Positions 1-64,000 of a stretch of 64,000 bases of DNA are shown piece by piece. How positions within the stretch are numbered: the stretch's first letter is position 1; every line of letters starts with the position of its first letter. The stretch lies in contig JAFDZP010000002.1 in the NCBI GenBank assembly GCA_018266835.1, positions 1,153,302 through 1,217,301 of the forward strand, written 5' to 3'. A model generated the notes under the pieces. That model was not told the origin of the DNA. It did not search any database and saw nothing but the letters and a program-made list of their open reading frames with translations. Position numbers and translations under genes: made by a program. Origin of the DNA: Bacteroidota bacterium (GTDB lineage: Bacteria > Bacteroidota > Ignavibacteria > Tepidaquicellales > Tepidaquicellaceae).

Positions 1-361
1 ATTTTACTTTTGCGTGAACATTGTGGTCTTCGGTTTTTAAATCACTATGGCATGATTTACAATCAACATCAACTTTTTTAGTTGTGTGAGGTAAATCGTC
101 TGCCTTATAATTTACATGGCAGTCCTTACAATCAGAACCGCCATGTACACCTTTTTCAAATTTACTTTTATCAACATATAAAGAAACTTTTTTTTCCTTT
201 ATCTCCATTGATAAATCTTTATCTTCGTGACAGCTTAAGCACTCATCGTTTGCCTTTGTGGATAGTAGTGATGTGTGAATATCCGCAAAGAAAATTACCC
301 ATGCCATTCCGGTAACAATCAGAGAAAATAAAATCAGTTTTTTTGCAAAATCTAAACGCAT
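1..361 (-). CDS. Membrane-anchored multihaem cytochrome c, partial (C-terminus off the left edge)
   Basis: The reading frame starts with ATG at 361 and is open to the window edge (120 codons seen). Residues 8-26 form one hydrophobic segment, either a signal anchor or an uncleaved signal peptide. Three haem c motifs follow: CLSCH (41-45), CKDCH (78-82) and CKSCH (101-105). The sequence resembles periplasmic cytochrome c3/c7-like or NapC-like proteins anchored to the inner membrane that take electrons from the quinol pool; that role is inferred. The gene lies 20 bases downstream of the CxCH T9SS protein on the same strand, so the two are probably co-transcribed. Total length and haem number cannot be known from this window. 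Confidence 0.82.
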   Translation of the reverse strand, partial: MRLDFAKKLILFSLIVTGMAWVIFFADIHTSLLSTKANDECLSCHEDKDLSMEIKEKKVSLYVDKSKFEKGVHGGSDCKDCHVNYKADDLPHTTKKVDVDCKSCHSDLKTEDHNVHAKVK

Positions 362-381
362 AGTATATACAGGATTAGGTC

Positions 382-1170
382 TTATTTTATTAAGACCATG
401 GATTTTGTTTCAGTAAATTCTTTTGTGTTTAATGTATAGTAATAAACTCCGCTAGCCAAAGAGCTTGCGTCGAAATCAACTTTGTATTCTCCCTTGTTCT
501 GATTAGCATTAACTAACTCAGATACAACTCTTCCTTTTGAATCATAAACCTTCAGGTTTACTTTTCCGGAGTTCTTTATGGAGTAAACAATAGTTGTTGA
601 CGGATTAAACGGATTAGGGAAATTTTGTTTTAATGAATATTTATCAGGAACAATGTTTGAATTTGGCTCAACACCTGAAACAACATAAACTTTTACGCGC
701 TTTTCAAACCAGTTCCATGAACCATTTTGACCACCTGCTGATGCAAGGCCAATTGAATATAATGTATCAACAACAGGTGATGAAGGAGCAACGTAATTAA
801 ACGTGAAGCTTGCAGCGCCGCTTGTAAAGCTTTTACCCGTTGACTGAACAAGCTCTCCGCTTAAAAGCTTCGTGCCTGATTGATTCGTAGCTAGTGTTCC
901 GTTTCTTACTGCAACATCTAAACCTGCTTTGGAGCCCGTTGCGCTTGTAACTGTTAAAGTAAATGAAGTTGTGCTGCCTGCAACAACGCTGTCCGGTCCG
1001 CTGATTACTACAGGCAATCCTGTATTAACACTTCCGTTATGACAGCTGCATCCGCTTGTTGTTGATTTTCTTGTCCTGCCGGAAACCCCGTTAGCATAAG
1101 AGTATAAAATCTCCGTAGCGGCAAAAAGTATTGTGATGGTAATGATTGAAAATAATAATTTTGTTTTCAT
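382..1170 (-). CDS. T9SS-exported Reeler/choice-of-anchor V-like protein with a single CxCH motif
   Basis: 262 residues. A signal peptide (about 1-26) is followed by a conserved-looking CSCH at 41-44, where cytochromes would have CxxCH. A beta-sandwich region (about 52-165) follows, resembling the choice-of-anchor V/Reeler-like domain, which in family members begins with a Cys-x-x-Cys-His-like patch. The C-terminal T9SS sorting domain (about 184-262) contains NPFNPSTT and ends SMVLIK. The protein should be exported across the outer membrane and attached or released by the T9SS. It sits upstream of, and probably in one operon with, the partial cytochrome at the left edge and close to the electron-transfer operon. 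Whether the CxCH binds haem is unknown; a single spacer residue would be unusual. Confidence 0.8.
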   Translation of the reverse strand: MKTKLLFSIITITILFAATEILYSYANGVSGRTRKSTTSGCSCHNGSVNTGLPVVISGPDSVVAGSTTSFTLTVTSATGSKAGLDVAVRNGTLATNQSGTKLLSGELVQSTGKSFTSGAASFTFNYVAPSSPVVDTLYSIGLASAGGQNGSWNWFEKRVKVYVVSGVEPNSNIVPDKYSLKQNFPNPFNPSTTIVYSIKNSGKVNLKVYDSKGRVVSELVNANQNKGEYKVDFDASSLASGVYYYTLNTKEFTETKSMVLIK

Positions 1171-1342
1171 AAGACAAGCATTGATATCGTATAATATATA
1201 TTATATTAATCAATATGCGTGCCGAAATAGTGCAATTAAAACATTGTTATTACAGGTTGTTGAATGGCGGGTTTTTATGGTTAAATCCGGTTTGTGTGGA
1301 ATTTCTCTACTATTGGGGAGATATGGGACAAAATTTTAAATC

Positions 1343-2689
1343 TTATTCTTCGTCCAGTTTATACTCGGAAATTTTGTTATATAAAGTCTTTCTGTCGATA
1401 CCTAAAGCCTTCGACGCCTTCACTTTATTGCCTCCGCAATCATCAAGAGTTTTTTTGATATACTCTTTTTCCATTTCTTTCAGCTTTATATTTTTTGAGG
1501 CAAAGCCGTTGAGGTTGGATTTTGATGAAGTGTTCTGCAAATAAAACTTGAAAGAACTTTCTTTGAGCACTGAACTGTTCGATGTAATAATTGCCCGCTC
1601 AAGAGTGTTTTCAAGTTCACGAATATTTCCGTGCCACTCAAGCTGCATAAGAATTTTTAATGCGCCGGGAGTAATGGTAATCTCCCTGTCAAATTTTTTT
1701 GAAAGTCTTGAAAGAAAATGATCTGTAAGCAGAGGAATATCTTCAAGTCTTTCTCTTAACGGTGGAATAATAATATTGAACGTTGCTATTCTGTAATAAA
1801 GATCTTCCCTGAATTTTTTCTGATGAACAAGTTCTTTTAAATTCTGATTCGAAGCAGAAATTAATTTCACATCTATCTTTTTTATCTTGTCGCTTCCTAT
1901 AGCTTTTACTTCCCAGTTTTCTAAAACACGTAGTAATTTTGACTGTAAACTATAGGGCATTTCGGAAATTTCATCGAGGAAAAGTGTACCGCCGTTGGCA
2001 GTTTCAAAAACACCTTTTTGAATTTCTGTCGCTCCTGTAAAAGCACCCTTGGTATGACCAAAAAGTTCACTCTCTAAAAGTGTTTCAGGAATGGCTGCGC
2101 AATTGATTGCGATGAATGGTTTATTTTTTCTGTGGCTGTTAAAGTGAATAGCTTTCGATACAAGCTCTTTACCTGTTCCGCTTTCACCTTCTACATGGAC
2201 GTTCACATCTACATTCGAAACACGTTTAATCAGGTCATAAACTTCCTGCATCTTCTTGCTTTTACCTATGATATTACCGAATGAAAAATTCTGTTCAACC
2301 TGCGAGCGGAGCTCAGTAATATCTCTTTTCAGTCTTATTTTTTCCGCAGCGTTTTCAACCTTCATCAGAAGCTCTTCAAGCTTAAGAGGCTTCATAAGAT
2401 AATCATATGCTCCAAGCCTCATAGCTTCAACTGCTGATTCAATGGATGCATATCCGGTGACCAAAATAAAAATGCTTTCTTCAGATTTTTTCTTAAGGAC
2501 ATCGATACCGGAAAATCCCGGCATCTGTAAATCTGAAATAACAATATCGAAAAAATTATTTTCAATTAAATTAATGGCTTCCTTGCTGTCGCTCATTTGT
2601 GTCACATTATAGCCTTTTTCGCTTAATACCTTTCCGTATAAGTTTGTGGTTTTAGGCTCGTCGTCTATTAATAAAATCTTAATTTCCAT
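1343..2689 (-). CDS. Sigma-54-dependent response regulator, NtrC family
   Basis: 448 residues when started at the ATG at 2689, which places the receiver domain right at the N-terminus; an in-frame ATG at 2755 would add 22 residues unlike the family. The receiver domain (1-115) has acidic residues D9 and D10, phospho-acceptor D53, T78 and K100. The AAA+ domain carries Walker A GESGTGKE (168-175), the sigma-54-contacting GAFTGA loop (215-220) and Walker B ending LFLDE (about 236-240). The C-terminus is a Fis-type helix-turn-helix (GNKVKASKALGIDRKTLYNK). It activates sigma-54 promoters on phosphorylation. It is divergent from the cytochrome operon, whose upstream region has a candidate -24/-12 promoter. 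No kinase is adjacent; the PAS kinase at 9407-10615 is a possible partner. Confidence 0.95.
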   Translation of the reverse strand: MEIKILLIDDEPKTTNLYGKVLSEKGYNVTQMSDSKEAINLIENNFFDIVISDLQMPGFSGIDVLKKKSEESIFILVTGYASIESAVEAMRLGAYDYLMKPLKLEELLMKVENAAEKIRLKRDITELRSQVEQNFSFGNIIGKSKKMQEVYDLIKRVSNVDVNVHVEGESGTGKELVSKAIHFNSHRKNKPFIAINCAAIPETLLESELFGHTKGAFTGATEIQKGVFETANGGTLFLDEISEMPYSLQSKLLRVLENWEVKAIGSDKIKKIDVKLISASNQNLKELVHQKKFREDLYYRIATFNIIIPPLRERLEDIPLLTDHFLSRLSKKFDREITITPGALKILMQLEWHGNIRELENTLERAIITSNSSVLKESSFKFYLQNTSSKSNLNGFASKNIKLKEMEKEYIKKTLDDCGGNKVKASKALGIDRKTLYNKISEYKLDEE

Positions 2690-2800
2690 GCTGTAAAATA
2701 GAAAATTTATTAGTTTTAAAAAACTGTTGAATTTTTCCACACTCCACACATCCAATGTATCAAATAGCTGCGTTTAAAGCTTATTTTCGCAGTTATTATT

Positions 2801-2816
2801 TGGCACGGTCTATGAC
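2801..2816 (+). promoter_or_regulatory. Candidate sigma-54 (-24/-12) promoter of the cytochrome operon
   Basis: TGGCACG at 2801-2807 is an exact match to the -24 consensus. With the required spacing the -12 position reads ATGAC, where TTGCW is expected, so TG is kept but the key C is A. The predicted transcription start is about 2828, leaving a 5' leader of roughly 75 bases to the ATG at 2904. The site lies between the cytochrome operon and a divergent sigma-54 activator, which supports the call. The weak -12 element lowers confidence. Confidence 0.5.
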
Positions 2817-2903
2817 ATATAATAAGATATAATTATTATAAAGTTTCTACTCTATTATAATGAAAAAAATATTTACAATATTTAACTTTTTAGGAGAAAA
2901 ACC

Positions 2904-5000
2904 ATGAAACTGCTTAGTACAATTTTAATTATTCTTGTTTTATGTTTTGAGACAACGTATGCCGCTCCAAGGATTAAAATAGTAAGTGAATATGTAACCC
3001 CAAACATGTACGCTGCAAATTCAGCATTTACTGCTGATTCAACTGTAGCAACAGGTTTGAGAACTACAGCAAAAGGCACTTATGTTTACCTCAGAGCATG
3101 GAATTTCGGAGATGCAGGAACAATCACAAGCACCAGCTGGTCATTTGTTTCAAAGCCAAGCGGCTCTGCATCAGTTCTTGCCGGAATTACAGGATTAACT
3201 GCCTGGCAAAAATTTAAAACAGATTTAGCCGGACTTTATCAGGTATCCGTATCTGTTGTAACATCAACAGGAACAAAGGATACAACAATTTCAATTTATG
3301 CCGCAAGTTTTGTAGGAACAGGCGGATTTGATAGCGTTGCAGCAGCTTTCCCAAACTGTATGAGCTGCCACGGTTCAACACCAAAATTCCAAAATATATT
3401 CAATAGCTGGAAAACAACAGACCACGCTACAAAGTTTAAAACAATGATTACTGCAGGACCATCATCCTACGGAATCAATCAGTTCAGAGTTCACACACAA
3501 GGTTATGACCATTATTTAGCAGCCGATAATAACGGCTTTGATGATGTTGCAAGAACAGCAGGATGGAACTGGACTGCTTATGCACCTCCTAAAGCTTCTA
3601 ACTGGGATTCTTTAAAAAGAAAATTCCCTAATCTTGTTGCTTTCTCAAATGTAGGATGTGAAAGCTGTCACGGACCGGGAAGCGAACACGTTTACAACGG
3701 CGGTGATACAACAAGAATAATGAAAAGCGTTGACGAAGGTTCATGCGGAAAATGCCACGACTCACAATACTTAGGACCGGAATTCGCACAATGGAAGAAT
3801 GCAAGACACTCAAATGTAGTATGGTCTTCATCATTTGCACAGAATAATTATGCCACACCTAATGATTTAGGAAACTGTATAAGATGCCACGACGGACAAG
3901 GTTATGTAAACTTTACAAAAGGTAAATCTACTTATACAAACGGTATGACACAGGCAAACCATGAAATGGTAGCTTGCGCATCATGCCACGATCCACATGG
4001 AAGCACAAATCCTTATCAGGTAAGAACAAGACCTGTAAACAGTGACTCATTAGCAAACGGATTCCATTACACAGGTGTTGGAACAGGCGTTGTATGTCTT
4101 GATTGCCATAAAGCAAGAAAGAGTGCAGACAGCTATCCTCAAACAACAAGAGTAACCAGCTCAACCTGGGGACCACACCATAACAGCCAGGGTGACTTAT
4201 TCTTAGGAAAAAATCTTGCTACATTTGGCGGAACACCATACAGACAAACACAGCACTTTGCATTTTTACCTAATGGATGCGTAACATGTCACATGGCACC
4301 AACAGATACTACTGCAGCAAATAAAGATAAAGTCGGCGGACACGCCTTATATCTGCACAACGATGCAACAGATTACGATCACTTGAAAGCTTGTCAAAAC
4401 TGCCACTTTGGAAAAACAAGATTTGACCAGTTTATTGCAGACAGAGACTATGACGGCAACGGAACAATCGAAGCATGGAGAAAAGAAGTTGATGGTACAT
4501 TAAGAAAATTAAGAATTGCATTGCCACCGGTTGGCGTTGACTCAGTTGCATGGCAATTAATTGCAGCAGACTCTAACAACGTTACATTAAGAAAAGCATA
4601 CTTCAATTACCTCTCAATTGCTGAAGGTTCTGAACGCGGTATGCACAATGCAAAATATACCATTGATGCTTTAGTAGCTTCAATAAACGTATTAACAGGT
4701 ATAGTACCTACATCAACAGAAATTCCGATGAAATATGAAATGTCACAAAACTATCCAAACCCATTTAATCCTTCAACAAAGATAAATGTATCTTTAACGA
4801 AGACATCAAATGTAAGAATAATAGTTTATGACATTACAGGTAAACAAGTTGCTGAGCTTGCAAACACAGTAATGAATGCAGGTAAATATACAATTGACTG
4901 GAACGCAACAACAGCCGGACAATTAAGCAGCGGAGTTTACTTCTATAGAATCAATGCAGGTGACTTTGTTGATGTAAAGAAAATGATGCTTCTGAAATAA
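2904..5000 (+). CDS. Octahaem c-type cytochrome exported by the type IX secretion system
   Basis: 698 residues. A signal peptide (1-20, ending TTYA) is followed by a PKD-like beta domain (about 24-145). Eight CxxCH haem motifs lie between residues 152 and 501: CMSCH, CESCH, CGKCH, CIRCH, CASCH, CLDCH, CVTCH and CQNCH. The C-terminal T9SS sorting domain (about 610-698) contains NPFNPSTK and ends KKMMLLK. An AGGAG ribosome binding site at 2892-2896 supports the start. A haem protein with a T9SS tail should end up outside the cell, so it is the likely terminal element of the electron conduit formed with the downstream porin and periplasmic cytochromes. Export of a folded, haem-loaded cytochrome by T9SS fits the general property of that system to move folded cargo. 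Substrate and redox partner are not shown by the sequence. Confidence 0.93.
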   Translation: MKLLSTILIILVLCFETTYAAPRIKIVSEYVTPNMYAANSAFTADSTVATGLRTTAKGTYVYLRAWNFGDAGTITSTSWSFVSKPSGSASVLAGITGLTAWQKFKTDLAGLYQVSVSVVTSTGTKDTTISIYAASFVGTGGFDSVAAAFPNCMSCHGSTPKFQNIFNSWKTTDHATKFKTMITAGPSSYGINQFRVHTQGYDHYLAADNNGFDDVARTAGWNWTAYAPPKASNWDSLKRKFPNLVAFSNVGCESCHGPGSEHVYNGGDTTRIMKSVDEGSCGKCHDSQYLGPEFAQWKNARHSNVVWSSSFAQNNYATPNDLGNCIRCHDGQGYVNFTKGKSTYTNGMTQANHEMVACASCHDPHGSTNPYQVRTRPVNSDSLANGFHYTGVGTGVVCLDCHKARKSADSYPQTTRVTSSTWGPHHNSQGDLFLGKNLATFGGTPYRQTQHFAFLPNGCVTCHMAPTDTTAANKDKVGGHALYLHNDATDYDHLKACQNCHFGKTRFDQFIADRDYDGNGTIEAWRKEVDGTLRKLRIALPPVGVDSVAWQLIAADSNNVTLRKAYFNYLSIAEGSERGMHNAKYTIDALVASINVLTGIVPTSTEIPMKYEMSQNYPNPFNPSTKINVSLTKTSNVRIIVYDITGKQVAELANTVMNAGKYTIDWNATTAGQLSSGVYFYRINAGDFVDVKKMMLLK

Positions 5001-5048
5001 TCAGTTCAATATAATTCAAACAGTTCTTTTTTCATGGTTGATAAAGTG

Positions 5049-5068
5049 GGTATGACGTAAGTCATACC
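5049..5068 (+). terminator. Hairpin between octahaem cytochrome and porin genes (attenuator or partial terminator)
   Basis: A perfect 8-bp stem, GGTATGAC / GTCATACC, with loop GTAA, is followed by TGCTTTT. The T-run is short, so it may only reduce read-through into the porin gene or protect the 3' end of the cytochrome message. It sits in the only sizeable gap (128 bases) of the operon. Confidence 0.45.
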
Positions 5069-5128
5069 TGCTTTTCAGCTTCAAACGGGGTAAGTAACAA
5101 TGGTAGTTTCATTCAAATAGGTAAAATT

Positions 5129-6427
5129 ATGAAATATACTCTTCTAATTCTAATTACATTTCTTTTTTATTTCAATACAGCGAATTCACAGTCATTAAAT
5201 TTCAGAGTTAATAATTATTTTTACGGTTGGGAAAGAATAGACAGTCTATCGGATAACTCTACTGCTAAAACTATGCATCTTAGAGGATATCAGAATTATC
5301 TTTTAGATGTGAATTCAGGCAAATGGACTTTCAATACACTTGCCCAGACAGAAGAAGATGTAATGAACGGAACAGATAAAGGATTTAATTACAGATTTTA
5401 TAATCTGTATCTGAAAGGTTCAAATCTTTTTAATCTTGTAGATGTAAAGCTCGGAAGACAAAGTTTGTTTGCCGGTGCAGGTACAGGAACATTTGACGGC
5501 CTTCATTTGAAAGTCAAAGCAGGACAGTTTAAAGAATATCAGTTAGCAGTTTACGGCGGTATTCCTACTCCTTATTCGTATGAGATAGATACATATTCCA
5601 ATCTCAGCAGCAATTATCAGTTCGGCGGACAGTTTACTTATTACGGCGTAAAAGATCTTTCAGCTTCGGTAAGTTACATAAATAAAAAACGAAATCCTGA
5701 ATCTTACACAACAATAAGATTAGACAGCGCATACAACACAACAACGAGAGAGATAACATTTGACGCTCCTGCAGAACAGATTGCAGGAATAGATTTAAAT
5801 TATACTTATCTTGGAAAAAATAATTTTTTCAGCAAAGCTTATTACGATTTCCAGCAAAAGAAATTATACAAAGCAGAAATCAACGCAAGAGTTTCGGTAA
5901 ATGATAACTTAAGAGTTTTTGGTGAATATGATTACAGAGAACCTCACTTTACTTACAACAGTATATTCTGGGTATTCCAATATTCAAAATATCAGGAAGT
6001 ATCAGGGGGAGCAGATTATATGTTAGATAACGGAATTGATATCTACGGTAAAGTAGGCGCAGTCCTCTATGAAAATGATAATTCAATAAAAGTTGATGCA
6101 GGATTTACTCATCCTAATTTCGGACTGACCTACGTAAGATATTTCGGATACGCCGGTGAATCAGACGGAGCAACTGCTTATTATCAAAGAAGTTTTCAGG
6201 ATAACTTATTTTCTACATCAGCCTCTGTAAGCTATTCAAGATACAGACTTGGAAATGTTTACGATACAGAAAAAATAAATTCACTCAGCGGAATGCTGGG
6301 ATTTACGTACAGACCTACTCCTCAGTTTTCTGTTGATGTACAGGGACAGTTATTAGTGAACAGAATTTATTCCTCTGATGCAAGATTTTTAGTCGGTGCC
6401 AGCTACTGGTTGTTTAAAAAGTTTTAA
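5129..6427 (+). CDS. Outer-membrane beta-barrel protein, probable porin of an electron conduit
   Basis: 432 residues. A signal peptide (1-20, NTANS then Q) is followed by alternating hydrophobic and polar beta strands rich in Tyr, Phe and Gly through the whole protein. The last residues are SYWLFKKF, with the C-terminal phenylalanine expected of outer-membrane barrels. No haem motif is present. It lies between an exported octahaem and a 14-haem cytochrome, matching the layout of porin-cytochrome (Pcc/Mtr-like) clusters, in which the barrel sheathes a cytochrome across the outer membrane. I see no direct sequence similarity to MtrB that I could vouch for, so the role is inferred from fold signals and context. 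It is followed by the next gene after 10 bases. Confidence 0.82.
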   Translation: MKYTLLILITFLFYFNTANSQSLNFRVNNYFYGWERIDSLSDNSTAKTMHLRGYQNYLLDVNSGKWTFNTLAQTEEDVMNGTDKGFNYRFYNLYLKGSNLFNLVDVKLGRQSLFAGAGTGTFDGLHLKVKAGQFKEYQLAVYGGIPTPYSYEIDTYSNLSSNYQFGGQFTYYGVKDLSASVSYINKKRNPESYTTIRLDSAYNTTTREITFDAPAEQIAGIDLNYTYLGKNNFFSKAYYDFQQKKLYKAEINARVSVNDNLRVFGEYDYREPHFTYNSIFWVFQYSKYQEVSGGADYMLDNGIDIYGKVGAVLYENDNSIKVDAGFTHPNFGLTYVRYFGYAGESDGATAYYQRSFQDNLFSTSASVSYSRYRLGNVYDTEKINSLSGMLGFTYRPTPQFSVDVQGQLLVNRIYSSDARFLVGASYWLFKKF

Positions 6428-6437
6428 TATAAAAAGT

Positions 6438-7694
6438 ATGAAAATTGCAAAACTTTATTTACTTGTACTTTCAGGTTTAATTATCTTCTTAGCTTCTACA
6501 GCATATCTTTCAAAAGATATGGCTATGATAAAAAAGCAGGGTAAAGTTTACTCAACGGAAAAGACAGATAACAGCGCGATTATCAAGTTCAACCATAAGC
6601 TTCACGTTGTAGATGCTGAAGTAAAATGCGAAGACTGCCATACAGGAGCAGGTAAATCGGTTTCCAGCAAAGATAATCTGAACCCTAAGAAAGAAATGTG
6701 CGCAACGTGTCACGATGTAAAAGATACGAAGACATGTAATCTTTGCCATTATGACGGAGTCTATAAAAAACTTGAACACAAAAACACGGAGTTAATTTTT
6801 TCTCATAAGCAGCATATAGATACACAAAAGAAAAAATGTACAGATTGCCATCAGGGACTTGATAAGGTGAAATTCTCAAAAGAAAGCGCTGCGGGATTTC
6901 CAAGTATGGAAACATGCAACACTTGCCACGATAATAAAGCAGCAAGCAATAATTGCGAAAGCTGTCACTCAAATCTGACAAATCTTCATCCGAAAAATCA
7001 CAAGAGCCCGAATTTCTTAAATGAACATAAGGTTAGCTCAGATGCATCTTTAGATAAAAATAATTGTGCAATGTGCCACAGTGATAACTTCTGCCAGACA
7101 TGCCACTCACCGGCAGGATTTAAAGGCAATAACACAAAGAAAGATTTCTTTGCACCTTATTATACTAAAGAAAACGGAGTAAGAACTGACAGAGCAGCTT
7201 TACAAAAACTTACAACAGCTCACACTTTAAATTATAAATTTACACATGGACTCGATGCAAACCAAAAGAGCTTTGAATGTAAAACATGCCATACCGAGCA
7301 GCAGTTCTGCGTATCCTGCCATCAAAACGGAGGTGAAACAGTTACAGGTATTGCTCCAACCAGCCACTCAATGGCAAACTTTACAACGTTCGGAGTAAAT
7401 ACAGGCGGCGGATTACATTCAGACCTTGCAAGAAGAGATATAGAAGCATGTGCTTCATGCCACAATGTTGAAGGCAGCGACCCTGCATGCGTAAAATGTC
7501 ACTTTGATAATACAGGAGTAAAAGGAACACATCCAAAGACACATGAATCAGGATTTATGAGAGACGAGAAAGGTATATGGCACGATACACAAGGAGCAGT
7601 TTGCTATACATGTCACACTGATGCTAACGCTAAGCCAAACGGAATAGCAGGTGTCGGATTTTGCGGATATTGTCACGGACAAAAATCAAGATAA
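6438..7694 (+). CDS. 14-haem periplasmic c-type cytochrome
   Basis: 418 residues from the ATG at 6438; an upstream in-frame ATG at 6396 overlaps the porin gene and would precede the hydrophobic signal. Residues 5-24 form a signal peptide or membrane anchor. Fourteen CxxCH motifs are present: CEDCH, CATCH, CNLCH, CTDCH, CNTCH, CESCH, CAMCH, CQTCH, CKTCH, CVSCH, CASCH, CVKCH, CYTCH and CGYCH. Extra histidines between them (for example FNHKLH, FSHKQH) suit bis-His ligation as in cytochrome c3/c7 families. There is no T9SS tail, so it is expected in the periplasm or inside the barrel. It probably passes electrons towards the outer-membrane porin. It is 10 bases after the porin gene and 22 bases before the next cytochrome. 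Confidence 0.93.
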   Translation: MKIAKLYLLVLSGLIIFLASTAYLSKDMAMIKKQGKVYSTEKTDNSAIIKFNHKLHVVDAEVKCEDCHTGAGKSVSSKDNLNPKKEMCATCHDVKDTKTCNLCHYDGVYKKLEHKNTELIFSHKQHIDTQKKKCTDCHQGLDKVKFSKESAAGFPSMETCNTCHDNKAASNNCESCHSNLTNLHPKNHKSPNFLNEHKVSSDASLDKNNCAMCHSDNFCQTCHSPAGFKGNNTKKDFFAPYYTKENGVRTDRAALQKLTTAHTLNYKFTHGLDANQKSFECKTCHTEQQFCVSCHQNGGETVTGIAPTSHSMANFTTFGVNTGGGLHSDLARRDIEACASCHNVEGSDPACVKCHFDNTGVKGTHPKTHESGFMRDEKGIWHDTQGAVCYTCHTDANAKPNGIAGVGFCGYCHGQKSR

Positions 7695-7716
7695 CTTCAA
7701 ATAAATATTTACAATA

Positions 7717-8568
7717 ATGAAAAAGATTTTTCTATTCTACGGTTTGTTTTTTACTTTACTAATTTCAGCACTCGTTTATCAGGGATGCGCTAAGCTGGAT
7801 ACGACTGTATCCTCTGCACCGGAGATTGATACTCACCCTAACGGATGGGCAAATCCATCTTCTGCAAAATTTCACGGTAAATATATTACAGATAACAAAT
7901 TATGGAATCTGAGCCAATGTAAAACATGTCACGGAGCAGATTATAAAGGCGGCACAGCAGGTTCGGATTGTACCGGATGCCATACTGCAAGCGGCGGACC
8001 TGAAAACTGCAGATTATGCCATGGCAACAGCGACCATTCAAATCCACCTAAAGGATTGTTAGGTGATACAGCAACAAGTTTCATAGGAGTGGGAGCTCAC
8101 GTTACTCACGTGAACACACCTAACTTCTCAGCTTCATTGCATTGCACTGACTGTCACGCATTCGGCGGTTTCTCAGATCCTAATCATATAGGAAATAATC
8201 CTGACGGCATTGCAGAGATAACTTTTGGTGAACTTGCGCACGATACATTAGGCGGCGGAATAGTTCCTGACCCAACCTGGAACAGAGGAACAGCAACATG
8301 CTCAAATGTATATTGTCACGGAACATTCAAAGGCGGTAACACAAGCGCTTCAGGAATCTGGACTGATAAGACAAGTGTAAGATGCGGAACATGCCATGGA
8401 GACCCTGATACAGGAAATCCTACTCCGAAAATTAACGGAGTTGTAACTGCACCGCACTTCCCGTTCATGACTGTAAAAACTTGTTACATATGTCACGGAA
8501 CAGTTATCGGGCCTACAGGTGCAATGGTTGATAAGAGCAAACATATAAATGGAGAAATAAATTATTAG
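7717..8568 (+). CDS. Multihaem lipoprotein-like cytochrome with CxxxxCH...CxxCH repeat
   Basis: 283 residues. The N-terminal hydrophobic segment ends VYQGC at Cys 23, a plausible though not ideal lipobox, so membrane attachment is likely. There are six CxxCH motifs (CKTCH, CTGCH, CRLCH, CTDCH, CGTCH, CYICH) plus one CSNVYCH, a CxxxxCH motif just before CGTCH. This pairing matches the CxxxxCH...CxxCH domain known from Geobacter outer-surface cytochromes (TIGR01904 type). It is the last gene of the operon and is followed by a strong terminator. It is probably an outer-membrane-attached partner of the conduit; which face it occupies cannot be read from the sequence. Confidence 0.88.
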   Translation: MKKIFLFYGLFFTLLISALVYQGCAKLDTTVSSAPEIDTHPNGWANPSSAKFHGKYITDNKLWNLSQCKTCHGADYKGGTAGSDCTGCHTASGGPENCRLCHGNSDHSNPPKGLLGDTATSFIGVGAHVTHVNTPNFSASLHCTDCHAFGGFSDPNHIGNNPDGIAEITFGELAHDTLGGGIVPDPTWNRGTATCSNVYCHGTFKGGNTSASGIWTDKTSVRCGTCHGDPDTGNPTPKINGVVTAPHFPFMTVKTCYICHGTVIGPTGAMVDKSKHINGEINY

Positions 8569-8668
8569 TAAGTTTATAAAACCGTCATTGGTAAGTTTGA
8601 CGGTCACGCAAAAAAGATAATGGTATTAGTAAGATAGTACCATTTTACAACTTGCCCTATGGATGAAA

Positions 8669-8698
8669 AACCTCTGCGTCCTGCAGAGGTTTTTTTTT
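8669..8698 (+). terminator. Rho-independent terminator of the cytochrome operon
   Basis: A perfect 9-bp stem (AACCTCTGC at 8669-8677, GCAGAGGTT at 8683-8691) with loop GTCCT runs directly into nine T residues. It is about 100 bases past the last cytochrome gene and before the ABC ATPase gene. Confidence 0.92.
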
Positions 8699-8751
8699 AT
8701 TAAAAATTCTTACCTTTAAATATTTACTTTTCTGCTTTAATTTAATACTTA

Positions 8752-9399
8752 ATGAAAAAATCGTCTTTAGTTTGTACAAACCTTACGAAATATTATTCGC
8801 ACAGACTGATATTTGGTAATCTGGCTTTATCTTTGAATGAATGTAATTCTATAGGGATTATAGGTAACAACGGTTCAGGAAAATCTACTCTCGTAAAAGC
8901 GATTGTCGGAATAATTACACCTTCAAAAGGTGATGTAGTCATGACAATTGAGAATGAAAAAATACCAAGAGAGCAGCATTTCAAACATATAGGATTGATG
9001 TCTCCCTATTTAAGTTTGTATGATGAACTTTCGGGATATGAAAATCTTGAATTCTTTATGAACATTAAATGCCCCGATAAGCCATCAGATGAGAAAGAAG
9101 AAAAAATAAATTTTCTTTTAGAGAGCGTTGGTCTTTTTAAAAGAAAAAAAGATCTTTACAAAAATTATTCTTCAGGGATGAAGCAGAGATTAAAACTCGC
9201 ATTTGCTCTGCTCAACGAACCGCAGCTGCTTTTACTTGATGAGCCATGCGCTAACCTGGATAAGGAAGGTATAGAAGTTGTTTACAAATTTGCAGAAGAG
9301 CAAAGACAGCGCGGAATGCTTATAATTGCTACAAACGAAGAATCAGATTTAAAACTTTGCGATACATTAATTAATATCGAAGACTACAAAAAAGGATAA
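8752..9399 (+). CDS. ABC transporter ATP-binding protein, CcmA-like, without adjacent permease
   Basis: 215 residues. Walker A GNNGSGKST is at 38-46, the signature SSGMKQR at 140-146 and Walker B LLLLDEP at about 158-164. The H-loop position reads ATNE, with Asn 195 in place of the usual histidine. The overall look (short, GMKQRLKLA signature, DEPCANLD) resembles the CcmA-like ATPases found singly in Bacteroidota. Proximity to a cytochrome operon makes a link to haem or cytochrome maturation tempting, but no CcmB-type permease lies next to it here. It is 7 bases before the histidine kinase gene and probably in one operon with it. Confidence 0.85.
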   Translation: MKKSSLVCTNLTKYYSHRLIFGNLALSLNECNSIGIIGNNGSGKSTLVKAIVGIITPSKGDVVMTIENEKIPREQHFKHIGLMSPYLSLYDELSGYENLEFFMNIKCPDKPSDEKEEKINFLLESVGLFKRKKDLYKNYSSGMKQRLKLAFALLNEPQLLLLDEPCANLDKEGIEVVYKFAEEQRQRGMLIIATNEESDLKLCDTLINIEDYKKG

Positions 9400-9406
9400 C
9401 AGTACT

Positions 9407-10615
9407 ATGGAAAAAATGGTAACGAAGGAGTTCGGAGTTTATTTGGATGAGATTAAAAGTATTCTCAAAGAGAACTCTGTCAGCGAAAAAGATGAAACGA
9501 AAATAATGAACATTGTTTCAGGCAGCATGAGCAAGCTGATTGAATTAATGAGAGAGGGAAAATCCGCCCATGAAAAATTCTTTTCGGACATAATTTTAAA
9601 TTCCGTTGATGCCATTATAGGATACGATAACAACTACAAAATATTTTTATGGAACAGAGGGGCTGAGGATATTTTCGGATACAAGCTGGAAGAAATCACC
9701 GGAAAAGATTTTTCGTTTCTTATACCCGAGTATTTAATTAATGAAGGTGAAAGAGAATTTCTTATAAAAATAATAAGCGAAAAGAATTTTTTAAAGAACT
9801 ACGAGACTGAGCGTATAACCAAAAAAGGCGATATAATAACAGTAAGCATTTCCCGCTTTGCAATATTTAACACGAAGCATGAAATAATCGGAAGTGTTGG
9901 AATTGTAAGAGATATCACAAAACAAAAAGAACTTGAAAAAGAATTACGGGAAAAGGAAAATCTTGCTTTAGTAGGGCAAGTAGTTTCATCTATAGCGCAC
10001 TCGCTTGCAAATCCTTTAAATTTAATTTCAGGCAATACTGAATATCTTCTGATGAATAAGAAAAAAGGAGATAAAGATTATGACGAACTGAAAATGATAA
10101 TGGAGGAAACAAATTCTATTTCAGAGCTTATAAGGAGCATTATGGATTTCTCAAGGCCCCTTAAATTAAAAAAGGAAAATCTTGATCTGGAAGAACTTCT
10201 TAAGGAAGTTTTAGAGAAGATAAAATATTCCTACGAAGGAAAAGATATTACAATTAAAAAAGAAATAATAGGTTCCGGATTTACAATAATGGGAGATAGA
10301 TTCCAGCTCAAAGATGCCTTCACTAATTTATTTGTAAATGCCATTCAATCTGTTAAAGATAAAGGGGAAGTAAAAGCTCTTCTTGAAAAAAACCGTACAG
10401 AGATAAAATTTACAATCTCTGATAATGGTTCGGGAATTGCCGAAAAAGACTTATCCAATATTTTTAAACCATTCTACTCTACCAAAGATTACGGAAAAGG
10501 TACAGGACTCGGACTGGCCATAACAAACAAAGTTGTTAAAGAGCACAGCGGCAGTATTTCTGTTCAATCAAAAATTAATAAAGGCACTTCTTTCACACTG
10601 CAGTTCCCAATTTGA
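9407..10615 (+). CDS. PAS-domain sensor histidine kinase, cytoplasmic, NtrB-like
   Basis: 402 residues and no membrane segment. A helical N-terminus (1-55) leads to a PAS domain (about 58-178), then a HisKA domain with the phospho-accepting H198 in SIAHSLANPL and a HATPase domain with N-box NLFVNAIQSV, G1 DNGSGIAEKD and G2 GKGTGLGLAI. It phosphorylates a response regulator. None is adjacent, but the NtrC-type regulator at 1343-2689 is the nearest and soluble PAS kinases of this form often pair with NtrC-type regulators. A second start at 9416 (ATG) is possible. Confidence 0.93.
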   Translation: MEKMVTKEFGVYLDEIKSILKENSVSEKDETKIMNIVSGSMSKLIELMREGKSAHEKFFSDIILNSVDAIIGYDNNYKIFLWNRGAEDIFGYKLEEITGKDFSFLIPEYLINEGEREFLIKIISEKNFLKNYETERITKKGDIITVSISRFAIFNTKHEIIGSVGIVRDITKQKELEKELREKENLALVGQVVSSIAHSLANPLNLISGNTEYLLMNKKKGDKDYDELKMIMEETNSISELIRSIMDFSRPLKLKKENLDLEELLKEVLEKIKYSYEGKDITIKKEIIGSGFTIMGDRFQLKDAFTNLFVNAIQSVKDKGEVKALLEKNRTEIKFTISDNGSGIAEKDLSNIFKPFYSTKDYGKGTGLGLAITNKVVKEHSGSISVQSKINKGTSFTLQFPI

Positions 10616-10761
10616 TATTTACACCTTTTGTTAACCGGGGGTAAATTAATTTAACCTGGATGACGGCCTGTTTTTACATTTCTTAAAACGTACCATTTAA
10701 TTTAAAAACGTTTAGTAAACCTATACTAATTTTATACCTTTTGGCATTCAAATATATTTTC

Positions 10762-10794
10762 AATATTGTATTAGATTCAATCTAATACAATATT
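10762..10794. promoter_or_regulatory. Perfect 33-bp palindrome at the TrmB gene start, probable operator
   Basis: Two 16-base arms (10762-10777 and 10779-10794) are exact inverted copies around a single C at 10778. The inner half-site reads TATTGTATTAGATT. It ends four bases before the first possible family-like start codon of the regulator gene, so a bound dimer would block transcription or translation of that gene. No T-run follows, which argues against a terminator. Autoregulation is the simplest reading and is inferred. Confidence 0.7.
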
Positions 10795-10798
10795 TCCC

Positions 10799-11635
10799 CT
10801 GACCGAAAAACTTAAATATTTGGGTTTTACTGATTATGAAGCAAAGGTTTTCATTGCACTTCTTAGGGGAAGTTTAATGGCTGCTTCAGAGATTGCCGAC
10901 GATGCTAAAATCCGACGAACTGATGTTTATAATGTTTTAAAAACCTTTGTCGGGCTGGGTTATTGCAACGAGATTGAAACAAACTCCATCCATAAATACG
11001 AACTTATCGATCCTGACATAATCCTGGATAAGCTTCAGCGTAAAATAAATTCTCAAAGACAGAAAGAACTCGATACACTAAAAGAAACTTTTGAAGAACT
11101 CAAACCGCTCCATAGAACTAAAGAGGCGGAATCCGTTAAACGAGTTAACATTGAACTTGTTCGGGGTTACAATCAGCACCGTGAGTCAAAATTTCTTGAG
11201 CTTCTCAAAAATGCCAAAAAAGAAATTTTGTTTATGGTAAAACTTGAGCACGCTGTACTAAATGAAGTTGATGCAAATGCTAAGAAGTTCATGAAAAAAG
11301 GAGGAGTTATAAAATCGCTCTATCAGATCAGCGAAAATTTCAGAATTAAAAAAGACAATAAGTGGACTAAGGGAACACTAAGCGATTTAATAAAAGCATG
11401 TGAGTATTATGAAAAGTCAGGTGAGTTATTGAAACTCAGCAATAACCCTGTTCCTAATATGACTATCTTCGACGGTGAAATTGTTTTTCTTAATATAACG
11501 GATAAGACTCTCCCTAAACATAATGAAGCAGATGTTATTATTAAAAATAAAGAGTTTGCTGAAAACATGATAATAGTGTTTGAATCTCTATGGGATAAAG
11601 CAGAGGAATTAAAGAATTTTAAATTAAAACTGTAA
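10799..11635 (+). CDS. TrmB-family transcriptional regulator with a non-ATG start
   Basis: About 278 residues from CTG at 10799, or 271 from TTG at 10820. No ATG is available between the in-frame stop at 10772 and the domain. The longer form adds LTEKLKY before LGFTDYEAKV, which looks like the usual TrmB N-terminus, so it is preferred. The N-terminal winged helix (about 1-80) is followed by a short coiled coil and a C-terminal sugar-sensor or PLD-like effector region (about 115-270). TrmB proteins are sugar-responsive regulators best known from Archaea. The preceding 33-bp palindrome is a likely binding site. The ligand is unknown; 18 bases downstream begins a secreted T9SS protein that it may control. 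Confidence 0.85.
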   Translation: MTEKLKYLGFTDYEAKVFIALLRGSLMAASEIADDAKIRRTDVYNVLKTFVGLGYCNEIETNSIHKYELIDPDIILDKLQRKINSQRQKELDTLKETFEELKPLHRTKEAESVKRVNIELVRGYNQHRESKFLELLKNAKKEILFMVKLEHAVLNEVDANAKKFMKKGGVIKSLYQISENFRIKKDNKWTKGTLSDLIKACEYYEKSGELLKLSNNPVPNMTIFDGEIVFLNITDKTLPKHNEADVIIKNKEFAENMIIVFESLWDKAEELKNFKLKL

Positions 11636-11653
11636 ATGGAATAATCCCGTTTT

Positions 11654-13915
11654 ATGAAAAAGCTAATTATACTTATAATATTAATTTCGGGACTGTGCTA
11701 TTCGCAGACTACTTTTATTCCTACGGGCGGCACTACTATATATGATTTACAATCAACCGGAACTGCTAAACATATTGCACAGGATAAAAATAATCCCAAT
11801 AATATTCATGCTGTATATACTTCATCGCCTTATTCGGATTCTTCTACCTATGCTCAGAGAACAGTGAATTATTATTTCAGTTCCGATAAAGGAAATACAT
11901 GGAGCTTTATTTCCTCTTTCCCGCAGATTTACAAAACGGGTTTTCCTTCAGTTTCGGTTTTAAGTAATGGATGCGCTATAATAACTATGCACGGCGGAGT
12001 TTTGAAAAAAACTTATACGTTTGCCGATGCCTTTCCCGGACTTGGTTCTTTTTCAGATTTAGGTTCGGCATTATGTTTCGATATGCTTCCGCAAATTGCC
12101 GCTTCTAATAACATAAATGAGCAGAGAAAATTCCACATAATTAATCAGGCAGGTTTTACTTCGGGATTATCATTAACATCTGAATCCTATGCACCTTGTA
12201 TGAGTATTCCGGGGATGAGTTCTGATGCTTATTCAATTGCTATCGGCACTGATGGAAGAATAGGTATAGCCTATGTTGTAGATGTAGCACAGTTAACAGG
12301 AAACTCAGGTGATGTTTTCTTTATGGAGTCCTTCGATAACGGTGAAACATTTACTGCACCCTTAAAAATATTCAATGCTGTTATAAATGCGGACAATACT
12401 TTTTATGGAGCATTCAGAGGCATAAGTTTAGTTTATAATAACAATAGACCTAATCTGGTATTTGAAGTCTGTAAACAACATTTATCAGGAAATTATTTTC
12501 CGGATTTGCCGGGAGGTATAATGTACTGGTCTCCCGCACTTACGGGCAGCGACCCGAACAGATGTAAATACATTGCAAGAAATGATTCAGCAAATTTTTA
12601 TCCTTCTTATATTCCGTTTTACAAATCATATGGGAATTATGACATTACATCGATTTGTAGACCTTCAATTGGCACATTCAGTGACAGCAATTATATGGCT
12701 GTTGTCTTTATGTCATCAACTCCAAAATTAAAAGTAACAGGCTTAGATACAGCCGGTTTCAACTCGCTATATCTGACTTATACATATAATAAAGGAATCA
12801 TCTGGACAAGACCTAAAAGAATTACACCCGATGAACGCATGGACTGGACATTTCCGTCAATATCCGTTTTTAATTTAGCCGGTTCATTTCCTTACAAAGC
12901 AAATATTACAGCAACCAAGGATAGCGTTCCGGGAAGTTATGTATTAAACAATCCATTTACTAAATCTCTTGCGCAGCAATTTTATATAAGAACCGATGTA
13001 GGATATCTTACAGAACCGGGTAACGCCACAATAACTTCCGGAATAGTAAAATACGACGATAATAATCAGCCTGTAACAACTGGAACTGTAAGAGCCCTGC
13101 AATTTAACGAATCAACAGGGCAATCAATTGTTATAGCCAGCTCACCTATTGATGCAAACGGAAATTACTCTTTAAATTTTAACGCTCCTTTTAATGATTA
13201 TTATATAGTTGCATATCCTAATTCTGAAAAGGAATCAGATTATATTCAAACTTATTATCCTCAATCAATTTACTGGTTAGATGCTTCTACAATAAATTCT
13301 TCAAACAATAATTATGAAATCAATATAGATGTATATAGAAAGACTTCGTTAGAGGGATTTAGCTCTGTAAGAGGTGTTGTCAATTCAGTAAAAGAAAATC
13401 ACTCATCGGTTCTTCCTGAGGCAGATTTATATTTAAAGCTTGATAACAAATTCGTTGGATATTCGGAATCTAACTCAAGCGGCAGATACAGTTTTTCTAA
13501 TATACCTCCCGGCACATATGAAATAATTGCAACTAAACTTGGCTATACAACTCTATCTGAACAAATTACAATTCAGGGGTCACAGATGGATTCAATAAAT
13601 TTTGCGTTGACCCGCGTTCCTATTGGAAGTCATCAAGGTTCCCTTGTTCCGGATAAGTTTTATTTATATCAGAATTTCCCGAATCCCTTTAATCCTGTAA
13701 CCAGCATTAAATATGATATCTCCGCAGATAGATTCGTGTCATTAAAAATTTACAATATATTAGGAAAAGTAGCAGCTGTTCCGGTTAATGAGTTTAAGCA
13801 GGCTGGAAGTTATACAATAAATTTTGATGCAGGCAAACTGCCGTCAGGTATTTATTTTTACAAATTGGAAACAGAAAGTTTTTCTCAGACGAGAAGAATG
13901 GTAATTTTAAAATAG
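11654..13915 (+). CDS. T9SS-exported sialidase-like beta-propeller protein with CarboxypepD_reg domain
   Basis: 753 residues. After a signal peptide (1-17, CYS then Q), the first half (about 30-440) carries Asp-box-like turns such as SSDKGNTWSF and SFDNGETFTA, typical of sialidase-fold propellers. A carboxypeptidase-regulatory or Cna-B-like sandwich follows (about 570-650, with NIPPGTYEIIATKLGY). The C-terminal T9SS sorting domain contains NPFNPVTS and ends RRMVILK. No sialidase catalytic Arg triad is evident, so enzymatic activity is not claimed. The protein is probably surface-attached or released. It begins 18 bases after the TrmB gene, so co-transcription is likely. Confidence 0.85.
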   Translation: MKKLIILIILISGLCYSQTTFIPTGGTTIYDLQSTGTAKHIAQDKNNPNNIHAVYTSSPYSDSSTYAQRTVNYYFSSDKGNTWSFISSFPQIYKTGFPSVSVLSNGCAIITMHGGVLKKTYTFADAFPGLGSFSDLGSALCFDMLPQIAASNNINEQRKFHIINQAGFTSGLSLTSESYAPCMSIPGMSSDAYSIAIGTDGRIGIAYVVDVAQLTGNSGDVFFMESFDNGETFTAPLKIFNAVINADNTFYGAFRGISLVYNNNRPNLVFEVCKQHLSGNYFPDLPGGIMYWSPALTGSDPNRCKYIARNDSANFYPSYIPFYKSYGNYDITSICRPSIGTFSDSNYMAVVFMSSTPKLKVTGLDTAGFNSLYLTYTYNKGIIWTRPKRITPDERMDWTFPSISVFNLAGSFPYKANITATKDSVPGSYVLNNPFTKSLAQQFYIRTDVGYLTEPGNATITSGIVKYDDNNQPVTTGTVRALQFNESTGQSIVIASSPIDANGNYSLNFNAPFNDYYIVAYPNSEKESDYIQTYYPQSIYWLDASTINSSNNNYEINIDVYRKTSLEGFSSVRGVVNSVKENHSSVLPEADLYLKLDNKFVGYSESNSSGRYSFSNIPPGTYEIIATKLGYTTLSEQITIQGSQMDSINFALTRVPIGSHQGSLVPDKFYLYQNFPNPFNPVTSIKYDISADRFVSLKIYNILGKVAAVPVNEFKQAGSYTINFDAGKLPSGIYFYKLETESFSQTRRMVILK

Positions 13916-13932
13916 AACTACTCTTGCGCTAT

Positions 13933-13968
13933 AGGCTTTATATTTATTTCGCCGTAAATATAAAGCCT
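13933..13968 (+). terminator. Strong hairpin downstream of the T9SS gene (first of a related pair)
   Basis: A perfect 14-bp stem (13933-13946 with 13955-13968) has the loop TTTCGCCG. It lacks a T-run, so alone it is a poor intrinsic terminator. It is related in sequence and loop to the hairpin at 14007-14058 and may be its degenerate duplicate, or an mRNA-stabilising 3' end. Confidence 0.6.
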
Positions 13969-14006
13969 CCCTCCTAAAAGCGGAGGTCAAACGATTCTCT
14001 TGTGCT

Positions 14007-14058
14007 GCGGGTTTTATACTTTACTTTCGCCGGTAAGTGTAGAACCCGCTTTTTTTTT
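14007..14058 (+). terminator. Rho-independent terminator (second of a related pair)
   Basis: Stem arms start GCGGGTT and end AACCCGC, with an inner imperfect stem and the loop TTTCGCCG, followed by nine T residues (14050-14058). The T-run makes it a convincing terminator for the gene ending at 13915. Confidence 0.85.
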
Positions 14059-14132
14059 CAAGAATAAATTTAAGTTTAATTTGATAAAAAAATCCGTTAT
14101 TTTAAATATAATAAATAAAAACAAAGATAATT

Positions 14133-16232
14133 ATGAAAAAATTATTTTTTTTGTTTATTATCTTATTCTCATCACAACCTGCTTTTTCTCAAAGTGGCTG
14201 GTATTGGCAACACCCACTTCCCCAAGGAAATAACTTAAATTCAGTAAAGTTTATTGACAACTCTACTTTAATAGCTGTTGGAGATCAAGGGGTTATTATA
14301 AGATCAACTGACAAAGGTGTAACTTGGTCTTTAGAACCTTCTTTTTCACAAAAAACATTTACTAGTGTTTATGCCTTAGATCAAAATATTATTTTTATTT
14401 GTGGGGACCAGGGTATTATTTTAAAGTCATCAAACGCAGGTATCAGTTGGTCATATATCGGTGTAAATACCCTGCAAAAACTTAATAAGATTATATTTAT
14501 CAATTCAACAATTGGATTTACGATTGGGAATAATGGTGTAATATTTAGAACTACCAACCTTGGACAAACATGGGTACAACTTAATTCTGGTACTACCTCA
14601 GCATTACAGAGCATATATTTTATGAACGCAAGTACCGGATTTATTTCGGGAGGCGGGTATTTATTAAAGACAATAAATTCAGGAGATAACTGGAGTGTTT
14701 TTGCCCCGGGAGGATTTAATGACTTTCAGTTCTTGAACGAATTAACGGGATATAGTGTCAGCAGTTATTTCTCATTTCCTTCATATTATGGTGTTACTTA
14801 CAAAACAACAAATGGAGGAATAAACTGGAATGCACTTAACGGAAGCTGCTACAGCAGTTGTCTTTCATTACTTTTCTTAGATGCAAATACAGGATTTGTT
14901 TCATCTTCTAATGGTATTTCATACACTTCTAACGCAGGACAGAACTGGACATGCTCTTATCTTAATGTATGCAACTCCATAGATAATAAATCTAATATAT
15001 ACATTACAGTTGGACAAGGTGGGAGTATATTCCGGTCATCCGATAACGGTGTTAACTGGACTAATAAATCTTATTCCTATTCGTCTATTTCTCTTTGGGA
15101 TATTTTCTTTATAAATGAAAATACAGGCTACATATCTGCAACGGAAGGAAATTCTGATAGCACATTCGTAAAAACTACAAATGGAGGGAATAATTGGCTT
15201 AAACTTAAAGCACCTTCAACCGCTATTTTTTCTATTTATTTTACAAATGAAAATACAGGCTATGCAGGAAATGGTGTCGCCCTTTATAAAACTACAAATG
15301 GTGGAATTAATTGGAACATCTCACGAAATGGTTCGTCTTCTATTGTGTGTTTTACAGATGCTAATACTGGTTTTGTTGCCGGAAGTAATTCTGAAATTTA
15401 TAAAACAACAAATGCCGGGTTAAACTGGGAGATGAAATTTTCAGATGCAGCTGGGAACATAAAATCAATTTCTTTTCCTTCTCTCAGTGTGGGTTATGCC
15501 TGTAATGCCAGATTTGATATTCTTAAAACTGAAAATGGAGGTAATTCCTGGTACTATCTTCCTCCAATTAATGGTATTGTTGGTCAGGAAAAAATAATTT
15601 TCATTAACGAAAATACGGGATTTATTTCTACTTCTTATCAGGGAAAGTCAATATTTAGAACAATCGATGGAGGTAATTCCTGGCAGCCTGTCTTAATAAT
15701 AAATGACAATCAAAGTATTATATCAGACATTGATATTTCAGAAAGCGGCACTGGCTATGCTACATGCTGGACAGGAAGGATTTTTAAAACAACAAATTTT
15801 GGAACCTCATGGTTTGAACTCTTAAGTAATACTAACAACAGACTTTATTCTGTTTGTAAAGTAAGTGATTCAATTGTTTTTGCTGCGGGAACCAATTCTA
15901 CAATAATAAAAACCATAAATGGTGGTACTGCATTAACCAGTATTAATAACTTTACAAATATTATTCCATCTGAATTTTATCTTCATCAAAACTATCCGAA
16001 TCCGTTTAATCCAATTACAATTATCAAATTTGATATTCCCAAAACTTCATTTGTAAAAATTAAGATCTATGACGTACTTGGAAAACAAATTGCAACACTG
16101 TTAAATGAAATTAAGCAAGCAGGCAGCTATTCAATCGATTTCAATGCTTCTCAATTATCTTCAGGAATATTTTTCTACAGGTTAGAAACAGAAGGCTTTA
16201 CCGAAACAAAAAAAATGGTTGTACAAAAATAA
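14133..16232 (+). CDS. T9SS-exported Ycf48-like beta-propeller protein
   Basis: 699 residues. A signal peptide (1-19, PAFS then Q) is followed by about thirteen repeats of the form TTNGGxxW...FxNxxTGYxxG, the signature of Ycf48/BNR-like propellers. At this length two propellers may be present. The C-terminal T9SS sorting domain contains NPFNPITI and ends KKMVVQK. Automatic tools often name such proteins photosystem II stability factors; here the fold, not that function, is supported. It has its own upstream region after the double terminator. It converges with fcl, whose stop lies 6 bases away. Confidence 0.9.
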   Translation: MKKLFFLFIILFSSQPAFSQSGWYWQHPLPQGNNLNSVKFIDNSTLIAVGDQGVIIRSTDKGVTWSLEPSFSQKTFTSVYALDQNIIFICGDQGIILKSSNAGISWSYIGVNTLQKLNKIIFINSTIGFTIGNNGVIFRTTNLGQTWVQLNSGTTSALQSIYFMNASTGFISGGGYLLKTINSGDNWSVFAPGGFNDFQFLNELTGYSVSSYFSFPSYYGVTYKTTNGGINWNALNGSCYSSCLSLLFLDANTGFVSSSNGISYTSNAGQNWTCSYLNVCNSIDNKSNIYITVGQGGSIFRSSDNGVNWTNKSYSYSSISLWDIFFINENTGYISATEGNSDSTFVKTTNGGNNWLKLKAPSTAIFSIYFTNENTGYAGNGVALYKTTNGGINWNISRNGSSSIVCFTDANTGFVAGSNSEIYKTTNAGLNWEMKFSDAAGNIKSISFPSLSVGYACNARFDILKTENGGNSWYYLPPINGIVGQEKIIFINENTGFISTSYQGKSIFRTIDGGNSWQPVLIINDNQSIISDIDISESGTGYATCWTGRIFKTTNFGTSWFELLSNTNNRLYSVCKVSDSIVFAAGTNSTIIKTINGGTALTSINNFTNIIPSEFYLHQNYPNPFNPITIIKFDIPKTSFVKIKIYDVLGKQIATLLNEIKQAGSYSIDFNASQLSSGIFFYRLETEGFTETKKMVVQK

Positions 16233-16238
16233 GTTTTA

Positions 16239-17174
16239 TTATACTTCCATTCCGAAATCTTCTTTGACCACAATTTTCAATCCCTCTTCAAAGCTTCTGG
16301 GATTGTAATCCGGCATTAATGATTTTAGAAATGTAATGTCTGTTCTTTTTTCAAACGTGCCATCGGGCTTTGATGTATCCCATGTAATCTCGTCATTATT
16401 TTTAAAAACTCTCTCTGCTATTTCAATATACTCCTTTATTGAATGGTCATATCCAGTTCCGATATTAACAATCTCAGGTTCGTTATAATTTTGCATGAGG
16501 TAAATGCAGGCATCGGCGCAGTCATCCACATAAAGCGCCTCACGTCTTGGAGTTCCTGTGCCCCAGAACTGAAGCGGAGTTCCGTTCTTTTTTGCATTCA
16601 CAAATTTTACTATCATTGCAGCAATGAAATGGCTGTTCTCTAAATCATAATTATCATGAACGCCGTATAAATTAGTAGGCATTGCTGCAATAGCATTAAT
16701 GCCGTATTGCTTTCGGTATAACTGGCATCCTATTATTCCCATACCTTTTGCAACTGCATAGCCTTTATTAGTATCTTCAAGCGGACCCATCATGAATCTG
16801 TTTTCATTGATTGGCTGAGGATTTTCCTTAGGATAAATACAGGTTGAACCCGTATATAATATTTTTGTATGTGGTGAATAATTTTTAATGGCTTCAAGCA
16901 CATTCAGTATCATTATTGAATTCTGATAAAGAAAATCTGCCTGACGTTTATTGTTTGCCTGAATACCGCCGACTAACCCGGCAACCATAAAAGCGTAATC
17001 GGGTTTATATACTTCAAAGTAATTATCAACTTTTTCTTTAGAGAGTAAATCAAATCCTTCTTTGCGTGAAGGTGCATTTACATTGGTAAAACCTTTTTTG
17101 TTAAGCTGTCTTACAATTGCGGAGCCAAGCATTCCCGTTCCGCCGAAGACTGTAATTTTTGAATCCTTATTCAT
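16239..17174 (-). CDS. fcl: GDP-L-fucose synthase
   Basis: 311 residues, the normal length. An extended SDR fold has a dinucleotide motif GGTGMLG (11-17), catalytic Ser 110 (GSTCIYP), Tyr 139 and Lys 143 (YAVAK). Family-specific stretches include PTNLYG and NSHFIAAMI. It converts GDP-4-keto-6-deoxy-mannose to GDP-L-fucose with NADPH, supplying fucose to surface glycans. It follows the YfhO gene by 6 bases on the same strand, so it belongs to a polysaccharide operon. The usual partner GDP-mannose dehydratase is not in the window. Confidence 0.93.
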   Translation of the reverse strand: MNKDSKITVFGGTGMLGSAIVRQLNKKGFTNVNAPSRKEGFDLLSKEKVDNYFEVYKPDYAFMVAGLVGGIQANNKRQADFLYQNSIMILNVLEAIKNYSPHTKILYTGSTCIYPKENPQPINENRFMMGPLEDTNKGYAVAKGMGIIGCQLYRKQYGINAIAAMPTNLYGVHDNYDLENSHFIAAMIVKFVNAKKNGTPLQFWGTGTPRREALYVDDCADACIYLMQNYNEPEIVNIGTGYDHSIKEYIEIAERVFKNNDEITWDTSKPDGTFEKRTDITFLKSLMPDYNPRSFEEGLKIVVKEDFGMEV

Positions 17175-17180
17175 TAAACA

Positions 17181-19757
17181 TTAAATTTTAACTTCCTTGT
17201 TTTCTTCCGGTGTTTCTTTTTTGTTTTTAAATACACCGACTAACCCAACAACTAAAATTAATCCCACTAAAATATTTGATACAAGTGTAATCGTTTTTCC
17301 TTTGTAATAAGTTTCAGGCTGGAATTTTATTTCTACTTTATGTTTTCCTGTCGGAACTACAATTGATCTGAACAGGTAATCAGTTTTATAGATTTCAGTT
17401 TCAGTTCCGTCAATATATGCCTTCCATCCTGCGGGATAATAAATATCACTCATGAACATTAAATTATTTCCTGTTGCATTTACCTCGTATTCATAAGATT
17501 CAGTTGTTGCCTTTATTAATTTAATAGAAGCTGTTGAATCAGCCTTATCAATTTTCTTATTAATATCAGTTTCAAAGAAAGCAGTCTGGCGCGGATTGAA
17601 GTTCATCTGCTTAATATTGTTCAGAATATTTATTCCGGGAGCAACTTTGTATTCGTTTACAAAGAAAGCTCTCGGCAAAAACATCTTATTTTCTGAAACT
17701 GTTTTGCTGCCTTTCATCACAGGAGCAAACGAAGAATCTGATGCAGGGTCTTTAGGATCTGTAATAATGTATTTTACGTTTGCCAGTCCAAGCAGCATAG
17801 GATTTCCACCCCCTACAACATCCAGCGCATCCTGGTAAATTCTCATCTTAGCGCCCTGATAACCGTTGAAAGCCTGTAATCTGTAATATGCAAAAGTATT
17901 TGTTGTAGTAGGTTCACCCTGACGTAATTCAACAACTCTGTATTGATAAGTATCCGGGCTTTGTTTCAGCATATAGCTTGTGTAGTCAGTTTCATTGAAT
18001 GCATTTTCAGAGTCCGACTTATTATCCCAGTGAATTGTTTTATTATTCACGTTCCAGAGGTCAAACATTCCTATAAGAATAACTCCAAACATGAATAATT
18101 TATAGTTTACCATTCTTTTTGAGTACAATAATCCTAGTCCCATTACAAGCAGAATTAAAAATGAGTGAAGCTGTAAATCGCTTGTAATATTATCATAAGC
18201 AACGTCTGCGCGCTGTCCAAGCTGCTGGTTTATTTGCTGCGGAGTGGCGCCCATCTTTTTATATTCCTGAGCCTTTGGTCCGTTCAGCACGGAGTTCCTA
18301 TAACTGTCCTTGAATCCGACAATTGAAACGATGAAAATTAATCCTGCAATTCCCATTACAACAAAAGAAACTTTCTTGAACTTATCCGCTTCAATCTGAT
18401 TTCTTATTGAACCTACCATAGAAAGTAAACCGTACCCCGCAAGTATTGCAAGACCTGCATCCATAAAATTATGAATCATCACAGGAGCCCGGAAACTACT
18501 GAAGAACGGGAAGTAATAGAAGAAGATATCAAATAAAAACCCTCCGTTCCTTCCGAAAGAGAGAAGTAAAAATGCAAATACTATAAGGGTTAACGCCTGA
18601 ACGTAAATATCCCGCCGGAAATTATAGTATATCCCAATAAGCGCAAGCGCAAGAACTATTACGCCAAAGTAAACCGGTGCTGTTGTGAATGGCATCTGCC
18701 CCCAGTATAGATTAACTTTCTGTCCCTGATACTCAACATCTCCGAATCCGAAATAATATGGAGCATAGAATGTAAGCACTTCACCAGGACTGAATGACCA
18801 TCTTGTTGCATAGTCATAATCTAACGGCTGAGCATTATCAACTTTTTTATCTGTTGGCTGCTGTATAGCAGGAACACCACGCATAGAATATTTATTGTAC
18901 TCTTTAACTGACATTATAACATCTGCGTTCATTGCAACAGAAAGTCCTGCTCCTATAAGAACAAATACTCCTGCCATTAAAGCAGTTCGGTAATTTTCTT
19001 TTTTAACTAATCTGGCAATAAAAATATAAAGCACATAAATACCTATAAACAAATATGAATAGAATATCATCTGCATATGGTTCGATGTAAGCTGAATGTG
19101 GAACATAATAGTCAGCAGAGCAACATCAACAATCTTACTGAAGATATTTTTATAGTTGTAATCAATAAGTCTTTCAATCACCAATAAGATCAGCGGGAAA
19201 AGCATTATAGCGAAAACTTTTGTGTTGTGACCTGTAACCATTCTTTGAATCAAATCAGTCGCAAAGACTGCCATCAGAGAAGTAAATAATGCAACGAGCT
19301 TATTTTTGAATTTATAATTTGCATAGAGATAAAATCCTACTGCAAAAATTATATAGTAAATGACAATAGAAAAGATGGGACTTGATTCAGGGCTGCCGAA
19401 TAAATTCAGTATCGTTCCGAATCCGTGACCGAATAAATCATAGACTCTTGGCGAGAAGCCAATAAGTCCTGCAAAGTTAGGCATTCCCATGAAGATGTAG
19501 GGAGTCCATAGCGCAAATATACCGTCCTTCTTAGCATCATCAAAAAATGTTTTGAAGCTGTCAAATGCAATATGGTCACCCGATGCAAATACTTTCCCGC
19601 CGAAAATCCCTTCACGGAAGAAAATAAAAAGGGCGAGAATAATAACGCCAATATAGATATAATTATCAAATTTGCCGAAGTTTAAATCGGAATCTTTCAG
19701 CTCGGAAGCCTGTCTGGATTTCGTTGAAGCAGTTAACTGCGTCTTGGTTTTAGCCAT
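17181..19757 (-). CDS. YfhO-family multi-spanning membrane protein
   Basis: 858 residues. A Lys/Ser/Thr-rich cytoplasmic start (1-30) leads to about a dozen transmembrane helices through residue 560, a soluble extracytoplasmic domain, and a last helix near 830 before a charged tail. The segment before the last helix (SDIYYPAGWKAYIDG and VPTGKHKVEIKF) is typical of the YfhO family, GT-C-like membrane proteins implicated in glycosylation of cell-wall or surface polymers. Substrate is unknown here. Neighbours fcl and a glycosyltransferase support a surface-glycan role. Confidence 0.9.
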   Translation of the reverse strand: MAKTKTQLTASTKSRQASELKDSDLNFGKFDNYIYIGVIILALFIFFREGIFGGKVFASGDHIAFDSFKTFFDDAKKDGIFALWTPYIFMGMPNFAGLIGFSPRVYDLFGHGFGTILNLFGSPESSPIFSIVIYYIIFAVGFYLYANYKFKNKLVALFTSLMAVFATDLIQRMVTGHNTKVFAIMLFPLILLVIERLIDYNYKNIFSKIVDVALLTIMFHIQLTSNHMQMIFYSYLFIGIYVLYIFIARLVKKENYRTALMAGVFVLIGAGLSVAMNADVIMSVKEYNKYSMRGVPAIQQPTDKKVDNAQPLDYDYATRWSFSPGEVLTFYAPYYFGFGDVEYQGQKVNLYWGQMPFTTAPVYFGVIVLALALIGIYYNFRRDIYVQALTLIVFAFLLLSFGRNGGFLFDIFFYYFPFFSSFRAPVMIHNFMDAGLAILAGYGLLSMVGSIRNQIEADKFKKVSFVVMGIAGLIFIVSIVGFKDSYRNSVLNGPKAQEYKKMGATPQQINQQLGQRADVAYDNITSDLQLHSFLILLVMGLGLLYSKRMVNYKLFMFGVILIGMFDLWNVNNKTIHWDNKSDSENAFNETDYTSYMLKQSPDTYQYRVVELRQGEPTTTNTFAYYRLQAFNGYQGAKMRIYQDALDVVGGGNPMLLGLANVKYIITDPKDPASDSSFAPVMKGSKTVSENKMFLPRAFFVNEYKVAPGINILNNIKQMNFNPRQTAFFETDINKKIDKADSTASIKLIKATTESYEYEVNATGNNLMFMSDIYYPAGWKAYIDGTETEIYKTDYLFRSIVVPTGKHKVEIKFQPETYYKGKTITLVSNILVGLILVVGLVGVFKNKKETPEENKEVKI

Positions 19758-19839
19758 CTGAATTTCAGTTGTTTTAAAATGTAAAGAATTAAAATACTCT
19801 TAATAATGAAAAGTATAAATGGAAGTTTTTAGGTCTATA

Positions 19840-21150
19840 TTAGGGCTGTAAATGAAGGATTATCTCAGATAATTGCTTGCTTTCAGTGTGGCGGGAAAAG
19901 TTTTGATAATAGTTATCAGTTGAAGGTATATCAAGGTTTGGATTCTGTTTCCATTTGTTAGTTAAGTCTTGCAAATAAGTTGTCAATTCCGCTTTCATAT
20001 TTCTTTCAAACGTCTCGCCTGCATTTGCCTCCTTTATAATTCTTGCAAGGTCAGATGATTTTTTTGTAATGTTTATGACCGGCTTTTTAGCAGCAAGGTA
20101 TTCATAAATCTTTCCCGGAATAACCATATCTTCATTGGAGACAACAGGGTTTATTAACAGAAGTACAGTTGAATCCATAAGATATTTTATCGAGTCATCA
20201 TGGGAAACATAACCAACATCATTTAATATATCCGATAATCCAAGTTCGTTAATTTTTTGCTTTATTCCTTCTGAAAGTATTCCTACGAATCTCAATTTAT
20301 ATCTTACATCAGGATTTTTTTCTTTTACTTCTTTTAACGCTTCAAGAAAAACATCAGGGTCATAATAATCCGCAATTGTTCCAGTGTAAGTGATTACAAA
20401 TTCACCTTTGGGCGGATTGGAAGAAATATCAAAACACCTCTCATCATAACCCATTGTAATTATTTCAATCTTATCGGGATTTATCTTATCAGATTTTGAA
20501 AGTAGCTTTTCCTTATATCCCCTGCCCACTGTCAGAACTTTATCAGCAGTTTCAAGAACTTCCCTCTCATATCCCGCATCTTTTTTCTTAGCCCACTTTG
20601 TATGGTAAAATTTATCGTAGTAAATAACATCGGTCCACACGTCGTGGAAATCAGCAATCCATTTTATTGATGGAAAGTACTTCTTAAGTTTTAATCCTAT
20701 TAAGTGTGTTGAGTGCGGCGGCCCGGCGGTAACTATAACTTTAATATCAAACTTCTCTATCAGCTCTTTGGTTTTTTCAATAGCATATTTATTCCAGCCT
20801 GCACGAGGGTCAGGTATAAATAAATTACCTCTTACAAATCTCGCAAGCTTCTGCATAAAAGTCGGATTGCTTTCATTTGCAAAAGCTGCGGCAGGAACGT
20901 TTCCTTTTCCGACGGTTCCTTTATACAGCCAGAATAATTCAGCCGTATCTGTCTTAAAAATTTTTAAATCCTTAGGAATATCTTCAAGCAGAGATTTATC
21001 TATAGAAGGATATGTTGCCTTAGTATCATCCACGGTTAAAACCATTGGAGTAATTCCGTACTCAGGAAGAAAACGGCAGAACGAAAGCCATCGCTGAACT
21101 ACAGAACCTCCGCTAGGCGGCCAGTAATAATTTATGATCAGAATATTCAC
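19840..21150 (-). CDS. Glycosyltransferase, GT4 type
   Basis: 436 residues from GTG at 21150, which gives the family-like start VNILIINYYWPPSGGS; an ATG at 21216 would add 22 residues and leave only 25 bases to the divergent AAA+ gene. It has two Rossmann domains of the GT-B fold. The nucleotide-sugar site region includes EITYTGTIADYYDP-like strands and the late PGKIYEYLAAKKPVI motif with its conserved Glu. It transfers a sugar from a nucleotide donor to a surface glycan or lipid. It lies 82 bases upstream of the YfhO gene on the same strand. Confidence 0.9.
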   Translation of the reverse strand: MNILIINYYWPPSGGSVVQRWLSFCRFLPEYGITPMVLTVDDTKATYPSIDKSLLEDIPKDLKIFKTDTAELFWLYKGTVGKGNVPAAAFANESNPTFMQKLARFVRGNLFIPDPRAGWNKYAIEKTKELIEKFDIKVIVTAGPPHSTHLIGLKLKKYFPSIKWIADFHDVWTDVIYYDKFYHTKWAKKKDAGYEREVLETADKVLTVGRGYKEKLLSKSDKINPDKIEIITMGYDERCFDISSNPPKGEFVITYTGTIADYYDPDVFLEALKEVKEKNPDVRYKLRFVGILSEGIKQKINELGLSDILNDVGYVSHDDSIKYLMDSTVLLLINPVVSNEDMVIPGKIYEYLAAKKPVINITKKSSDLARIIKEANAGETFERNMKAELTTYLQDLTNKWKQNPNLDIPSTDNYYQNFSRHTESKQLSEIILHLQP

Positions 21151-21241
21151 TGTACAAATATCCGTTTTATAGATTATAAAAGTAATTCCAAAAATATTTT
21201 TTACGCTAAAAAACACAAATTTTTTCGTTATTTTCCTTTCT

Positions 21242-23836
21242 ATGTCAGATCAATTTAAATTTAAAAGCTTAAAGATTTACGGCGAGGATGAGTGGCTTTT
21301 CGGAAGCCAGAAAAAATACCGCCGCGTTCTTGAAGAAATAGAGATAACATACATCTATGTTGAGCTAGCTCTCTTCAATAAACTATTCGATGAATCGGAC
21401 TGGAGCACGAAAGTGAACTTCAAGGCATACGATTCCAAAAGGGCCATACTTTGTAACGAAACAAATGACGTACAGGTAAAAAAAGAAGAGAACATTGCAT
21501 ATATTCGTACAAGCTGGGGTGTAAAAACTCCCGGCGGCTATTGGAAAAAAGGAAGTTACAGATGGGAAGCATGGATTGACGGAACATTGATCAGAACAGA
21601 ATATTTTTATATTGAGAATCAGGGAGTAGTAACAGAAGAATCCAACAACTATTTCAATCTAACTTCGGTAAAATTGTTTGAAGGACCGGTTGATGAAGTC
21701 CCTGCCGCTGAACGAAGATATATGAAGGCATTTGATTTTAAAAATACACGATATGTGTGGTTTGAAATGAATGCAGAATCATTGGTAAAAGATGACTGGA
21801 CATGCGAACTCTTCTTCAGCTTTAAAAACGAAGCGGGTGAAACGAAGGGAGTTGATAATCAGTACAGGTTCATGAAGAAGCACGACGAGTACTTTACATT
21901 TACCGGCGGCTGGGGTAATGAATCCAAAACTTCCTGGTATCCGGGAAAATACTACCTCGAAATTTCTTTTATGGACTGTATGATTGCGCGCATTCCGTTC
22001 TATGTAAAAGACGTTGAAGAAGAAGCCGATGTGCAAAATTTATTGCTGACTACTCCTGCACACACCAACATAGTTTCAAAGATAAAAGGAAAAACCAAAG
22101 AAGAAACTGCAGAGGAAATTTTAGCAGAGCTGAACGGATTGATAGGACTTACAGAAATAAAAGATTCGATAAGACAATATTCTGATTACATAAAGTTCTT
22201 AAAGATACGTCAGGAGAAAGGATTAGATAAAGATGTTAAGATAGGTTTGCACTCTGTGTTCACCGGAAATCCCGGCACAGGAAAAACAACAGTTGCAAAT
22301 TTACTGGGTAAGATTTATAAATCACTTGGTCTGCTTTCAAAGGGACATGTGTACGAAGTTGATAGAGCAGATTTAGTAGGTGAGTATATAGGACACACAG
22401 CTCCCAAAGTTAAAGCCGCTATTGAAAAAGCGCGCGGCGGTATTTTATTTATAGATGAAGCGTACTCACTTGCCAGAAGCGGTGAAGACAGCAAAGATTA
22501 CGGTAAAGAGGTAATCGAAATTCTGATTAAGGAAATGTCCGACGGTCCCGGAGACATTGCTATGATTGTTGCAGGCTATCCGAAGGAAATGAAAGTGTTT
22601 ATAGATTCAAACCCGGGATTGAAATCACGCTTCAATATGTATTATAACTTTCCTGATTATGTTCCTCAGGAACTTATTAAAATTGCAGAGTACGCAACGG
22701 CAAAAAAGAACGTTCACATTGAACCCGCTGCTATGAATTATCTCTACGAAGCACTGGTAGAAGGATACAGAAACCGCGACAGTTCATTTGGTAATGCACG
22801 ATATGTGAATTCAATCATTGAAGAAGCAAAGATGAATATGGGATTACGATTAATTCAATCAGGCAAGCTTGAGAATTGCTCGGAAGAAGATTTAAGTACT
22901 ATACGAATTGAAGACTTCCAGAAAATATTCAAAGATAAAAAAGGAATCAAAGCGGATATACCTATTGATGAAGAACTTTTAAAGACGGCTATGTACAAGC
23001 TGCAAAGCATGATAGGAATAGAAAATGTTAAGAGCGAAATAAACGAAATAGTAAAGCTTGTAAGATACTTTAAAGAGATTGGCAAAGATGTTAATGAAAG
23101 CCTCTCACTTCACTCAGTTTTCATGGGTAATCCGGGTACAGGTAAAACAACTGTTGCAAGAATTCTTTCCGATATTTATAAAGCGCTTGGCCTGCTTGAG
23201 AAAGGACATCTTGTAGAGTGCGACAGAGAGTCACTCGTCGGCGGATACGTCGGACAGACTGCTATCAAGACCGGTGCAATGGTTGATGCTGCAATGGGCG
23301 GTGTCTTATTTGTTGATGAAGCTTACTCGCTAACATCTGGCGGCAACGACTTCGGCTCAGAAGCAATTGAAATTATTCTTAAGCGCATGGAAGATTTCAG
23401 AGGGAAGTTCGTTGTTATAGTTGCCGGATACACGGGCAAAATGAATATCTTCCTTGAATCAAATCCGGGACTTAAGTCACGCTTCGATAAAACATTTACA
23501 TTTGAAGACTACAATGAAAAAGAACTCTATTGGATTGCATTAAAGCTACTTGCCGATAGACACGTTACCCCGGATGAAGATGCAAAGAATTACTTATACC
23601 AATACTGCATTGAAATGTTCAAGAACAAAGACGGCTACTTCGGCAACGGCAGAGAAGTCCGCAAGATAGTTGAAGAAGCCGTTAGAAATCAGAACCTCCG
23701 ACTTGCAGATGTTCCTAGAGAGAAACGTACTCCTGAAATGATTGCAACACTTACTACAAAAGATCTTGAGGAATTCAAGATTGATTCATTAAAAAAAGAA
23801 AAGAAAATTTTTGGATTTGATACCGGGAAGGAATAA
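21242..23836 (+). CDS. Dual CbbX/SpoVK-type AAA+ ATPase with duplicated N-terminal beta domain
   Basis: 864 residues. Residues 1-260 contain two similar beta-rich domains (about 8-125 and 140-258); each begins with SLKIYG or SVKLFEG and ends with a strand pair such as RTEYFYIEN or RIPFYVKD. Two CbxX/CfqX-type AAA+ modules follow: Walker A GNPGTGKTT at 342-350 and 629-637, Walker B ILFIDEAYSL and VLFVDEAYSL, and arginine-containing GLKSRF in both. The second module looks as intact as the first. CbbX-type ATPases remodel protein complexes; known members include Rubisco activase and SpoVK. The N-terminal repeat presumably picks the client, which is unknown. No Rubisco or ESX genes are nearby. 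Confidence 0.9.
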   Translation: MSDQFKFKSLKIYGEDEWLFGSQKKYRRVLEEIEITYIYVELALFNKLFDESDWSTKVNFKAYDSKRAILCNETNDVQVKKEENIAYIRTSWGVKTPGGYWKKGSYRWEAWIDGTLIRTEYFYIENQGVVTEESNNYFNLTSVKLFEGPVDEVPAAERRYMKAFDFKNTRYVWFEMNAESLVKDDWTCELFFSFKNEAGETKGVDNQYRFMKKHDEYFTFTGGWGNESKTSWYPGKYYLEISFMDCMIARIPFYVKDVEEEADVQNLLLTTPAHTNIVSKIKGKTKEETAEEILAELNGLIGLTEIKDSIRQYSDYIKFLKIRQEKGLDKDVKIGLHSVFTGNPGTGKTTVANLLGKIYKSLGLLSKGHVYEVDRADLVGEYIGHTAPKVKAAIEKARGGILFIDEAYSLARSGEDSKDYGKEVIEILIKEMSDGPGDIAMIVAGYPKEMKVFIDSNPGLKSRFNMYYNFPDYVPQELIKIAEYATAKKNVHIEPAAMNYLYEALVEGYRNRDSSFGNARYVNSIIEEAKMNMGLRLIQSGKLENCSEEDLSTIRIEDFQKIFKDKKGIKADIPIDEELLKTAMYKLQSMIGIENVKSEINEIVKLVRYFKEIGKDVNESLSLHSVFMGNPGTGKTTVARILSDIYKALGLLEKGHLVECDRESLVGGYVGQTAIKTGAMVDAAMGGVLFVDEAYSLTSGGNDFGSEAIEIILKRMEDFRGKFVVIVAGYTGKMNIFLESNPGLKSRFDKTFTFEDYNEKELYWIALKLLADRHVTPDEDAKNYLYQYCIEMFKNKDGYFGNGREVRKIVEEAVRNQNLRLADVPREKRTPEMIATLTTKDLEEFKIDSLKKEKKIFGFDTGKE

Positions 23837-23846
23837 CTCCTTCCCG
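23824..23846. terminator. Hairpin between convergent genes, overlapping a stop codon
   Basis: A perfect 9-bp stem, CGGGAAGGA / TCCTTCCCG, has loop ATAAC that contains part of the AAA+ gene stop codon. It lies between two convergent genes and could end transcription from both sides, but no long T-run is present. Confidence 0.45.
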
Positions 23847-23855
23847 AATGTAATT

Positions 23856-24356
23856 CTATTTTGCTTCTTCCAATTTTAATGTTTCCTTTTCTAACTTATC
23901 AAGCATATCAAGCCAGCTTGGGTAAGCGCCTGTTTGTTTTGCAAGCTCTTCTGAAACTGTCTGATGTAATGTAAGCTTTGTCTTACCTTCGAAATCTTCG
24001 AACGTAACCGTTACAATTGTTTCATCAGGCCATGAGTGCTTATCGGTCTGCGATGAGCTGATAAAATTTCCGTCATCATCACAGAATCCCAGCTTATAAC
24101 TGATTTTTTCATTTTCAATTATATCTATATATTCACCTTTGCATTTACATGGTGTACCGTCTGGTGAGTTGATGCTATGCTGAAAAACTCCGCCGGGCTT
24201 GAACTCTAACTTATAAATTGTAATTGAGCATGTCCCCGGAAAATACCAGTTTCTAAGATGTCCCGCACTTGTCCATGCTTTATAAACAAGCTCACGGGGC
24301 GCATCAAATATTCTTACTATATTTACTTCTTTATCTTTGTTGTTTGCTGCATCCAT
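23856..24356 (-). CDS. SRPBCC (AHSA1/START-like) domain protein, copy 3
   Basis: 166 residues, one SRPBCC ligand-binding fold. The N-terminus KEVNIVRIFDAPRELVYKAW is the usual first strand and helix of AHSA1-like proteins. Strands with FKPGG and a C-terminal helix from LDMLDKLEKE follow. It is close to the upstream neighbour (same KEVNIVRIFDAPREL start), so the two are recent duplicates. It is last gene of an operon headed by an ArsR repressor. The ligand is unknown. Confidence 0.9.
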   Translation of the reverse strand: MDAANNKDKEVNIVRIFDAPRELVYKAWTSAGHLRNWYFPGTCSITIYKLEFKPGGVFQHSINSPDGTPCKCKGEYIDIIENEKISYKLGFCDDDGNFISSSQTDKHSWPDETIVTVTFEDFEGKTKLTLHQTVSEELAKQTGAYPSWLDMLDKLEKETLKLEEAK

Positions 24357-24382
24357 AATTATTATTTATTTAGTATGGGAAA

Positions 24383-24865
24383 TTAATTTTGCTTTATAGA
24401 TTCTTCTAAGTTGTCAAGTATTTCAAGCCAGCCGTTATAAGAACCTTCATTCTTCGCAAATTCTTCTGAGATTGTCTGGTGCAATGTCAGCTTTGTCTTT
24501 TTCTCAGAATCTTCAAATGTTATCGTAACAGTTGTTTCATCGGGTCCTTTCATCTGTGCATCAGAAGCAGAAATTATTTTACCGTTCTCATCGCAGAAGC
24601 GAAGGACATATACAATTTTTTCTTTCTCAATAATTTCCAGAAATTCTCCCATGAATATACAACCGCCATGAGTGCTTCTCACTTCATGGTGAAAGATTCC
24701 GCCCGGCTTAAATTCAAATTTATATATTGTTGTCTTACACGTTTGAGGAGCGTACCAGTTTTTTAAATGCTCCGGATTAGTCCATGCTTTGAAAACTAAC
24801 TCGCGCGGTGCATCAAAAATCCTGACTATGTTTACTTCTTTATCTGCATTGGAATCCATAATCAT
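24383..24865 (-). CDS. SRPBCC (AHSA1/START-like) domain protein, copy 2
   Basis: 160 residues from the ATG at 24865, which overlaps the stop of the preceding gene by one base (TAATG); a second ATG at 24859 gives MDSNADKE, which aligns better with copy 3. The single SRPBCC domain has FDAPRELVFKAWT and FKPGGIFHHE. The close overlap indicates translational coupling in the ArsR operon. Confidence 0.9.
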   Translation of the reverse strand: MIMDSNADKEVNIVRIFDAPRELVFKAWTNPEHLKNWYAPQTCKTTIYKFEFKPGGIFHHEVRSTHGGCIFMGEFLEIIEKEKIVYVLRFCDENGKIISASDAQMKGPDETTVTITFEDSEKKTKLTLHQTISEEFAKNEGSYNGWLEILDNLEESIKQN

Positions 24866-25380
24866 TATTTATTTTTTTCAAGATATTGTTCAAGCTTTTC
24901 AAATGTTCCTGCAAAGCCTTGCTGCATTGATTTTCTGTTGCTTTCAAATGCTGCCAGCTCTTCAGCGTTCGCATTTACCGGTCCACCTTTTAATGTAAGA
25001 GTTGTCTTACCATTATTTTCTGATAAAGTCATCACATTAAGAATTTCAAGAGGCCATTTGCCGTCGAAGAAAGGCGCGCGTGTTATCTCCCCTTTTTCAT
25101 TGGAGAATGAATTTATGAAGACAAGTTTTTCAGGCGCATTGATTTCTTTATAAGTAAAAAGTCCCCACATTTCAAATCCGTTATGTGCTTTCATATTATA
25201 ATGAAACTGACCTCCGGGTTTGAATTCCAGTTTATGTACAGTGATATCAAAACCCTTCGGTCCCCACCACTGAGCAAGAGCTTCAGCATCTGTCCATGCT
25301 TTCCAGACAAGGTCACGCGGTGCATCAAGCTCGCGGGTGATTACTAATTCATTTTCCTGATTTTCTTTTTGTTCTGACAT
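24865..25380 (-). CDS. SRPBCC (AHSA1/START-like) domain protein, copy 1
   Basis: 171 residues. The SRPBCC fold has LDAPRDLVWKAWTDAEALAQ, QWWGPKGFD and FKPGGQFHYN. It is more diverged than copies 2 and 3 and nearer to the usual SRPBCC partners of ArsR proteins. Its start lies 32 bases inside the 3' end of the ArsR gene, a typical arrangement of this pair. Confidence 0.92.
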   Translation of the reverse strand: MSEQKENQENELVITRELDAPRDLVWKAWTDAEALAQWWGPKGFDITVHKLEFKPGGQFHYNMKAHNGFEMWGLFTYKEINAPEKLVFINSFSNEKGEITRAPFFDGKWPLEILNVMTLSENNGKTTLTLKGGPVNANAEELAAFESNRKSMQQGFAGTFEKLEQYLEKNK

Positions 25381-25741
25381 TTTTCCCTCCGGTTTTTTCA
25401 GATTTATTTACAGGTTTATTTTTTGATTGAATTTTTTTCAGATACTCATCGAGTGAATCAAGCTGTGAAGTCCAGTACTTTCTATACTGCTCAACCCAGT
25501 CGGAAACTTCAGTAAGCTTTTCAAGTTTTACTTCGCAGAATTTCTCAGTCCCTACCTGAGTTGAAACAACAAGCCCGCATTCAGTAAGGATTTTTATATG
25601 CTTCGATACTGCAGGTCTGCTGACTTCAAAGTTCAAAGCGACTTCATTTATAGTGAGCTTCTTTCCCGCAAGCAGTGATATAATTGCCCTGCGGTTGGGG
25701 TCGGCTATTGCCTGAAAAACATCTCTTCTTAAATTATCCAT
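25349..25741 (-). CDS. ArsR-family winged-helix repressor
   Basis: 130 residues. The winged helix (about 5-85) has the sequence RRAIISLLAGKKLTINEV and recognition region SRPAVSKHIKILTECG. No metal-binding CxC of the ArsR/SmtB type is visible, so it belongs to the group linked with SRPBCC genes. The C-terminal tail is Lys-rich. It heads a four-gene operon and overlaps the next gene. It probably represses its own operon; the inducer is unknown. Confidence 0.93.
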   Translation of the reverse strand: MDNLRRDVFQAIADPNRRAIISLLAGKKLTINEVALNFEVSRPAVSKHIKILTECGLVVSTQVGTEKFCEVKLEKLTEVSDWVEQYRKYWTSQLDSLDEYLKKIQSKNKPVNKSEKTGGKNVRTKRKSGK

Positions 25742-25827
25742 TTTGGGTAATTTTTATATTTTAATGAATGTAACCATTCAATTACAAATATAAGCGAAAC
25801 CGTTCGGTTACGCAAGTCTTTTTTTAG

Positions 25828-25861
25828 ACCTCCCCCATCCCCTCCTTAGCAAGGAGGGGGG
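25828..25861. repeat. C-rich palindromic repeat, family A
   Basis: Stem CCCCTCCTT / AAGGAGGGG (25839-25847, 25851-25859) with loop AGC is preceded by CCTCCCCCAT. It is one of at least eight copies of this element in the window. It lies between the ArsR start and the serS stop; with no T-run, it is not a classic terminator. Confidence 0.8.
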
Positions 25862-25884
25862 CAGATGATGAAAATTTATTTAAA

Positions 25885-27165
25885 CTATTTTATAATATCG
25901 AAATTGGTGTACTTCTGAAGGCATTCAGGTACATTTATGGAACCGTCTGCATTTTGATTTGCTTCAAGCAATGCGACCATAAGGCGTGAGGTCGCAAGTC
26001 CGGAACCGTTCAGCATGTGAACAAGCTCAGTTTTTGTTTTTCCGTTTTCAAGAACTTTTTTATATCTTATCTGCGCGCGGCGTGACTGGAAGTCAGTGCA
26101 GTTGCTGACCGAAGATGCTTCAAGCCATTTATCTTCAGCGTATGACCAGACTTCAATATCGTAGCACTTGCTTGCCGAGTATCCCATATCTCCCGTGCAG
26201 AGCTCAATCACTCTGTAATAAACTCCTAGTTTCTCAAGCAATCCGCATGCATGTCCCAGCATTGTTTCAAGCTCCTGATATGAAGTTTCAGGTGTGCAGA
26301 AATTGAAGAGTTCGACTTTATTGAACTGATGCACTCGCAAAAATCCTTTTGTATCTTTTCCGTAGCTGCCCGCTTCCCTTCTGAAGCAGTTTGTAAATCC
26401 GCAGTATTTTATTGGAAGCTCATCCTGTTTTAAAATTTCATCGCGGTGTATATTTAATATAGGAACTTCAGCGGTAGGAATTGCATACAAATCGTCAGCC
26501 GTTACATGATACATATCTTCTTCAAACTTCGGAATTTTTTCCGCTGCTTCCATAGATGCTTTGTTAACTAATACGGGCACCATAACTTCGCTGTAGCCGT
26601 TCTGCTGAGTATGTGTATCGAGCATAAAATTTATCAGCGCTCTTTCAAGCGTTGCGCCCTTACCTTTATAAAGAGGAAAGCCACTGCCGGAAATTTTTGT
26701 GCCGCGTTCAAAATCAAGTATGTCAAGTTTTTTAGCAAGCTGCACATGGTCTTTCACTTCAAAATCAAAATTCTTTTTTTCGCCCCAGACTTTCACTTCA
26801 ACATTTTCAGATGCATCTTTTCCTTCCGGCACTCCGTCTGCCGGCAATGCAGGAATGTAGTATAATATTGATTCTATTTTTGATTCTATTGAACGCAGCT
26901 CGTCATCATAGCCTTTTATTTCGTCACCGACTTTTTTCATCTCGGCAATTTTTTCTTCTGCATCAATTTTCTCTTTCTTCATCTTTGCAATTTCAGCGGA
27001 GACTTTGTTGCGTGTTTCCTTCATCACTTCGACTTTATGAAGAATTTCCAGACGTGACTTATCCAGCTCAAGAATTTCATCTATGTTTTTCGTGTCTTCA
27101 TTTCGTAAGACAAGTTTGGCTTTTACCAGATCGGCATTTTCGCGTATTAATTTTATATCGAGCAT
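25885..27165 (-). CDS. serS: Seryl-tRNA synthetase
   Basis: 426 residues, the usual length. An N-terminal antiparallel coiled-coil arm (about 30-100, rich in Lys/Glu) binds tRNA. The class II catalytic core has PTAEVPILN, motif 2 FRREAGSYGKDTKGFLRVHQ and motif 3 LNGSGLATSRLMVALLE. It charges tRNA-Ser (and tRNA-Sec where present) with serine in the cytoplasm. It stands alone between repeats; I see no T-box leader. Confidence 0.98.
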   Translation of the reverse strand: MLDIKLIRENADLVKAKLVLRNEDTKNIDEILELDKSRLEILHKVEVMKETRNKVSAEIAKMKKEKIDAEEKIAEMKKVGDEIKGYDDELRSIESKIESILYYIPALPADGVPEGKDASENVEVKVWGEKKNFDFEVKDHVQLAKKLDILDFERGTKISGSGFPLYKGKGATLERALINFMLDTHTQQNGYSEVMVPVLVNKASMEAAEKIPKFEEDMYHVTADDLYAIPTAEVPILNIHRDEILKQDELPIKYCGFTNCFRREAGSYGKDTKGFLRVHQFNKVELFNFCTPETSYQELETMLGHACGLLEKLGVYYRVIELCTGDMGYSASKCYDIEVWSYAEDKWLEASSVSNCTDFQSRRAQIRYKKVLENGKTKTELVHMLNGSGLATSRLMVALLEANQNADGSINVPECLQKYTNFDIIK

Positions 27166-27300
27166 TGCTTTGTATAAATTATTATGAATTCCTTAAAATA
27201 CCTTATTTTGTGTGGAAATTCGAGTTACAAAAAAGAACACAGATTTATATGATTTAGTATGATGACACAGATATTGTAGCATTATTGTAACATTTTGCTA

Positions 27301-27540
27301 GTTAGACCTGACAGTCCGCCAAGGCGGATTAATCCTGTCAGGTCAAAATCAATATTCTCTAGAATATTTTTTCAATCTTGATGAATTTTTGACGGGTTTT
27401 GTGAATGTCATTGTTGTTTTTACAATACTGATGATTTTTAAAATTCGTCAGTTGATACCGCTCCGCCGCGGCGGACTTTCAGCCCCTCTGTCCCCTCCCG
27501 CTTTTGGCGGGACAGGCCTCCTTGTAAAGGAGGGGGAAAC
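27301..27540. repeat. Intergenic island of nested palindromic repeats
   Basis: The gap 27166-27598 holds no gene. Within it are a 10-bp inverted repeat (27305-27314 with 27335-27344) enclosing TCCGCC-AA-GGCGGA; a perfect 14-bp palindrome TCCGCCGCGGCGGA at 27462-27475; a CCCGC-type hairpin (27496-27512) followed by CAGGC; and a family A stem (27517-27533). The CCCGC hairpin sits inside the C-rich element, as if one repeat had inserted in another. Confidence 0.8.
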
Positions 27541-27598
27541 TTATGAAAATATTTTTTAAATTTTGAGGGTTTTTGACGGATTATTATGTAAAGTTGAA

Positions 27599-28105
27599 TT
27601 ATTCATCCGTATAAATAAATTTCTTCTCTTTTTCGCTATATCTTAAATAATAAAATCCCAGAAAGTCCTCATGTAACGTTAAAGAATACTTATCTTCAAA
27701 ATGTGGCTTTTTAAAAATATTGTACCTTGCAATGTGTTTTGCCAATTCTGTATCGGAAGAATTCAGGCATGAACTTAAGAAACTTAAACTATCCGGTAAA
27801 GCATTTTTCTCATTCTTATAATTTTCGATGCAGCTTACAACTCTTAAACCAAAAGCTTTCAATTCGATCATTCTTTCACCGTTCTTATAAGAATTTACAA
27901 TAAAAAGTGAAAGCAGTGTACATAAAATTACAGCGATAAGTACCGTCGTCCAATGAAATTTGAATGCGTACTTAAAAACGAAAAACACCAAAGCAATAAA
28001 TACTGCTGCAATTAAATATGTGTAATATATACTTCCTAATATGTGTACGAGACTTTCTCCCCAGGTATTAAACAATGTTTCTATTATACAAATCTGAAGC
28101 TTCAT
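27599..28105 (-). CDS. Hypothetical membrane protein with two transmembrane segments
   Basis: 168 residues, not recognised. Two hydrophobic helices (about 30-45 and 54-72) are followed by a soluble C-terminal region (about 75-168) with many Lys and Glu and one Cys pair spaced apart. Its AT-rich codon use matches the neighbours. It stands alone, flanked on both sides by non-coding repeat DNA. Topology suggests a small inner-membrane protein with one soluble domain; no function can be named. Confidence 0.6.
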   Translation of the reverse strand: MKLQICIIETLFNTWGESLVHILGSIYYTYLIAAVFIALVFFVFKYAFKFHWTTVLIAVILCTLLSLFIVNSYKNGERMIELKAFGLRVVSCIENYKNEKNALPDSLSFLSSCLNSSDTELAKHIARYNIFKKPHFEDKYSLTLHEDFLGFYYLRYSEKEKKFIYTDE

Positions 28106-28321
28106 AAATTTTTATTCTATAAAGAATATATTAATAAAAATTATCTAAAAAAAAGAAAATTACTTATTACTACTAATAGGGAAAATTATTTTTGTTTTAC
28201 TTGACAAGAAGTGAGAATTATAGGTGGTGGTCGGAGGCTAACAATGGCAGATGTGGTAATGTACTAATTATGGTAAATGCAGACTTCTAATTCTTCATTC
28301 ATAATTCTGAATTCATAATTC

Positions 28322-29224
28322 TTAAGTTCCGAGTTGTGTTTTTAAAAGTCTTATCGCTTCAAGCGAGTCAATTAAATTAATTCCTAATTGAGAAGAGGCT
28401 TTCAGTACTACAAGTCCTGAGTTCAGCGGGCGCGGAGCGGGCTGGTTTAAATCGGCGGTTTTTATTTTGCTGACTAATGCTTTGTTGAATCCGAAGACGT
28501 CGCAAATCTTCAATGCGAAATCATATCGTGAAAGTATATCGCTTCCGGCAATGTTGAAAATTCCTGTAAGATTTTTTTCTGCAAGCTTCAAAATTCCCCA
28601 TGCAAGGTCATCTACCATTGTTGCATTACCGACCTGGTCATCTACAATATTTATTTTATCGCCTGCCTTTAGTTTATCTATCATCCATAGCGCGAAGTTA
28701 GGCTTTATGTTAATGCCTATTCCGAAAAGCACCATAGTTCTCACTATAGCATGTTTTACATCGCTTGTAGTAAGCGCGTTTTCCGCCGCAAGCTTTGAGC
28801 GTCCGTAAAATGAAATAGGGTTCGGTGTATCGTCTTCTGTGTAGGGACCGTTTTTTCCATCGAAGACGTAGTCGGTGGAGATATGAATAATTCTGCAGTC
28901 TTCTTTCTTTGCAGCGATGATAAGGTTTTTTACTCCGTCAACATTCAGCCGCCAGCAGAGTTCTCGTTCTGTTTCGCATGCATCAACGTTTGTAAATGCT
29001 GCGCAGTTAATTATTATGTCAGGTCTGTGAAGGTTTATAACGCGCTTAACTTCTTCTTTATTTGTGATGTCAAGCTTCTCGTATTTATTGCCGTAGTCGA
29101 GGAAGGATTTCTCTTCGATTGATGAGCATATTAATTCCCATCCTGTTTCTCTTGTAAAAATTGATGTGACTGCCTGCCCTAAAAGTCCGTTTGCTCCCGT
29201 AATAAATACTTTCATCTTGCTCAT
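28322..29224 (-). CDS. rmlD: dTDP-4-dehydrorhamnose reductase-like SDR (RmlD)
   Basis: 300 residues. A Rossmann motif GANGLLG (10-16), STDYVFDG (116-123) and the catalytic YGRSK (140-144) are RmlD family marks, as is the PRPLNSGL segment near the end. It reduces dTDP-4-keto-L-rhamnose to dTDP-L-rhamnose with NADPH for surface glycans. The other rml genes are not in the window, so a related nucleotide-sugar reductase role cannot be excluded. It is downstream of the PfkB kinase by 21 bases on the same strand. Confidence 0.88.
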   Translation of the reverse strand: MSKMKVFITGANGLLGQAVTSIFTRETGWELICSSIEEKSFLDYGNKYEKLDITNKEEVKRVINLHRPDIIINCAAFTNVDACETERELCWRLNVDGVKNLIIAAKKEDCRIIHISTDYVFDGKNGPYTEDDTPNPISFYGRSKLAAENALTTSDVKHAIVRTMVLFGIGINIKPNFALWMIDKLKAGDKINIVDDQVGNATMVDDLAWGILKLAEKNLTGIFNIAGSDILSRYDFALKICDVFGFNKALVSKIKTADLNQPAPRPLNSGLVVLKASSQLGINLIDSLEAIRLLKTQLGT

Positions 29225-29245
29225 ATTAATCGCGCTTTTAATTTC

Positions 29246-30181
29246 TTATTTTAACTTTATCAGTTCGTCTATGCCGTCAAGTGAAGATTTGAACGATGCT
29301 TTTCTGTTAGCAAAGTGAACTGCCTTTTCAAAATCTTTTGAGTGAGAATAGTCTATAGTAAACGATGCTGCAAATACATCTCCGCAGCCGGTGGAATCTT
29401 TGAAGTGAGGATTTTCTATTGAGCTTAAATCGTGCTTATCAACATCAAGAAATTTTTCTTCGCCGTATTGTTTTTCTTTTTTTACGAAACCGGAAACACC
29501 CATCTTTCCTCTTGTAATCACAAATCCTTTTACGGTGCTATCAGTCTTTAATAAAATTTCTTCAGCTATAGAGTATTCATTCTTTTTATCTTCGGTAAGT
29601 GTTGCCGCTTCAAACTCATTCATTTGCACGGTATCTGAGTGCGAGCACCAGTCTTTCCAGTCAGGAATAGAGCGGTGTGACCTGTGTCCTTCGGCATCCA
29701 TTTCCATTACGATGTTATGAATATCAATGTGAATAAATCCTTTGAACTCAGCTCTCACTTTTTTCAATGTGTCCAGTGAAATATCTACTCCTGAAATCAT
29801 ATTTATCAGAATTGCATCTGCTTTCGGTAGGAAATTTTTAATCCAGTCGTAAGTAATTTCATAAGTCGGTTCGGTGGATTGCTCTAGACGTGCCTTTTTA
29901 TCTGAATTATAAAGATTGTAATAAAGGATTACCTTGCGTGTAGGATGCGAACATTTTTGTATTCCCGATAAATCGATGTTAGGATATTTTTTTAAAATGT
30001 TCGTGATGTTTTCGTATTCATCTTCGCCCAGATTCATCACAGGAATAATTTTGTCATCCTTTTTTGCAAGCACTGCCATAGTTATTAAGGAATACAGTAT
30101 TCCTCCGTAGCTGTGCAGGATTTCATTATTTAGTTTATGTATAACGTCAACGCAGGGTTCGCCTATTACAAGATAATTCAT
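29246..30181 (-). CDS. PfkB-family carbohydrate kinase
   Basis: 311 residues. The ribokinase-fold signature DSTGCGDVF (262-270) contains the catalytic base D268 and the anion hole. The N-terminal YLVIGEPCVDVIHK and GGILYSL stretches match the sugar-binding lid region. It phosphorylates a sugar or nucleoside with ATP; the substrate is not deducible. It is co-directional with the RmlD gene, so a role in sugar-nucleotide supply is possible. Confidence 0.88.
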   Translation of the reverse strand: MNYLVIGEPCVDVIHKLNNEILHSYGGILYSLITMAVLAKKDDKIIPVMNLGEDEYENITNILKKYPNIDLSGIQKCSHPTRKVILYYNLYNSDKKARLEQSTEPTYEITYDWIKNFLPKADAILINMISGVDISLDTLKKVRAEFKGFIHIDIHNIVMEMDAEGHRSHRSIPDWKDWCSHSDTVQMNEFEAATLTEDKKNEYSIAEEILLKTDSTVKGFVITRGKMGVSGFVKKEKQYGEEKFLDVDKHDLSSIENPHFKDSTGCGDVFAASFTIDYSHSKDFEKAVHFANRKASFKSSLDGIDELIKLK

Positions 30182-30418
30182 TTATGGATTAAGTTCATTT
30201 AGGTTTATAAAACAGAAGGATATCGACAAAATTATGAGGTTTGGAATCCGCCGGGATTTATTAACTCATTTAAAGCAATTATGAAACTTTTTCAGATAAT
30301 TTTGCTTTAAATATAGTAATATATTTCAGCGATTTTAATTAACTAATAAGTGAATTGATTATTGTTTACTATACTATAAATTTAACCAAAAAATACTATA
30401 ATAAATAGTTAGGAGAAA

Positions 30419-31348
30419 ATGGCTAAAAGACTCAAATATTTGATGTTTTTGATTGTATGTTTTATGCTCATTGGCAAAAGCGCCCAATCGCAGGATTTAA
30501 AAGTAAACGTCACAATGGATGCCAGCACCCTCTCGCCCGATGTAAGAGACAGATTGAAAAATTTTGTTCAGCAGGTGCAGGATTATTTAAACAAAAATAA
30601 ATTTCAGCCAAGCACCAAAGTGCTTGAACCGGATTATACTGTAGAAGCAGATTTTAATTTCTTTTTCCGTACAGGAAGTTCGGATAATTACGATGTCCAG
30701 CTCTTTGTTTCCAGCAGAAGAAAGATAGATGATGCCTCGCTCAGAACAAACACTCCGAAGTACTCTCCAATGTTCAGGTTTTTAGATGAACGTGTCAGTT
30801 TTTTTTATAACAACTCATTAAGGTTTGAAAGAAACGATTCACGCTTTGAGCCGCTTGTTAGTTTACTGGATTATTATGCTTACATGATACTCGGTTACGA
30901 TGAAGATTCATACTTCGTAAAAGGAGGCACTTCTTTATTTCAGAAGGCGCTGGATATATGTAACAAACCGATGACAGATAAAAAAGGATGGACTGAATCA
31001 GGCGGGGGTTCTAAGCCGACAAGATTGCAGATTGTACAGGAATTGCTTAGTGTGCGTTTCGATAATTACAGAAAAGGAATTTTTGAATATATGTGGATGG
31101 GAATTGATTCAATGAGTGTAAACAAACGTGATGCTTATAAAAATGTTCTTAGCTCGCTTGAAAGAATTGACCAGGTAAGAAAAAATGAGATCAAGTCTTA
31201 CAATATTGATATCTTTTACGATGCAAAAAATAAGGAGATTGCAGACTTGTTTACAGATTATGGTGACAGAACAGTTTACGATAAGCTGATAAAGTTTGAT
31301 CCGTCGCACAGAAGTGTGTACGAAGATGCACAGCGGAAAGCGCGGTAA
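30419..31348 (+). CDS. porD: Type IX secretion system protein PorD (DUF4835)
   Basis: 309 residues. A signal peptide (about 1-25, SAQS then Q) is followed by the DUF4835 pattern: an N-terminal KVNVTMDAS strand, FNFFFRTG, then LLDYYAYMILGYDEDSYF, which matches the family core (YAYIILGxDxDSF), and a C-terminal domain ending near ELF-like EIADLFTDYG. PorD is required for or associated with T9SS in Bacteroidota. It agrees with the ten T9SS cargo proteins in the window. AGGAG lies 3 bases before the ATG. No other T9SS component gene is here. Confidence 0.87.
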   Translation: MAKRLKYLMFLIVCFMLIGKSAQSQDLKVNVTMDASTLSPDVRDRLKNFVQQVQDYLNKNKFQPSTKVLEPDYTVEADFNFFFRTGSSDNYDVQLFVSSRRKIDDASLRTNTPKYSPMFRFLDERVSFFYNNSLRFERNDSRFEPLVSLLDYYAYMILGYDEDSYFVKGGTSLFQKALDICNKPMTDKKGWTESGGGSKPTRLQIVQELLSVRFDNYRKGIFEYMWMGIDSMSVNKRDAYKNVLSSLERIDQVRKNEIKSYNIDIFYDAKNKEIADLFTDYGDRTVYDKLIKFDPSHRSVYEDAQRKAR

Positions 31349-31358
31349 CGTTCTGCTC

Positions 31359-31441
31359 AATTAATAATTAATAGTTAATAATGAATAATTTTAATTCTTT
31401 TATACTATTAATTATTCTTTATTCATTACTAATTATTAATT
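31359..31441. repeat. AT-rich imperfect inverted repeat pair
   Basis: Two related 32-base arms, 31359-31390 and 31410-31441, face each other, both made of AATTA/TAAT units and ending in GAATAATT. A third copy of the arm lies at 55942-55973. It fills the gap between porD and the YciI gene and could form a long weak hairpin. Confidence 0.65.
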
Positions 31442-31448
31442 ACAAAAA

Positions 31449-31736
31449 ATGTTCATCATTCTAATAAACTACACAAAACCGGTAGAAGAAGTTAACGCTG
31501 TTTTGGCTGACCATCGCGCTTATTTAGATACTTTATATGCACAAAATAAACTGATTTGCTCAGGAAGGAAGAATCCGCTTACAGGGGGAGTGTTACTTTC
31601 AAATGCAAAAAGCAGAGTGGAAATTGATGAGATAATAAAAAATGACCCGTATAATATAAAAGGTGTTGCAGATTATGAAGTGATTGAGTTCACTCCCGGC
31701 AAGTATCATGAAAAGTTTAAAGAGTTTGTAGAATAA
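31449..31736 (+). CDS. YciI-family protein
   Basis: 95 residues, full length for the family. It shows the ferredoxin-like YciI pattern: MFIILINYTKP, RAYLDTLYAQNKLICSG, then GGVLLSNAKSRVEI and FTPGKYHEKF. The His in ADHRAYL corresponds to the conserved His of YciI. Function of the family is unclear. It stands alone between repeat elements. Confidence 0.88.
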   Translation: MFIILINYTKPVEEVNAVLADHRAYLDTLYAQNKLICSGRKNPLTGGVLLSNAKSRVEIDEIIKNDPYNIKGVADYEVIEFTPGKYHEKFKEFVE

Positions 31737-31759
31737 AGATTTTAATTAAAGTTTATTGT

Positions 31760-31914
31760 TAACCACCCCCAACCCCCTCCTTGAAAAGGAGGGGGCTTGT
31801 GGTGTATAGGTAATATTCAAAATAAAATTCAATAAGTATCTAAAAGAAGTTAAGAATTAAAATTTTACGCAAGTTCCCCCTCCTTTTCAAGGAGGGGGAT
31901 TAAGGGGGTGGTTA
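31760..31914. repeat. Inverted pair of family A C-rich repeats
   Basis: The left copy has stem CCCCCTCCTT / AAGGAGGGGG (31773-31782, 31786-31795); the right copy has the same stem (31876-31885, 31889-31898). Their outer tails, AACCACCCCC on the left and GGGGGTGGTT on the right, are inverted complements, so the 155-base unit is itself a composite inverted repeat around an AT-rich centre. It lies between the YciI and M61 genes. Confidence 0.85.
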
Positions 31915-32019
31915 AAGTTAAAAAGATATTTTAATCACCCCAAAAAGACTTCCTTATAATTCACTAATCCCAACAAATACACAATATCAGCGTATAACTA
32001 TCCCATAAACTAAATAATA

Positions 32020-33861
32020 ATGAAAAAAATATTTCTTCTGTTAATAATCGCTCTTTATATACCCTACGGCTACGGGCAAAATAAAGAGAACCCGATTAAG
32101 TTTACCTTAGACCTCACTAACATTAAAGATGATATGCTCATGGTTGAAATGACGGCTCCGAAGTTTTCATCAAATGAAATTACTTACAGGCTGCCGAAGA
32201 TGGTCCCCGGAACATATTCTATTTATGATTTCGGAAGATTCGTTCATGACTTAAAGGCATTCGATAAAAATGATAACGAGCTTGAAGTTGAGCGGGAGGA
32301 TATTAACAGCTGGAAAATTGCTAATGCAAAAAAATTAAAAAAAGTAACTTATTGGGTTGAAGATACATTCGATTCCAAAGATACAGGTAAATTTATTTTT
32401 GAACCTGCAGGCACGAACATTTCAAAAGATAATTTCGTAATCAATACACACGGTTTCTTCGGCTACTTCGATGATATGAAAGATAATCAGTATATAATTG
32501 ATATCATTAAACCGGAAGGGTTTTACGGTTCAACTCCGTTAGTAGCAGACTTCAGCGATGCAACAAGGGATGAGTTTAAAGTGAATTCATATTTCACACT
32601 GGTAGATTCACCTATGATGTATAACATTCCCGATACTACAATTATAAATGTCGGCGGTGCAGAAGTACTGATTTCCGTTTACTCGCCTAATAAAATGGTG
32701 AAATCAAAATTTGTAGCAGAAAACACAAAAGCATTGCTTGAAGCATCAACAGAATACTTAGGAGGAAAACTTCCTGTCAGCAAGTATGCTTTCATTTATT
32801 ATTTCTTCAGCGGGATGGCAGGTTCCGGGGCAGCAGGTGCACTAGAGCATAACAACTCTTCATTTTATTCACTTGGTGAAGGTCCTCCCGGAAGCATTGC
32901 AGGACAGGTAAAGCATACAGCAGCGCATGAGTTTTTTCATATTATAACACCGCTGGGAATTCACTCAGAGGAGATTGGGAATTTTGATTACAATGTTCCT
33001 AAAATGTCAAAGCACTTATGGTTATATGAAGGAGTAACTGAATACAATTCTATGATTGCGCTTGTAAGGGGAGGAGTTTATACTCCTGCTGAGTTTGCGC
33101 GGGAAATAGAAAAAAGAATGGCAGTATCAAAATTTTTCAACGATACACTTCCGTTTACTGAAATGAGCTTATACGCTCTTGGAAAATATGAAAAACAATA
33201 TCAGAACGTATATGAAAAAGGCGCTTTGATAGGAATGTGTCTTGATATAAAATTAAGGCAGCTTTCAGGCGGAAGCTATGGATTAATAGATTTACTCCAT
33301 GACCTTGCAAAAAAATACGGAGCGGACAGGTCATTTAAAGATGAAGAATTATTCGATGAAATAACTGCTATGACTTATCCTGAAATAAGAGATTTTTTCA
33401 GATTGTATGTTGAAGGCAGCAACAGAATTCCTTATAAAGAATTTTTATCAATAGTGGGAATGGATTACGGCGGCGGAGTAAAAGAGAAAGAATTCAGTCT
33501 TGGAGCCGGCGATATTAATTTTGATATGAAGACAAAAAGAATTTTTGTGGAATCTGATAACATTGATGAGTTTGGAAAAAGCATGGGCTTAAAAAAGGGC
33601 GACCAGTTCACGAAAATAAATAAGCAGGTACTTGAAATGGGTAAAATCCAAAGCATACTGCAAACACTCGTATCAAATGCTAAAGAAGGCGACGATATCG
33701 AATACGAAGTAGCAAGGAAAGATGCTGACGGGAATGAAAAGTTAGTAACACTTAAAGGAAAAATAAAAAAGGTTGAAGGCGAGAGCAAAGCTGAAGTTAA
33801 GGTCGGTAAAAATCCCACTGATGAACAGCTAAGACTCAGAAAAGCCTGGATGGGTTCTTAA
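32020..33861 (+). CDS. M61-family aminopeptidase with PDZ domain
   Basis: 613 residues. A signal peptide (1-19, YGYG then Q) is followed by an N-terminal M61 beta domain, then the gluzincin zinc site HEFFH (303-307) with the downstream Glu in WLYEGVTEY, and a PDZ-like region (about 500-590). M61 enzymes remove Gly or other N-terminal residues. It is expected in the periplasm or on the outer face. The tail after about 590 is charged. Monocistronic on this evidence. Confidence 0.93.
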   Translation: MKKIFLLLIIALYIPYGYGQNKENPIKFTLDLTNIKDDMLMVEMTAPKFSSNEITYRLPKMVPGTYSIYDFGRFVHDLKAFDKNDNELEVEREDINSWKIANAKKLKKVTYWVEDTFDSKDTGKFIFEPAGTNISKDNFVINTHGFFGYFDDMKDNQYIIDIIKPEGFYGSTPLVADFSDATRDEFKVNSYFTLVDSPMMYNIPDTTIINVGGAEVLISVYSPNKMVKSKFVAENTKALLEASTEYLGGKLPVSKYAFIYYFFSGMAGSGAAGALEHNNSSFYSLGEGPPGSIAGQVKHTAAHEFFHIITPLGIHSEEIGNFDYNVPKMSKHLWLYEGVTEYNSMIALVRGGVYTPAEFAREIEKRMAVSKFFNDTLPFTEMSLYALGKYEKQYQNVYEKGALIGMCLDIKLRQLSGGSYGLIDLLHDLAKKYGADRSFKDEELFDEITAMTYPEIRDFFRLYVEGSNRIPYKEFLSIVGMDYGGGVKEKEFSLGAGDINFDMKTKRIFVESDNIDEFGKSMGLKKGDQFTKINKQVLEMGKIQSILQTLVSNAKEGDDIEYEVARKDADGNEKLVTLKGKIKKVEGESKAEVKVGKNPTDEQLRLRKAWMGS

Positions 33862-33873
33862 TAAATATTGCTC

Positions 33874-33931
33874 GCTACGAAACTCCTGTTTCGTAGCGTT
33901 GTTTCTCGTTACGAAGCTCCGCCTTCGTAAT
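33874..33931. repeat. Two CGTTACGA-type hairpins (family C)
   Basis: Stem GCTACGAAA / TTTCGTAGC (33874-33882, 33889-33897) with loop CTCCTG, and stem GTTACGAAG / CTTCGTAA (33908-33930) with loop CTCCGC. A further copy is at 59124-59149. They lie between the convergent M61 and dipeptidyl peptidase genes and might help end transcription, though no T-run is present. Confidence 0.75.
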
Positions 33932-33936
33932 AATAA

Positions 33937-36129
33937 CTACTTTCCAAACGATTTCAAAAAGAAATCCGTGACTCTTGTAAATACATGAAGTCGTGTTTTA
34001 CCTCCGTAAATTCCATGATTTTTATCGGGGTAAAGTTCGGAATCGTATTTAATATTGTTCTTCACCATTTCCGCAATCATCTCAGTCGTATTTTGCAAAT
34101 GAACATTGTCATCTGCCATTCCGTGTATGATTAAAAAATCACCCTTAATATTTTTAGCATTAAGCAGCGGAGATAAATTATCATAGTTATCGCCGTTCTC
34201 CTGCGGAGTTCTCATAAATCTTTCAACATAGATGTCATCGTAAAATCTCCAGTTTGTCACGGGAGCGACTGCAACAGCAGTTTTAAAATAATCCGCCGCC
34301 TGTGTGATGCACATTGCCGCCATGTATCCTCCGTAGCTCCAGCCGTAAACTCCGATATTTTTTTTATCGATGTATGGCAGCGTTCTTAAATATTTCACTG
34401 CTGAAATCATATCTTCAGTTTCATATTTTCCAAGCTGAAGATAAGTAGATTTCTCAAATGCCTCTCCGCGTCCCGTTGTTCCGCGGTTATCTATTACAAC
34501 GGTTATGATTCCTCTTTCTGCAAGATACTCATACCAGAAATATGATTCGCCTATCCACTCATCCTTAACGCTTTGTGAGCCCGGACCTCCGTAATTAAAA
34601 AACATCACTGAATATTTTTTAGTCGAATCAAAATCTTTCGGCTTAATCATGTAACCGTTCAGATAATCAATATCAGTCCCCTCTACAGCAGATGGTATTT
34701 TATAAGTAAAAAAGTTTGGTTTGGAAAGATTTAAGCTGGTAATCTTTTTTTGTAATTCAGCATTTGATTCAAGGACTCTTACTTCGTTACCTGTTTCACT
34801 ATTAACTGTGATAAACTCGGGTGTAGTGATATTTGAATAAGTATTTACATAGAAAGAAAAATCAGAAGAGAATTCTGCTCTATTCCAGCCTGTTTTCTTT
34901 GAAATTTTTTGCCTGTCTGTGCCGTCCAAGTTCACAGAAAAAATACAGCGTGTCATGGGAGATTCAATTGAAGAAGAATAATAAACCCTGTTAGTTTTTT
35001 CGTTATAACCTAAAAATTTATCTTCATCATTTTTGCCTGATGAAATGTTGTTCAGAAGATTTCCGTTTAAATCATAATGATAAAGATTGTTGTTTTCATC
35101 CCAGATAAATCCTGTATTACCTGTGAAAGTAAGGTTGTTGTTTATATCCAGAAAATATTTATTTGTATGAGAGAAAATTAGTTTTGAATTTCCTGTTGAT
35201 GCATCGGCAAAATATAAATCGAGTTTATTTTGCTGACGGTTTAATATCTGAAATGAAAGCGTATTGTTATCATTAGTCCATTTTATTCTTGGAATATAAA
35301 TATCGTTTTCATCAGTAGTATTTATCTGCTTATTCTCCCCCGTTTTCAAATCATACAGATATACTTTTACTTTTGAATTTTCTTCGCCTGCTTTTGGATA
35401 TTTATATTTGTATTCTTTGGGATAAAGACCTTCGTAGTAAGTTAAAGAAAATTCTTTTACGTTTGATTCATCAAATTTATAGTAGGCAATTTTATCACCT
35501 GAGGGAGACCAGAAAAATCCGCGGTTGATAGCAAACTCTTCTTCGTAAACCCAGTCAGTCATTCCGTTAATAATCTTTTCCTTTACTCCGTCAGTTGTAA
35601 TTTGCTTTTCTGTGAAGGTCTCAAGCTCAACCAGATATATATTGTTATCGCGGACGTATGCAATATTTTTGCCGTCGGGAGAAAAATCAGCATACATTCC
35701 ATAACCTGAAAACTGTTTCGTTGTTTTAGTTTTTATATCATAAAGATAATAGTTATTGATGGTGGAATGTCTGTAAAGTCTGTCTTTCAAAACAGCGAAA
35801 AGGATTTTTGATTCATCGGGACTGAATGAATAAGTGAACGAAGGAATTTTTTTTCCTGCGGAGAACTCGACTTTATCTAAATTTACAAATGTCTCAAGTA
35901 TTGCTCCTGTCTCGTAGCTTGTGCGGACAATTTTTGCTCCGTCGCTCTCCACGATTAAAGATGAATAACTTTTGCCGTCATTTAATGAATTAATTTCATT
36001 AATACCTTCAGAAGAAAAGCTGTGTTTATAAAAAATATTTTCAAGCGTGAGTGACTGGGCTAAAATACTGTGGACAAAAAATAAAATAAAGAAGACTGAG
36101 AAACAGGAGGTTAGTCTGAGAGATTTCAA
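33937..36129 (-). CDS. Dipeptidyl peptidase IV-like serine peptidase (S9B)
   Basis: 730 residues. A signal peptide (1-24, ILAQ then S) leads to an N-terminal eight-bladed propeller (about 40-480) and a C-terminal alpha/beta hydrolase. The nucleophile is Ser 598 in GWSYGGY, the acid lies in HGMADDNVH (D673/674) and the base is His 705 in DKNHG. EEEFAIN resembles the double-Glu motif that binds the substrate N-terminus in this family. It releases dipeptides with a penultimate Pro or Ala, in the periplasm. It is directly followed on the same strand, upstream, by the GT9 gene (1 base gap). Confidence 0.95.
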   Translation of the reverse strand: MKSLRLTSCFSVFFILFFVHSILAQSLTLENIFYKHSFSSEGINEINSLNDGKSYSSLIVESDGAKIVRTSYETGAILETFVNLDKVEFSAGKKIPSFTYSFSPDESKILFAVLKDRLYRHSTINNYYLYDIKTKTTKQFSGYGMYADFSPDGKNIAYVRDNNIYLVELETFTEKQITTDGVKEKIINGMTDWVYEEEFAINRGFFWSPSGDKIAYYKFDESNVKEFSLTYYEGLYPKEYKYKYPKAGEENSKVKVYLYDLKTGENKQINTTDENDIYIPRIKWTNDNNTLSFQILNRQQNKLDLYFADASTGNSKLIFSHTNKYFLDINNNLTFTGNTGFIWDENNNLYHYDLNGNLLNNISSGKNDEDKFLGYNEKTNRVYYSSSIESPMTRCIFSVNLDGTDRQKISKKTGWNRAEFSSDFSFYVNTYSNITTPEFITVNSETGNEVRVLESNAELQKKITSLNLSKPNFFTYKIPSAVEGTDIDYLNGYMIKPKDFDSTKKYSVMFFNYGGPGSQSVKDEWIGESYFWYEYLAERGIITVVIDNRGTTGRGEAFEKSTYLQLGKYETEDMISAVKYLRTLPYIDKKNIGVYGWSYGGYMAAMCITQAADYFKTAVAVAPVTNWRFYDDIYVERFMRTPQENGDNYDNLSPLLNAKNIKGDFLIIHGMADDNVHLQNTTEMIAEMVKNNIKYDSELYPDKNHGIYGGKTRLHVFTRVTDFFLKSFGK

Positions 36130-36130
36130 T

Positions 36131-37303
36131 TTAGTTATTTATATTCCGATGAGTTTTTAAAAGTGAATATTTTTTTATAAGTTCGAGAATTTTATTAAGA
36201 TCGATCATATCAATACATTCAAGATTATAAGGGCAGCTTTTTTTCCAGCATGGATGGCATGCCAGTCCCTGAGGAATTAATTTTTCTCCCCTTCCATACA
36301 ATTCTATTTCAGGAGGGCATGAAACTCCGAACCAGACTATAACAGTTTTCTTCTGTGCAATGGCAAGGTGCATCCCGAAGCTGTCACCTGTAACGACTAA
36401 GTCGCACAGACTTACAAATGCAGCTCCCTGTCGAAGCCCTAAGTTAGTCGGAGTATATAAAATTTTCTTTTTCTCTTCCTGAGTGAATGCATCATAGATT
36501 TTCAAATTTCTCTCCGTATCTTCCTTACCGCCGAGCAGAACGATTTTTATGTTATCGAACTTAAGCAGTTCCGATATCAAAAATATATGCTGGTCCGTTG
36601 TCATCTTTTTATTGGGGAAAAGATTTGAACAGCCTGTATTAAATCCCACATAAAATTTATCAGGCTCATATTTATGATGCTCCTTAAACTGCTCGATAAA
36701 TTCTTTTTCTTCTATGGTGAAAGTGAAAACATATTCGTCACGCTGATATTCAAGTTCGAACGTTTCGTGAAGAATATCTATACCGCTTCTTTCGTTTTTT
36801 CTGAACTTCAACTCATCATCTATTCCAAGATTGTATGAATACATAGCTCCTTTATTAGCGGGAATAATTTTTCCGTCGTTATTCAAAAGAAATCCGAACT
36901 TATCCTTTGCATTAACTTCGTTGGCAAAAGCGCATGCGTAGTCTGATTTATCTCCGTTATAAACTATATCAAATTCAATATTTCTCAGAATCATTCTGTT
37001 CTCATCAGTCCACGTAAAAACCCTGTCAACAAAATTATTATTGAAGAGAATTTTTTCTGCGTTAGGCATTGTTATCCAGTATATAGTGCTTTCCTTGAGT
37101 TTTCTTTTTATAGCGCGGAGTATAGGAGTGTTATATAAAACATTCCCCATTGCATCGAGTGAGATGATTAAAATTTTTTTACCGATTCGCGTCATGCTGC
37201 TATCGAGCTTGCAGCCGTCTTTCAGGCAGTTCTCGTATGATATGCACGGTTTGTAGCCGGAAAAATTTTTACAGCGCGGAATATTTAACTCGTCAGGATT
37301 CAT
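36131..37303 (-). CDS. Glycosyltransferase family 9 (heptosyltransferase-like)
   Basis: 390 residues. A Cys-rich N-terminus with four Cys (in CKNFSGYKPC, NCLKDGCKL) precedes the GT9 core: ILIISLDAMGNVLYNTPIL, then GFNTGCSNLFPNKK, LLGGKEDTERN and the late VVTGDSFGMHLAIAQKKT. The C-terminus has a second Cys cluster (CHPCWKKSCPYNLEC). GT9 enzymes transfer heptose or similar sugars to lipopolysaccharide core. The two Cys clusters may bind a metal and are less usual. It starts 1 base upstream of the dipeptidyl peptidase gene. Confidence 0.88.
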   Translation of the reverse strand: MNPDELNIPRCKNFSGYKPCISYENCLKDGCKLDSSMTRIGKKILIISLDAMGNVLYNTPILRAIKRKLKESTIYWITMPNAEKILFNNNFVDRVFTWTDENRMILRNIEFDIVYNGDKSDYACAFANEVNAKDKFGFLLNNDGKIIPANKGAMYSYNLGIDDELKFRKNERSGIDILHETFELEYQRDEYVFTFTIEEKEFIEQFKEHHKYEPDKFYVGFNTGCSNLFPNKKMTTDQHIFLISELLKFDNIKIVLLGGKEDTERNLKIYDAFTQEEKKKILYTPTNLGLRQGAAFVSLCDLVVTGDSFGMHLAIAQKKTVIVWFGVSCPPEIELYGRGEKLIPQGLACHPCWKKSCPYNLECIDMIDLNKILELIKKYSLLKTHRNINN

Positions 37304-37357
37304 TACAATAAAGTATGCAGAGAAAGGATAAAATTAAATGAAAAAAGGGAAATAAAA

Positions 37358-37386
37358 AAAGCCCTGCTCCGTTTGAAGCAAGGCTT
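37358..37386 (-). terminator. Rho-independent terminator after the third Ycf48-like gene
   Basis: Read on the minus strand, a 13-bp stem AAAGCCTTGCTTC / GGAGCAGGGCTTT (with G-T pairs) and loop AAAC is followed by a T-run. It is 25 bases past the stop of the gene ending at 37411. Confidence 0.85.
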
Positions 37387-37410
37387 TGTTTTGTAATTAT
37401 GTTTCAAAAT

Positions 37411-38643
37411 TTATTTTACAAGCATCATTTTTTTCGTTTCGGTAAACTCATTTGTTTTCAGAGTGTAGAAATATACTCCGCTATTGAGTTCACTTGCATT
37501 GAAGTTTATTTCATAACTGCCTGCAGAAATATTTTCATTCACCAGGGTTTTTACTTCTTTACCTGTCATATCAAAAATTTTCAAAGATGCGAAAGTTGAA
37601 TTCTTTACATCAAAACTAATTTTTGTTTCAGGGTTGAAAGGATTGGGGTAATTTTGTTTTAATGAAAATTTATCCGGTACTGATGAGGAAATCTGATTTA
37701 CTGATAACAATGCACCGTTTGTTGTAGAGGAAATTATTGAATTTCCGGAAACCCAGCCGGAATTGCTATTAATAAAACTTATATCATAATAAACATTATT
37801 AAGTTCGGTTTTTTGTACAACCCAGGTTTCTCCGCCATTTATTGTACGGCAGATAACAGCGTTTGAACCGCTGGCACCGACACACCATCCCATACTCGGA
37901 GTATAAAACTTTAAGGCATAAGGAAAAGTCATAGGGATTGCATAATTTATCCAGGTGTCACCGCCATCAGTTGTTTTTCTGATTGAGTTTGTTCCTGTTA
38001 TCCAGCCTGTCTGCTGATTTATAAATGTCATTGCCTGGTTTACGCCGTCATACAATGTTCGTGTCCAATTTAATCCGCCGTCAATTGATTTGGCAAAATA
38101 ACTTGGAGCAACTACATATCCCGTCATTTCATTGAAAAACTGAATTTGCCCATAAGCGAATGATGAGCTGTTTATTAAATTCCAGCTTAACCCGCCGTTA
38201 GTTGTTTTATGAATTTTATTATCGTGGCTGGTAATGTAACCTGTCTGATCATTTAAGAAGAAGAAATCAGCAGAGAAATCATTAGTGAGAATTGGGGCAG
38301 AATACCATGAAACTCCGCCGTTTGTTGTTTTCTTTACAACAGCATCTTCAGAACCTATCCAACCCGTATTTTCATCAATGAAATAAATACATGTTAAAAA
38401 TGAAGTGGTGCCATTACTTACGACGGACCAGTTATTACCGCCATTTGTTGTTTTAATTAAAGTACCATTTCCTCCGCATGCCCAACCTGTAAGTGAATTT
38501 ACAAACTGCACTCTTCTCAAATAATTTCCTCCAATGTTATTCAAATACTGTGTTGTCCAAACTGACTGGGAAAAAGAAACACTCTGAATAAAAAGAAATG
38601 AACAAAATAAAAAAATTCCGAAGGCAAATATTTTTGTTTTCAT
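37411..38643 (-). CDS. T9SS-exported Ycf48-like propeller, paralog 3
   Basis: 410 residues. A signal peptide (about 1-26, SFSQ) is followed by about seven TTNGGxxW / FxNxxTGW units that would form one propeller, and a T9SS sorting domain (about 320-410, NPFNPETK, ending KKMMLLVK-like). It is one of three tandem paralogs; its signal peptide and sorting domain are nearly the same as in the other two, while the propeller differs more. Secreted or surface protein; no enzymatic motif. Followed by a strong terminator. Confidence 0.9.
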   Translation of the reverse strand: MKTKIFAFGIFLFCSFLFIQSVSFSQSVWTTQYLNNIGGNYLRRVQFVNSLTGWACGGNGTLIKTTNGGNNWSVVSNGTTSFLTCIYFIDENTGWIGSEDAVVKKTTNGGVSWYSAPILTNDFSADFFFLNDQTGYITSHDNKIHKTTNGGLSWNLINSSSFAYGQIQFFNEMTGYVVAPSYFAKSIDGGLNWTRTLYDGVNQAMTFINQQTGWITGTNSIRKTTDGGDTWINYAIPMTFPYALKFYTPSMGWCVGASGSNAVICRTINGGETWVVQKTELNNVYYDISFINSNSGWVSGNSIISSTTNGALLSVNQISSSVPDKFSLKQNYPNPFNPETKISFDVKNSTFASLKIFDMTGKEVKTLVNENISAGSYEINFNASELNSGVYFYTLKTNEFTETKKMMLVK

Positions 38644-38700
38644 AACAGTAAAATTTACATTATTAAAAAGCAGGGAGATTTTTACTTATACTACTTAAAA

Positions 38701-39954
38701 TTATTTTACTAGGATCATTTTTTTTGTTTCTATAAATTCATTTGTTTGCAGAGTATAAAAATATACTCCGCTGTTGAGTTCGCCTGCATTGAAATCTATT
38801 TCATAACTTCCCGCTGAAATATTTTCATCTATAAGAGTTTTAACTTCTCTTCCTGTCATATCAAAAATTTTCAACGAAGCATATGTAGGATTTGTTACAT
38901 CAAAACTGATTCTTGTAGTTGGGTTGAACGGATTTGGAAAATTCTGCTTCAGAGAATATTTATCAGGTAAGAGTGAAGAAGTCTGAAGGACTGCTGTCAT
39001 ACCCCCGCTTCCGTTTACTGTTGAAGAAATTATGGCATTACCACACGCCCACCCTTGATTTTGATTTATAAAACTAAGGTCATAAAACTTGTTTCCATTT
39101 TCAGTTTTCTGTACTACCCAGTTCATACCTCCATCAATTGTACGGCAGATAATCCCTTTTGTATTATCATATCCTACACACCATCCAAGATTTTGATTCA
39201 AAAATACTACAGACATAGGAATAGGCAAAGGAACATTTAATATTGCCCAGTTATCACCGCCATTAGTTGTTTTTGCTATTCCGTTTGGAATTGTTGCCCA
39301 GCCTGTAGATTGATTGAGGAAATAATAATCCTGAAAATATCCTAATTGATTGTTAGTGTTGTGTAAAATTGAAGACCATGAATTTCCTCCGTCACTGGTT
39401 CTATAAAGGTCATAATCTGAAAGTATCCATCCGTTATTTTCATCAATAAATTGAACTTCTCCCCATGCCTGAGAGGACGGAGCGATATTTTGCCAGTTAC
39501 TTCCGCCGTTTGTAGTTTTTAAAATCTGTCCGCTGTGTGCTGATGCATATCCGATCATGCTGTTCACAAACCAGATATCTGCCACATAATCCGTAGTAGG
39601 AATAGAAAATCCGCTCCAGGTTACACCGCCGTCAGTTGTTTTTTTCATCTCAGGAATGGTAGAACCAACCCAACCTGTATACTGGTTTATAAAAAATAAT
39701 GATGAAATAAATCCTGAGCTGCCGGTATTAAGTATAGCCCAGTTATCTCCTCCATTAGTAGTTTTTACAAATGTTCCGTTTCCGCCACCCGAATATCCTA
39801 TATTGGGAGTAAGAAATTTTACCTTACGAAGATAGTTTCCTCCTATATTATTAATAAAATTTGTCGACCAAACTGATTGCGAGAAAGATACAGTTTGAGT
39901 AAAGAGAAAAACCAAGAGGAAAAAAATCCCGAACGAAACAATTTTAGATTTCAT
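38701..39954 (-). CDS. T9SS-exported Ycf48-like propeller, paralog 2
   Basis: 417 residues, same layout as its neighbours: signal peptide (1-26, SFSQ), seven BNR-like blades with KTTNGGDNW, and T9SS sorting domain with NPFNPTTR. Closest to the gene at 40051-41295, sharing the segment DYDLYRT and GWATIPNGIAKTTNGG. The gaps of about 57 and 96 bases on each side carry no terminator that I can see, so the three may be co-transcribed. Confidence 0.9.
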   Translation of the reverse strand: MKSKIVSFGIFFLLVFLFTQTVSFSQSVWSTNFINNIGGNYLRKVKFLTPNIGYSGGGNGTFVKTTNGGDNWAILNTGSSGFISSLFFINQYTGWVGSTIPEMKKTTDGGVTWSGFSIPTTDYVADIWFVNSMIGYASAHSGQILKTTNGGSNWQNIAPSSQAWGEVQFIDENNGWILSDYDLYRTSDGGNSWSSILHNTNNQLGYFQDYYFLNQSTGWATIPNGIAKTTNGGDNWAILNVPLPIPMSVVFLNQNLGWCVGYDNTKGIICRTIDGGMNWVVQKTENGNKFYDLSFINQNQGWACGNAIISSTVNGSGGMTAVLQTSSLLPDKYSLKQNFPNPFNPTTRISFDVTNPTYASLKIFDMTGREVKTLIDENISAGSYEIDFNAGELNSGVYFYTLQTNEFIETKKMILVK

Positions 39955-40050
39955 TTTGAATATATTTTTATAGTATACGGAGAAAAACTCAACAAAAAAT
40001 AATTACCTTAATATAAAAGTAATAAAAACTAAAAAAAGCTGAAAATAAAA

Positions 40051-41295
40051 TTACTTAATTAATGTCATTTTTTTGGTTTCTGTAAACTCATTTGTTTTCA
40101 AAGTATAAAAATATATTCCACTGTTGAGTTCGCCGGCATTAAAATTAATTTCATAAGTTCCGGCAGAAATATTTTCATTAACAAGGGCTTTTACTTCCCT
40201 TCCGTTCATATCAAATACTTTTAACGAAACAAAAGTTGAATTTTTTACCAAAAAACCAATTTTTGTTGTTGGGTTGAATGGATTTGGAAAATTTTGTTTT
40301 AATGAAAATGCGTCAGGCGATTGACTGGATGTCTGAATTATAGATACCAATCCTCCATTTGTTGTAGAAGAAACTATAGCATCACCAGTGGCCCATCCCA
40401 TATTTACATTTGCAAAACTAATATCCCAGTACTCATTGCCCGGTTCTACTTTTTGTGTAACCCAGTTAGCGCCACCATTTACAGTACCTAATATATAACC
40501 CGTTGAGTTGTTAGTATGTCCTGCACACCAACCCACATTTTCATTTAAAAATTGAATTGCCATTGGTGAAGCCATTTGAATAGTTTTAAATGACCATGAA
40601 TCTCCGCCGTTAGTTGTCTTTGCAATACCGCTTGGAATTGTTGCCCATCCGGTCAATGCATTAATGAAATGAAAATCCTGAAAATATCCCAACTGCATTC
40701 CTGCATTATGGAAAATAGAAGTCCAAGTGGTACCAGCATTAGTAGTTCTGTATAAATCGTAATCTGAAAGTATCCATCCTGTATTTATATCTAAAAATTT
40801 CACTTCACCCCAATGTATATTTAACGGAGCGATATTTATCCAGTTTGTACCCCCGTTAGAGGTCTTAAATATCTGACCTCCGTTTCCGGCTAAAAAACCA
40901 GTCTGGCTGTTATTGAAGTAAATATCAGCTATGTAACTGCTTGTGCTTAAAGGCTGACTGGACCATGTAATTCCGCCGTCCGTGGTTTTTTTAACAAGCG
41001 GCTCTGTTGAACCAACCCAACCCGTATTTTCATTAATAAAATATATTGCAGTTATATACCCTGTAAGTCCTGTATTCAAAACGTTCCAGCTATCTCCTGC
41101 ATCTGTAGTTTTTACAAATTTACCATTGCCTCCTCCTGTATATCCGACCGTTGTGCTTACAAATTGAACTTTACGAAGCTGATTTCCTTCAATAGTCTGA
41201 AATTGTCTTGTATTCCATACTGATTGAGAAAAAGAAACTGACTGAATTGCCAAAACTAATACCATGGCAAAAATTAAAGATTTAAACTTTCTCAT
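40051..41295 (-). CDS. T9SS-exported Ycf48-like propeller, paralog 1
   Basis: 414 residues. Signal peptide (1-23, SFSQ), seven BNR-like blades, T9SS sorting domain with NPFNPTTK, ending KKMTLIK. It is first of the three tandem copies and probably carries the promoter in the 169-base gap to the divergent methyltransferase gene. The triplet suggests recent duplication of a surface protein. Confidence 0.9.
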   Translation of the reverse strand: MRKFKSLIFAMVLVLAIQSVSFSQSVWNTRQFQTIEGNQLRKVQFVSTTVGYTGGGNGKFVKTTDAGDSWNVLNTGLTGYITAIYFINENTGWVGSTEPLVKKTTDGGITWSSQPLSTSSYIADIYFNNSQTGFLAGNGGQIFKTSNGGTNWINIAPLNIHWGEVKFLDINTGWILSDYDLYRTTNAGTTWTSIFHNAGMQLGYFQDFHFINALTGWATIPSGIAKTTNGGDSWSFKTIQMASPMAIQFLNENVGWCAGHTNNSTGYILGTVNGGANWVTQKVEPGNEYWDISFANVNMGWATGDAIVSSTTNGGLVSIIQTSSQSPDAFSLKQNFPNPFNPTTKIGFLVKNSTFVSLKVFDMNGREVKALVNENISAGTYEINFNAGELNSGIYFYTLKTNEFTETKKMTLIK

Positions 41296-41464
41296 AGTAA
41301 TATACTTTAAATTATAAAAAACTTCTTATTTAAGAAAAAATTAGGCAAAATAATTTATAAAATCAAGCAATTATTTTACTGTAAATTTTGGGAAGCAGAA
41401 ATAGTAGATAGATTTTACAGTAAATATAAAATATCTTTGTAAATATAATATTCAGTTAAATTTA

Positions 41465-42232
41465 ATGAAAAAACTAATAACAAATTTTTTAAGAAAAAAA
41501 GGCTTTGAGCTTATAAAAAAACCGAAATATAATGGTTTATCAGATTTTTCAATCGATGGTTTATACTATGATTTAAATATTCCAAATGCTAATTATAGCC
41601 CGTGGAAAGGTGACAAGAAATTTTTAGACATCTTTGAAAAAATAAAAAATAATACTCTTGTAGATATATTCAGATGTTATGAACTATGGCAGTTAATTGA
41701 ACAGACTCAAAAAATTAATGCAAGTGCAGGAGTAATAGAAATAGGTGTGTGGAGAGGCGGCACTGCCGCTGTAATGGCTCAAAAACTTTCCGAATTAAAA
41801 AGTACTGCGAATTTATATCTGGCAGATACGTTTGAAGGTGTAGTTAAAACTTCAGACAAAGATAAATATTATACCGGCGGAGAACATAAAGATACTTCTC
41901 TTGAGATTGTGGAAGATCTAATGAAAAACACTGCAAAATATAAAAATTATAAAATACTTAAAGGCATATTCCCCGATGATACCCATCAGGAAATACCCTC
42001 TGATGAAATTTTCAGCCTGTGTCATATTGATGTTGACGTGTATCAGTCAGCAAAGGATATAATTTCATGGATTTGGGGTAAACTTATTATCGGAGGCTTA
42101 ATAGTTTTTGATGACTATGGATTTCACACATGCACCGGAATAACCAAGCTTGTAAATGAGCAAAGAGAATTAGATGACAGAATTGTAATTCACAATTTAA
42201 ATGGCCACGCAATTATGGTAAAAATAAGATAA
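41465..42232 (+). CDS. TylF/MycF-like O-methyltransferase
   Basis: 255 residues. A SAM-binding fold has EIGVWRGGTAAVMAQ as glycine-rich motif I, LADTFEGVVKTSD, then HIDVDVYQSAKDI and IVFDDYGF, all typical of the TylF (macrocin O-methyltransferase) family. The Asp pairs in HIDVDVY and FDDYG match the metal-binding acidic residues. In this setting, next to a GT9 enzyme, it probably methylates a sugar of a surface glycan. Start ATG at 41465. Confidence 0.9.
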   Translation: MKKLITNFLRKKGFELIKKPKYNGLSDFSIDGLYYDLNIPNANYSPWKGDKKFLDIFEKIKNNTLVDIFRCYELWQLIEQTQKINASAGVIEIGVWRGGTAAVMAQKLSELKSTANLYLADTFEGVVKTSDKDKYYTGGEHKDTSLEIVEDLMKNTAKYKNYKILKGIFPDDTHQEIPSDEIFSLCHIDVDVYQSAKDIISWIWGKLIIGGLIVFDDYGFHTCTGITKLVNEQRELDDRIVIHNLNGHAIMVKIR

Positions 42233-42249
42233 AAATTATTCTATCTTCC

Positions 42250-43437
42250 TTGAAAAAATCCTACCTTAAAAGATTTATCAATAATCTTCGTGAAGATATA
42301 CCAATTCAAATTGTAAACCTGATGGTATATCTTCTTGATTTCTTTTATAAAATCCCGCCTCCGGCTAAAAATTCTGAAAAATATATTTTACTTGTCCGTA
42401 CCGATTTACTGGGCGATTTTATTATCTGGCTGAAAGCTTTAATATACATTTCTCAGAAATATAAAAACGAAAATTATAAAGTCATTCTACTGGGCAATGA
42501 AATCTGGACATCTCTTGCACAAAAAACAAAAATATTCGATGTAGTTTTACCCGTTAACAGAAAAAAGTACTTTAAGGATTTTAATTACCGGAAAAATATT
42601 TTAAACGAACTTAATAAATACAATATCGAATATTTATTCCAAACTGCCCTCTCAAGAGATTTTGCAGTAGCTGATTCAATCTCAAGAAATGTAAGAGCAA
42701 AAAACAAAATTGCATTCAGAAGAAAACCGGAAGCGGAATATTCTATCTGGAATTTATTAAGCAACAATTGGTATTCAAAATTAATAACCACAAATTCTAA
42801 AGAACAGTTTGAGTTTTACAGAGTGAAGGAATTTCTTGGTGAAATAAGTATTCCATTGGAAAAATATACAACCGATATCTCTGAATATTTTGAAAAAAAA
42901 TCACCTTCAAAAAAATACTTTGTTGTGCTTCCGGGAGCAAACGCTGCGCGCAGATGCCTTGAACCCGAAAAATTTGCAAATATAATTTCTGATATAAAAA
43001 ATAAAACAGGCTGGGAATGTTATCTGTGTGGCAGCAAAAGCGAAACAAAACTCGGAGAAGAAATACATTCTCATCTTAAATTCAAATGTAACAATTTAAT
43101 AGGTAAGACTTCCTTAATTGAACTTGGCGATATATTTATAGACTCTGAACTTGTTTTAGGGAATGAAACGGGAACATTACATTACGCTACAGCTCTAAAT
43201 AAAAATGCTGTTTGCATTTTAGGAGGAGGTCACTTCGGAAGATTTATGCCTTACGAGAAAAGTATATCTGAAAATTCAGTTTTGCCAACTGCTGTATATA
43301 AAAAAATGGAATGTTTCAATTGTCACTGGAGATGTATCTATACCGATAAAAAAAATGAAATCGTACCCTGTGTCTCGCAGATTACTTCCGATTATGTTTT
43401 GAAAGAAATAAATCCGCTTCTTCATTTACTCACTTAA
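42250..43437 (+). CDS. Glycosyltransferase family 9, TTG start
   Basis: 395 residues if started at TTG 42250; no ATG lies upstream within the gap and the first internal ATG (42322) would cut into the N-terminus. The GT9 core shows ILLVRTDLLGDFIIWLKAL, VVLPGANAARR, LCGSKSETKLGEE and LGNETGTLHYATALNK. C-terminal Cys residues (MECFNCHWRC) resemble those of the other GT9 gene in the window. It transfers a sugar, probably heptose-like, to surface glycan. It follows the methyltransferase gene by 17 bases and overlaps the convergent gene by 4 bases. Confidence 0.87.
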   Translation: MKKSYLKRFINNLREDIPIQIVNLMVYLLDFFYKIPPPAKNSEKYILLVRTDLLGDFIIWLKALIYISQKYKNENYKVILLGNEIWTSLAQKTKIFDVVLPVNRKKYFKDFNYRKNILNELNKYNIEYLFQTALSRDFAVADSISRNVRAKNKIAFRRKPEAEYSIWNLLSNNWYSKLITTNSKEQFEFYRVKEFLGEISIPLEKYTTDISEYFEKKSPSKKYFVVLPGANAARRCLEPEKFANIISDIKNKTGWECYLCGSKSETKLGEEIHSHLKFKCNNLIGKTSLIELGDIFIDSELVLGNETGTLHYATALNKNAVCILGGGHFGRFMPYEKSISENSVLPTAVYKKMECFNCHWRCIYTDKKNEIVPCVSQITSDYVLKEINPLLHLLT

Positions 43438-44150
43438 CTTGCCAATGCCTTTAACTCAAAAGTAAATATCTGCGGACTTGGTCTGTGATACGAGCTTGCA
43501 GTAATTTTATTCCAGAAATTTTTTCTGAATTTATAAATCTTCAATAAAATTTTTACAACAGGTTTTTTTAGAGAAGATACTCCGTCTAATCCGTCGGGAT
43601 CAATAAAATCTATTTTTGTAAAACCCGCAGCCCTTAATACATACTGCAGACTTCCACTTGTAAACAAATAATGATGGGTAAAATCTTCAAATCTCCAGTA
43701 AGAACCCGTATTCGATTGCGCATTCGGAACCATTACGCAATACTTTCCTTTTTCACTTAAAAGGCTTTTTATCGCTCGTAAATTATCAATCATTTTTTCC
43801 TTTTCGATATGCTCAAGTACATGGCTCATAATGATGAAGTCATATTTTTTATCTGTTGAATTAGAGTACGAAATTATATCTTCAACTTTTGTAACATCCA
43901 GATTTATTTTTTTACACTGAGCAATTGATTCATCGTTTATATCGATACCTTTTAAATTTGTATAGCCTTTATCTCTTAATGCTTTTAATGTCTGACCGAA
44001 GCCGCAGCCGATATCAAGAATATTTTTATCTTTATTTATTGGTAAAACTTTCATAAGATAATTGGGAATATCATAGCTGCTGTAATACTCCGCGCCGATA
44101 TTTCTGAAATTAAAATAATTTTCTTCCTGAACTTTTTCTTCAGTATTCAT
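43434..44150 (-). CDS. Class I SAM-dependent methyltransferase
   Basis: 238 residues. Motif I NILDIGCGFGQ (about 43-53), then GIDINDESI, and DFIIMSHVLEHIEKEKM place it in the Methyltransf_11/23 group. It looks like enzymes that modify sugars or quinones; substrate unknown. Its 3' end overlaps the convergent GT9 gene by 4 bases. Upstream, 4 bases away, is the DUF5683 gene on the same strand. Confidence 0.9.
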   Translation of the reverse strand: MNTEEKVQEENYFNFRNIGAEYYSSYDIPNYLMKVLPINKDKNILDIGCGFGQTLKALRDKGYTNLKGIDINDESIAQCKKINLDVTKVEDIISYSNSTDKKYDFIIMSHVLEHIEKEKMIDNLRAIKSLLSEKGKYCVMVPNAQSNTGSYWRFEDFTHHYLFTSGSLQYVLRAAGFTKIDFIDPDGLDGVSSLKKPVVKILLKIYKFRKNFWNKITASSYHRPSPQIFTFELKALAS

Positions 44151-44154
44151 GTAG

Positions 44155-44733
44155 CTAAAAGTTTATTTTCAAATTAATTTTTGAAGGGTCAAATCCTACC
44201 CTTATCTTATCACTTACATCAAAGTCATAAAGATGCGCATCTACATATGCATCCACTAAGTTTACCACGTAAAAAATCCCGAAGTAAAAAATAAATTTAT
44301 CACGCTGGTCTTTATAAAAATTTCTGGTAGTTAAGATTTGCTGATCTCCCGCAGGGTTCCCGGGAGTCTGGGATGCAATATACCGGTCCCTGTAATCTAA
44401 AAATTTATTGTTCTGGTCAATTATTGTATATCCGAAATATCCGCCGACTAAAGCGACTAACGGAATCTTCCAGTATGATTCGTTATAATATTGTCCCAGC
44501 CCGGGCAAGACTGCTGAAAGCAGAACTGCCTTTAAAGGCGACTTCTTCATTACAAATGGTTTCGGTCCGCTTTTCTTTTTTATTGTATCTTTCAACGTTT
44601 CTTTCTGCAGGGAATTTGATTCGTTGAGCAAGTCCAGCTCCTTAAAACTTTTTATTTTAATCTCCTGAGCATTAAGCGCATTTATGCCGGCAAGAAAAAA
44701 AATCGATATCAGAATTATTTTAATACTGTCCAT
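44155..44733 (-). CDS. DUF5683 membrane protein
   Basis: 192 residues from the ATG at 44733 (MDSIKIIL, signal peptide to LNAQ); an ATG at 44748 would add five residues. The segment SPLKAVLLSAVLPGLGQYYNESYWKIP is the hallmark of DUF5683, with hydrophobic helices after it (LVALVGGYFGYTII and FYFGIFYVVNLVDAYVDAHL). It is common in Bacteroidota and near the envelope; function unknown. It ends 4 bases before the methyltransferase gene. Confidence 0.85.
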   Translation of the reverse strand: MDSIKIILISIFFLAGINALNAQEIKIKSFKELDLLNESNSLQKETLKDTIKKKSGPKPFVMKKSPLKAVLLSAVLPGLGQYYNESYWKIPLVALVGGYFGYTIIDQNNKFLDYRDRYIASQTPGNPAGDQQILTTRNFYKDQRDKFIFYFGIFYVVNLVDAYVDAHLYDFDVSDKIRVGFDPSKINLKINF

Positions 44734-44756
44734 TTGTAATACTAACAATCTTAAAC

Positions 44757-44795
44757 AAAAAAAGCATCTCTAAAATTTTTAGAGATGCTTTTTTT
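44757..44795 (-). terminator. Rho-independent terminator of secG (symmetrical)
   Basis: Two 19-base complementary arms (44757-44775 and 44777-44795) with seven A and seven T at the ends form a stem around GCATCTC / GAGATGC. On the minus strand it ends secG with a T-run; it could work in either direction. Confidence 0.9.
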
Positions 44796-44814
44796 AAAAT
44801 TTTTTGAAGTAAAA

Positions 44815-45210
44815 TTATTTTGCCGGAGCGTCAGTCGGAGGCGTACCTGATGGTCCGTTTTGCTGTGTGCCGGGGCTGTTTTGCTGAGTAGGCGGAGGAG
44901 TCTGCACAGGCGGAGGTGCTTGCTGCTGTGGTTGATTTCCTGCATTTCTCTGAATTATGCTTTCAGCATCTGTTGAGCTTCCTTTATTAATAAAGATGTT
45001 CAATATCAATGAGCCGAGCAAAAATATAACTGCTAATATAGTAGTTGACTTAGTTAAGAAATCCGATGTTCTGCGAACGCCGAATGATGTTGCTATTCCT
45101 GAGCCGCCGAAGCTGCCGGAAAGCCCTGTTCCTTTTGAAGATTGCAAAAGCACAACTGCCATGAGCAAAATTGCAACTATAACCAATAATATGATTGAAA
45201 ATAATACCAT
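44815..45210 (-). CDS. secG: Protein translocase subunit SecG with long Pro/Gln-rich tail
   Basis: 131 residues. The SecG core (1-78) has two transmembrane helices (about 3-22 and 56-74) and between them the conserved VLLQSSKGTGLSGSFGG loop. The tail (about 80-131) is rich in Pro, Gln and Thr (QQQAPPPVQTPPPTQQ), longer than in many SecG proteins. SecG helps the SecYEG channel cycle. Stands alone, ended by a strong terminator. Confidence 0.95.
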   Translation of the reverse strand: MVLFSIILLVIVAILLMAVVLLQSSKGTGLSGSFGGSGIATSFGVRRTSDFLTKSTTILAVIFLLGSLILNIFINKGSSTDAESIIQRNAGNQPQQQAPPPVQTPPPTQQNSPGTQQNGPSGTPPTDAPAK

Positions 45211-45318
45211 TTTGGATGTTTTTTAAGTAATCTTAAATTTATGGGTTTTAAACGTTTTTCTCAAGTCATTTCTATCAGCTCTTTAAGTGGTGTTTTAATT
45301 GCTGAAAAAACTAACGGC

Positions 45319-45344
45319 AAAACTTACGCCCCCTCGTAAGTTTT
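45319..45344. repeat. Hairpin with CCCCCT loop (family D)
   Basis: A perfect 10-bp stem AAAACTTACG / CGTAAGTTTT has loop CCCCCT. The same element recurs at 55742-55765. It lies in the 326-base gap 45211-45536 upstream of secG, which otherwise holds only the terminator at 45464-45495. Confidence 0.75.
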
Positions 45345-45463
45345 CTTATAAAATTATAATTTATCAAATATTTATAAATTGATACCTATATGTAGTAATA
45401 CGTACAAATTTAACTTGTAAGTAGAAAGCATACAGACTGGTTTTTAAAGCAATCGGTAAAAAT

Positions 45464-45495
45464 AAAAAACGCCCTTACTGAAATTCAGCGGGCGT
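45464..45495 (-). terminator. Terminator after the small membrane protein gene
   Basis: Read on the minus strand, outer stem ACGCCC / GGGCGT with an inner CTGAA / TTCAG stem is followed by a T-run (45464-45468). It is about 40 bases past the stop at 45537. Confidence 0.8.
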
Positions 45496-45536
45496 AATAT
45501 GGTGCAAAAAAAATCGAGACGGGTGTGTTAAAATTT

Positions 45537-45686
45537 CTAAGTGATATTTCTTCCCTGAATTAAGCGGATAATTATCACTATAACTGCTACTACCAATAAA
45601 ATGTGGATGAAGCCGCCCATTGTGTATGAGCTTACAAATCCCAATAACCATAAGATTATTAGTATTACGGCGATAGTCCAAAGCAT
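45537..45686 (-). CDS. Small Lmo0937-type membrane protein, 49 residues
   Basis: The ATG at 45686 is preceded by a strong ribosome binding site (GGGAGG, 7 bases upstream). The product is two membrane helices, MLWTIAVILIILWLLGF and FIHILLVVAVIVIIIRL, joined by SSYTMGG and ending QGRNIT. This is the pattern of the Lmo0937 family, small envelope proteins often stress-related in other bacteria. The longer ORF in another frame over the same bases is a shadow. A terminator follows. Function not known. Confidence 0.88.
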   Translation of the reverse strand: MLWTIAVILIILWLLGFVSSYTMGGFIHILLVVAVIVIIIRLIQGRNIT

Positions 45687-45795
45687 TTTAACCTCCCGGT
45701 TTTTAAATTTTTATATAAAAATTATTTCAAACTGGGGTTCCCTGTAATTTAGTTTAAAAGAACGGGTTTAGCAATGGTGTTTGGGAGGAAAAACG

Positions 45796-45825
45796 AATCA
45801 CTTCCCGCTAAAGCGGGATGTGATT
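45796..45825. repeat. Hairpin that supplies the stop codon of the upstream gene
   Basis: Arms 45796-45809 and 45812-45825 pair with one mismatch around CCCGCT / AGCGGG. The stop codon (45808-45810) and the last five codons (Asn-His-Ile-Pro-Leu) of the minus-strand gene lie inside it. It resembles the CCCGC-type dispersed repeats. Confidence 0.75.
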
Positions 45826-47280
45826 AAGATTCTCCATCTTCTCTAAAATATATTGCCTCTGATAAAAACTTCTGCCGTCATTTGCTTCATTATATAAAAA
45901 CTCATCTATCTTTTTATTTTCTTCCGAGGACTTAATTATCTCTGTAAAATATTTTAATGCGTCAGGTATCAGCACATATTTTATTTTCGGGATTTCTTCA
46001 TTGTCCTTATAAAACTGCCTGAAGGCATGCAGCGCCGAGCGCGCGCTTTCGTATGCGCCGAGCTCTATGTAATTCATTATGTAATAAAAACGGACGTTAA
46101 TATTTACCAGAACTTTTGCCGGCTTTACCTTGCTGAAAAAACCGAGTGAGCTTTCATATCTTCCTCTTATAAAATTCAATACGCCGCTGCAATAATTTAA
46201 CTCTTCTTCCTGTAATTCTTTAATTAGGTAATGACTGTACTCGTTAACAAATTTTTCTGCCCAGTCATATTCTTTTAAATTCAAAACCGATGTAAATACA
46301 TCTCTGAAAAATCCTGCATGAAGCGGATAGTGCGCATGATCCGGAAAAATTTTCAGTTCAGTAAAAAGCTTACCTGTTTCCATTATTTCATTGGTAAAAC
46401 TGCTATCCACCGGTATCATTTTAAAATTTATTATTTCATTTAACCGTAACAGAATATTATACGCTTCCCATTTTTCTATACTATGTATATTCTCAAATAT
46501 CAGTTTCTTTAACTCATAAAATTGTTCGCGGTTGATATCGTACACCGTATGATAAAAAAGCAGATAGAAAATTTTCAGATAAGAATAATATTTACTGTTC
46601 ATGGCTTTCAGATAATCTAAAAATTTATCTGTATCTAAAGAAAGGAGCAGACCGGCATTCATATTTTTTTTAGGTTCATTTCCGTAAATATCGTTTCTTA
46701 AATATTCGGCATTTCCTCCGGCATAAAGGTCCCTTAAAAAATTTACAATTTTTGCTTCGGTAATCTCTTCTATAATTTTAAGAATAGATGCAAAATGCTC
46801 TCTTCCCATTCCGCTTAAGTTCAGTCCCTTCTGCGCCTTCATTCTGTTGCGGTATTCAAATCTTTTATCATCTGTAAGATAGCCGTTATCATTCTGCTCA
46901 AGACTTTTATTTATAAATTTATTTCCGTCGTCAAGCAATCCTTTATTTGATAATCCTTCAGCAATGAAGATATCCATTTCATGAGATTTTTTTATAAGCT
47001 CTTCCTGCCCTAAAAATTTTCTCAGCAGATTTCCGAAATCAGCATAAAGATTTTTTACCCGCTTTTCTTTTATCTCTCCCTTGCCGAAAATTTTCTTAGA
47101 CATTTTTTCAAATGAAAAAATCTGCGCATCAAAGTCGGGATAGGATTTTGACACAACGTCATAAATAATTTCCAGCGCAGCTATGGAATTAAAGTAAGGC
47201 GATTTCACAAAATCACCGAATCGTTTCAATTCGGCAGGGTTTAACTTTTTTAATATTTCAACTGTGGAAAGGGGCAGCAT
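45808..47280 (-). CDS. Hypothetical alpha-helical (TPR-like) protein
   Basis: 490 residues, not recognised. No signal peptide or membrane segment. The N-terminus (1-60) is a helical pair with LNPAELKRFGDFVKSPYFN, a pattern I associate with uncharacterised Bacteroidota/Ignavibacteria proteins. The rest is predicted helical by eye, with repeat-like features (LNYCSGVLNFIRGRYESSLG, ARSALHAFRQFYKDNEEIPK) that fit tetratricopeptide-type pairs. The first 50 codons have been copied in tandem just upstream (47383-47532). The last codons and stop come from a repeat hairpin. Probably a cytoplasmic scaffold; function unknown. Confidence 0.75.
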   Translation of the reverse strand: MLPLSTVEILKKLNPAELKRFGDFVKSPYFNSIAALEIIYDVVSKSYPDFDAQIFSFEKMSKKIFGKGEIKEKRVKNLYADFGNLLRKFLGQEELIKKSHEMDIFIAEGLSNKGLLDDGNKFINKSLEQNDNGYLTDDKRFEYRNRMKAQKGLNLSGMGREHFASILKIIEEITEAKIVNFLRDLYAGGNAEYLRNDIYGNEPKKNMNAGLLLSLDTDKFLDYLKAMNSKYYSYLKIFYLLFYHTVYDINREQFYELKKLIFENIHSIEKWEAYNILLRLNEIINFKMIPVDSSFTNEIMETGKLFTELKIFPDHAHYPLHAGFFRDVFTSVLNLKEYDWAEKFVNEYSHYLIKELQEEELNYCSGVLNFIRGRYESSLGFFSKVKPAKVLVNINVRFYYIMNYIELGAYESARSALHAFRQFYKDNEEIPKIKYVLIPDALKYFTEIIKSSEENKKIDEFLYNEANDGRSFYQRQYILEKMENLNHIPL

Positions 47281-47634
47281 AATTTGGGATTAAATTTTAA
47301 TTGAAATTTTACTCTTCGTCCCAAACCCCTGTTTGGGACGAAAGTATGCCACCCCAAACAGGGTTTGGGTGGCAGTAAAATCAAAGTCGGGATACGATTT
47401 TGATACAGCTTCATAAATTATTTCGAGCGCAGATATGGAATTAAAGTAAGGCGATTTCACAAAATCACCGAATCGTTTCAATTCGGCAGGGTTTAACTTT
47501 TTTAGTATTTCAACTGTAGGAAGGGGCAGCATAATTTGGGATTAAATTGTAATTGATATTTTTCTCTCCGTCCCAAACCCCTGTTTGGGACGAAAGTATG
47601 CCACCCAAACAGGGGTTTGGGTGGCAGTAAGTTT
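47131..47634. repeat. Tandem direct duplication of 252 bp covering a gene start and its repeat hairpins
   Basis: Unit 1 (47131-47382) holds the first 50 codons of the helical protein gene (start at 47280), its upstream region and two hairpins. Unit 2 (47383-47634) repeats the same order: AAAGTCGGGATA start, start codon at 47532, and the two hairpins. The copies differ by scattered substitutions, so the event is not very recent. The hairpins are CGTCCCAAAC / GTTTGGGACG (47317-47340 and 47569-47592) and TGCCACCC... / ...GGGTGGCA (47347-47374 and 47599-47626). Confidence 0.9.
47383..47532 (-). pseudogene. Duplicated 5' fragment of the helical protein gene
   Basis: Starts at ATG 47532 with MLPLPTVEILKKLNPAEL and matches the first 50 residues of the full gene at 45808-47280 with a few changes (IAALEIIYDVV to ISALEIIYEAV). 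It then runs into the repeat hairpins of unit 1 and stops at 47290. It is a remnant of the tandem duplication, probably not functional, though a short peptide of about 80 residues could be made. Confidence 0.85.
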
Positions 47635-47843
47635 ATTTGATTTGTATAGTTATTCACGGAATAAATAATATAGCATAATCTGGGATTAAAAATTGATTTT
47701 AAATTATAGTTTTATCATAAAATAGCAAACTAAAAACTATATGGAAATTTGGGATTTTAGCACTATTTCTGTTTGATGTGAAAATATAAAAAATTTAATT
47801 TTGATGAAATTTATAATTAAAACTTAAAAAAGTAATAATCCCT

Positions 47844-50561
47844 ATGAAATCCCTATTAAACTACAGGAATCCTGCCGGATTCCCTGCATCTCTCTTTATT
47901 TTCACAATTGCATTTCTATTAATTTTCTCTGCAGCTTTCAGCCAGCCGATGGTTCCTAATACAGAAATGTGTGTACCAAACGGCTTAATCAATACAGTGG
48001 TTGTGGACGGAAACTATACGTATATAGGCGGCAGTTTCAGCTATATCGGTCCGAGTAACGGCAGCGGCGTAAAAGTTACTACAACAAATACTAATTACAA
48101 TCAGGACTTCCCGAGAGTAAACGGCTCAATTAATATTTGCATTCCGGACGGTTCAGGCGGTTGGTATATTGGCGGCTCATTTACTCAGGTAGGAATATAC
48201 ACGAGAAACCGCATCGCTCACATCCTTTCAAACAGCGCTGTTGATGCTTTATGGGACCCTAATGCAAACGATATAGTCAGAACATTAGCAATAAGCGGAA
48301 GCGATATTTATGCAGGAGGCGCGTTCACAACAATAGGCGGGCTGACAAGAAACAAAATAGCCAAATTAAACAACACAAACGGAAACGCTGATGCGTCGTG
48401 GAATCCAAACCCGGACAATTCTATAAACACTATAGCATTAAGCGGCAGCGATATATATGCGGGCGGAATATTTACGACAATCGGCGGGCAGGCAAGAAAC
48501 TGTATCGCCAAACTAAACAATTCTGACGGAACTGCCGATGCTTTATGGGATGCGAATTCCGCAAACACAGTCAGCACAATAGCTATAAGCGGAAGCGATA
48601 TTTATGCAGGCGGTTCTTTCACAATTATAGGCGGCCTGGCAAGAAACAGAATTGCCAAGCTGAACAACACAACAGGTGCAGCAGATGCAGCGTGGAATGC
48701 AAACTCAAGCGGTCAGATAAACACAATAGCTATAAGCGGCAGCGATATTTATGCAGGCGGAATGTTCACAACAATCGGCGGACAATCAAGAACTGCAATT
48801 GCAAAATTAAATAATACTAACGGAAATGCCGATGCCGCCTGGAATGCAGCACCAAACAACCAGGTTTATACAATCACCGTAAATGGAAGTGATGTTTATG
48901 CAGGCGGAAGCTTTACAACAATAGGCGGACAAAGCAGAGCAAGAATTGCAAAACTAAATAATACAAACGGAAATGCCGACGGCTCATGGATTGCTGTAGC
49001 CGGCAATGTAGTTAATACCATAGCCATTAGCGGAACTGATATGTATCTGGGCGGAACTTTTACATCTTTCGGGGGACTACTGAGAAATTCATGCGCAAAG
49101 ATAAATAATATAACGGGCGCAGTTGACCCGGACTGGAATCCCTCTGCAAACAGTAACATCTATGCTATAGCAATAAGCGGAAGTGACATATATATAGGCG
49201 GTGATTTTACTACAATCGGCGGTCAGTCAAGAAGCAAAATTGCCAAACTGAACAACACAACGGGCGCAGCAGATGCGACATGGAATGCTGCTGGCAATTC
49301 AGCAGTAAATGCAATAGCAATAAGCGGAAGCGATATATATGCCGGCGGAAATTTCACAACAATTGGGGGACAAACAAGAACCCGTATTGCCAAGCTGAAC
49401 AATACAACCGGAGAAGCAGATGCAAACTGGAATCAAAGCGCAGATGCCGCAGTCAATGCCGTATTAATAAACGGAAGCGATATATATATAGGCGGCGCGT
49501 TTACAACAGTCGGCGGCCAGGAAAGAAGAAACGTTGCGAAATTAAATAACACCACCGGCGCATACGATGGTTCATTTTATGCTAATATGGGCGGTACGGT
49601 TTTTACAATGGGATTAAGCGGAAGTTATTTGTATCTAGGCGGGTCGTTCAACTCTATCAATAGCACGATAACAGGCAGGATTGCAAGGCTGAATTTATTA
49701 ACTGCAGCTCTTGATGCTACATGGAGTCCAAATGCAGGCGCCCCCGTTTATGCATTAGCCATTAGCGGCAGCGATATTTATGCCGGAGGTGATTTTACCT
49801 CTATCGGCGGACAGACAAGAAACAGACTTGCCAAGCTGAACAATACAACAGGAGATGCTGATGCCGTGTGGAATCCTAATGCCGGCGGCAGAGTTATGGC
49901 AATAGCCATAAGCGGCAGCGATATTTATATAGGCGGCTTATTTACAACCATGGGCGGAAATGCGCAGCAAGCTCTGGCTCTTTTTACTACAAGATTTTTA
50001 CCCGTTGAGCTTTCATCGTTCACTTCAACAGTAACTAATCAAAACGTAACTCTCAACTGGTCAACAACTCAGGAAGAAAATAACAGGGGATTTGATATTG
50101 AAAGAAAATCAACCGGCACAACATGGAAAACCATCGGCTGCATTCAAGGACACGGCACAACAAACCAAATAAATAATTACTCATTTACAGAACACGGGAT
50201 GGCATCGGGTCATTACAATTACCGCCTTAAGCAAATCGATTACAATGGGAACTACAAGTACTACGACTTATCCAATGAAGTTATTATAGGGATTCCTTCA
50301 AGGTATAGTCTGAGTCAAAACTACCCCAACCCGTTCAATCCTGTGTCTGTGATTGGGTACCAAATACCTGCAAGAGTTTTTGTATCGCTGAAAGTATTTG
50401 ATATCAGCGGAAGGGAAGTAGTAAGCTTAGTCAATGAAGTAAAAGATGCGGGATATTATTCTGTTAAGTTCGATGCAAAGAACTTATCAAGCGGAACGTA
50501 TTTTTATAAACTCTCCACTGATAAATTTAATGATGTTAAGAAGATGGTAGTGATTAAGTAA
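47844..50561 (+). CDS. T9SS-exported delta-60/DUF5122-like repeat protein
   Basis: 905 residues. A signal peptide (about 1-36, AAFSQ) is followed by about 14 repeats of roughly 43 residues with the core ISGSDIYAGGxFTTIGG and IAKLNNTTG.ADAxWN. This matches the delta-60/DUF5122 type of propeller blade, so two seven-bladed propellers are plausible. After residue 715 comes a short fibronectin-like sandwich (FLPVELSSF, then DIERKS) and the T9SS sorting domain with NPFNPVSV, ending KKMVVIK. The repeats are also similar at the DNA level. Secreted or surface-held; no catalytic motif. Confidence 0.9.
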   Translation: MKSLLNYRNPAGFPASLFIFTIAFLLIFSAAFSQPMVPNTEMCVPNGLINTVVVDGNYTYIGGSFSYIGPSNGSGVKVTTTNTNYNQDFPRVNGSINICIPDGSGGWYIGGSFTQVGIYTRNRIAHILSNSAVDALWDPNANDIVRTLAISGSDIYAGGAFTTIGGLTRNKIAKLNNTNGNADASWNPNPDNSINTIALSGSDIYAGGIFTTIGGQARNCIAKLNNSDGTADALWDANSANTVSTIAISGSDIYAGGSFTIIGGLARNRIAKLNNTTGAADAAWNANSSGQINTIAISGSDIYAGGMFTTIGGQSRTAIAKLNNTNGNADAAWNAAPNNQVYTITVNGSDVYAGGSFTTIGGQSRARIAKLNNTNGNADGSWIAVAGNVVNTIAISGTDMYLGGTFTSFGGLLRNSCAKINNITGAVDPDWNPSANSNIYAIAISGSDIYIGGDFTTIGGQSRSKIAKLNNTTGAADATWNAAGNSAVNAIAISGSDIYAGGNFTTIGGQTRTRIAKLNNTTGEADANWNQSADAAVNAVLINGSDIYIGGAFTTVGGQERRNVAKLNNTTGAYDGSFYANMGGTVFTMGLSGSYLYLGGSFNSINSTITGRIARLNLLTAALDATWSPNAGAPVYALAISGSDIYAGGDFTSIGGQTRNRLAKLNNTTGDADAVWNPNAGGRVMAIAISGSDIYIGGLFTTMGGNAQQALALFTTRFLPVELSSFTSTVTNQNVTLNWSTTQEENNRGFDIERKSTGTTWKTIGCIQGHGTTNQINNYSFTEHGMASGHYNYRLKQIDYNGNYKYYDLSNEVIIGIPSRYSLSQNYPNPFNPVSVIGYQIPARVFVSLKVFDISGREVVSLVNEVKDAGYYSVKFDAKNLSSGTYFYKLSTDKFNDVKKMVVIK

Positions 50562-50658
50562 AAGGTTTGTAAAGTTCAAAGTTTATAAAGTAACTCTGTC
50601 CCCCTCCTATAACAGTTTGGTGCAGGAGTGGTTTCACACAAAGTATGTAATCTCTCAA

Positions 50659-50691
50659 AAGCTCTGAGACTTAAATTTCAGGGCTTTTTTT
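50659..50691 (+). terminator. Rho-independent terminator
   Basis: A 9-bp stem AAGCTCTGA / TCAGGGCTT (one T-G pair) with a ten-base loop is followed by seven T residues. It ends the message of the propeller gene stopping at 50561. Confidence 0.85.
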
Positions 50692-50792
50692 ATTTTATCC
50701 CAGGTTACTCTGTACTATTTGTTAGGATTTTGTTAGGATAGAAATTATATTAGTATATAATGAGATTTTTATACTAATTTAATTTTCCCCCC

Positions 50793-52724
50793 ATGAAAAA
50801 ATTATTTGCATATCTGTTAGTTACCATACCCTTGATATGTTCCGGTAACTTATGTTTTTCACAAATTTTCACAGAGACTTTCAATTATACAGCGGACCCG
50901 GTTAACGGCTTAGCGACTCAAAGCGGCGGGCTATGGACTAAACTAAATTCCGGGGATTCCATTTTAGTAACAAGCGGAAATTTAAATTTTCCCGGGCTTA
51001 CAACTTCAACAGGAAATAATGTAAGCTATGGCGGGTCAGGAACGGATTATTACAGAGCTTTTACCAATCAGACAAGCGGCACCGTTTACGCATCATTCAT
51101 TTTAAGAATTACAGACATTTCCCTGCAGACTACTAACGGCGGATATACCATTGGATTTATGGAGAACGGCTCAACAACTGTTTTCGGCGCAACTTTATGG
51201 ATAAGAAATAATACAGCATCAGGCACAACTCAGTTCAATCTTGGAATCAATCCAAGAACCACTGCAGGCAACACCGTATGGTCACCCAGTGTTTTAGACG
51301 AAGGCACTCCGTATTTAATTGTCATTGCATATCAGATAGTGCCCGGCGCAACTAACGACAGCGTAAAGCTGTGGATAAATCCGACATCATTTAACGGAGC
51401 AGAACCTTACCCGACCTTAATGGCAGCAAATACACTTACTGATTTAACAACAGGAGTTCAGAAAATATTTATGAGGCAGGATGCTTCGGGTACAACTCCC
51501 ACATTAACAATAGATGAAATGCGTGTAGGTACTACATGGGCAGATGTTACTCCTTCAGTAATTACAGGCGAGACTATTACAGTAGCAGGAGGTTCATTTA
51601 ATAATATTACGATTGATAACTCGGCAGTAACTCTTGGCGGAAATGATACCATTACAGGAACAATGACTTTACAAAACGGAGGATTGATATCAACTACTAC
51701 AAATTATACTTTGTTCTTTACGCCAACTTCAACAAATCCTGCTGAAGATGCAGCTAACAGAATAATAGGCACGGCAATAATGCAGTACAGACCCGTAGGT
51801 ACGGGGGCGCTTAACTTTCTGAGTGTTGGTATGCTCGCGGGAGCCGATGATTTAGGAGATGTAACTATACAAAGAATATCAGGCCCTGACGGAACTCTGG
51901 GTCCCGGTATAAACTGCAACTGGCAGATTTTCAGAACTAATAATCCTTCGGGAAGGGATTTTACTTTGTCTTTCCCCTCGATATATGATAATGGAAGAGA
52001 TATGACTCACGCTGCTGTATTTGAATTTGGGGGACCGATTTCTACATGGTATCAGACGGGTCCGACCGTTGATATATCTGCACTTAATCCCCGTGTTGTA
52101 ACTGTTACGTTAGGACCGGGTTCGGGTTTCTGGTGGTCAGTATCCGACGAAAATCATAAAGTACCTGTTGAGATGGCATCGTTTACATCTCTTGTAAACG
52201 GCAACGATGTAAATTTACAATGGAGTACGGTCTATGAATTAAACAACTCAGGGTTCGATGTAGAAAGAAAATTTTCAAACAGCGACTGGATTAAAATCGG
52301 CAACGTAAAAGGAAACGGAACTTCATACTCGTCTCACGATTATTCCTATAAAGATTATTCTTTAGCTTCAGGAAGATATAAATACAGATTAAAGCAAATA
52401 GATTACAACGGGAATTACAAATATTATGATTTGATGAATGAAGTTGTGATTGGAGTTCCGAATAAATTTGTTCTGATGCAGAATTATCCGAACCCGTTCA
52501 ATCCTGTTACACAGATTAATTACGAATTACCAATTACAAATTACGTTTCACTAAAAATATTTGATATGGCAGGTAAAGAAGTTGCTTCATTGGTAAACGG
52601 AGTTAAGGATGCCGGATATTACAGCGTTACATTCGATGCTAAAAATTTTTCAAGCGGAACGTATTTTTATAAGCTGACAACGGATAACTTCAGCGCTGTT
52701 AAGAAAATGGTAGTAGTGAAATAG
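50793..52724 (+). CDS. T9SS-exported protein with LamG-like N-terminal domain
   Basis: 643 residues. Signal peptide (about 1-24, CFSQ), then a jelly-roll-like domain (about 28-255: FTETFNYTADPVNGL, DEMRVGTTWADVTP), a linker with repeated Thr-rich strands, a fibronectin-like sandwich (VEMASFTSLVNG, DVERKF) and T9SS sorting domain with NPFNPVTQ, ending KKMVVVK. The last 200 residues are very similar to those of the preceding propeller gene product, so this end was shared by duplication. Surface protein, ligand unknown. Confidence 0.87.
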   Translation: MKKLFAYLLVTIPLICSGNLCFSQIFTETFNYTADPVNGLATQSGGLWTKLNSGDSILVTSGNLNFPGLTTSTGNNVSYGGSGTDYYRAFTNQTSGTVYASFILRITDISLQTTNGGYTIGFMENGSTTVFGATLWIRNNTASGTTQFNLGINPRTTAGNTVWSPSVLDEGTPYLIVIAYQIVPGATNDSVKLWINPTSFNGAEPYPTLMAANTLTDLTTGVQKIFMRQDASGTTPTLTIDEMRVGTTWADVTPSVITGETITVAGGSFNNITIDNSAVTLGGNDTITGTMTLQNGGLISTTTNYTLFFTPTSTNPAEDAANRIIGTAIMQYRPVGTGALNFLSVGMLAGADDLGDVTIQRISGPDGTLGPGINCNWQIFRTNNPSGRDFTLSFPSIYDNGRDMTHAAVFEFGGPISTWYQTGPTVDISALNPRVVTVTLGPGSGFWWSVSDENHKVPVEMASFTSLVNGNDVNLQWSTVYELNNSGFDVERKFSNSDWIKIGNVKGNGTSYSSHDYSYKDYSLASGRYKYRLKQIDYNGNYKYYDLMNEVVIGVPNKFVLMQNYPNPFNPVTQINYELPITNYVSLKIFDMAGKEVASLVNGVKDAGYYSVTFDAKNFSSGTYFYKLTTDNFSAVKKMVVVK

Positions 52725-53080
52725 TTACTTGATTTTTAGTTATCAGTTTATAATTGTAAAAGTATGACCCCCTCATTTAATGAGGGATTAAGTGGTCAAT
52801 GTAAAATTAGCGTAGTTGTTGGTCGGGAGACCAACAACGGCGTGAAATTAGATTAGTTAATTTCTTTTCAGACATTACTTTTGTATTGACAAAGAATATT
52901 AAATTAATGAAATTTATTTTGTTCTTTTTAAATCCTCTAGAAAGAAAAAGTATCTGACTTACCTTCCTCAAACACTGGCATCTTATTTTATCAAAGCATT
53001 TTTGTTTAGCAACAAATCCTTTATAAAAAAATAATGCTGTTCACTTTGCCAGAAATTTATTTATTTCAACTTTTTTAAAT
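52725..53080. other. Non-coding gap before the tandem repeat array
   Basis: No gene is supported here. A degenerate relative of the 85-bp unit is visible at about 52921-52955 (TTTAAATCCTCTAGAAAGAA), and 52764-52790 holds a CCCCCTCATTTAATGAGGG hairpin. Confidence 0.6.
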
Positions 53081-53464
53081 TTGATTGTACTTTATTTTTT
53101 AATCCTCTTAGAAAAAAAGTAACTCAAACCATCTGTAAAAATTTAGTTATCTCACCGGCTTAATTTGATTATACTTTATTTTTTTAAACCTCTTAGAAAA
53201 AAAGTAACTCAAAACATCTGTAAAAATTTAGTTTATCTCACCGGCTTAATTTGATTGTACTTTATTTTTTAAACCTCTTAGAAAAAAAAGTAACTCAAAA
53301 CATCTGTAAAAATTTAGTTTTCTCACCGGCTTAATTTGATTGTACTTTATTTTTTAAACCTCTTAGAAAAAAAGTAACTCAAAACATCTGTAAAAATTTA
53401 GTTTATCTCACCGGCTTAATTTGATTGTACTTTATTTTTAAACTCTTAAAAAAAGTAACTCAAC
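53081..53464. repeat. Tandem array of an 85-bp unit
   Basis: Units start with TTGATT at 53081, 53165, 53251, 53336 and 53421 (periods 84, 86, 85, 85). Four full copies and one shortened copy are nearly the same, differing mostly in lengths of T and A runs. Each contains CTCTTAGAAAAAAAGTAACTC and TCTCACCGGCTTAA. The unit is not a CRISPR: there are no variable spacers. It ends about 145 bases before the next gene, so it could affect its expression. Confidence 0.95.
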
Positions 53465-53609
53465 TGTCCATATATTTTTTCATAATCAAAAAATTGCAGT
53501 AGGTTTTATTTAGGTATCATAAGATAATTTTTAGCTCAAAGAAGTAATATCTTGAGCATAGTTACTATAAAGTGTTTTACAAAAACTAATTAAAGGAGAA
53601 AAACGAAAA

Positions 53610-55520
53610 ATGAAGAACAAATTACTGCTCTTTATTATTTTACCGGTCGTAGCTTTAGGTATTACAGTTTACGGTTTTGTATCGGGAGACATTCTGACTC
53701 AAAAAACGTATCCGCAAAGTCAGCCGGGAGAGATTGCCACTTATGGTCCGGCTTTAGACCATTCAGTACAGGCAATCAATGAATCATTTGAAGGTACAAC
53801 TTTTCCGCCGGCAGGCTGGACAAAGTTATCTCCATTAAGTAACCCGGGATGGACAAGAACAACAGTAGGCACAACTCCATTCCCGGGATTCGGTACAGGT
53901 TCAGTTGTTACAGGATGTCCGGGCGGCGGTTCAGCTCTGGCATTAGTTTCATATGTATCGACTCAAAATAACGAGTGGTTAATCACACCGCAAATCACCA
54001 ATGTTCAACCTGATGATTCATTAACTTTCTGGTTGAGATTCTGGCCGACAATTTATCCTGATTCGTTCAGAGTAAAAATTTCTACAACTACACCAACTAT
54101 TCCTGCAATGACTGCCGGAACACTAATGTCAAGAAGGTTCAGCGGAGATGCAGACTCAGGCTGGGTTCAGTATAAATACAGAATCGGAAACACAGTTCCC
54201 GCAGGTTCAAATATTTATATCGGCTTCCAGGAGTCATTCATTGATGGCTCTGCATTCTGTTTGGATTTAGTTTCATATATCCCTGCAGCAGCTCCTCCTC
54301 CACCTCCGACAACATGGTTTGAACAAACAACACCTATTTCAGCTACATTATCGTCTATTTCAGCTGCAACAGATAACGTTGTATGGGCAGTTGGATATAC
54401 TTCTAACACATCAGGACCTCCTTTTGTAATTAGAACAACAAACGGCGGTACATGGACAACTGCTTTAGGAACAGGTATCGGTACAGGAGTACCTCTTTTC
54501 AATGTATGGGCAATAGATGCTAACACTGCTCTTGCAACAGGTTCTACCACTACTTCTTATATCTATAAAACTACAGATGGCGGAGTTACATGGGCTACAG
54601 TATTTACTCAGGCAGGCGGCTTTGTGGATGGTATAGTTATGAAAGATGCTAATAACGGTATCATGTACGGTGATCCGGTCGGCGGAAGATGGACAATATT
54701 CAAAACAACTAATGCCGGTTCCACATGGGATTCAACCGGATGCTACTTACCACAAGCTGCATCAGAAGCAGGCTGGAATAATGACATGTGCATTATCGGT
54801 AACAATGTCTGGTTCGGTACAAACAATTCAAGAGCATATTATTCATCAAACTACGGTGCGAACTGGACTGCGCAAACAACAGGTGAAGCAGGCGCTTCAG
54901 GGTCTGATGTATTCTTTAATAACGCAACAACAGGTTTATACGGCGGTGCTGCATTAAAACTTTCTACAAACGGCGGAACAACATGGGCTGCTAACGCAGG
55001 CACAGGAACAGGCAACTACAGCGGTATAACCGGTGACGGAAACTCAAGCTTCTGGACAGTAAGATTCAGCGCTGCTATCGGTTACTCAAGCAATAACGGA
55101 ACAACATGGTCAACTGCATACACAACAACAGCAGGAACAGTTAACGATATTACAAGATCAAGAACGGGATTATTAATCTACGGTTGTAAATCAAACGGAC
55201 AGATTGTAAAATACGGCGTTACAACAGGTGTTACACCGGTTAATAACGAACTGGTTTCAGATTATTCTTTAAAACAGAATTATCCAAACCCATTCAATCC
55301 GTCAACAAACATCAGCTTTGCAATTCCGCAAAACGGATTTGTATCTCTTAAAGTTTACAACATGCTTGGTAAGGAAGTTGCCACATTAGTAAACGGTAAT
55401 TTGAATAGCGGTACTTACAATTACAATTTCAATGCTTCAAACTTAGCCAGCGGAATGTACTTCTACAAACTTGAAGCCGGCAATTTCACTGAAACAAAGA
55501 AAATGATATTAGTTAAATAA
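53610..55520 (+). CDS. T9SS-exported choice-of-anchor J and Ycf48-like protein
   Basis: 636 residues. An N-terminal hydrophobic segment (5-25) acts as signal. Choice-of-anchor J domain (about 58-225: ESFEGTTFPPAGWTKLS, NEWLITPQI, FWLRFWP) leads to a Pro-rich linker (APPPPPTTW), then BNR/Ycf48-like blades (RTTNGGTW, KTTDGGVTW, KTTNAGSTW) and T9SS sorting domain with NPFNPSTN, ending KKMILVK. An AGGAG ribosome binding site at 53594 supports the start. The codon usage is richer in GC than the neighbours, as in highly expressed genes such as the octahaem cytochrome. Exported, probable surface adhesin or binding protein. Confidence 0.88.
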   Translation: MKNKLLLFIILPVVALGITVYGFVSGDILTQKTYPQSQPGEIATYGPALDHSVQAINESFEGTTFPPAGWTKLSPLSNPGWTRTTVGTTPFPGFGTGSVVTGCPGGGSALALVSYVSTQNNEWLITPQITNVQPDDSLTFWLRFWPTIYPDSFRVKISTTTPTIPAMTAGTLMSRRFSGDADSGWVQYKYRIGNTVPAGSNIYIGFQESFIDGSAFCLDLVSYIPAAAPPPPPTTWFEQTTPISATLSSISAATDNVVWAVGYTSNTSGPPFVIRTTNGGTWTTALGTGIGTGVPLFNVWAIDANTALATGSTTTSYIYKTTDGGVTWATVFTQAGGFVDGIVMKDANNGIMYGDPVGGRWTIFKTTNAGSTWDSTGCYLPQAASEAGWNNDMCIIGNNVWFGTNNSRAYYSSNYGANWTAQTTGEAGASGSDVFFNNATTGLYGGAALKLSTNGGTTWAANAGTGTGNYSGITGDGNSSFWTVRFSAAIGYSSNNGTTWSTAYTTTAGTVNDITRSRTGLLIYGCKSNGQIVKYGVTTGVTPVNNELVSDYSLKQNYPNPFNPSTNISFAIPQNGFVSLKVYNMLGKEVATLVNGNLNSGTYNYNFNASNLASGMYFYKLEAGNFTETKKMILVK

Positions 55521-55597
55521 ATTTTGCACATTAGCAGCCTCTTTATTAATCCTTTTTCCTTAAAGTAAATAAATGGTCGCTGTTTGTGTATCAATGG

Positions 55598-55625
55598 AGT
55601 ATGCCTGATGAAAGTCAGGCATGCT
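55598..55625 (+). terminator. Hairpin downstream of the T9SS gene
   Basis: An 11-bp stem AGTATGCCTGA / TCAGGCATGCT (one T-G pair) with loop TGAAAG, followed by TCTTATTTT. It may protect the 3' end; the true terminator is probably the next hairpin. Confidence 0.5.
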
Positions 55626-55662
55626 TCTTATTTTAAAATAGTAAAAGTATTTTATTAATGAT

Positions 55663-55699
55663 AGTCCTGCAATATTTATTTATTGCGGGACTTTTTTTT
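55663..55699 (+). terminator. Rho-independent terminator
   Basis: A 12-bp stem AGTCCTGCAATA / TATTGCGGGACT (one T-G pair), loop TTTATT, followed by eight T residues. It is the likely end of transcription for the gene stopping at 55520. Confidence 0.9.
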
Positions 55700-55741
55700 G
55701 TCAATTTTTTGAACAATAAACCATTGGAAAAACTTATAGCG

Positions 55742-55765
55742 AAACTTACGCCCCCTCGTAAGTTT
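55742..55765. repeat. Hairpin with CCCCCT loop (family D), second copy
   Basis: Stem AAACTTACG / CGTAAGTTT with loop CCCCCT, the same as at 45319-45344. Lies in the 889-base non-coding gap 55521-56409. Confidence 0.75.
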
Positions 55766-55929
55766 TGATGTAAGCTGCTGATAAAATAATTTTTCATTTC
55801 TTTTAAAATTACACCTCATAAATTCTCCTCACAAACTAAAACAACAGGTAATTTACCTATAAGAATTTTCTTTTAAAATCCGGTTCATCTCATTAGCAGT
55901 AATAGGGAAATAAATTTTTTTAGGTGTTG

Positions 55930-56340
55930 ACAGGTTCTGTCAATTAGTAATTAATAATTAATAAAGAATAATTTTTATGCTGTGAAACCCCGCAGTTCTT
56001 TTGCGGGAGGGGTAGTTTAACACGACGCTTGTCATCCCGCACCCCGTATCAAGTACGGGGCAAGCTTACTGATGCGGGATCCAATCATCTTTATAAAACT
56101 TCGTTTTATCGTTCTTTTTTTCTTGATAAAAAAAGAACTCCCGCGTCTAGCGCGGGACAGGCGCCAAAATCAAGCCGCCATGGCGGAATATAAATTTGCA
56201 TTAAGTTCCCAACGAGGACGTTGGGAACGAGGGGAGCAGGTGCGCTCGAAGTAAACTCGCTTCGCTCAGACATACTTCTCGCTAGCGATTGTTCTCGTGA
56301 TTTTCTTAATGGAAAATTTATAAGGCCGGATTATAGGGAA
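55930..56340. repeat. Dense island of unrelated palindromes next to the AAA-TOPRIM cassette
   Basis: No gene is supported here. It holds at least seven inverted repeats: TTGACAG-GTT-CTGTCAA (55926-55942), an AT-rich arm also found at 31359 (55942-55973), CCCGCA / TGCGGG (55989-56007), ATCCCGCA / TGCGGGAT (56034-56080) enclosing CCCCGTA / TACGGGG, GTTCTTTTTTT / AAAAAAAGAAC (56111-56138), TCCCGCG / CGCGGGA (56139-56157), CCGCCATGGCGG (56175-56186) and GTTCCCAACG / CGTTGGGAAC (56205-56228). Confidence 0.85.
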
Positions 56341-56350
56341 ATGTAAATCT

Positions 56351-56389
56351 GTTCCCCTCCTTACTAAGGAGGGGTTAGGGGTGGTTTAA
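56351..56389. repeat. Left inverted repeat of the AAA-TOPRIM cassette (family A copy)
   Basis: A 39-base element that starts GTTCCCCTCC and ends GTGGTTTAA. Its reverse complement matches the element at 58776-58814 in 37 of 39 positions. It has the internal stem CCCCTCCTTA / TAAGGAGGGG of family A. Confidence 0.85.
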
Positions 56390-56409
56390 TGTAAGATCGT
56401 GATTATAAG

Positions 56410-56955
56410 TTAATCTCCCGTACTTTGCCAAAATTGTTCAATTTCAATCAATAAGTACTTATTATTTATTAACTCCTTTATTCCCAAAATTACTTTTTTA
56501 TAATCATTATAGGTTTTAATATCAACCATTTTTTCAAATTTACCAATTTTTTCATAAAAAATTTCTTTTCCAACTTCTTTCTTTAGAACCTTTAATAATT
56601 CACTATCGATTGGAGGATGAATAAATTCAATTAGTTTAGAATTCCCTAATCCTCCCAAATATACAGCAGTTTTTAAATAAATATTTATAATCTTTGCAGC
56701 CCATATTAAAGGTAATCCCGATTTCTTTTTACGAATTTTTTTCTTTACTAAAGATTTTACATTTTTTTCATGCCATTCATTAAATTCTTCCTCTTCAATT
56801 TTTGTAGTATCGGATAAAATTCGATCAAAACGCTTTTCTAATAACGAATAAATATCTTTTCTTGCTTTTATTGGGCATCCTGAACGCGTAGAAGAAAGTG
56901 CAGTCCACATTGCGAAATTTTGTATGATGTCTTTTCTGATTTTATTGTGCTTCAT
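56410..56955 (-). CDS. Unrecognised partner protein of the AAA-TOPRIM ATPase
   Basis: 181 residues, family not recognised. Basic and largely helical by eye, with a Lys-rich stretch (KNVKSLVKKKIRKKKSG, about 65-81) followed by LPLIWAAKIINIYLKTAVYLGG and the patch EFIHPPIDSELLKVLKK, which looks conserved. Conserved-looking Trp, His, Asp and Arg (WTALSSTRSGCP near the start) could make an active site, but no known nuclease motif is visible. Its ATG lies 10 bases after the ATPase stop, so the two form one transcript. It is more AT-rich than the flanking genes. Could be the effector or regulator of a defence pair. Confidence 0.78.
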   Translation of the reverse strand: MKHNKIRKDIIQNFAMWTALSSTRSGCPIKARKDIYSLLEKRFDRILSDTTKIEEEEFNEWHEKNVKSLVKKKIRKKKSGLPLIWAAKIINIYLKTAVYLGGLGNSKLIEFIHPPIDSELLKVLKKEVGKEIFYEKIGKFEKMVDIKTYNDYKKVILGIKELINNKYLLIEIEQFWQSTGD

Positions 56956-56965
56956 AATTAGATTT

Positions 56966-58630
56966 TTATCGAATTAGTTTTAACAATTTTTCAATTTCTT
57001 CTTCGATTTTTTTTAAAACTACTTTTTGATTATCTTTATCCATTACATCACAAATATGACTGCATAGTTTAGTTTTATCTAATTCTCTTATTAAACTTTC
57101 CGCGCCGTAATCATCAACTTTAATTCTTTCTTTGTAAAAATCATTTTGACTAAAGTTAGATGGCAAAAACAATAAATTTTCAATTCCTTTTTTATAAAGA
57201 GTGTTGACCTCGTTTTTTTCCATTCGTCTTACAAATAAATTTCCTAAATCTTCTTCAAATTTATTAGTATCACTATCATAAAGAAGTATTGTTTTATTTT
57301 TCAACATTGAAGGATTTGAGGTATAGTGATTTTTAGCGTTATCCAAAGCCTTTACACCAGTATATTCAGGATTCCCTTTTCCGTTTAATTTTCCAATCCA
57401 TCTAAATTCCAAACCTATACCTCTTTTTTCAAAAACCTCAAGAGCTTTATTGAAATATTTTTCATCTGTTTCTCCCTCAAGAAGTATTATAGTTTTATCT
57501 GAATTTATATGATAATTAACATTGAATGCCTCTTGAACAATTTTCTCATTTGTCCATCCATAAAATTCAGGTTCATTTGAAACAACAATTTTACCCTTAT
57601 CATCTTTTTTGAGAACTACGACCTTGTCGTTTTCTCTATTAGAATTATGTATTACAAACGGAGAGTGAGTTGTAACAATTAATTGAGATGTTTGAAGTCC
57701 ATCATTATCTGTAAATAATTTTTTAAAGAAAGTAAGTATTTTCAATTGCCATGTAGGGTGCATACTTATTTCTGGTTCATCTATGAGCACTAAAGCTCCT
57801 CTAGTTGTCTCTTTATTTTTTAGCAAGAAGCTACCTCTAAATACAATTTGTTTTTCTCCTGAACTTAATTCATTGATACCCATTTCTCTACCATTTTCTT
57901 CAAATATTACCTGTTTTACATTATTTTTCGTTTTAATAGTTTTATATTTCTTCTCAGGAAAAATAAATTTGAACGCATTTGCAAATCTATTTATTCTTAT
58001 ATCTATTTTATCTCTATTTACAGGCAAACCTTCGTTTTCTCTTCCCCATTCTGCAAATTCAGTTGCATCAATAGTTTGAATGTCGACAAAAAGTTGAGTG
58101 ATTTCTGAAGCTAAATTACTGTTTGAGCGTTCACTTTCTTCGACAATGTTATCTATATTTAATGCTGTAATATTATAAATCTCGTTAGACGAGAAATTAA
58201 TTTCTGCACTAGAAAAAATAGCCATAAATATTCTACGGGTTTCATCCACAGCTAAGGCCTCCCCTGCATATGTGTCCGAACCATTGACAACTCTCATTCT
58301 ATTCCAAATATTAGAAATACTAAAATCTATCTGAATTTGTAGAATATTATTTTTTTCTAAATTTTTAAAAAGCCCACTTCTAGTTCCGTTTTTACTTAAA
58401 GTTCCGATTTCTATTTGTGATAATTCAATTTCTGTATATAATTTTTCATTTTTCTCTAACGCCGAAAAGGTTGAGAATTTATATAAAACTTCTAATAATA
58501 AGGATTTTCCGACGCCATTTTCTCCTGCTATAATTATAGTATCTACTGTATCTCCATTTTTGTTTGTAAAATCTAAGGATAGATTCCCAAAGAGAAAATG
58601 ATTTTCAAAAGTAATTTTTCTTATTTTCAT
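56966..58630 (-). CDS. AAA ATPase with TOPRIM domain, OLD-like
   Basis: 554 residues from ATG 58630 (MKIRKITFENHF); an upstream ATG at 58699 would add 23 residues before the usual first strand. ABC-type ATPase: Walker A GENGVGKS (36-43), signature LSSGEKQ (255-261), Walker B ALVLIDEPE (279-287), switch His 322 (THSPF). TOPRIM domain: E385 in LLEGETDE and the DSD pair D452/D454 in LLYDSD. This order matches class 1 OLD nucleases and the ATPase-TOPRIM proteins of defence systems (Gabija GajA, fused PARIS-like). No UvrD-like GajB is nearby; the partner is the 181-residue gene. Likely DNA-linked ATPase and nuclease in phage defence; not proven. Confidence 0.9.
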   Translation of the reverse strand: MKIRKITFENHFLFGNLSLDFTNKNGDTVDTIIIAGENGVGKSLLLEVLYKFSTFSALEKNEKLYTEIELSQIEIGTLSKNGTRSGLFKNLEKNNILQIQIDFSISNIWNRMRVVNGSDTYAGEALAVDETRRIFMAIFSSAEINFSSNEIYNITALNIDNIVEESERSNSNLASEITQLFVDIQTIDATEFAEWGRENEGLPVNRDKIDIRINRFANAFKFIFPEKKYKTIKTKNNVKQVIFEENGREMGINELSSGEKQIVFRGSFLLKNKETTRGALVLIDEPEISMHPTWQLKILTFFKKLFTDNDGLQTSQLIVTTHSPFVIHNSNRENDKVVVLKKDDKGKIVVSNEPEFYGWTNEKIVQEAFNVNYHINSDKTIILLEGETDEKYFNKALEVFEKRGIGLEFRWIGKLNGKGNPEYTGVKALDNAKNHYTSNPSMLKNKTILLYDSDTNKFEEDLGNLFVRRMEKNEVNTLYKKGIENLLFLPSNFSQNDFYKERIKVDDYGAESLIRELDKTKLCSHICDVMDKDNQKVVLKKIEEEIEKLLKLIR

Positions 58631-58718
58631 TAATTCTATTATGCTATTTTTATTAAAGTAAATATTTTTACAATAAGATTGTGTGAAATTTAAAATCACT
58701 AAATTGAATTTTCTATTA

Positions 58719-58761
58719 CTGGATTCCCGCCTTCGCGGGGAATGACCCCGCTATAGCGGGG
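58719..58761. repeat. CCCGC-type hairpins (family B)
   Basis: TTCCCGC-CTTC-GCGGGGAA (58724-58742) followed by the palindrome CCCCGCTATAGCGGGG (58746-58761) and CAGGC. The same CAGGC or CAAGC tail follows the hairpins at 27496, 56054 and 56151. Confidence 0.8.
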
Positions 58762-58775
58762 CAGGCATACAGATG

Positions 58776-58814
58776 TTAAACCACCCCTAGCCCCTCCTTG
58801 GTAAGGAGGGGAAC
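58776..58814. repeat. Right inverted repeat of the AAA-TOPRIM cassette (family A copy)
   Basis: A 39-base element starting TTAAACCACC and ending AGGGGAAC. It is the reverse complement of the left element at 56351-56389 except for two bases. Both contain the family A stem. Confidence 0.85.
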
Positions 58815-59209
58815 AGTACTTGTCTGAATGTTAGTATCCCCCACAACTCCCAATTCAAATCCCCCGTTTCTTCATTGAAATTCGCCCTTAATTTTGGTAT
58901 TTTTAGGTCTGTTTTTTAATTTTTTTTCTAATTTTACAATCCTTATTTTACCCTCGCGGCACATCTAAGTAATGAATAAATAAGGATTATTACGCGCATT
59001 TGTATTCACCGAAAAAATTGCTTTAAAAATATTTTTCCTTAATTTTACTCTTAGGAAAAGGAATACCTGCATTTTATAAATTCAGGCACATATAAAGTTA
59101 TATCACAAATACATATTCTTATACGTTACGAAGCCGGAGCATCGTAACGAGTGGTTACTTGAAAGTTTAAATAAAATAAATCAATAATATAAAAGGAGAA
59201 ACAAATTTA
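58815..59209. other. Non-coding region upstream of the ATP-grasp gene
   Basis: No gene is supported. A family C hairpin CGTTACGA / TCGTAACG lies at 59124-59149. AGGAG at 59194-59198 is the ribosome binding site of the ATP-grasp gene (spacing 11 to the ATG at 59210). The promoter presumably lies in this stretch; I cannot place it. Confidence 0.6.
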
Positions 59210-60229
59210 ATGAAAAAAATCGGCATACTGTTCGGACAGGAAAAGACATTTCCTCAGGCATTTGTGGATAGAGTTAACTCGAAAAACGTTGACGGAATCA
59301 CAGCAGAGTTTGTAAACATCGATAAAGTTGTGCAGGGCGCGCCTTGCGGTTATGATGTTATCATCGATAGAATTTCACAGGACGTTCCTTTCTACCGCGG
59401 CTTTTTAAAAAACGCTGCTATAAGCGGAACTGCCGTGCTGAACAATCCTTTCTGGTGGAGCGCCGATGAAAAGTTTTTCAATAACGCACTTGCTACAAAA
59501 ATCGGAGTGCCGGTGCCGAAGACCGTTCTCCTTCCTTCGAACGAATTACCTCCTGATACAGCAAACGAGTCATTCAAAAATCTTGCATTCCCTCTTGACT
59601 GGGAAGGTATGTTTGATTACATCGGCTTCCCTGCTTATTTCAAACCTTTTGCAGGCGGCGGATGGAAAAACGTTTATCAGATCACCGATATGGAATCATT
59701 CTTCAAAGCATACAACGAAACCAAACAATTGGTCATGATGCTTCAGGAAGAAATTAAATTTGATTCATACTTCAGATGCTACTGCATAGACAGACAGGAT
59801 ATAAAAATTATGCACTACGAACCGCGCAATCCTCACCACTTAAGATACGTTGCAAACTTCGATGTAAGCCAGGAGCTTCTCGATACAATTAAAGATTATG
59901 TATTAAGAATTAACAACGGACTCGGGTACGATTTCAACACAGTTGAATTTGCAGTAAGAGACGGAATTCCGATTGCGATTGACTTCTGCAATCCTGCGCC
60001 TGATGCCGATAAAGCTTCAGTCGGTGAAGAAAATTTTGAGTGGGTAGTTGAAGCTGCTGCTAACATGGCAATAAGAAGAGCACAGAACCATAAAGACGGA
60101 CAGAACAATTTAACATGGGGGACATTTGTAAAGAACTTCGCTAACGACGGAGCAGTAAGCGCAGAGAACGTTCACGGCGGACAAGAAGGCCACGGTAAAA
60201 AAAAAGCTAAATCAGTAAAGAAGAAATAG
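59210..60229 (+). CDS. ATP-grasp superfamily ligase-like protein
   Basis: 339 residues, cytoplasmic. The N-terminal Rossmann-like pre-ATP domain (MKKIGILFGQEKTFPQAF) is followed by an ATP-grasp core with YFKPFAGGGWKNV (Lys and Gly-rich loop that binds ATP), VMMLQEEIKFDS, and the metal-binding stretch TVEFAVRDGIPIAIDFCNP. The C-terminus is a Lys-rich tail (GKKKAKSVKKK). Such enzymes join a carboxylate to an amine via acyl phosphate, for example in amino acid or peptide ligases. Substrate unknown; the next gene is another carboxylate-amine ligase. Confidence 0.82.
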   Translation: MKKIGILFGQEKTFPQAFVDRVNSKNVDGITAEFVNIDKVVQGAPCGYDVIIDRISQDVPFYRGFLKNAAISGTAVLNNPFWWSADEKFFNNALATKIGVPVPKTVLLPSNELPPDTANESFKNLAFPLDWEGMFDYIGFPAYFKPFAGGGWKNVYQITDMESFFKAYNETKQLVMMLQEEIKFDSYFRCYCIDRQDIKIMHYEPRNPHHLRYVANFDVSQELLDTIKDYVLRINNGLGYDFNTVEFAVRDGIPIAIDFCNPAPDADKASVGEENFEWVVEAAANMAIRRAQNHKDGQNNLTWGTFVKNFANDGAVSAENVHGGQEGHGKKKAKSVKKK

Positions 60230-60265
60230 TACTGAGTAGAAAGTAGTAAGTATAAAGTATTTGTA

Positions 60266-60289
60266 GAGACGCAAAATATTGCGTCTCTG
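60266..60289. repeat. Hairpin between the two ligase genes
   Basis: A perfect 10-bp stem AGAGACGCAA / TTGCGTCTCT with loop AATA. No T-run follows, so it is a weak terminator or a dispersed repeat; the two ligase genes could still share a message. Confidence 0.6.
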
Positions 60290-60407
60290 CGAAATAAAGA
60301 ATAGCAATACGTGTTTAGAATTCTAAATTCATAATTCTGAATTTTGAATTCCCGATGTTTTTCTTATCTTAGCAGATAAGAATTTTTAAAATAAAAAATA
60401 ACCCCGT

Positions 60408-61511
60408 ATGAAAAGCAAGCTTTTCACCTTAGGAATAGAAGAAGAGTTTCAGGTAATTGATCCCGTTACGCGCGAGCTGAAGTCACACATGAATCAGATA
60501 GTGACGACAGGGCAGTCGAAACTCGCTGATCAGATAAAACCTGAAATGCACCAGGCAGTTGTTGAAGTCGGTACGATAATATGTAGTGATATACACATGG
60601 CACGAGAGGAAGTTTCAAAGCTAAGAAAAGATATATCTGAAGTTGCTAAGGAATCGGGACTGCGAATTGCAGCTGCGGGAACGCATCCGTTCTCCCACTG
60701 GAAAGACCAGGAAATTACTGACCATCCGCGCTATCACGAAATATTAAATGAGATGCAGGAGACTGCAAGAGCAAATTTAATTTTCGGTCTGCATGTTCAC
60801 GTCGGTATTGATAACAGGGAAACAGGTCTGCAGCTAATGAATGCCGCAAGATATTTTCTTCCGCACATTTTTGCCCTGAGCACAAACTCACCGTTCTGGC
60901 TGGGAAGAAATACAGGTTTTCATTCTTACAGAACGAAAGTGTTTGATAAATTCCCTCGCACAGGTATTCCTGATTTCTTTTCAAGTCTTGCCGAATACGA
61001 AAGCTATGTAAACGTCCTTATAAAAACAAAGTGCATAGATAACGCAAAAAAGATATGGTGGGATATAAGATTGCATCCGTTCTTTGATACGCTTGAGTTC
61101 AGAATATGCGATGTGCCGATGACGGTAGATGAAACAATCTCTCTTGCAGCAATTATGCAGGCAGTGATTGCAAAGCTTTACAAACTGTTAAGAGCTAACT
61201 TAGGTTTCAGAATTTACAGAAGAGCTCTCATCATGGAAAATAAATGGAGAGCTGCAAGATACGGAATACACGGCAAGATGATTGACTTCGGAAAAGTTGA
61301 AGAGGTGGATTATAAATTTTTAATGCATGAGCTTGTGGGATTTGTAGATGACGTGCTTGGAGACTTGGATTCACGCGAAGAAGTTTATAATATTTTTAAG
61401 ATAATGGAAAACGGAACAGGCGCTGACAGACAGCTGAAAGTTTACGAAGAAACAAAAGACCTGAAGAAGGTTGTAGATTATATCATGGATGAAACCGTGA
61501 AAGGATTGTAA
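60408..61511 (+). CDS. Carboxylate-amine ligase, GCS2 (glutamate-cysteine ligase 2) family
   Basis: 367 residues, the usual length for YbdK-type enzymes. Core motifs: LGIEEEFQVIDP at the start, EVGTIICSDIHMAREEVSKLR, GLHVHVGI in the active site, SPFWLGRNTGFHSYRT and DTLEFRICDVPMTVDETISLA. The Glu cluster GIEEEF binds metal and nucleotide. YbdK makes gamma-glutamylcysteine weakly in vitro; the natural substrate of this family is often unknown. Same strand as the ATP-grasp gene. Confidence 0.93.
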   Translation: MKSKLFTLGIEEEFQVIDPVTRELKSHMNQIVTTGQSKLADQIKPEMHQAVVEVGTIICSDIHMAREEVSKLRKDISEVAKESGLRIAAAGTHPFSHWKDQEITDHPRYHEILNEMQETARANLIFGLHVHVGIDNRETGLQLMNAARYFLPHIFALSTNSPFWLGRNTGFHSYRTKVFDKFPRTGIPDFFSSLAEYESYVNVLIKTKCIDNAKKIWWDIRLHPFFDTLEFRICDVPMTVDETISLAAIMQAVIAKLYKLLRANLGFRIYRRALIMENKWRAARYGIHGKMIDFGKVEEVDYKFLMHELVGFVDDVLGDLDSREEVYNIFKIMENGTGADRQLKVYEETKDLKKVVDYIMDETVKGL

Positions 61512-61515
61512 TCAG

Positions 61516-61608
61516 ATTTTCCCCCTCCTCACTCGAGGAGGGGGATTAAGGGGGTGGTGGACAATTTAACCACCCCCCTGCCCCCTCCTTGAAAAGGAGG
61601 GGGTGAAC
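61516..61608. repeat. Inverted pair of family A C-rich repeats
   Basis: Left stem CCCCCTCCTC / GAGGAGGGGG (61521-61530, 61535-61544); right stem CCCCCTCCTT / AAGGAGGGGG (61581-61590, 61594-61603). Between them GGGGGTGGT (61550-61558) and ACCACCCCC (61569-61577) pair, so the whole can fold as a three-way hairpin. Lies between the ligase and aminopeptidase genes. Confidence 0.85.
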
Positions 61609-61647
61609 ATTTTTAAAAAACTAAAACAATAACTGACAAAATTATAC

Positions 61648-62691
61648 ATGAGTCAAATGGAAATTAACACGGAAGTTGACGCAGACCTTTTACCGGGGGC
61701 TTATAATGCTATTAACGTTTGCTTAAGACTTAAACCTGAAGAAAGAATTACAATTATTGCAGATAACGACGCTGCCGATATAGCAAGGGCTATGGAACAC
61801 GAAATAAAAAAAGTCGGAGCTGAATTTTCTACATTCATAATCGAAGATTATACACCAAGACCAATACCGGGTGACTTACCGCAGGTTATTCTTGATGACC
61901 TTGCAAAATCACAGGTGAGCATTTTTGCCGCCACACCGAAGATGGGTGAGCTTCGCTCACGCGCATCTATGACTTACGTTGTTGACGCCCATAAAATAAG
62001 ACACGGCCACATGGTTAACATCAACAAGCAGATAATGATGGAAGGCATGAGAGCAGATTTTATTAAAGTAGATAAAATAAGCCAGCGCTTAATTGATATT
62101 GCAAGCAAAGCAAAAATTATAAAACACACATCCGATAGCGGTACGGATATAACTGCAGAGTTCGTTCCTGAATTAAAATGGCTGAAAACATCCGGAATAA
62201 TTTCTCCCGATAAATGGGGCAATCTTCCAGGAGGAGAAATCTTCACATCACCATGGAATGTAAACGGAACGTTTGTCGTGGACGGAGTAGTAGGTGATTA
62301 CCTCTGCCAGAAATACGGCGACTTATTAAACACACCGTTAACGATTGAAATAAAAGATTCACGCATATCAAAAATGACATGTGATAATAAAGAGTTACTA
62401 GAAGAGTTCACAGCTTATACAATGACAGATGAGAACAGCAACAGAGTAGGCGAGTTTGCAATCGGAACTAACATAGCATGTAAGCATGTAATCGGAAATA
62501 TTTTACAGGATGAAAAGCTGCCTACGATACACATGGCATTCGGACATCCTTACTCTGCGCATACAGGCGCAAAGTGGAGCTCAACAACACACATTGACTG
62601 CGTAAGCATTAAGAACAGCATATGGTGCGATGAAATTCAGGTTATGGATAAAGGTGTGTTTATGCCGGTAATCTCGGAAGGTATTTTATAA
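61648..62691 (+). CDS. M29-type aminopeptidase-like protein
   Basis: 347 residues, no signal peptide. C-terminal metal site as in M29 enzymes: NLPGGEIFTSP (first Glu), VGEFAIGTN (second Glu), IHMAFGHPY (His), then TTHIDC (His-Asp). The N-terminal half holds the Rossmann-like domain of the family (RITIIADNDAADIARAM). M29 aminopeptidases release N-terminal residues using two divalent metals. In this cluster it might hydrolyse the product or a leader of the ligases; inferred from position. Shorter than typical thermophilic M29 members (about 400). Confidence 0.8.
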   Translation: MSQMEINTEVDADLLPGAYNAINVCLRLKPEERITIIADNDAADIARAMEHEIKKVGAEFSTFIIEDYTPRPIPGDLPQVILDDLAKSQVSIFAATPKMGELRSRASMTYVVDAHKIRHGHMVNINKQIMMEGMRADFIKVDKISQRLIDIASKAKIIKHTSDSGTDITAEFVPELKWLKTSGIISPDKWGNLPGGEIFTSPWNVNGTFVVDGVVGDYLCQKYGDLLNTPLTIEIKDSRISKMTCDNKELLEEFTAYTMTDENSNRVGEFAIGTNIACKHVIGNILQDEKLPTIHMAFGHPYSAHTGAKWSSTTHIDCVSIKNSIWCDEIQVMDKGVFMPVISEGIL

Positions 62692-62716
62692 ATTAATTTT
62701 AATCTTATTACTACTC

Positions 62717-63118
62717 ATGAAAAAATTACTTTCAATACTTATTGTTTTTACGTTCGCTGTTATAATTGTAAGCGGATGCTCTAAAAGTGATGATACAACT
62801 ATTACCAATACCGGCGGCAACCAGTTACCAACATCACCTTCAAGCCCTATTCCTTCCAATGGAGCAGTAGGTGTTACCGGCTTTGTAACAGCAACATGGT
62901 CATGCTCAGACCCCGATGTAAATGATACTTTACGATATGATGTTTACATAGGTTCAACTACTAACCCAAGTACCGTTGTTACTACAGGAACTCTGAACAA
63001 AGCAGCTGACTTAGGAATTGCAGGACCCAATACTCTTGTTTACTGGAAGGTAGTTGCAAAAGATAATCACGGCGGAGTAACAAACGGGCCGGTATGGAGC
63101 TACAGAACTGCACCTTAA
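62717..63118 (+). CDS. Small lipoprotein with fibronectin-like domain
   Basis: 133 residues. A signal peptide with lipobox VSGC (Cys 21) predicts lipid attachment. A Thr/Ser/Pro linker (about 22-48) leads to a single FN3-like sandwich (VTGFVTATWSCSDPDVNDTLRYDVYIG ends the first half; VYWKVVAKDNHGGVTNGPVWSY ends the second). No active-site motif. Located between enzymes of the ligase cluster on the same strand, 25 bases after the aminopeptidase stop. Confidence 0.85.
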   Translation: MKKLLSILIVFTFAVIIVSGCSKSDDTTITNTGGNQLPTSPSSPIPSNGAVGVTGFVTATWSCSDPDVNDTLRYDVYIGSTTNPSTVVTTGTLNKAADLGIAGPNTLVYWKVVAKDNHGGVTNGPVWSYRTAP

Positions 63119-63149
63119 CTTGCTTGTTTAATTTCATCAAGAACAAATC

Positions 63150-64000
63150 ATGATAAAAGAGCTCAGAGAGAAATACATAAAAGAATTTACTCAAGAAAAA
63201 TATGAGGAATTCATTAAGGATATAAACTCTGCTTACAAACCCATTGAATTCAAAATTTCGGAAACTCCGGTTTTTATTCCGGCAGAGCTTCGTGATGAGC
63301 TTTCAAATGCCTGTGTGGATATTCTGAATTTTTTAAAATCTGATAATTTTAAAGAGCTCTCTACAAACGCTATTCCTCCCGGACTTGAAGTCCCAAACCA
63401 GGGAGAACATGCCGAACTTCTTGCAATTGATTTTGCCGTTACAAAAGATGGGGAGGGAAATTATCTCCCGCAATTGATTGAGCTTCAGGGCTTTGCCTCT
63501 TTATTTTGCTATCAGGAATTATTAGATATGAAGATGCGCGCGCACTTTGATATTCCTGAAAATTACACTCACCGCTTCCGCGGACTTACACATGAAACAT
63601 ACCTTGAGAAATTAAAGAAGACTTTAATTGGTGATGAAAATCCTGAGAACGTAATTTTACTTGAGATAGAACCTGATAACCAGAAGACTGCAATTGATTT
63701 CTGGGCAACACAGGACTGGCTTGGAATAACTCCCGTTCATATAGGAGATATTACAAAAGAAGGAAAGAAATTGTACTACATGAAGGACGGCAACAAAACA
63801 CAGATAAAAAGAATTTACAACAGAGTAATTTACGATGAATTAAAAAACAGAAAAGACCTAAAGTATAATTTTAAGATAAGCGAAGACCTTGATGTAAAAT
63901 GGATTGCGCATCCTAACTGGTTCTTTAAAATCAGCAAATACATTCTGCCATTTATAAAAAGTAAGTATGCACCTGAATGTATTTTCTTAAGTGAGTTGAA
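63150..64000 (+). CDS. Probable ATP-grasp-like ligase (circularly permuted type), partial
   Basis: Starts with ATG at 63150 (MIKELREKYIKEF) and is open to the right edge (283 codons seen). I do not place it in a named family with certainty. Suggestive stretches are LPQLIELQGFASLFCYQELL, RIYNRVIYDELKNR and WIAHPNWFFKISKYILPFI, the last two resembling glutathionylspermidine-synthase-like and other permuted ATP-grasp proteins. No signal peptide. It follows the lipoprotein by 31 bases. If it is an ATP-grasp, the cluster has two plus the GCS2 ligase. Confidence 0.6.
   Translation, partial: MIKELREKYIKEFTQEKYEEFIKDINSAYKPIEFKISETPVFIPAELRDELSNACVDILNFLKSDNFKELSTNAIPPGLEVPNQGEHAELLAIDFAVTKDGEGNYLPQLIELQGFASLFCYQELLDMKMRAHFDIPENYTHRFRGLTHETYLEKLKKTLIGDENPENVILLEIEPDNQKTAIDFWATQDWLGITPVHIGDITKEGKKLYYMKDGNKTQIKRIYNRVIYDELKNRKDLKYNFKISEDLDVKWIAHPNWFFKISKYILPFIKSKYAPECIFLSEL

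Follow-up and report, generated by a model that had tools for sequence, protein, structure and literature searches.

The locus and its product

Within the window (the whole stretch of 64,000 nucleotides that was analysed), a protein of 864 residues is encoded on the forward strand (Table 1). Pfam assigns it two AAA and two AAA_lid_6 domains, while the first 273 residues have no convincing Pfam match. The two AAA+ modules align over 276 columns with 44% identity. The Pfam matches and this identity bear out the initial sequence-only reading of the ORF as a fusion of two CbbX-type modules. The best NCBIfam models are SpoVK, CbbX and EccA. The SpoVK model (TIGR02881) scores 531 bits against a cut-off of 423; because this score is the sum of two stretches, it is not taken as an equivalog call. 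The CbbX model remains below its cut-off (434 versus 459), even with two stretches counted.

The annotated neighbours in the window include no Rubisco, spore or ESX genes, as had been noticed before. The adjoining segment (23856-25741) carries three AHSA1-type genes in a row and an ArsR-type regulator. Elsewhere in the window are several YCF48/BNR-type proteins with type IX secretion sorting tails (14133-16232 and 37411-41295), a PorD-like gene (30419-31348) and a run of multiheme cytochrome-like genes (2904-8568), one of which has a type IX secretion tail.

Table 1. Coding sequence, domains and motifs of the two-motor protein (positions refer to the window).
Feature	Position	Strand	Residues	Basis or conservation
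Whole-protein CDS	21242..23836	+	864 aa plus stop	ORF exact; full-length relatives
Beta domain 1	21248..21637	+	~3-132	predicted immunoglobulin-like sandwich; hhalign versus domain 2, E 1e-14
Beta domain 2	21647..22027	+	~136-262	predicted structure; hhalign to domain 1
Linker, beta head to first motor	22034..22099	+	265-286	pLDDT <50
AAA+ module 1	22109..22927	+	290-562	Pfam, NCBIfam, module alignment, tree
Module 1 Walker A	22265..22288	+	342-349	invariant 67/67
Module 1 pore-loop position	22379..22399	+	380-386	Tyr 47, Phe 20 of 67
Module 1 Walker B	22442..22462	+	401-407	Asp-Glu invariant
Module 1 NPG..SRF stretch	22610..22633	+	457-464	Asn and Arg invariant
AAA+ module 2	22994..23776	+	585-845	Pfam, NCBIfam, module alignment, tree
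Module 2 Walker A	23126..23149	+	629-636	Lys-Thr invariant 67/67
Module 2 pore-loop position	23240..23260	+	667-673	Tyr 40, Phe 24, His 3 of 67
Module 2 Walker B	23303..23323	+	688-694	Asp-Glu invariant
Module 2 NPG..SRF stretch	23462..23485	+	741-748	Asn and Arg invariant

Distribution, phylogeny and chromosomal place

A full-length match was found in 18 of 99 genomes of relatives (own genome included), six from the window's family and twelve from a second family of the order. The ORF is thus conserved and not a chance product. When one genome per species was scanned with an N-terminal profile, 91 pattern matches resulted in 71 confirmed loci. According to the record titles, these are from Ignavibacteria, Bacteroidia and one Aminicenantes MAG. 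The layout of about 865 residues is found in 67 of 72 ORFs (window included), full length being defined as >840 aa; the other five are partial, ending at contig ends, and were left out of the 67. In a sample of the phylum, any match to the head is restricted to 18 of 395 genomes.

A quick likelihood tree was computed from 87 module rows picked by hand from the loci, with SH-aLRT support only. It contains only two CbbX and two EccA rows; support for its inner nodes is uneven, and not all of the long branches are reliable. The module 1 sequences of the two-motor form make up a single clade (support 99). Those of module 2 cluster with the second module of the three-motor sister proteins described below (support 99; module 2 clades, 98-99). 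Neither module falls with the CbbX or the EccA rows. By this tree, modules 1 and 2 appear as distinct clades of old origin, both outside CbbX and EccA.

The gene mostly stands alone. In 43 of the 71 loci, a gene for tRNA-Ser(GCT) is found less than 2 kb upstream, often together with one for tRNA-Pro(TGG); any tRNA gene is found in this range in 47 of 71. We interpret this as a single, old location on the chromosome of Bacteroidia. The tRNA-Ser(GCT) placement was not seen upstream of the Ignavibacteria loci. Conserved blocks in the long upstream non-coding regions were considered as a leader RNA; they are explained by the tRNA genes instead.

Conservation of the two active sites

Both modules keep the Walker A Lys-Thr, the Walker B Asp-Glu, the sensor-1 Tyr and the SRF Arg without exception in all 67 full-length ORFs (window included). 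The earlier statement that Walker A, Walker B and a GLKSRF stretch are kept in both modules thus holds beyond the window. Equally invariant are the sensor-1 GY signature (G445-Y446 and G729-Y730), N457 and N741, which are located four residues before positions 461 and 745 (mostly Lys), R463 and R747, which are candidate arginine-finger residues, and R520 and R804 in the FGN(A/G)R stretch. We take the latter pair to be sensor 2 (second arginine finger). An aromatic residue occupies the pore position of module 1 in 67 of 67 ORFs and that of module 2 in 64 of 67 (His in three); the role of this position is assumed by analogy with CbbX. With the sensor-1 GY and the candidate sensor-2 Arg kept, the protein appears to carry the signatures of the SpoVK/CbbX/EccA clade, as these are given in the available part of PMC10659427.

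The sequence-only reading had set the protein apart from red-type CbbX pairs, as only here would both motors be active in one chain. This contrast is wrong. According to the available part of PMC9833100, both CbbX copies of Cyanidioschyzon merolae are needed and form a 1:1 hetero-oligomer, and this lends support to a possible cooperation of two non-identical motors. As judged from the sequences, the window protein is a real and widely conserved, CbbX-related protein, predicted to be a protein-remodelling motor, and both of its motors look functional.

The N-terminal beta head

The two beta domains have only about 20% pairwise identity. Their family profiles match over 122 columns in hhalign (probability 98.3, E 1e-14), and it is this profile match, despite the low identity, that establishes the N-terminal duplication as real and excludes chance as its origin. 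AlphaFold2, supplied with 14 homologs, models the head as a confident all-beta pair (pLDDT 88, pTM 0.81), with a predicted immunoglobulin-like sandwich fold for both domains. The repeat inferred at the outset is thus supported by profile and structure; its unit is nearer 125 residues than the 115 originally given.

A Foldseek search with the head resulted in RbmA as top PDB match (E 7e-9). The TM-scores are low, probably due to a different setting of the two domains. The best single-domain matches with VIA are immunoglobulin-like domains of GH2 (Z 10.8, 2.9 A, 103 residues) and the sugar-binding domain of Aquifex Wzt (Z 10.6, 2.4 A, 106 residues). These two are tied, and a fold as common as this shows neither a function nor a specific relation. 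Common Ig-like folds dominate both the VIA and the Foldseek lists, and further families may lie outside them.

At the sequence level, profile searches of the PDB with the head matched no solved chain (best E 0.46), a search of the own genome for the Wzt_C family found none, and a plasmid search with the head had nothing for the window protein. There is no second copy of the head in the own genome. DUF3859 was matched by one secreted-looking relative only (E 0.0024); an identity of the beta domain with this family was not upheld, and one DUF3859 protein has no match to the beta profile. The sequence-only reading had left the N-terminal domains unrecognised and had proposed structure prediction and structure searches. 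These give a recognisable fold (immunoglobulin-like); a family with a defined client, which would have contradicted the idea of a new chaperone, was not among the matches.

Sister and variant forms

A single-domain profile (A3) detects the beta domain in 82 of 341 genomes of the class. From 51 sister loci that were fetched, 48 ORFs with a beta domain were obtained; in three loci (L143, L227 and L229) the script detected no head match, and these do not appear among the 48 rows. The prevailing form (43 of 48) has one beta domain and three motors, with about 1,300 residues. Three ORFs have one beta domain and two motors, one has a beta pair and two motors, like the window protein, and one is a lone domain. 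The 46 sister-form loci referred to below are the 43 three-motor and the three two-motor single-head ORFs. TPR repeats are present in the one protein of about 1,300 residues that was scanned. Among the rows of the A3 search, the ~865-aa and the ~1,300-aa forms never occur together in a genome; G602, a genome of family f19, carries the 865-type in place of the 1,300-type. In many sister-form loci of family f10, a lipoprotein-like gene of about 215 residues is found upstream on the opposite strand (L140, 11412-12056, and equivalents).

The beta head thus precedes AAA modules in two layouts and in several families. One variant (L132, 598 aa) has a beta pair and one motor, and some modules of sister proteins are devoid of Walker motifs; two active motors are therefore not essential everywhere in the wider family. 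Beta pairs also occur alone, behind what reads as a likely signal peptide (L027, L028, L125, L126 and L139), and within a longer protein (L127). Tandem CbbX-type modules are not unique to this chain: they are found in the three-module sister proteins, in a Pontibacillus plasmid protein and in a 936-aa protein on a human-gut contig filed as "Bacteriophage sp." (L242).

Two further CbbX-type genes were observed. One (L030, 6398-7756, in genome G004) codes for a single-module protein of 452 residues and is surrounded by histidine-kinase- and response-regulator-like genes. The other is an apparent extra module split over two ORFs, directly upstream of the copy in genome G014 (L029, 8662-9872).

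Gene neighbourhood and alternative functions

A neighbourhood survey, as suggested together with the sequence-only reading, covered 71 loci and 51 sister-form loci. It revealed no universal client, and clustering of the neighbours from 72 loci (window included) gave no universal cluster. Response regulators are the most frequent neighbours (25 of 72), followed by a TPR kinase (18 of 72), and both are mostly found in a subset of the Bacteroidia. This two-component pair was rejected as a partner; it is seen in some of the Bacteroidia only, with two genes of the opposite strand frequently in between, and is taken as synteny. No protease gene is conserved beside the family loci. In the controls, CbbX is beside rbcL-rbcS and EccA beside eccB and eccC. 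The neighbourhood thus reveals the client for CbbX and EccA; it does not do so here, which points to a client encoded elsewhere.

The tandem protein might be a Rubisco activase, as CbbX is, and CbbX structures are indeed its closest solved relatives (first in Foldseek). This reading is extremely unlikely. The Rubisco large subunit is absent from the whole own genome, so Rubisco was rejected as client, and it was found in only one of 12 carrier genomes searched; the CbbX cut-off is not reached, and the rbcL-rbcS-adjoining CbbX controls form a separate clade. Remodelling or assembly of membrane ABC exporters by this family has more in its favour. In 20 of the 46 sister-form loci, an ABC ATPase and a PF16949-type (ABC_tran_2) permease follow directly downstream on the same strand; the sister-locus permease that was scanned is a PF16949 protein (E 1e-60). 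For the two-motor form, a same-strand downstream gene within 60 bp exists in 21 of the 66 loci with a downstream ORF, and 19 of these 21 genes have a membrane-like segment, compared to 134 of 316 control pairs. The 21 genes fall, however, into six unrelated groups, four of them membrane-like (ten genes belong to one group of 135-145 aa, six to one of 114-126 aa, and five are others), so that the membrane excess does not come from independent cases; no neighbour of this kind adjoins the window gene. All 44 genomes searched from the two families of the window, the 18 carriers among them, lack PF16949, and the domain is present in families without the ATPase. Since PF16949 is missing from 44 of 44 genomes, the exporter cannot be the client of the window protein and was rejected for these families; for the family at large, we consider an exporter client improbable.

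A general unfoldase or disaggregase that serves protein quality control and has no dedicated client would fit the Foldseek matches to Cdc48, Drg1 and ClpA. It would also fit the position of the sister form one or two genes after GroES-GroEL in 13 of 46 loci, yet all of these are from a single family (f19). In contrast to core unfoldases, the gene is patchy (see the counts for relatives and for the phylum sample above), and the clade members characterised in the available part of PMC10659427 are dedicated. We regard quality control as unlikely, if less so than the other alternatives. An anti-phage defence ATPase similar to IetA is very unlikely. It would account for PADLOC matches to IetA, but these are weak (best E 6e-15), cover the AAA core only and are at the level of generic AAA homology. 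A single-module relative (L031, 4512-6560, 682 aa, one CbbX-type module) is located amid restriction-type genes, with a type IIG restriction-modification gene and the PADLOC candidates PDC-M30A and PDC-M30B/M41B as neighbours; another neighbour is presumably the start of a Cas9 gene, judging from its N-terminus. The annotated neighbours of the window copy include no defence genes, and the Bacteroidia copies occupy one fixed chromosomal place, unlike shuffled defence islands. Finally, the head may be a carbohydrate- or envelope-binding module, which would make the ATPase a two-ring motor guided by glycans, with enzymes of envelope polysaccharide or surface assembly as the proteins it remodels. 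This is suggested by the resemblance of its fold to the O-antigen-binding domain of Wzt and to the matrix scaffold RbmA, and by the heads that are made alone behind a likely signal peptide. We know of no AAA+ remodeller with glycan-guided client choice, and we give this idea a small chance, comparable to that of an exporter client.

Proposed function

According to the available part of PMC10659427, SpoVK, CbbX and EccA belong to a single clade, whose members are dedicated chaperones that recruit through variable N-terminal domains and are not associated with peptidases; SpoVK activates MurG. CbbX is described in the available part of PMC9833100 as a hexamer that threads the C-terminal tail of Rubisco. 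The full-length monomer model of the window protein has good domains but a pTM of only 0.39, which does not fix the stacking of the rings or the position of the head; its top Foldseek matches are CbbX structures, followed by the two-ring machines Cdc48/p97, Drg1 and ClpA.

We consider it fairly probable that the protein is a dedicated, double-ring protein remodeller which recruits an unlinked client via its beta head. It would belong to the SpoVK/CbbX/EccA clade of AAA+ ATPases, as a cytosolic member with tandem motors. By comparison with its relatives, a hexamer in which two ATPase rings are stacked is the most likely assembly; the tandem modules could also form one mixed ring instead. The two immunoglobulin-like domains, on a flexible tether, would serve as recruiting head, as suggested by their N-terminal position, by the low-confidence linker and by the variable N-termini of the clade, to which substrate recruitment is ascribed. 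The pore aromatics of the two rings (Tyr382 and Tyr669) would grip a tail or loop of the protein so recruited. ATP hydrolysis would then tug at the client, which would be remodelled or activated and not degraded; the lack of a conserved protease gene beside the gene argues for remodelling over degradation. The client would be one of the cell's own proteins, encoded away from this locus and perhaps located at the cell envelope. What was computed here, and underlies this proposal, is the architecture, the repeat, the conservation of both active sites, the spread of the family and the lack of a conserved partner gene. A remodelling chaperone, as first proposed, is the best-supported reading, and both motors are intact; the contrast to CbbX, the novelty of the tandem and the fold of the head had to be corrected.

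Where the job of a clade member is known, it consists in serving a single machine (Rubisco, MurG in spores, type VII secretion). The tandem motors form a branch apart, which has a recruiting domain of its own and keeps to one chromosomal place in many Bacteroidia; this implies that there is one more dedicated client, and our literature search found none described in this group. As the head can be expressed alone as bait, the client question is directly testable. The available text of PMC10659427 mentions a beta-prism in some CbbX-like proteins, so that the layout may already have been drawn in Figure 3A of that paper. On the sequence evidence, the strongest new facts appear to be the fixed two-motor family and the retention of both active sites. 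Also new are the negative tests for Rubisco and the ABC exporter, and the occurrence of the beta domain in both the three-motor sister form and secreted-looking proteins.

Comparison with known systems

CbbX (PDB 3syk/3syl/3zuh) has the AAA+ core and lid in common with the window protein (42% identity in the Foldseek alignment), as well as the sensor-1 GY, the NPG..SRF-type stretch and the pore position. It has, however, one module, no beta head and Rubisco as client, whereas the window protein has two modules, a beta pair and a genome without Rubisco. With Rubisco absent and both modules outside the CbbX pair in the tree, the window protein is not a CbbX proper.

SpoVK, the MurG chaperone of sporulating Firmicutes, is the best NCBIfam model and has the same clade signatures. 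As described in the available part of PMC10659427, it has a short N-terminal domain and is restricted to sporulating Firmicutes. The window protein has a beta head of 260 aa and two modules, and the carriers of the two-motor form are Ignavibacteria, Bacteroidia and one Aminicenantes. EccA of type VII secretion also has a large N-terminal part before a CbbX-type core, and TPRs are found in the sister form as well. It has, however, one motor and is encoded beside eccB/eccC; the window protein has a beta pair, and no such genes are among its annotated neighbours.

The beta head resembles, in structure only and without a sequence match, the tandem immunoglobulin-like sandwiches of the biofilm scaffold RbmA and the single immunoglobulin-like sandwich of the C-terminal sugar-binding domain of Wzt. 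The tandem AAA+ unfoldases of the Cdc48/p97 type belong to another AAA subclade and have another N-terminal fold, and the double ring of the window protein is a prediction. They do have the same arrangement, an N-terminal adaptor domain followed by two AAA modules per chain.

Follow-up and report, generated by a model that had tools for sequence, protein, structure and literature searches.

Three ATP-dependent ligases and an exchangeable hydrolase in Ignavibacteria and related bacteria: a probable small peptide or amide pathway

Introduction

Amidoligases clustered with peptidases are already known as a kind of gene arrangement, and Iyer et al. are said to have described predicted amidoligase-peptidase gene clusters in 2009. 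The N-acetylglutaminylglutamine amide (NAGGN) osmolyte pathway employs an asparagine-synthase-like amidotransferase, a GNAT/ATP-grasp fusion and an M42 peptidase. Several ligases with related folds act on proteins or amines: RimK modifies ribosomal protein S6, PafA works with Pup, and YgiC/YjfC and GspS join a peptide to a polyamine; PuuD acts in putrescine use. We know of no physiological substrate for the YbdK family of carboxylate-amine ligases.

Here we describe a gene set found at the end of a stretch of 64,000 nucleotides from a member of the Ignavibacteria; this whole stretch is referred to below as the window. Like the NAGGN pathway, the set clusters an ATP-grasp ligase with an amidotransferase-type protein and a peptidase, but the amidotransferase type, the GNAT/ATP-grasp fusion and the M42 peptidase of that pathway are all absent here. 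It is similar to the predicted amidoligase-peptidase clusters (Iyer et al. 2009) in its linked ligases of different folds, accompanied by peptidases or GATase-like thiol hydrolases. The sets described in the related reports PMC2588565 and PMC4431377 differ from the three-ligase set, and no description of it was found in the literature searched, to which the main survey (Iyer et al. 2009) does not belong. The first-pass annotation knew of no such pathway with exactly these members; within that literature, this holds for the set.

Methods

The neighborhood set comprised at least 80 loci from named genomes, whose ORFs were clustered. The class survey covered 100 genomes, which were searched at E 0.001, after which weak or fragmentary matches were set aside. 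AlphaFold models of ATP-grasp ligase 1 and ligase 2 were built on alignments of their class relatives.

Results

Layout of the Locus

Five genes make up the locus (Table 1), all on one strand as the first-pass annotation had it. The last of them is cut by the window edge. Extension to the right gives a complete gene of 397 aa (L009:6452-7645), which ends at window coordinate 64343, 343 bases past the edge; convergent ABC-transporter genes come next.

Table 1. Genes of the ligase locus in window coordinates
Feature	Position	Strand	Description
ATP-grasp ligase 1	59210..60229	+	339 aa; Ddl/RimK/LysX fold (predicted)
GCS2 / YbdK-type (COG2170) carboxylate-amine ligase	60408..61511	+	367 aa; GhExE Mg/ATP signature
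M29-type metalloenzyme	61648..62691	+	347 aa; short COG2309-like form
Small lipoprotein	62717..63118	+	133 aa; lineage-specific
ATP-grasp ligase 2	63150..64000	+	permuted glutathione synthetase/GspS/YgiC fold (predicted); cut by window edge

The first three genes are separated by gaps of 178 and 136 bases. The second gap contains, at 61515-61605, three adjoining strong hairpins (fold z-score -6.9) built of a GC-rich repeat. The rest of the genome has about 60 partial copies of this repeat; it is a dispersed REP-like element that may act on the gene set as an internal terminator or attenuator. The fourth gene had been called a lipoprotein, in agreement with its lipobox-like N-terminus (...SGC); its LPAM_1 match lies below threshold. 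Similar lipoprotein ORFs at the equivalent place occur in the sister family only, and the protein is probably a local addition, incidental to the ligase set.

On the opposite strand, window positions 56966-58699 encode a 577-aa protein that, read by eye, is OLD-family-like, with P-loop-type motifs and a Toprim-like C-terminus. The ORF next after it (56410-56955, minus strand, 181 aa) possibly forms with it a two-gene OLD-type defense pair, again as judged by eye.

The Three Ligases

The identification of the first gene as an ATP-grasp enzyme is borne out by its predicted structure, though no family scores over its cut-off. The scores against the RimK family (TIGR00768; 28.3 bits, E 1.1e-6, cut-off 143.4) and R2K_2 (PF18299; 17.5 bits, E 0.0039, gathering cut-off 26.2) are both too low, and the protein is far under the NCBIfam cut-offs of LysX as well as RimK. 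Conversely, its AlphaFold model (pLDDT 80) matches the Ddl/RimK/LysX ATP-grasp fold with an E of about 1e-13, the matched proteins being D-Ala-D-Ala ligases, RimK and LysX/ArgX. ATP-grasp 1 therefore has its fold in common with the RimK/LysX/Ddl ligases and differs from them in these subthreshold RimK, LysX and R2K_2 scores. Its conserved motifs are KPxxGGGW and AIDFxNPAPD. Searches of PDB sequences with the single proteins ATP-grasp 1, M29 and ligase 2 gave no match for any of them.

The second protein is indeed a GCS2-type ligase, as evidenced by scores over the cut-offs of both Pfam PF04107 (E 7.5e-68, 229 bits against 21, full-length) and the NCBIfam carboxylate-amine ligase model PRK13515 (545 bits against 371). 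The GhExE Mg/ATP motif of GCS2 enzymes, defined in PMC2588565, is present in 68 of 69 homologues among the matches listed. These properties are shared with the YbdK/COG2170 ligases of PRK13515, from which the window protein differs in being tied to two ATP-grasp ligases. Against the glutamate-cysteine ligase models of cyanobacteria and plants, it scores far below cut-off.

The last gene had been described as ligase-like, and the complete protein supports this. A Pfam search of ligase 2 returned no family over cut-off; its AlphaFold model (pLDDT 91.7), however, is a full-length, circularly permuted ATP-grasp of the glutathione-synthetase/YgiC type. On this model, the gene at the window edge encodes a third ligase with the glutathione synthetase/glutathionylspermidine synthetase/YgiC fold. 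The VIA-align Z scores are 26.4 for YgiC, 25.9 for YjfC, 25.1 for human glutathione synthetase (2hgs), 24.6 for GspS and 22.4 for the E-64 ligase Cp1B; the matches (Z 22-26) extend across 325-366 residues at a sequence identity of about 10-15%. A predicted Mg site, D...ExQ, occurs in 37 of 37 loci among the matches listed, is invariant in the class alignment, and is located where the Mg-binding D...ExN of the five compared enzymes sits. The standard ATP-grasp Mg motif is ExN (PMC4431377). Because ligase 2 has ExQ instead, with Q113 in place of the asparagine, we claim the fold and not membership of a characterized family; it also differs from these enzymes in its low identity and its partner genes.

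The Hydrolase Position

The assignment of the third gene as an M29-type aminopeptidase stands in part. Family membership is clear (PF02073; E 2.2e-17, 63 bits against a cut-off of 27), with the match in the C-terminal half of the profile (positions 205-356 of 406). Residues E197, E269, H295, H315 and D317 are invariant, and their equivalence to the metal ligands of AmpS is a reading of the motifs. However, the M29 profile matches not only the aminopeptidase AmpS (E 1.7e-5) but also the dioxygenase NicX (E 0.016), and aminopeptidase activity is therefore not certain.

The M29 protein is not a core member of the set. It is one of three interchangeable hydrolase types found upstream of ligase 2. 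The space between GCS2 and ligase 2 is taken either by a class-I GATase-like protein or by an M29 protein, or is empty; the two occur together in 0 of 80 loci among the matches listed. In the class survey, a close M29 homologue was found in 17 of the 100 genomes and the GATase-like protein in 7, with no overlap. All these genomes contain the whole triad of ligases except one (G097), which is without ligase 2 and whose cluster lies at a contig end. The GATase-like protein has an invariant Cys102-His205-Glu207. The third type, Amidohydro_3, lies directly upstream of ligase 2 in all 7 of the f14/f15 loci examined, where the ligases themselves are dispersed; across 20 regions around scattered ligase genes, this was the only additional partner that recurred convincingly. 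The f5 and f7 loci examined have ligase 2 but no linked M29, GATase-like or Amidohydro_3 gene, so that the hydrolase may come from elsewhere or be dispensable.

The presence of three unrelated hydrolase-type proteins at one position suggests a common role, most simply the cleavage of a product. If the GATase-like protein donated ammonia instead, its replacement by M29 would be more difficult to explain.

Gene Neighborhoods in Relatives

The listed loci include those of cultured Mucilaginibacter, Dyadobacter, Pontibacter, Arundinibacter and Cryomorpha, together with Verrucomicrobia and Cloacimonetes MAGs. The arrangement ATP-grasp 1 - GCS2 - (hydrolase) - ligase 2 is seen repeatedly, in loci of Ignavibacteria, Bacteroidia, Verrucomicrobia (L123, on a 737-kb contig) and Cloacimonetes (L128). 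Among the matches listed, GCS2 lies near ATP-grasp 1 in 67 of 79 loci; of 80 loci, again among the matches listed, 37 have ligase 2, 50 a divergent PF00756 esterase, 27 an alpha/beta hydrolase just upstream of ATP-grasp 1, and 25 the GATase-like protein. The window itself has neither the esterase nor the upstream alpha/beta hydrolase nor the GATase-like protein.

A distant homologue of the alpha/beta hydrolase was observed in 35 of 36 triad genomes and in 12 of the 64 others, mostly unlinked; in the window genome it lies at G000:C6:130421-131137 (L150:6413-7138). We do not count it as a core member, since it is mostly elsewhere in the genome and could be an independent gene. In four Ignavibacteria loci (L073, L083, L086, L100), the set is preceded by a pyruvate:flavodoxin oxidoreductase-like gene, a dihydroorotate-dehydrogenase-like gene, or both.

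Inheritance of the Ligases

At E 0.001, the unfiltered count is 39 of the 100 class genomes for each ligase. Once weak or fragmentary matches had been set aside, 36 genomes had all three ligases, 5 had one or two, and 59 had none. ATP-grasp 1 and GCS2 occur together in 37 genomes, singly in 2 and 1, and not at all in 60 (Fisher p 8e-24, shared ancestry ignored); the corresponding counts for GCS2 and ligase 2 are 37, 1, 1 and 61 (p 4e-25, likewise with shared ancestry ignored). Over the ligase pairs, p ranges from 3e-21 to 4e-25 with genomes treated as independent. Genomes with and without the triad are mixed within families f1, f3, f10, f11, f13 and f17, which indicates several gains or losses of the three genes as a unit.

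Neither of the two findings that, according to the first-pass annotation, would have spoken against the pathway turned up: the ligases are linked in relatives, though scattered in several families, and the last gene is a ligase. In f10 they are tightly packed, with gaps of about 10-40 bases, whereas in f14, f15, f7 and f11 the three genes are mostly apart. As the co-occurrence persists where the genes are unlinked, neighborhood inertia does not explain it. The distances of the three ligase proteins correlate across 33 loci, with r of 0.81-0.86. An aerobic lifestyle was considered as an explanation of the distribution and proved uninformative, COX1 being present in 97 of the 100 class genomes.

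In the phylum outside the class (89 genomes), ATP-grasp 1 is present in all 17 genomes with ligase 2 and in all 18 with GCS2. ATP-grasp 1 also occurs without the other two ligases in a few genomes. Two genomes have both ATP-grasps without GCS2, and the loci L076 (Bacteroidota MAG) and L077 (Saprospiraceae MAG) combine ATP-grasp 1, the GATase-like protein and ligase 2, again without GCS2, as a reduced form of the set. GCS2 is thus not always needed, and its absence from some Saprospiraceae-type clusters indicates that the pathway has variants.

Discussion

We consider it probable that these genes specify a conserved, non-ribosomal route to a small peptide or amide, in which three ATP-dependent ligases act sequentially and a hydrolase trims or recycles the product. 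Making and trimming a small peptide had already been proposed for these genes and is still the best reading, but the core consists of three ligases rather than of two ligases with an aminopeptidase and a lipoprotein. We infer that a single common pathway joins them, in the order Ddl/RimK-like ATP-grasp, GCS2, glutathione-synthetase/YgiC-like ATP-grasp. GCS2 would most likely activate a glutamate-type side-chain carboxylate, and ligase 2 would add the last amine-bearing unit. The hydrolase encoded just upstream of ligase 2, whether M29, GATase-like or Amidohydro_3, may then trim or recycle the product, and the alpha/beta hydrolases of relatives may take off an ester or acyl group. In none of the three ligases was a residue identified that determines the substrate.

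The product is presumably a small molecule and not a modified protein. The RimK/LysX fold of ATP-grasp 1 would also suit a system in which the ATP-grasps and GCS2 tag a protein with an amino acid, glutamate or another, and the hydrolase removes this tag; the Pup ligase has its closest relative in GCS2 (PMC2588565), and RimK is opposed by the protease RimB (PMC12239564). Such tagging is nevertheless unlikely. In the 80 neighborhoods among the matches listed, neither a conserved small protein nor a target gene comes up repeatedly, the exchanged hydrolases come from families acting mostly on small molecules or free termini, and the fold of ligase 2 is nearest to enzymes that ligate small peptides. 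That fold, however, raises the question of amine assimilation or polyamine conjugation, in which ligase 2 would couple a polyamine to a peptide, and the GATase-like or M29 protein would free the amine or glutamate in the manner of PuuD. A polyamine conjugate was among the products first suggested, and its basis is fold resemblance, YgiC and YjfC being the top matches with GspS not far behind. We regard this as improbable, since ligase 2 is only about 14% identical to these enzymes in sequence, the scores of glutathione synthetases come close to theirs, and the fold does not give the substrate. Moreover, among the matches listed in the neighborhoods, no amine oxidase, aldehyde dehydrogenase or polyamine transporter recurs beside the genes.

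The near-equal score of the eukaryotic glutathione synthetase (2hgs) is what points to a glutathione-type low-molecular-weight thiol, for which GCS2 would make gamma-glutamylcysteine or a relative and ligase 2 the tripeptide. This is quite unlikely: a third ligase would be surplus, and GCS2 scores as PRK13515, far from the glutamate-cysteine ligase models. BshC, of bacillithiol synthesis, is present in 94 of the 100 class genomes, triad or not, so that no thiol vacancy is evident and the suggested thiol product is unlikely as a bacillithiol substitute. Finally, the three genes could be housekeeping ligases brought together by chance, as the gaps among the first three genes, one with a repeat element, might suggest. 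Block inheritance over families, co-occurrence even of unlinked genes, and a gene order that recurs in several phyla make this extremely improbable.

The small peptide or amide pathway may, more tentatively, yield a widespread and undescribed metabolite of Bacteroidota and their relatives, whose synthesis would take three ligases, each from another family, and whose turnover any one of three unrelated hydrolases could perform. If true, many environmental and cultured genera would contain a cofactor, osmolyte or storage compound of a new small-peptide class. Since the set is kept by inheritance across Bacteroidota, including the cultured genera named above, where ATP-grasp 1 lies with the other two ligases, the pathway predicts a metabolite visible to metabolomics. 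A branch of the YbdK family would thereby gain a biological role, as would a glutathione-synthetase-like family that has no Pfam model over cut-off.
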